Shown in pieces: positions 1-10,490 of a stretch of DNA of 10,490 nucleotides. The notes beneath the pieces were generated by a model. That model saw nothing but the letters and a program-made list of their open reading frames with translations, searched no databases and was not told where the DNA came from. The position numbers and the translations under genes were made by a program. Source of the DNA: a bacterium. Lineage in GTDB: Bacteria > Planctomycetota > J058 > JAJDCP01. Positions within the stretch are counted from its first letter, which is position 1. Each line of letters begins with the position of its first letter. The DNA is taken from assembly GCA_030428695.1 (NCBI GenBank), contig JAUIEM010000361.1:1-10490 (forward strand). The letters are read 5' to 3'.

Positions 1-2639
1 TCCGCGAGGTCGAGGCGCGCGACGACGGCGTTGCGGCGCGCGAAGTGGTCGCTGGCGTCACGCGCGGCCAGGCGCAGGGCGAGCGCGAGCCCGCGCTCGT
101 GCAGCGCGCGGCAGGCGGCCATGTCCCCGGCCAGCCAGCGCAGGGCTCCGAGCTCCCTCAGAGCGCACAGGGTCAGGCGCTCGATCTCGTGGATCCGGTC
201 GTGCGACCCGGGCAGCTCCTCCGCCCGGGCGACGGTCTCCGCGAACCGCTCCTCGGCAGCCTCGAGCTGACCGAGCTCGCGCTGCGCCAGCCCCGCCTCG
301 TTCAACGCCCCTAGCAGGTTGCCGAGCAGCCCGACCAGCCCCGGCCGCGCCGCGTGCAGCGCGCGTAGGTCCGCGACCGCGGCCTCGGCGTGGGCGAGAG
401 CGCCAGCGGCGTCGCCCCTCGCGCGCGCCAGGGCACACAGGACCCCCTGGGAGCGCGCGTGCTCGAGGCGGACGGCCAGGCCCTCCGGCCAGCGCTGGAG
501 GTGCCCCCGGCAGGCCGCGGCCGCCCGCTCGGCCTGGACGGCTGCCCGCTCGAGCTCGCCGAGACCCTGCAACGCTTCCGCGAGGTCGAGGCGCAACGAT
601 GCGCGGTCCTGGAGGTGTATCCCCCCGGCCCCCTCCTGCTCATAGAGGGCGAGGCTGCGGGAGAAGTCGTCGACGGCCCCGACGAGGTCGCCGCGCTGGA
701 CCCGGACGATCCCGCGCCGGCGCAGGGCGAAGGCGCGGACGAGGGCGAGCTCCGGAGCGTCGACCGCGAGCAGGGCGAGGCTGCGCTCGAGGCTGTCGTG
801 GGCGTCGTCGAGGCGTCCGAGCTGGTAGTAGCCGATGCCCAGGCTGGCGAGGCTGCGCGCCCGGTGGAGCCGCACCCCGGGGGAGTCGAGCGGCAGCCCC
901 TCGAGCACGCGGACCGCCTCGGTCAGCTCCTGCAGGCCGGCGCTGCCCTCGCCCTCGTACACGATCAGCAGGTTGCCGATGCGCTGGTGGGCGACCGCGG
1001 TGCCGAGGGACACCTGCTGGCGCGCGAGGTCGGCGTCGCGCAGCTGCTGCCAGCCGCGCCGCGCAACCTCGAGGATACGCCCGGCGACGGCGCGCGCCGC
1101 GGGGGTGGAGAGGTTGTCGAGCAGCTCGTCGGAGATCTCGGTCTGCAGCTCGGTCAGCGCCCCGACCGCGATCTCCCCGCGGTCGAGGGCGTACCGCTTC
1201 TGGGCCTCGATCTCCGCGTTGCGTTGCAGGATCGCGCGGTTCTTGGCCTCGATCTCGGCGCGCCGCGCGCTCGCGTCGACGGCCCAGAAGGTCAGCGCCC
1301 CGACCAGCAGCAGGGTGCAGCCGACCAGGCCGCCCTGCAGCAGCCGTCGGGTGCGTTCTCGCCGCCGCAGCCGGGCGCGGGCGGTCGCGAGCCGGGCGCG
1401 CAGGGGGGCGGCCCGGTCTGCGCCGGCCTCGAGCGCGGCGAGGCGGTCGAGCTGGCTCTCCGCCAGGCCGAGGTCGCCGCGCTCCAGGGCGGCCTCGCCG
1501 TAGGCCGCCAGGGCGTCGGCCTCGCCGGCGCGGGCGCGCGGGTTCTCGGGCCACATCGCCCGCGCCTCGCGGAAGCCGTGGACGGCCTCGGCGAAGGCGT
1601 CGTAGCCCCGTGCCCCGGGCTCTTCCTGCGCCAGCCGCTGCTCGGCGCGCGCGGCGAGGGCAAAGCTCGCCCGGTGCTCGAGGTAGGCGCGCAGGGCGTC
1701 GCGGAAGCTGGCGACATCGGGCAGGCGCCGGCGGGGCAGCTTCTGCAGGGAGGCGCGACAGAGCGCCGCCAGCTCGGCGGGCGCGGACGCAGGGAGCTCG
1801 ACCGGGCGCTCGTCGAGGGCCTGCGCGAGGACGGCCTCGAGGTCGCGGCCCCGGTGCGGCGGCGCGCCGGTCAGCAGTCGGTGGAGGATGCCGCCGAGCA
1901 GGTAGATGTCGGTCCAGGGCCCGATGCACTCCCCCGCGCCCATCGCGAGCTCGGGGGCCATGTAGGCCGGCGTGCCGCAGGGCACGGTGACGCTTCCACA
2001 GAAGCGCACCTGCGAGGTCTCGTCGTGGTCTTCGACGCTGACCGCCAGCCCCCAGTCGAGCAGGATGACCTCGCCGAAGTCGCCGAGCATCACGTTGGCC
2101 GGCTTGAGGTCCGCGTGGACGATGCCCCGGCTGTGGGCGAAGGCCACGGCGTTGCAGACCTGGATCAGGATCTCGAGGTGGCGCGGCAGGTCCGCGGCCG
2201 GCGCGCCGTCCTCGAGCAGCTCGCGCCAGGAGCGGCCGCCGACCAGCTTCATCGCGATGAAGGGATCGCGCTGCCGCTCGCCGAGGGTGTACACCGGCAC
2301 GATGTTCGGGTGCTCGAGGCGCCCGGCGACGACCGCTTCGGCGAAGAAGGCCGAGCGGTGCTCGGCGCGGGAGGCGAGCTCGGGCTTGAGGACCTTGAGG
2401 GCGACCTCACGCTCGAGCTCCGCCTGCTGCGCGCGGTACACCTCGCCCATGCCGCCGCCCCCGACCCGGTCGAGGATCGCGAAGCCCGCGTCCGCCCGGG
2501 CGCCCGCGGCCCGCGGCGGGGGCCGGAAGCTCGCCTCGGCCGGCCGGCTCCCGACGGTCGCCTCGAGCCCGCGCCACGTCTCCCGCGTCTCCTCCGCGGA
2601 GCGGAGCGTGAGGATGCGGCTCGCCTCTTCCGCTTGCAT
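1..2639 (-). CDS. Membrane-anchored Ser/Thr protein kinase with TPR-like C-terminal region (partial, 3' end off the window)
   Basis: Transfers phosphate from ATP to Ser/Thr of unknown targets; the kinase domain should face the cytoplasm. The frame is open for 879 codons. Kinase domain about residues 50-320: glycine loop VGGGGMGEVYRA at 59-70, ATP lysine K82 in VALKVL, helix-C Glu101, catalytic loop HADLKPAN at 175-182, DWG at 195-197, GTPAYMAPE at 222-230, and Asp244 in TDIY. HAD replaces HRD (a non-RD kinase) and DWG replaces DFG; both variants are familiar in bacterial PknB-like kinases. One hydrophobic segment lies at about 433-456, followed by a charged, coiled-coil-like stretch and then Ala/Leu-rich helical repeats that look like degenerate TPRs (for example a copy with GIGYYQLGRLDDA). 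The start at 2639-2637 has GGAGGAG 4 nt upstream. The C-terminus lies beyond the left edge. Family assignment is secure; targets and signal are unknown. Confidence 0.93.
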   Translation of the reverse strand, partial: MQAEEASRILTLRSAEETRETWRGLEATVGSRPAEASFRPPPRAAGARADAGFAILDRVGGGGMGEVYRAQQAELEREVALKVLKPELASRAEHRSAFFAEAVVAGRLEHPNIVPVYTLGERQRDPFIAMKLVGGRSWRELLEDGAPAADLPRHLEILIQVCNAVAFAHSRGIVHADLKPANVMLGDFGEVILLDWGLAVSVEDHDETSQVRFCGSVTVPCGTPAYMAPELAMGAGECIGPWTDIYLLGGILHRLLTGAPPHRGRDLEAVLAQALDERPVELPASAPAELAALCRASLQKLPRRRLPDVASFRDALRAYLEHRASFALAARAEQRLAQEEPGARGYDAFAEAVHGFREARAMWPENPRARAGEADALAAYGEAALERGDLGLAESQLDRLAALEAGADRAAPLRARLATARARLRRRERTRRLLQGGLVGCTLLLVGALTFWAVDASARRAEIEAKNRAILQRNAEIEAQKRYALDRGEIAVGALTELQTEISDELLDNLSTPAARAVAGRILEVARRGWQQLRDADLARQQVSLGTAVAHQRIGNLLIVYEGEGSAGLQELTEAVRVLEGLPLDSPGVRLHRARSLASLGIGYYQLGRLDDAHDSLERSLALLAVDAPELALVRAFALRRRGIVRVQRGDLVGAVDDFSRSLALYEQEGAGGIHLQDRASLRLDLAEALQGLGELERAAVQAERAAAACRGHLQRWPEGLAVRLEHARSQGVLCALARARGDAAGALAHAEAAVADLRALHAARPGLVGLLGNLLGALNEAGLAQRELGQLEAAEERFAETVARAEELPGSHDRIHEIERLTLCALRELGALRWLAGDMAACRALHERGLALALRLAARDASDHFARRNAVVARLDLA

Positions 2640-2643
2640 CGGA

Positions 2644-2672
2644 CTCCTCCGGCTGGTTGTGCCCGTATTGTA
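2644..2672 (-). promoter_or_regulatory. Ribosome binding site and possible -10 box of the kinase gene
   Basis: Reading the minus strand, GGAGGAG (2650-2644) lies 4 nt before the ATG and decides the kinase start. Further upstream, TACAAT (2672-2667) matches a sigma-70-type -10 hexamer in an otherwise very GC-rich stretch. No convincing -35 hexamer is seen 16-18 nt upstream, so the promoter part is tentative while the ribosome binding site is strong. Confidence 0.5.
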
Positions 2673-2811
2673 GCGGACGCCGCGCGGGCGCAGGCGCCCG
2701 TCCAGCGGCAGATGCGCTCCCGAGGTCGCGGCTCAGAAGCTCGAATGGGGGGTGGAGCGAAGCTACGGGCCTCAGCGAAGGTCTGTCCAGGCTCGGGGAG
2801 CCGGGGGGTAG

Positions 2812-2930
2812 AGAGACTGCCACACGGAACCCGAGGACGCAGGTCCCTACGCGTGCGGCGGGCGGGGTAAAGAGGCTGTCTCACGGAACCCGATGACGCA
2901 TGTCCCCGCGCCTGCGGCGGGCGGGGGTAA
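2812..2930. repeat. Two tandem copies of a ~60 bp repeat
   Basis: Copy 1 (2812-2870) and copy 2 (2871-2930) align directly head to tail. Shared blocks in order are AGAG(A/G)CTG, TCACGGAACCCGA or CACACGGAACCCGA, GACGCA(G/T)GTCCC, and TGCGGCGGGCGGGG followed by GTAA. No long open frame with plausible composition runs through them. They lie between the kinase promoter and the transposon and look like a dispersed or tandem intergenic repeat. Function unknown. Confidence 0.75.
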
Positions 2931-3003
2931 AGCCCGCCCCTACCTCCGGTAAGAACGCACACACCGAGGTAGGGGAGGGGTCTACCCCCTCCCGCGAAGC
3001 GGG
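2919..3003. repeat. Cluster of short G/C palindromes (REP-like)
   Basis: Three hairpin-forming palindromes follow one another. GGGCGGG (2919-2925) pairs with CCCGCCC (2933-2939) around a 7 nt loop. GGGAGGGG (2973-2980) pairs with CCCCTCCC (2986-2993). CCCGC (2991-2995) pairs with GCGGG (2999-3003) around GAA. They resemble repetitive extragenic palindromes of GC-rich bacteria. There is no T-tract, so they are not typical intrinsic terminators. The segment around 2941-2970 also carries TACCTCCGG and CCGAGGTA as an imperfect inverted pair. Confidence 0.6.
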
Positions 3004-3056
3004 TGAAGGCGTACCTGACTGGACTCGTGAGACGCCCTCGTAAACCCCGCCCCTAC
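2927..3056. repeat. 17 bp direct repeat GTAAA(G/C)CCCGCCCCTAC, two copies
   Basis: Copies at 2927-2943 and 3040-3056 differ at one of 17 positions. The first copy is part of the GGGCGGG palindrome. The second runs straight into the 28 bp repeat beginning at 3054. This supports the view that 2812-3153 is built from modules of a repeat family. Confidence 0.65.
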
Positions 3057-3153
3057 ATTGGATTCCGACGCACTCAGGCGGTGGACTGGGACGTGCTTGG
3101 GGGCTGATGGTCCTATCCAGATGCGTACATTGGATTCCGACGGACTCAGGCGG
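3054..3153. repeat. 28 bp direct repeat, two copies, the second ending beside the transposon
   Basis: Copy 1 at 3054-3081 and copy 2 at 3126-3153 match at 27 of 28 positions. Both begin TACATTGGATTCCGACG and end ACTCAGGCGG. They are separated by 44 nt. The second copy stops one base before the transposon terminus at 3155. Its expected continuation is not found on the far side of the element. Confidence 0.75.
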
Positions 3154-3154
3154 C

Positions 3155-3207
3155 TGTCGTGTCCCACCCTGCCGGCAAACTCCATCCCACACTTTGCGCC
3201 CCACACT
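3155..3207. repeat. Left transposon end with terminal inverted repeat and two subterminal sites
   Basis: The 16 bp terminal repeat (3155-3170) contains CCCACCCT. The related octamer CCCACACT recurs at 3186-3193 and 3200-3207 in the same orientation. The stretch CCATCCCACACTTTGCG at 3182-3198 matches the right-end sequence CCATCCCGCACACCGTG at 12 of 17 positions. Such repeated sites are where Tn7/Tn5053-type transposases bind; that these bind this transposase is inferred. Confidence 0.75.
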
Positions 3208-3240
3208 CCTCACTCGCTCATAGCTGAGTAGGAAAGACAA

Positions 3241-3272
3241 CTTCGCTTCAGAGATCTGCTGAGGAGCCGAAG
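3241..3272 (+). other. Imperfect stem-loop in the leader of the first transposon gene
   Basis: CTTCG (3241-3245) can pair with CGAAG (3268-3272), and inside it TCAG (3248-3251) with CTGA (3259-3262). GTAGGAAA also occurs twice in this leader, at 3228-3235 and 3279-3286. No clear promoter hexamers are visible between the left end and the first gene, so the transcription start is unknown. Confidence 0.35.
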
Positions 3273-3289
3273 AACAAGGTAGGAAAAGC

Positions 3290-3317
3290 GGAAGGAGGTA
3301 CGGCAATACCTCCTTCC
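3290..3317 (+). promoter_or_regulatory. Perfect 11 bp hairpin burying a Shine-Dalgarno core
   Basis: GGAAGGAGGTA (3290-3300) is the exact reverse complement of TACCTCCTTCC (3307-3317), with the 6 nt loop CGGCAA. The left arm contains GGAGGT, a full anti-16S match, which would be double-stranded in RNA. The first ATG of the downstream gene is at 3327, too far from this motif for normal initiation, and has no other ribosome site. The structure could restrain translation of the first gene, as fold-back RNAs do in some insertion sequences. That role is inferred. Confidence 0.55.
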
Positions 3318-3326
3318 TGCACCGCC

Positions 3327-4169
3327 ATGGCCAACCCCATGCCGGTGACTGTCGGCATTCTATCTCTCGACGAGTACGCAGCGCGACTTGAATCGGGCTC
3401 TCTTTTGTCCGCGCAGGTGCTGTGCCCCCGCTGCCGGTCGGCGTGGCTCCAGCAATCCGGCCGGTGTGTCTGCCGGCCGGTCGTCCTCCTCAGGATCTTG
3501 CCGGACGGCCACCGTCGCCTCGAACTCCATACTTTCGATTGCGCCCTGGCCTGGTGCCGAAGCTGCAAGCACCGGCCGCGGATCCTCCCCGCGTGTGTGC
3601 TCCCGAGAAAGCGGTACGGGCTTCGGATCCAGGAGTTCGCCGTCGACCTGCATGTGGGTGGCGCGAGCTTGCGTCAGGTCGCATGGCGGGAGTTCGCCGG
3701 GAACACCTTTGCCCACTCCACGCTCCATGCCTGGACAGAGGGCGCGGGGTCGTGGGCGCTCGGCAGAGAGCCGGGGACCGTTCCTCGGAGCGCAACCGTC
3801 GCGCAGGTCGCTGCGGAGGCCGAATCGCGCTTCCCAGAGGCCCGACAGCTGAAGCGCGACGACGGCGAGATCGACCCCGAACGGTGTCGCTCCCTCGCGC
3901 GTCGCGAACGTCTGCTTGCGTGTGTCTGGCTCGTGGCGCTCGCCGTGCTTACCGCCGGGTCGATGCCGAGGCTCCTCGCCGGGTTCGTGGAATGGACCCG
4001 CGCATGTCACGGCTTCAGCTTTCGAACCGGGCGCTCATGCACGCGGACTGAACACGTGATACAGCAACAGGTTCCACCATCTCCTCCCGGCCTTGTATCG
4101 AGAGGAGAGAACAAATGGCCGACCCGTGGAAGATCGCCACCTGGCGCTGGGAGCAGATCAGCCCACTGA
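3327..4169 (+). CDS. Zinc-ribbon/HTH accessory protein of the transposon (DUF6431-like)
   Basis: A 280-residue protein of unknown activity, probably DNA-binding. A zinc-ribbon-like N-terminal half has CPRC at 33-36, then C47 and C49, C72, and C77-x2-C80 in AWCRSC. The conserved-looking block LPACVLPRKRYGLRIQEFAV follows at about 87-106. A helix-turn-helix-like segment lies at about 111-137 (GGASLRQVAW ... STLHAW). This order (CPxC, second CxxC, LP-x-P-x-Y, HTH) resembles DUF6431 proteins found beside transposases; the match is from memory, not a search. ATG 3327 is used because an in-frame stop lies at 3225. The last ~40 codons overlap the transposase gene by 55 nt and look non-coding in composition, so the native C-terminus may be shorter and a stop codon lost. 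It may act in target choice, end binding or regulation. Confidence 0.7.
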   Translation: MANPMPVTVGILSLDEYAARLESGSLLSAQVLCPRCRSAWLQQSGRCVCRPVVLLRILPDGHRRLELHTFDCALAWCRSCKHRPRILPACVLPRKRYGLRIQEFAVDLHVGGASLRQVAWREFAGNTFAHSTLHAWTEGAGSWALGREPGTVPRSATVAQVAAEAESRFPEARQLKRDDGEIDPERCRSLARRERLLACVWLVALAVLTAGSMPRLLAGFVEWTRACHGFSFRTGRSCTRTEHVIQQQVPPSPPGLVSRGENKWPTRGRSPPGAGSRSAH

Positions 4170-5677
4170 TCGACCCCAAATTGTCCCGCAGTGAACGTCG
4201 AGCCCTGCTGAAAGAGGCTTCGAGGCGGAAGATCCCTTGGCCGAGTAGCCGCGAGGGTGAGGAGCCGCTGGTCAAGCCGATCAGCCGTCGGACCCTTAAG
4301 CGTTGGATCTCCCGCTACAAGAAGAGCGGTCTCGTAGGCCTTCTGCCCAAAGAACGGTCCGACAAGGACCGTCCTCGCACGGACCGCGAGACGGCCGTGA
4401 TCTATGCCCTCGGCCTGCTGTACGAGGAGCCGGAGCGCTCGCTCACGCAGCTCCTGGTGTATCTCGAGATCGAGTTTCCGGGGCTCGGATTGAAGCGTTC
4501 CACGCTCCACCGTGATCTGCAGGCACATCCGGCCTACCGTGGGGTCCTGGCTCGTCGTGAAGGGAAAAGGCCCAAACTCTACGATCGCTACGAAGCGGCG
4601 GCCCCGCACGACAGCTGGCAGATGGACGGGAAGGGCCCGTTCACGGTCGACTTCGTCGACGGCAGGTGCAAGCGGCTCCACGTCCTGTCGATCCTCGACG
4701 ATCACAGCCGCGTCGTTCTTGCCGGGGTCATCGCCAGGAGCGAGAACCTCGCTGACACCGTCCGGGTTTTCCGCCTCGCCGCTGAGAAGTACGGTCTTCC
4801 GTCGCGCTTTCAGTTCGACCGCGGCTCCGCCTTCGACGCGCACCTCTTCCGCACCGGGCTGGGGCAACTCGGCGTCCACCGCAACCGTGTCCAGGCCAAG
4901 AGTCCGACGTCCCAGGGCAAGATCGAGGCTTATCACCGATCCCTGAGCCGCTGGTTCGTCCAGGAGCTGGAGCACCAGGAAGTCGTCGATCTTGCACACC
5001 TCGAGGGCTTGCTGCAGGCGGTCCTCGACCGTCTCTACAACCAGCACCATCACCGGGAGCTCGGGAAGTCGCCCGCCGACGCCCTGGCCGGAAGGGTCTC
5101 CCCGCGCCAGGTCAGTCGCGACGACCTGCGCCGCGCGTTCAGGGAGCACGCCGAAGCACGCAGCGACCGCAAGACCGGCAAGGTCATGCTGCCGAACGGA
5201 ACCTTCCGCGTCCCGCGGGATCGCGCGGGCAAGAAGGACCGCTTCACCTACGACCTCGTCGAGCCGGAGGCTTTCCTCCTGCGCGGTCCGGCAGGGCCCG
5301 AGGTACGCCTCGAGCCGTTCATGACGAAACGGCCGTTCTTCTGGGAAGACCACGGCGAGAAGGAGGGAACCGGCCAGCTGCAGAAGCTCTACGACCAGTG
5401 GAAGGGCCGGAAACGTCCGAACGCGCAGCCCGGCTTCGGCCTGCCTGAGGTCTTCCAGAAACTCGCCGAGCTGGTCGGCCGCTCGGTCCCCGCGGACGAA
5501 CGGGAGGCCACCCAGATCCACCGATTCTACGCGGAGCGCGGACCGCTCCCTGCCGGCCCGTTCCGCGAGGCCATCGCCCGCACTGCTCGCAAGCTCGGCG
5601 CAGAGAGGCCGATGTCCGCCTACCTCAACCACCTCAAGCGGCTGGTCGACGCCGCGAAGCCGGAGGCTTCACAATGA
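4115..5677 (+). CDS. DDE transposase, TniA/TnsB/Mu type
   Basis: A 520-residue enzyme expected to bind the element ends and catalyse strand transfer through an RNase H-fold core. The N-terminal DNA-binding part includes an HTH at about 52-80 (SRRTLKRWISRYKKSGLVGL) and a second helical region to about 140. The catalytic acids are D171 in WQMDGKG, D235 in FQFDRGSAF and E271 in SQGKIEAYHRS. D235 to E271 gives exactly D-35-E. A Mu-type C-terminal beta-barrel follows (around GTFRVPRDRAGKKDRFTYDLV, about residues 364-385), then a basic tail that in relatives contacts the ATPase. ATG 4115 has GGAG 7 nt upstream. The stop overlaps the ATPase start as ATGA, indicating translational coupling. The protein looks intact. 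No TnsA-like endonuclease is encoded, so replicative or one-strand-cut movement is likely. Confidence 0.92.
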   Translation: MADPWKIATWRWEQISPLIDPKLSRSERRALLKEASRRKIPWPSSREGEEPLVKPISRRTLKRWISRYKKSGLVGLLPKERSDKDRPRTDRETAVIYALGLLYEEPERSLTQLLVYLEIEFPGLGLKRSTLHRDLQAHPAYRGVLARREGKRPKLYDRYEAAAPHDSWQMDGKGPFTVDFVDGRCKRLHVLSILDDHSRVVLAGVIARSENLADTVRVFRLAAEKYGLPSRFQFDRGSAFDAHLFRTGLGQLGVHRNRVQAKSPTSQGKIEAYHRSLSRWFVQELEHQEVVDLAHLEGLLQAVLDRLYNQHHHRELGKSPADALAGRVSPRQVSRDDLRRAFREHAEARSDRKTGKVMLPNGTFRVPRDRAGKKDRFTYDLVEPEAFLLRGPAGPEVRLEPFMTKRPFFWEDHGEKEGTGQLQKLYDQWKGRKRPNAQPGFGLPEVFQKLAELVGRSVPADEREATQIHRFYAERGPLPAGPFREAIARTARKLGAERPMSAYLNHLKRLVDAAKPEASQ

Positions 5678-6402
5678 ACCCCGACCCGTTTCCCTACAAG
5701 GACTTCCAACGCGCCGGCCGCAAGATCCACGGCGTGCTGCAACACGGCTCCGACTGCTATCTGCTGCTCACCGCCGACTCCGGGGCCGGAAAGACGACCC
5801 TGAGCCGGCGTCTCGAGGCGCGCCTCGACCGCTGCCAGAACCGCCTGCTCTACCTGTCCTGCGACCACAAGCTCGGAGCCGCGGGATTCGTGCGGGTCCT
5901 GGCGCGAAGCCTCCGGCTGTCGCCGTTCCGCAGTCACGCGGAGACCACACAGGACATCGCACGCCAGCTCGCCGAGGACCCCCAGCGCACGATCGTGCTG
6001 TTCGACAACGCGCAGGAGCTACCCGACGAGACTTTGCTCGAAGCCCGGACGCTGGCGGAGTCGCGCCTGCAGAAGAGGCCGCTGCTCCAAGTCTTGTTCG
6101 TCGGACTTCCCCCGCTGCGGTCCCGGCTGCAGGCGATCCCTCAGCTCTGGCGGCGGCTTTACATCCGTGAAGAGCTGACCGGGCTCGTGCGCGAAGAGCT
6201 CCCTGCCTTCGTCGAACACCACTTTGACCGCGCACATTGCCAGCGGCTCAACGAGGACGTGCAGTCGCTGATCTTCGAGCGCGGGCGCGGGATCCCCGGC
6301 TTCATGCTTCCGATGCTCCGCCTCGCCTTCGAGACGTTCCCCAACGGCACCGTCGACGTCGCCGACCTCGATGACAGGCTCCAGCAGTGGGACCTGGGGT
6401 AG
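5674..6402 (+). CDS. AAA+ ATPase, TniB/ExeA/MuB-like transposition regulator
   Basis: A 242-residue ATPase that in known relatives (TniB, TnsC, MuB) coats target DNA and recruits or activates the transposase. Walker A is ADSGAGKT at 34-41. Walker B is RTIVLFDNAQEL at 105-116, with Asp111 followed by Asn112 where most relatives have Glu. A sensor-1-like block LFVGLPPLRSRL follows, then a helical lid with FERGRGIPGFMLPMLRLA. The N-terminal YKDF near residue 8 and the size fit the ExeA/TniB type rather than IstB. Coupled to the transposase by a 4 nt ATGA overlap. Loss of the catalytic Glu predicts slow ATP hydrolysis unless another residue compensates. Confidence 0.88.
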   Translation: MNPDPFPYKDFQRAGRKIHGVLQHGSDCYLLLTADSGAGKTTLSRRLEARLDRCQNRLLYLSCDHKLGAAGFVRVLARSLRLSPFRSHAETTQDIARQLAEDPQRTIVLFDNAQELPDETLLEARTLAESRLQKRPLLQVLFVGLPPLRSRLQAIPQLWRRLYIREELTGLVREELPAFVEHHFDRAHCQRLNEDVQSLIFERGRGIPGFMLPMLRLAFETFPNGTVDVADLDDRLQQWDLG

Positions 6403-6406
6403 GACC

Positions 6407-6859
6407 ATGAGCAGCCACTACCCGCAGCTGATCCGCGAGATCCTCCACAAGGTCGGCTTCCGCTACCTGTCCGTCCGTCCGCACGGCTTCGAGGCCGACG
6501 GACGTGTCCTGCTCGAGCTGCGCGCACGCGTGCTGCACCACGGCCCGGCGCGTACGCTCTACTCCCGCCGACGCCCTGCCTGCCGCTCCCTCGACGGCGT
6601 GGCGGCGCTATCCAGCACGGACAAGACCTGCGCCGACTGCGCCGACCGGCAGCGCTGTACCCCGCAGGTCCGGCTCGACTTCCTCCACGGGAGCGAGCCC
6701 TACCGGGTGCTCCTCGCCTTTACGTCCGCCAAGAACTTCCTGCTGTACGAGACTGAGCTGCGGAAGTCGAAGACGTTGCTCCATGAGGTCGTGACGTGCA
6801 TGCGTGTCGTGCACCGCGGAACGTGGGGTGAGGTTCGCTTCCGCCGCAGCATGGACTGA
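6407..6859 (+). CDS. Small four-cysteine protein of unknown function, last gene of the transposon operon
   Basis: A 150-residue protein I do not recognise. It has C59, then C75-x2-C78-x5-C84 (in TCADCADRQRCTPQ), which could form a zinc or other metal site. Around it are strand-rich segments (RVLLELRARVLHH, VRLDFLHGSEPYRVLLAF), a pattern that could be a small beta-barrel; this is a guess. The C-terminal part ends in GTWGEVRFRRSMD. ATG 6407 is 4 nt after the ATPase stop. A further in-frame ATG at 6371 lies inside the ATPase gene and is less likely. Its place as third gene after transposase and ATPase is where Tn5053-type elements keep TniQ, so a targeting or assembly role is plausible, but it has no visible TniQ similarity. 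Confidence 0.75.
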   Translation: MSSHYPQLIREILHKVGFRYLSVRPHGFEADGRVLLELRARVLHHGPARTLYSRRRPACRSLDGVAALSSTDKTCADCADRQRCTPQVRLDFLHGSEPYRVLLAFTSAKNFLLYETELRKSKTLLHEVVTCMRVVHRGTWGEVRFRRSMD

Positions 6860-6860
6860 C

Positions 6861-6879
6861 CTGGGACGGTCACGTCCAG
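6861..6879 (+). terminator. Possible terminator hairpin after the transposon operon
   Basis: GGACG (6864-6868) pairs with CGTCC (6873-6877) around GTCA, and CTG/CAG extends the stem with a bulge. It begins one nucleotide after the last stop codon. There is no T-tract, so intrinsic termination is uncertain. A 12 bp palindrome CGAGTGGACTCG follows at 6885-6896. Confidence 0.3.
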
Positions 6880-6927
6880 CCGCACGAGTGGACTCGGCGT
6901 CAGGCGGCTTGGCTCGCGGTTGGGCAC

Positions 6928-6968
6928 GGTGTGCGGGATGGGTGGGGCCAAGAGTGTGGGACACGACA
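6928..6968. repeat. Right transposon end with terminal inverted repeat and subterminal sites
   Basis: On the minus strand the terminal repeat occupies 6968-6953 and contains CCCACACT. Related sites lie inward at 6946-6939 (CCCACCCA) and 6937-6929 (CCCGCACAC). The spacing of the sites differs from the left end, and the known transposons of this group likewise have unequal ends. Right-end identity rests on the 15/16 match to the left end. Confidence 0.75.
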
Positions 6969-7098
6969 CTCCCGGTGCCGAAGCAAGTAGCCCCTATCAC
7001 GTGTAATCTAGGATCGCTGGTTGATCTCGCAAGCAAGGGGAGCGTAAAAGTCGCGGGGCGATCCGACGGGGGATCTTTGTGCGACGTTTAAAGATGCC

Positions 7099-7116
7099 GG
7101 TGGGGTGAAGAGTGTG
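7099..7116. repeat. Extra copy of the right-end motif outside the element
   Basis: GGTGGGGTGAAGAGTGTG at 7099-7116 matches GGTGGGGCCAAGAGTGTG at 6941-6958, inside the right end, at 16 of 18 positions and in the same orientation. The outer GGGACACGACA of the true terminus is absent, so it is not a complete end. It may be a relic of an earlier end or an additional binding site. Confidence 0.55.
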
Positions 7117-7253
7117 AACTTTGCAGCGATGCGCGGGCGTCGATCTTTACCGTTCCGCAACAAGTGTTGAGAATCTGACGCGGAAACGGCCCCTCAGGCG
7201 GCTCTCGGGCTCTTCTTCGCGGCGGGCTCGATGCTGCATCTGCTCACGGACGA

Positions 7254-7285
7254 GCCCGGATCGGCGAAAAAAGTCGGATCCGGGC
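7254..7285 (+). other. Strong 9 bp hairpin upstream of the stress-protein gene
   Basis: GCCCGGATC (7254-7262) is the exact reverse complement of GATCCGGGC (7277-7285). The 14 nt loop holds a run of six A. It lies about 250 nt before the stress-protein start. No T-tract follows, so a regulatory or leader-RNA role is as likely as termination. Confidence 0.45.
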
Positions 7286-7538
7286 GCGGGAGAGAGGCGC
7301 GCGCGTGGAGAGCGTCGGGGTCCGGAGCGCGGGGAGCCGCATCGACGACGCTGCGGTTGAAGAGGACGCGCTCGATGGCGTTCCCTGGGCGCTGGCGTCG
7401 GGATCGGGCGCGTCACCATTCCGCACGCGGCCGCCAGGTCGCGGTTTCCCGTCGGTAACGCTGCGCGCGGCAGCAGGCGCGCGGGCGCGGGCACGGCGGT
7501 TGCACACGTCCCCTCAACGCTCCCGTCTGGAGGTCGCC

Positions 7539-8357
7539 ATGTTGTTCCACCACGTCGTCGCCGCCATCGACTTCTCCACACCGTCCGGGCACGCGCTCGC
7601 CAGCGCCGCCAGCTTCGCGCGCCTGGTCGGGGCGCGGCTCAGCGTGTTGCACGTCCGCGAGCGTGGAGACGAGGATCCCGCCGGGATGCGCGCCTTCGTC
7701 GCCCGGTGGCTCGATCGGGACACCGCGCCGGAGAAGGTCCTGCAGGTCGAGCAGGTCGGGCACCCGGCCTTCGCGACGGTCGATTGGGCCGACGCCCACA
7801 GCGTCGACATGATCTTCTGCGGCAGCCACGGTCGCTCCGGCCTCGCCCGCATGCTGCTCGGGAGCGTCGCCGAGAAGCTCGTGCGGCACGCCCGCTGCCC
7901 GGTCTGGGTCGTGCGCTCCGAAGGCGGGCTGCATCCGCAGCGCATCCTGCTGCCGACCGACCTGACCCCGCTGTGCGAGACCGCGACCCGGCTCGCGGTC
8001 TACCTCGCCGTCGGCTTCGACTGCCGGCTCGACGTCCTGCACGTCATCGACGCGCCGGAGCGGCAGACCGGCATCCACGGCCAGCTCGAGGCCTACTACG
8101 AGGAGGTGCGGGCGCTCGCGGAGAAGGGGCTCGCGAGCATCGAGTCGGAGGACAAGCTGGCGATCTCACGCGACATCGCGGTAGGCAAGCCCTCCGCGCG
8201 CATCGTCGAGGCGGCCGAGACCCTCTCCGCGGACCTGATCGTGTGCGGGACCCACAGCCGTGTCGGCGTCGACCGCTGGCTGCTCGGCAGCGTCGCGGAG
8301 CGGCTCGTGCGTCAGGCGCCGTGCTCCGTGATCGTCGCGCCCTTCAGCGCGGCGTGA
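7539..8357 (+). CDS. Tandem-domain universal stress protein (UspA family)
   Basis: A 272-residue cytoplasmic protein with two Usp domains (about 1-128 and 131-272); the family binds ATP or AMP and supports survival under stress. Domain 1 has the complete nucleotide motif G-x2-G-x9-G-S (GSHGRSG ... LLGS, residues 95-109). Domain 2 has GTHSRVG ... LLGS at 237-251, with Ser240 in place of the second Gly. Each domain opens with a beta strand and an acidic residue (VVAAID; ILLPTD). ATG 7539 is chosen because GGAGG lies 5 nt upstream and the Usp fold begins at once; the same frame stays open back to 7305, but that extension has no Usp-like sequence. A histidine kinase follows 93 nt downstream on the same strand. 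Family certain; role in this organism unknown. Confidence 0.92.
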   Translation: MLFHHVVAAIDFSTPSGHALASAASFARLVGARLSVLHVRERGDEDPAGMRAFVARWLDRDTAPEKVLQVEQVGHPAFATVDWADAHSVDMIFCGSHGRSGLARMLLGSVAEKLVRHARCPVWVVRSEGGLHPQRILLPTDLTPLCETATRLAVYLAVGFDCRLDVLHVIDAPERQTGIHGQLEAYYEEVRALAEKGLASIESEDKLAISRDIAVGKPSARIVEAAETLSADLIVCGTHSRVGVDRWLLGSVAERLVRQAPCSVIVAPFSAA

Positions 8358-8399
8358 GGCGTGGGTGTGGCGTCCGGCGCAGCTGACAGGGGCGGGCGC

Positions 8400-8450
8400 T
8401 ATACTCACGCCTTTCTTCGTCTTCTTCGGAAGAGACGGGAGATCGCATCC
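8400..8450 (+). promoter_or_regulatory. Possible -10 box, UUCG tetraloop hairpin and ribosome site of the histidine kinase gene
   Basis: TATACT at 8400-8405 matches a -10 hexamer, but no -35 at proper spacing is seen. The leader then has TCTTC-TTCG-GAAGA at 8420-8433, a 5 bp stem closed by the very stable UUCG tetraloop. GGGAG (8437-8441) lies 9 nt before the TTG start at 8451. The hairpin sits just upstream of the ribosome site and may keep it open or mark the 5' end. Regulation is inferred. Confidence 0.45.
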
Positions 8451-10490
8451 TTGTTTCGCCCACCAGCTCCGCAGTTCGTGCCCACCGATCGGGGTGAGGT
8501 CGAGCGACGTCGGCAGTTCCTCGGCCTCGACGCGGCCGCGGGCGCGCGACTCGCAGGTCAGCAGCAGCGCTTTCGCACCATCCAGCACGGCTTCATCGAG
8601 GACTTCTACGCGCACCTGCTGCGCTTCCCCGAGACCCGCCGCTTCCTCGAGGATCCCGCGACCCTCGCCCGGCTCAAGCAGGCGATGGCGGACTACTTTC
8701 TCAAGCTGACCGCCGGCGACTACGGGGCGACCTACGTCGAGAACCGGCTCCGGGTCGGAGCGGTGCACCACCAGATCGGGCTGCACCCGCGCTGGTACCT
8801 CGGGGCCTACTGCCGGTATCTGTGCGAGCTGGTCGCGGGCCTCGTGCGCGACGAGGCGGAGTGGGTCGACGACTGCGTCGCGCTGCTCAAGGTCGTGTTC
8901 TTCGACATGGGCTGGGCCATCGAGAGCTACCAGAGCGAGCGGCGGCGCGCCGTGACCCGGACCGAGGCGGGAGTGCGGCTGCTCGAGAGCGAGAGCCTGC
9001 GGCCCGACATCCACGTGCTGAGCTCGACCGCCGGGCAGCTGCTCGCGAACGAACAGCTCGGCCGGCCGGACTGGGGCACCCGGCGCTCCTTCTGCGCGAT
9101 GGGGGACGAGGACGACCGTCGCCTCGCGAGCGCGCTGCCCCGCCTGACCGACCTCGAGGGGGCGGTCGACGCGCTCGCCGACGCGCTCGCCGAGCTCGTC
9201 GAGTGCGCCCCGCTGCTCGTGGAGCCCGACGCGCGTGAGCTGCTCGGTGCCTTCGTGCAGAAGATCCTCGGCGCGCGGGAGGTCGCGGACGCCGACCTCG
9301 TCTTCGCCGCCGTGGTCCTCGAGCGCACCGGAGTGCCGATCTGGATCGTGCTCGCCAGCGCGGCCCGGATCCTGGTCGCGGCCGTCGACAAGCTGGCAGA
9401 GGGACGCCCGGCGAAAGAGGCGGTGCTCGAGCTCTGCGCGGTGCTCAAGGCGCTGTTCATCCACCTCGACCGCCTGGTCGAGGCCTATGTGGAAGCGGCC
9501 GCGCAGCCCCTTGTCGCGCTGCGAGAGCTGTCCGAGAACGTCGTCGCCAGCCTGCCGACCGGCCTCGCGGTCTTCGACGGCGAGCTGCGTCTGATCTCGG
9601 CCAACAAAGCCTTCGCGGCCCTGCTCGACAAGGGCCTGCGCGAGCTGGAAGGGCGCCCCCTCGGCGGGCTGTTCGCGAGCGCCGAGCTCGAGAGCCAGGG
9701 TCGGCATGTGCTCGAGAGCGGCGAGATGATCGCCGAGCTGTTCTTCGACTTCGGCGCGTCGGCGGAGCGGCTGCTGCGCGTCGCCCTGTGCCCGCTCTCC
9801 GAGGGGGGGAGCGGGGCCGGCGAGGCCCAGGAGTACGCGCGGCTGCTGTTCAGCGTCGAGGACGTCAGCGAGCTGCAGCGCCTGCGGGTCGCGACCGAGG
9901 TCTCCGAGCATGCGCTGCGGGCCGCGCACGACCGCCTGCAGCTCGAGCAGACGAAGCTGTTCCACGCCGAGAAGCTGTCCTCGGTCGGCCAGCTCGCGGC
10001 CGGGGTCGCGCACGAGATCAACAACCCGCTGTCCGGGGTCCTCAGCTGTGTGAAGTCCCTGCGCGACGGGAAGGTGCCCGAGGCGCGCCGCGGTGAGTAC
10101 TTCGAGACCATCGTCGACGGGCTGCAGCGCATCCAGGGGACGATCCGCAACCTGCTCGACTTCTCCCGCCAGCGCACGGTGCAGCCGCGCCGCTTCGCGG
10201 TCCGCGAAGCCTTCTCCGACGCCCTGAAGCTGCTCGACCCGGCGATCCGCAAGAAGTGTCTCGAGGTCGACTACGCCTTCGAGGGGAGCTGCCAGCTGCT
10301 CGCGGACAAGACCCAGACCGTACAGGCCCTGGTCAACCTGCTGCTCAACGCGGTCTACGCGATGCCCGCCCGCGGCCGCCTGACCGTGGGGTGTCGCAAG
10401 TCCCACGCCCTGGCGGGCCTCGAGATCAGGGACAACGGCCCGGGCATTCCCGCCGAGATCCGCAGCCGCGTGTGCGACCCTTTCTTCACG
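8451..10490 (+). CDS. Globin-coupled sensor histidine kinase with tandem globin-like domains and PAS (partial, 3' end off the window)
   Basis: A soluble sensor kinase; relatives bind O2, CO or NO at haem and autophosphorylate on histidine to signal to a response regulator. Visible: 680 codons. Globin sensor about residues 18-155, with LRVGAVHHQIGLHPRWYLGAY at 100-120 giving a likely proximal His106 and a possible distal Tyr53. A second diverged globin-like domain lies at about 208-348. A PAS domain spans about 360-470 (SLPTGLAVFDGELRLISANKAF). A helical linker leads to the H-box with GVAHEINNP and His521, the N-box NLLLNAVYAMP with Asn633, then G1 DNGPGIP and DPFFT at the edge. No membrane segment is seen. 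TTG 8451 is favoured by GGGAG upstream; GTG 8478 in frame lacks a ribosome site. The rest of the ATPase domain lies outside the window. Confidence 0.9.
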   Translation, partial: MFRPPAPQFVPTDRGEVERRRQFLGLDAAAGARLAGQQQRFRTIQHGFIEDFYAHLLRFPETRRFLEDPATLARLKQAMADYFLKLTAGDYGATYVENRLRVGAVHHQIGLHPRWYLGAYCRYLCELVAGLVRDEAEWVDDCVALLKVVFFDMGWAIESYQSERRRAVTRTEAGVRLLESESLRPDIHVLSSTAGQLLANEQLGRPDWGTRRSFCAMGDEDDRRLASALPRLTDLEGAVDALADALAELVECAPLLVEPDARELLGAFVQKILGAREVADADLVFAAVVLERTGVPIWIVLASAARILVAAVDKLAEGRPAKEAVLELCAVLKALFIHLDRLVEAYVEAAAQPLVALRELSENVVASLPTGLAVFDGELRLISANKAFAALLDKGLRELEGRPLGGLFASAELESQGRHVLESGEMIAELFFDFGASAERLLRVALCPLSEGGSGAGEAQEYARLLFSVEDVSELQRLRVATEVSEHALRAAHDRLQLEQTKLFHAEKLSSVGQLAAGVAHEINNPLSGVLSCVKSLRDGKVPEARRGEYFETIVDGLQRIQGTIRNLLDFSRQRTVQPRRFAVREAFSDALKLLDPAIRKKCLEVDYAFEGSCQLLADKTQTVQALVNLLLNAVYAMPARGRLTVGCRKSHALAGLEIRDNGPGIPAEIRSRVCDPFFT

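What the first reader, a model, noticed from the sequence alone, without database searches (positions are those of the whole stretch)
3155..6968. Compact Tn7/Tn5053-like transposon with two uncharacterised metal-site proteins in place of TniQ/TnsD
Ends, transposase and AAA+ ATPase are those of a Tn7/Tn5053/Mu-type element. However, no TnsA, TniQ/TnsD, resolvase or cargo is encoded. Two small cysteine-rich proteins flank the transposase-ATPase pair instead: a CPxC/CxxC zinc-ribbon plus HTH protein first, and a C-x15-C-x2-C-x5-C protein last. In known relatives, target choice is made by a TniQ-family zinc protein partnered with the ATPase. Here either small protein could be a non-homologous replacement. 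The tight ATGA and 4 nt junctions show that the last gene is part of the core machinery.
Basis: partly seen in the sequence, partly recalled or inferred. Interest (0 to 1): 0.75.

Follow-up and report, generated by a model that had tools for sequence, protein, structure and literature searches.

The report
Transposon carrying phage-like DNA-binding protein
This is a small bacterial jumping gene whose fourth gene, kept throughout its lineage as far as could be seen, encodes a zinc-site protein related to a family of phage proteins rather than to the usual target-choosing protein, which suggests a separate way of choosing or handling DNA during jumping.

Summary
The element (3155-6968) is real. 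Its order (zinc/HTH p1, DDE transposase, AAA+ ATPase, 150-aa p4) and TGTCG[CT]GTCCCA-type ends recur across phyla. Of 18 loci from a genome scan, 12 show all four genes and 14 show p4; of the four without p4, three contigs end first and one element is broken. A Mu/Tn7-type core is supported: the transposase aligns with a Mu-transpos_C transposase and the ATPase profile matches TnsC and MuB (Cdc6 and Midasin score higher). p1 is DUF6431-like and shared with plasmid relatives in which no p4 was found, one of them with a clean target duplication and a split ORF. p4 is the novelty and is not TniQ by the tests made: its profile matches an unnamed family of phage proteins, four of nine beside DNA-polymerase genes (E 1e-9; 100 shuffled controls far below). 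Its model resembles phiC31 gp3 and RB69 gp32, with modest Z. p4 is basic and tail-less. Best reading: p4 was recruited once as an ssDNA/fork-binding partner of the transposition machinery, working like the SSB-fold domains reported in TnsE. Kinship is shown; binding, target choice and need for p4 are inferred. Side finding: in 8 of 12 loci the p1 gene changes frame near its zinc knuckle.

The parts
3155..3205 (+). left end: tip TGTCG plus two 23-bp tandem repeats (about 3160-3182 and 3183-3205)
   Evidence: tip motif at one or both ends of 15 of 19 elements (window plus L001-L018)
3290..3317 (+). perfect 11-bp inverted repeat (6-nt loop) just upstream of p1; 10 of 11 elements examined have one of 8 bp or more upstream of p1
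   Evidence: z -4.1; window: 0 of 200 shuffles as long
3327..4169 (+). p1, DUF6431-like zinc-ribbon plus helical/HTH-type protein (start probably 3339); overlaps the transposase start
   Evidence: model pLDDT 77
4115..5677 (+). DDE transposase (rve; D171, D235, E271 by position in the alignment) with a C-terminal stretch not matched in nine outside relatives
5674..6402 (+). AAA+ ATPase with TnsC/MuB similarity; Walker A present (by eye); Walker B reads DN where at least 90% of the 14-row alignment has DE
6407..6859 (+). p4, 150-aa basic four-cysteine protein, predicted OB-like barrel, related to a phage protein family
6918..6968 (-). right end: tip TGTCG plus two 23-bp repeats (inverted)

Best explanation
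A compact Mu/Tn7-superfamily transposon of a p1-transposase-ATPase type that is also seen, without a detectable p4, in plasmid-borne relatives. One lineage gained p4, a zinc/OB-type protein of phage kin without an acidic tail, and kept it as a core gene. Likely working: the transposase binds the 23-bp end repeats and the AAA+ ATPase recruits it to target DNA; p4 binds exposed single-stranded or forked DNA there and helps load or orient the ATPase, so that insertion favours or is assisted at replication forks, as proposed for TnsE. SHOWN: gene order, ends, one-branch distribution of p4, p4 kinship, transposase kinship. INFERRED: zinc and DNA binding by p4, its contact with the ATPase, fork targeting, any need for p4.
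Confidence: 0.45

Rival explanations
1. p4 is a housekeeping SSB of the element: it coats single-stranded gaps or flaps of the strand-transfer intermediate during (replicative) transposition, without choosing targets.
For: Four of nine aligned phage kin lie beside DNA-polymerase genes; no TnsA-like nuclease was found, which suggests copying by cointegrate (inference); 4 of 6 elements with both flanks lack a clean duplication, which intramolecular replicative events could cause (inference).
Against: p4 is small, basic and lacks the acidic tail by which many SSBs recruit partners (role of the tail recalled); host SSB is abundant (recalled).
Confidence: 0.27
2. p4 is a regulator that binds the transposase or ATPase and switches the reaction, as the gp3-type directionality factor does for phiC31 integrase.
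Confidence: 0.15
3. p1, not p4, chooses the target (or controls the operon) and p4 is secondary.
For: p1 has a zinc-ribbon-like and a helical part, its DUF6431 kin precede the transposase in 3 of 5 plasmid relatives, it is basic and lies next to a recurrent inverted repeat that could be its operator.
Against: No TniQ similarity in Pfam or PDB sequence scans; no common insertion target seen.
Confidence: 0.2
4. p4 is a passenger gene unrelated to transposition.
For: Restricted to one lineage; not found in five plasmid relatives.
Against: Coupled to the ATPase gene, always the same position, one origin on the tree, invariant cysteines; of 17 p4 profile places in 16 host genomes, 14 lie in the elements and 3 look like remnants; no PADLOC match for p4.
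Confidence: 0.06

Closest known systems
DUF6431-transposase-ATPase elements (Thermobacillus pTHECO01, Cupriavidus pBB2, Acidithiobacillus mpAca1.1)
   Same: p1 family over the DUF6431 cut-off, DDE transposase plus ATPase, TGT...ACA ends, about 3.2-3.5 kb; Thermobacillus transposase alignment E 2.3e-28 over 370 columns
   Different: no p4 found; transposases 26-30% identical and matched only up to profile position 412 of 524; the ATPase of the Acidithiobacillus copy is not in the (incomplete) gene table, though an ORF hits the profile
Tn7 / Tn5053 (TnsABCD, TniABQ)
   Same: TnsC similarity of the ATPase, TGT...ACA tips with repeated sites
   Different: no TnsA, TniQ/TnsD or resolvase found
Mu / IS21 (recalled)
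   Same: DDE transposase plus AAA+ ATPase without TniQ; MuB match E 6e-4
   Different: two additional small cysteine-rich proteins
Phage proteins KPP25 ORF069, AXL3_43, Effie gp400 and kin (phrog_23155, phrog_27714)
   Same: profile match over 131 columns; C...C..C...C region between two strands
   Different: the phage proteins are longer and mostly acidic, four of six full-length ones ending in acidic stretches (by eye); p4 is basic and tail-less
TnsE of Tn7
   Same: reported to contain SSB/PriB-like domains and to guide insertion to replication forks (PMC10293859)
   Different: no sequence kinship claimed or tested; TnsE is larger (recalled) and occurs beside TniQ
phiC31 gp3 recombination directionality factor
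   Same: best fold match
   Different: not linked by sequence profile

Membership tests
Tn7 family | TnsA endonuclease | tested here: not met
   Four genes only between the ends; no Pfam or NCBIfam hit of that kind
Tn7 family | TniQ/TnsD | tested here: not met
   PF06527 is not among the families hit by 26 p1 members at E<=0.1 or 34 p4 members at E<=1; nothing TniQ-like for p1 in PDB sequences
Tn7 family | TnsC-type AAA+ ATPase | tested here: inconclusive
   Profile of 14 matches ShTnsC E 1.5e-5 over positions 32-180 and MuB 6e-4, but Cdc6 (2e-7) and Midasin (4e-9) score higher
Tn7/Mu family | DDE transposase with Mu-transpos_C domain | tested here: inconclusive
   0 of 40 hit PF09299, but the aligned relative L055 does, E 4.7e-10
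Tn7/Mu family | 5-bp target duplication | tested here: inconclusive
   Of six with both flanks: L008 5 bp, L013 7 bp, L005 displaced 6 bp, none in window, L011, L014; relatives L055 6 bp, L053 4 bp, none in L051, L054
Tn5053/Tn402 | TniQ plus TniR resolvase and res site | tested here: not met
   Neither protein among the four genes; res site not sought
IS481 | single-gene element (recalled), transposase over the curated cut-off | tested here: not met
   132 bits against 224, and three further genes recur
DUF6431 (p1) | curated PF20020 match | tested here: inconclusive
   Window 16 bits against a cut-off of 26.6; 21 of 26 aligned members match at E<=0.1, best 2e-7
Phage KPP25-ORF069-like family (p4) | profile similarity | tested here: met
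   hhalign E 1.3e-9; controls at most 16.8 against 69.7
Single-stranded DNA-binding proteins | acidic C-terminal tail (common, not universal) | tested here: not met
   median net charge of the last 30 residues +1 in 34 p4 rows, -2 in nine phage rows, three of which are cut pieces; two of six full-length phage proteins also lack one (by eye)
Single-stranded DNA-binding proteins | binds ssDNA | not testable with these tools
   needs protein
phiC31 gp3-type RDF | sequence kinship | tested here: not met
   hhalign E 0.74 against five gp3 proteins
phiC31 gp3-type RDF | fold | tested here: inconclusive

The most novel reading that the evidence does not exclude
A transposon lineage recruited a phage zinc/OB protein as a free-standing, TniQ-independent target selector that steers an AAA+/DDE transposase to single-stranded or forked DNA: a second, separately evolved solution to the problem TnsE solves. 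The transposase C-terminal stretch found only in this lineage would be its docking site, and the near-invariant Q[VL]RLDL stretch of p4 (106 of 111 relatives fit C..Q[VILC]x[LIV]x[LIF]), which resembles the sliding-clamp hexapeptide QLxLxL (recalled) though it lies in a predicted beta strand, a possible clamp contact.
Probability: 0.25. Interest if true: 0.82.

Novelty: new variant of a known kind. Interest (0 to 1): 0.6.

Why it matters
It shows a compact, TniQ-free DDE/AAA+ transposon lineage with a dedicated protein of phage kin. If p4 steers insertion to ssDNA or forks, it would be a small two-part targeting system (p4 plus ATPase) outside the TniQ world, useful for understanding how transposons borrow target selectors and possibly as a tool. 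It also gives an unnamed phage protein family a second, testable context.

Full report
WHAT IS THERE. The window holds an intact-looking 3,814-bp element (3155-6968) between a Ser/Thr kinase gene on the left and a universal stress protein gene and a protoglobin-histidine kinase gene on the right. Its ends are TGTCGTGTCCCA, each followed by two 23-bp repeats (divided by eye). Four genes run rightward: p1, transposase, ATPase, p4, with overlaps or a 4-nt gap between them. The window copy has no target duplication.

RECURRENCE. A protein search gave 514 transposase sequences at E<=1e-10 (only the 7,996 best candidates were scored), 111 p4 sequences and 13 p1 sequences, the window's own included each time. 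An alignment scan of 84,980 species genomes gave 18 loci, all in MAGs or uncultured records, among them Acidobacteriota, Planctomycetota, Pseudomonadota, Myxococcota and Auribacterota. In these 18, p1 was found in 16, ATPase in 16, p4 in 14 (L007 and L015 partial) and all four in 12. The p4 gaps are three contig ends (L009, L010, L016) and one broken element (L017); L012 and L018 start after p1. Tips of the same motif were found at both sides in 7, at one side in 8 and at none in 4 of the 19 elements.

TARGET DUPLICATIONS. Of six elements with both flanks, L008 has CGGGG (5 bp) and L013 CTGAATT (7 bp); L005 has a 6-bp repeat displaced by 5 bp; the window, L011 and L014 have none. Among plasmid relatives, L055 has GCAACT (6 bp) and splits a 469-aa ORF; L053 has CTTG (4 bp) in a 444-aa ORF; L051 and L054 have none; ends of L052 were not found. 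Duplication length is thus variable or partly lost.

THE CORE MACHINERY. The transposase has rve and HTH_32 domains in 40 of 40 aligned members but no curated Mu-transpos_C hit. NCBIfam's best is IS481 at 132 bits, below its cut-off of 224. It aligns over 370 columns (E 2.3e-28) with the Thermobacillus transposase, which does carry Mu-transpos_C (E 4.7e-10). Against PDB sequences the best matches are retroviral integrases (E 0.002), with TnsB only through the HTH (E 0.008). In 9 of 9 outside relatives the match to the profile ends between positions 382 and 412 of 524, so the last ~110 positions, with the consensus RPNAQPGFGLPEVF, look specific to this lineage. The ATPase profile matches ShTnsC (1.5e-5) and MuB (6e-4), though Midasin (4e-9, mostly the Walker A region) and Cdc6 (2e-7) score higher. 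So 'Mu/Tn7-type' is fair; 'Tn7' or 'Tn5053' in the strict sense is not, since no TnsA, TniQ or resolvase was found.

ONE GAIN. In a 24-row transposase tree the 15 p4-lineage rows form one side of a 100/100 branch, one change, 0 of 500 shuffles as low. L009 was labelled p4+ although its contig ends before p4 would appear; L010, L016, L017 and L018 were left out; three outside rows have long branches, and the p4-minus label of L038-L041 rests on only 385-535 bases after the ATPase ORF, so the firm p4-minus rows are the five plasmid loci. Distances correlate for tnp-p4 (r 0.81, P 2e-4, 12 loci), but within the window's subclade only weakly (r 0.39, P 0.10, 8 loci), so local swaps of p4 are not excluded. 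In 16 host genomes the p4 profile found 17 places in 13 genomes: 14 in the elements, three extra in G005, which are a truncated ATPase-end plus p4 fragment, a p4 split over frames beside a right end, and a weak degenerate match.

MECHANISM. [quoted passage not shown] By analogy p4 most likely supplies a single-strand or fork-binding surface to the ATPase-transposase complex. Whether it chooses targets, guards the intermediate or regulates the enzyme is not decided by these data.

EXTRA. In 8 of 12 loci whose p1 joint was measured, the conserved N-terminal segment and the core of p1 are in different frames: six +1 (L001, L002, L003, L004, L007, L010), two +2/-1 (L005, L008). The window, L011, L015 and L017 are in one frame; by eye so are L009, L013 and L016, while L014 is unclear and L006, L012 and L018 do not cover the joint. 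In L001, L002, L004 and L010 the first frame ends at a TGA just after the first cysteine, and reading on in the +1 frame would give C-x4-C. L005 has a CCCTTTT heptamer. Clustering of breaks at one spot suggests recoding or two coupled ORFs rather than decay. A perfect inverted repeat of 8-13 bp lies upstream of p1 in 10 of 11 elements; in 8 of 11 no shuffle of 200 matched it (L015 and L016 are near-copies), L013 1, L005 12, L014 104.

Noticed in passing
L001, L002, L003, L004, L005, L007, L008, L010 (p1 gene): The p1 N-terminal segment and core lie in different frames in 8 of 12 loci measured, near the zinc knuckle; four have a TGA right there. Possible programmed frameshifting or coupled ORFs; the window copy is in one frame.
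   Followed up: partly
3290-3317: Strong hairpin/inverted repeat upstream of p1, recurrent in position but not in sequence in relatives (10 of 11); possible operator, attenuator or insulator.
   Followed up: partly
7099-7116: An 18-bp sequence outside the right end matches the element's right-end repeat at 16 of 18 (0 of 200 shuffles gave two matches); perhaps a remnant of another end.
   Followed up: no
6004-6012: Walker B of the window ATPase reads DN where at least 90% of the 14-row alignment has DE; may weaken ATP hydrolysis.
   Followed up: no
2805-3153: Left flank carries a 59-bp tandem repeat, a 28-bp direct repeat and a 30-bp inverted repeat; the element starts one base after the second 28-bp copy.
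   Followed up: no
L002:4594-5686: L002 has about 1.1 kb between p4 and the right end, with a small ORF having an acidic C-terminus (DDHSPDFDDDLPDF), a possible cargo gene or SSB-tail-like partner.
   Followed up: no
p4 residues 87-92 (window about 6665-6682): 106 of 111 p4 relatives fit C..Q[VILC]x[LIV]x[LIF]; resembles a recalled sliding-clamp motif but lies in a predicted strand.
   Followed up: partly
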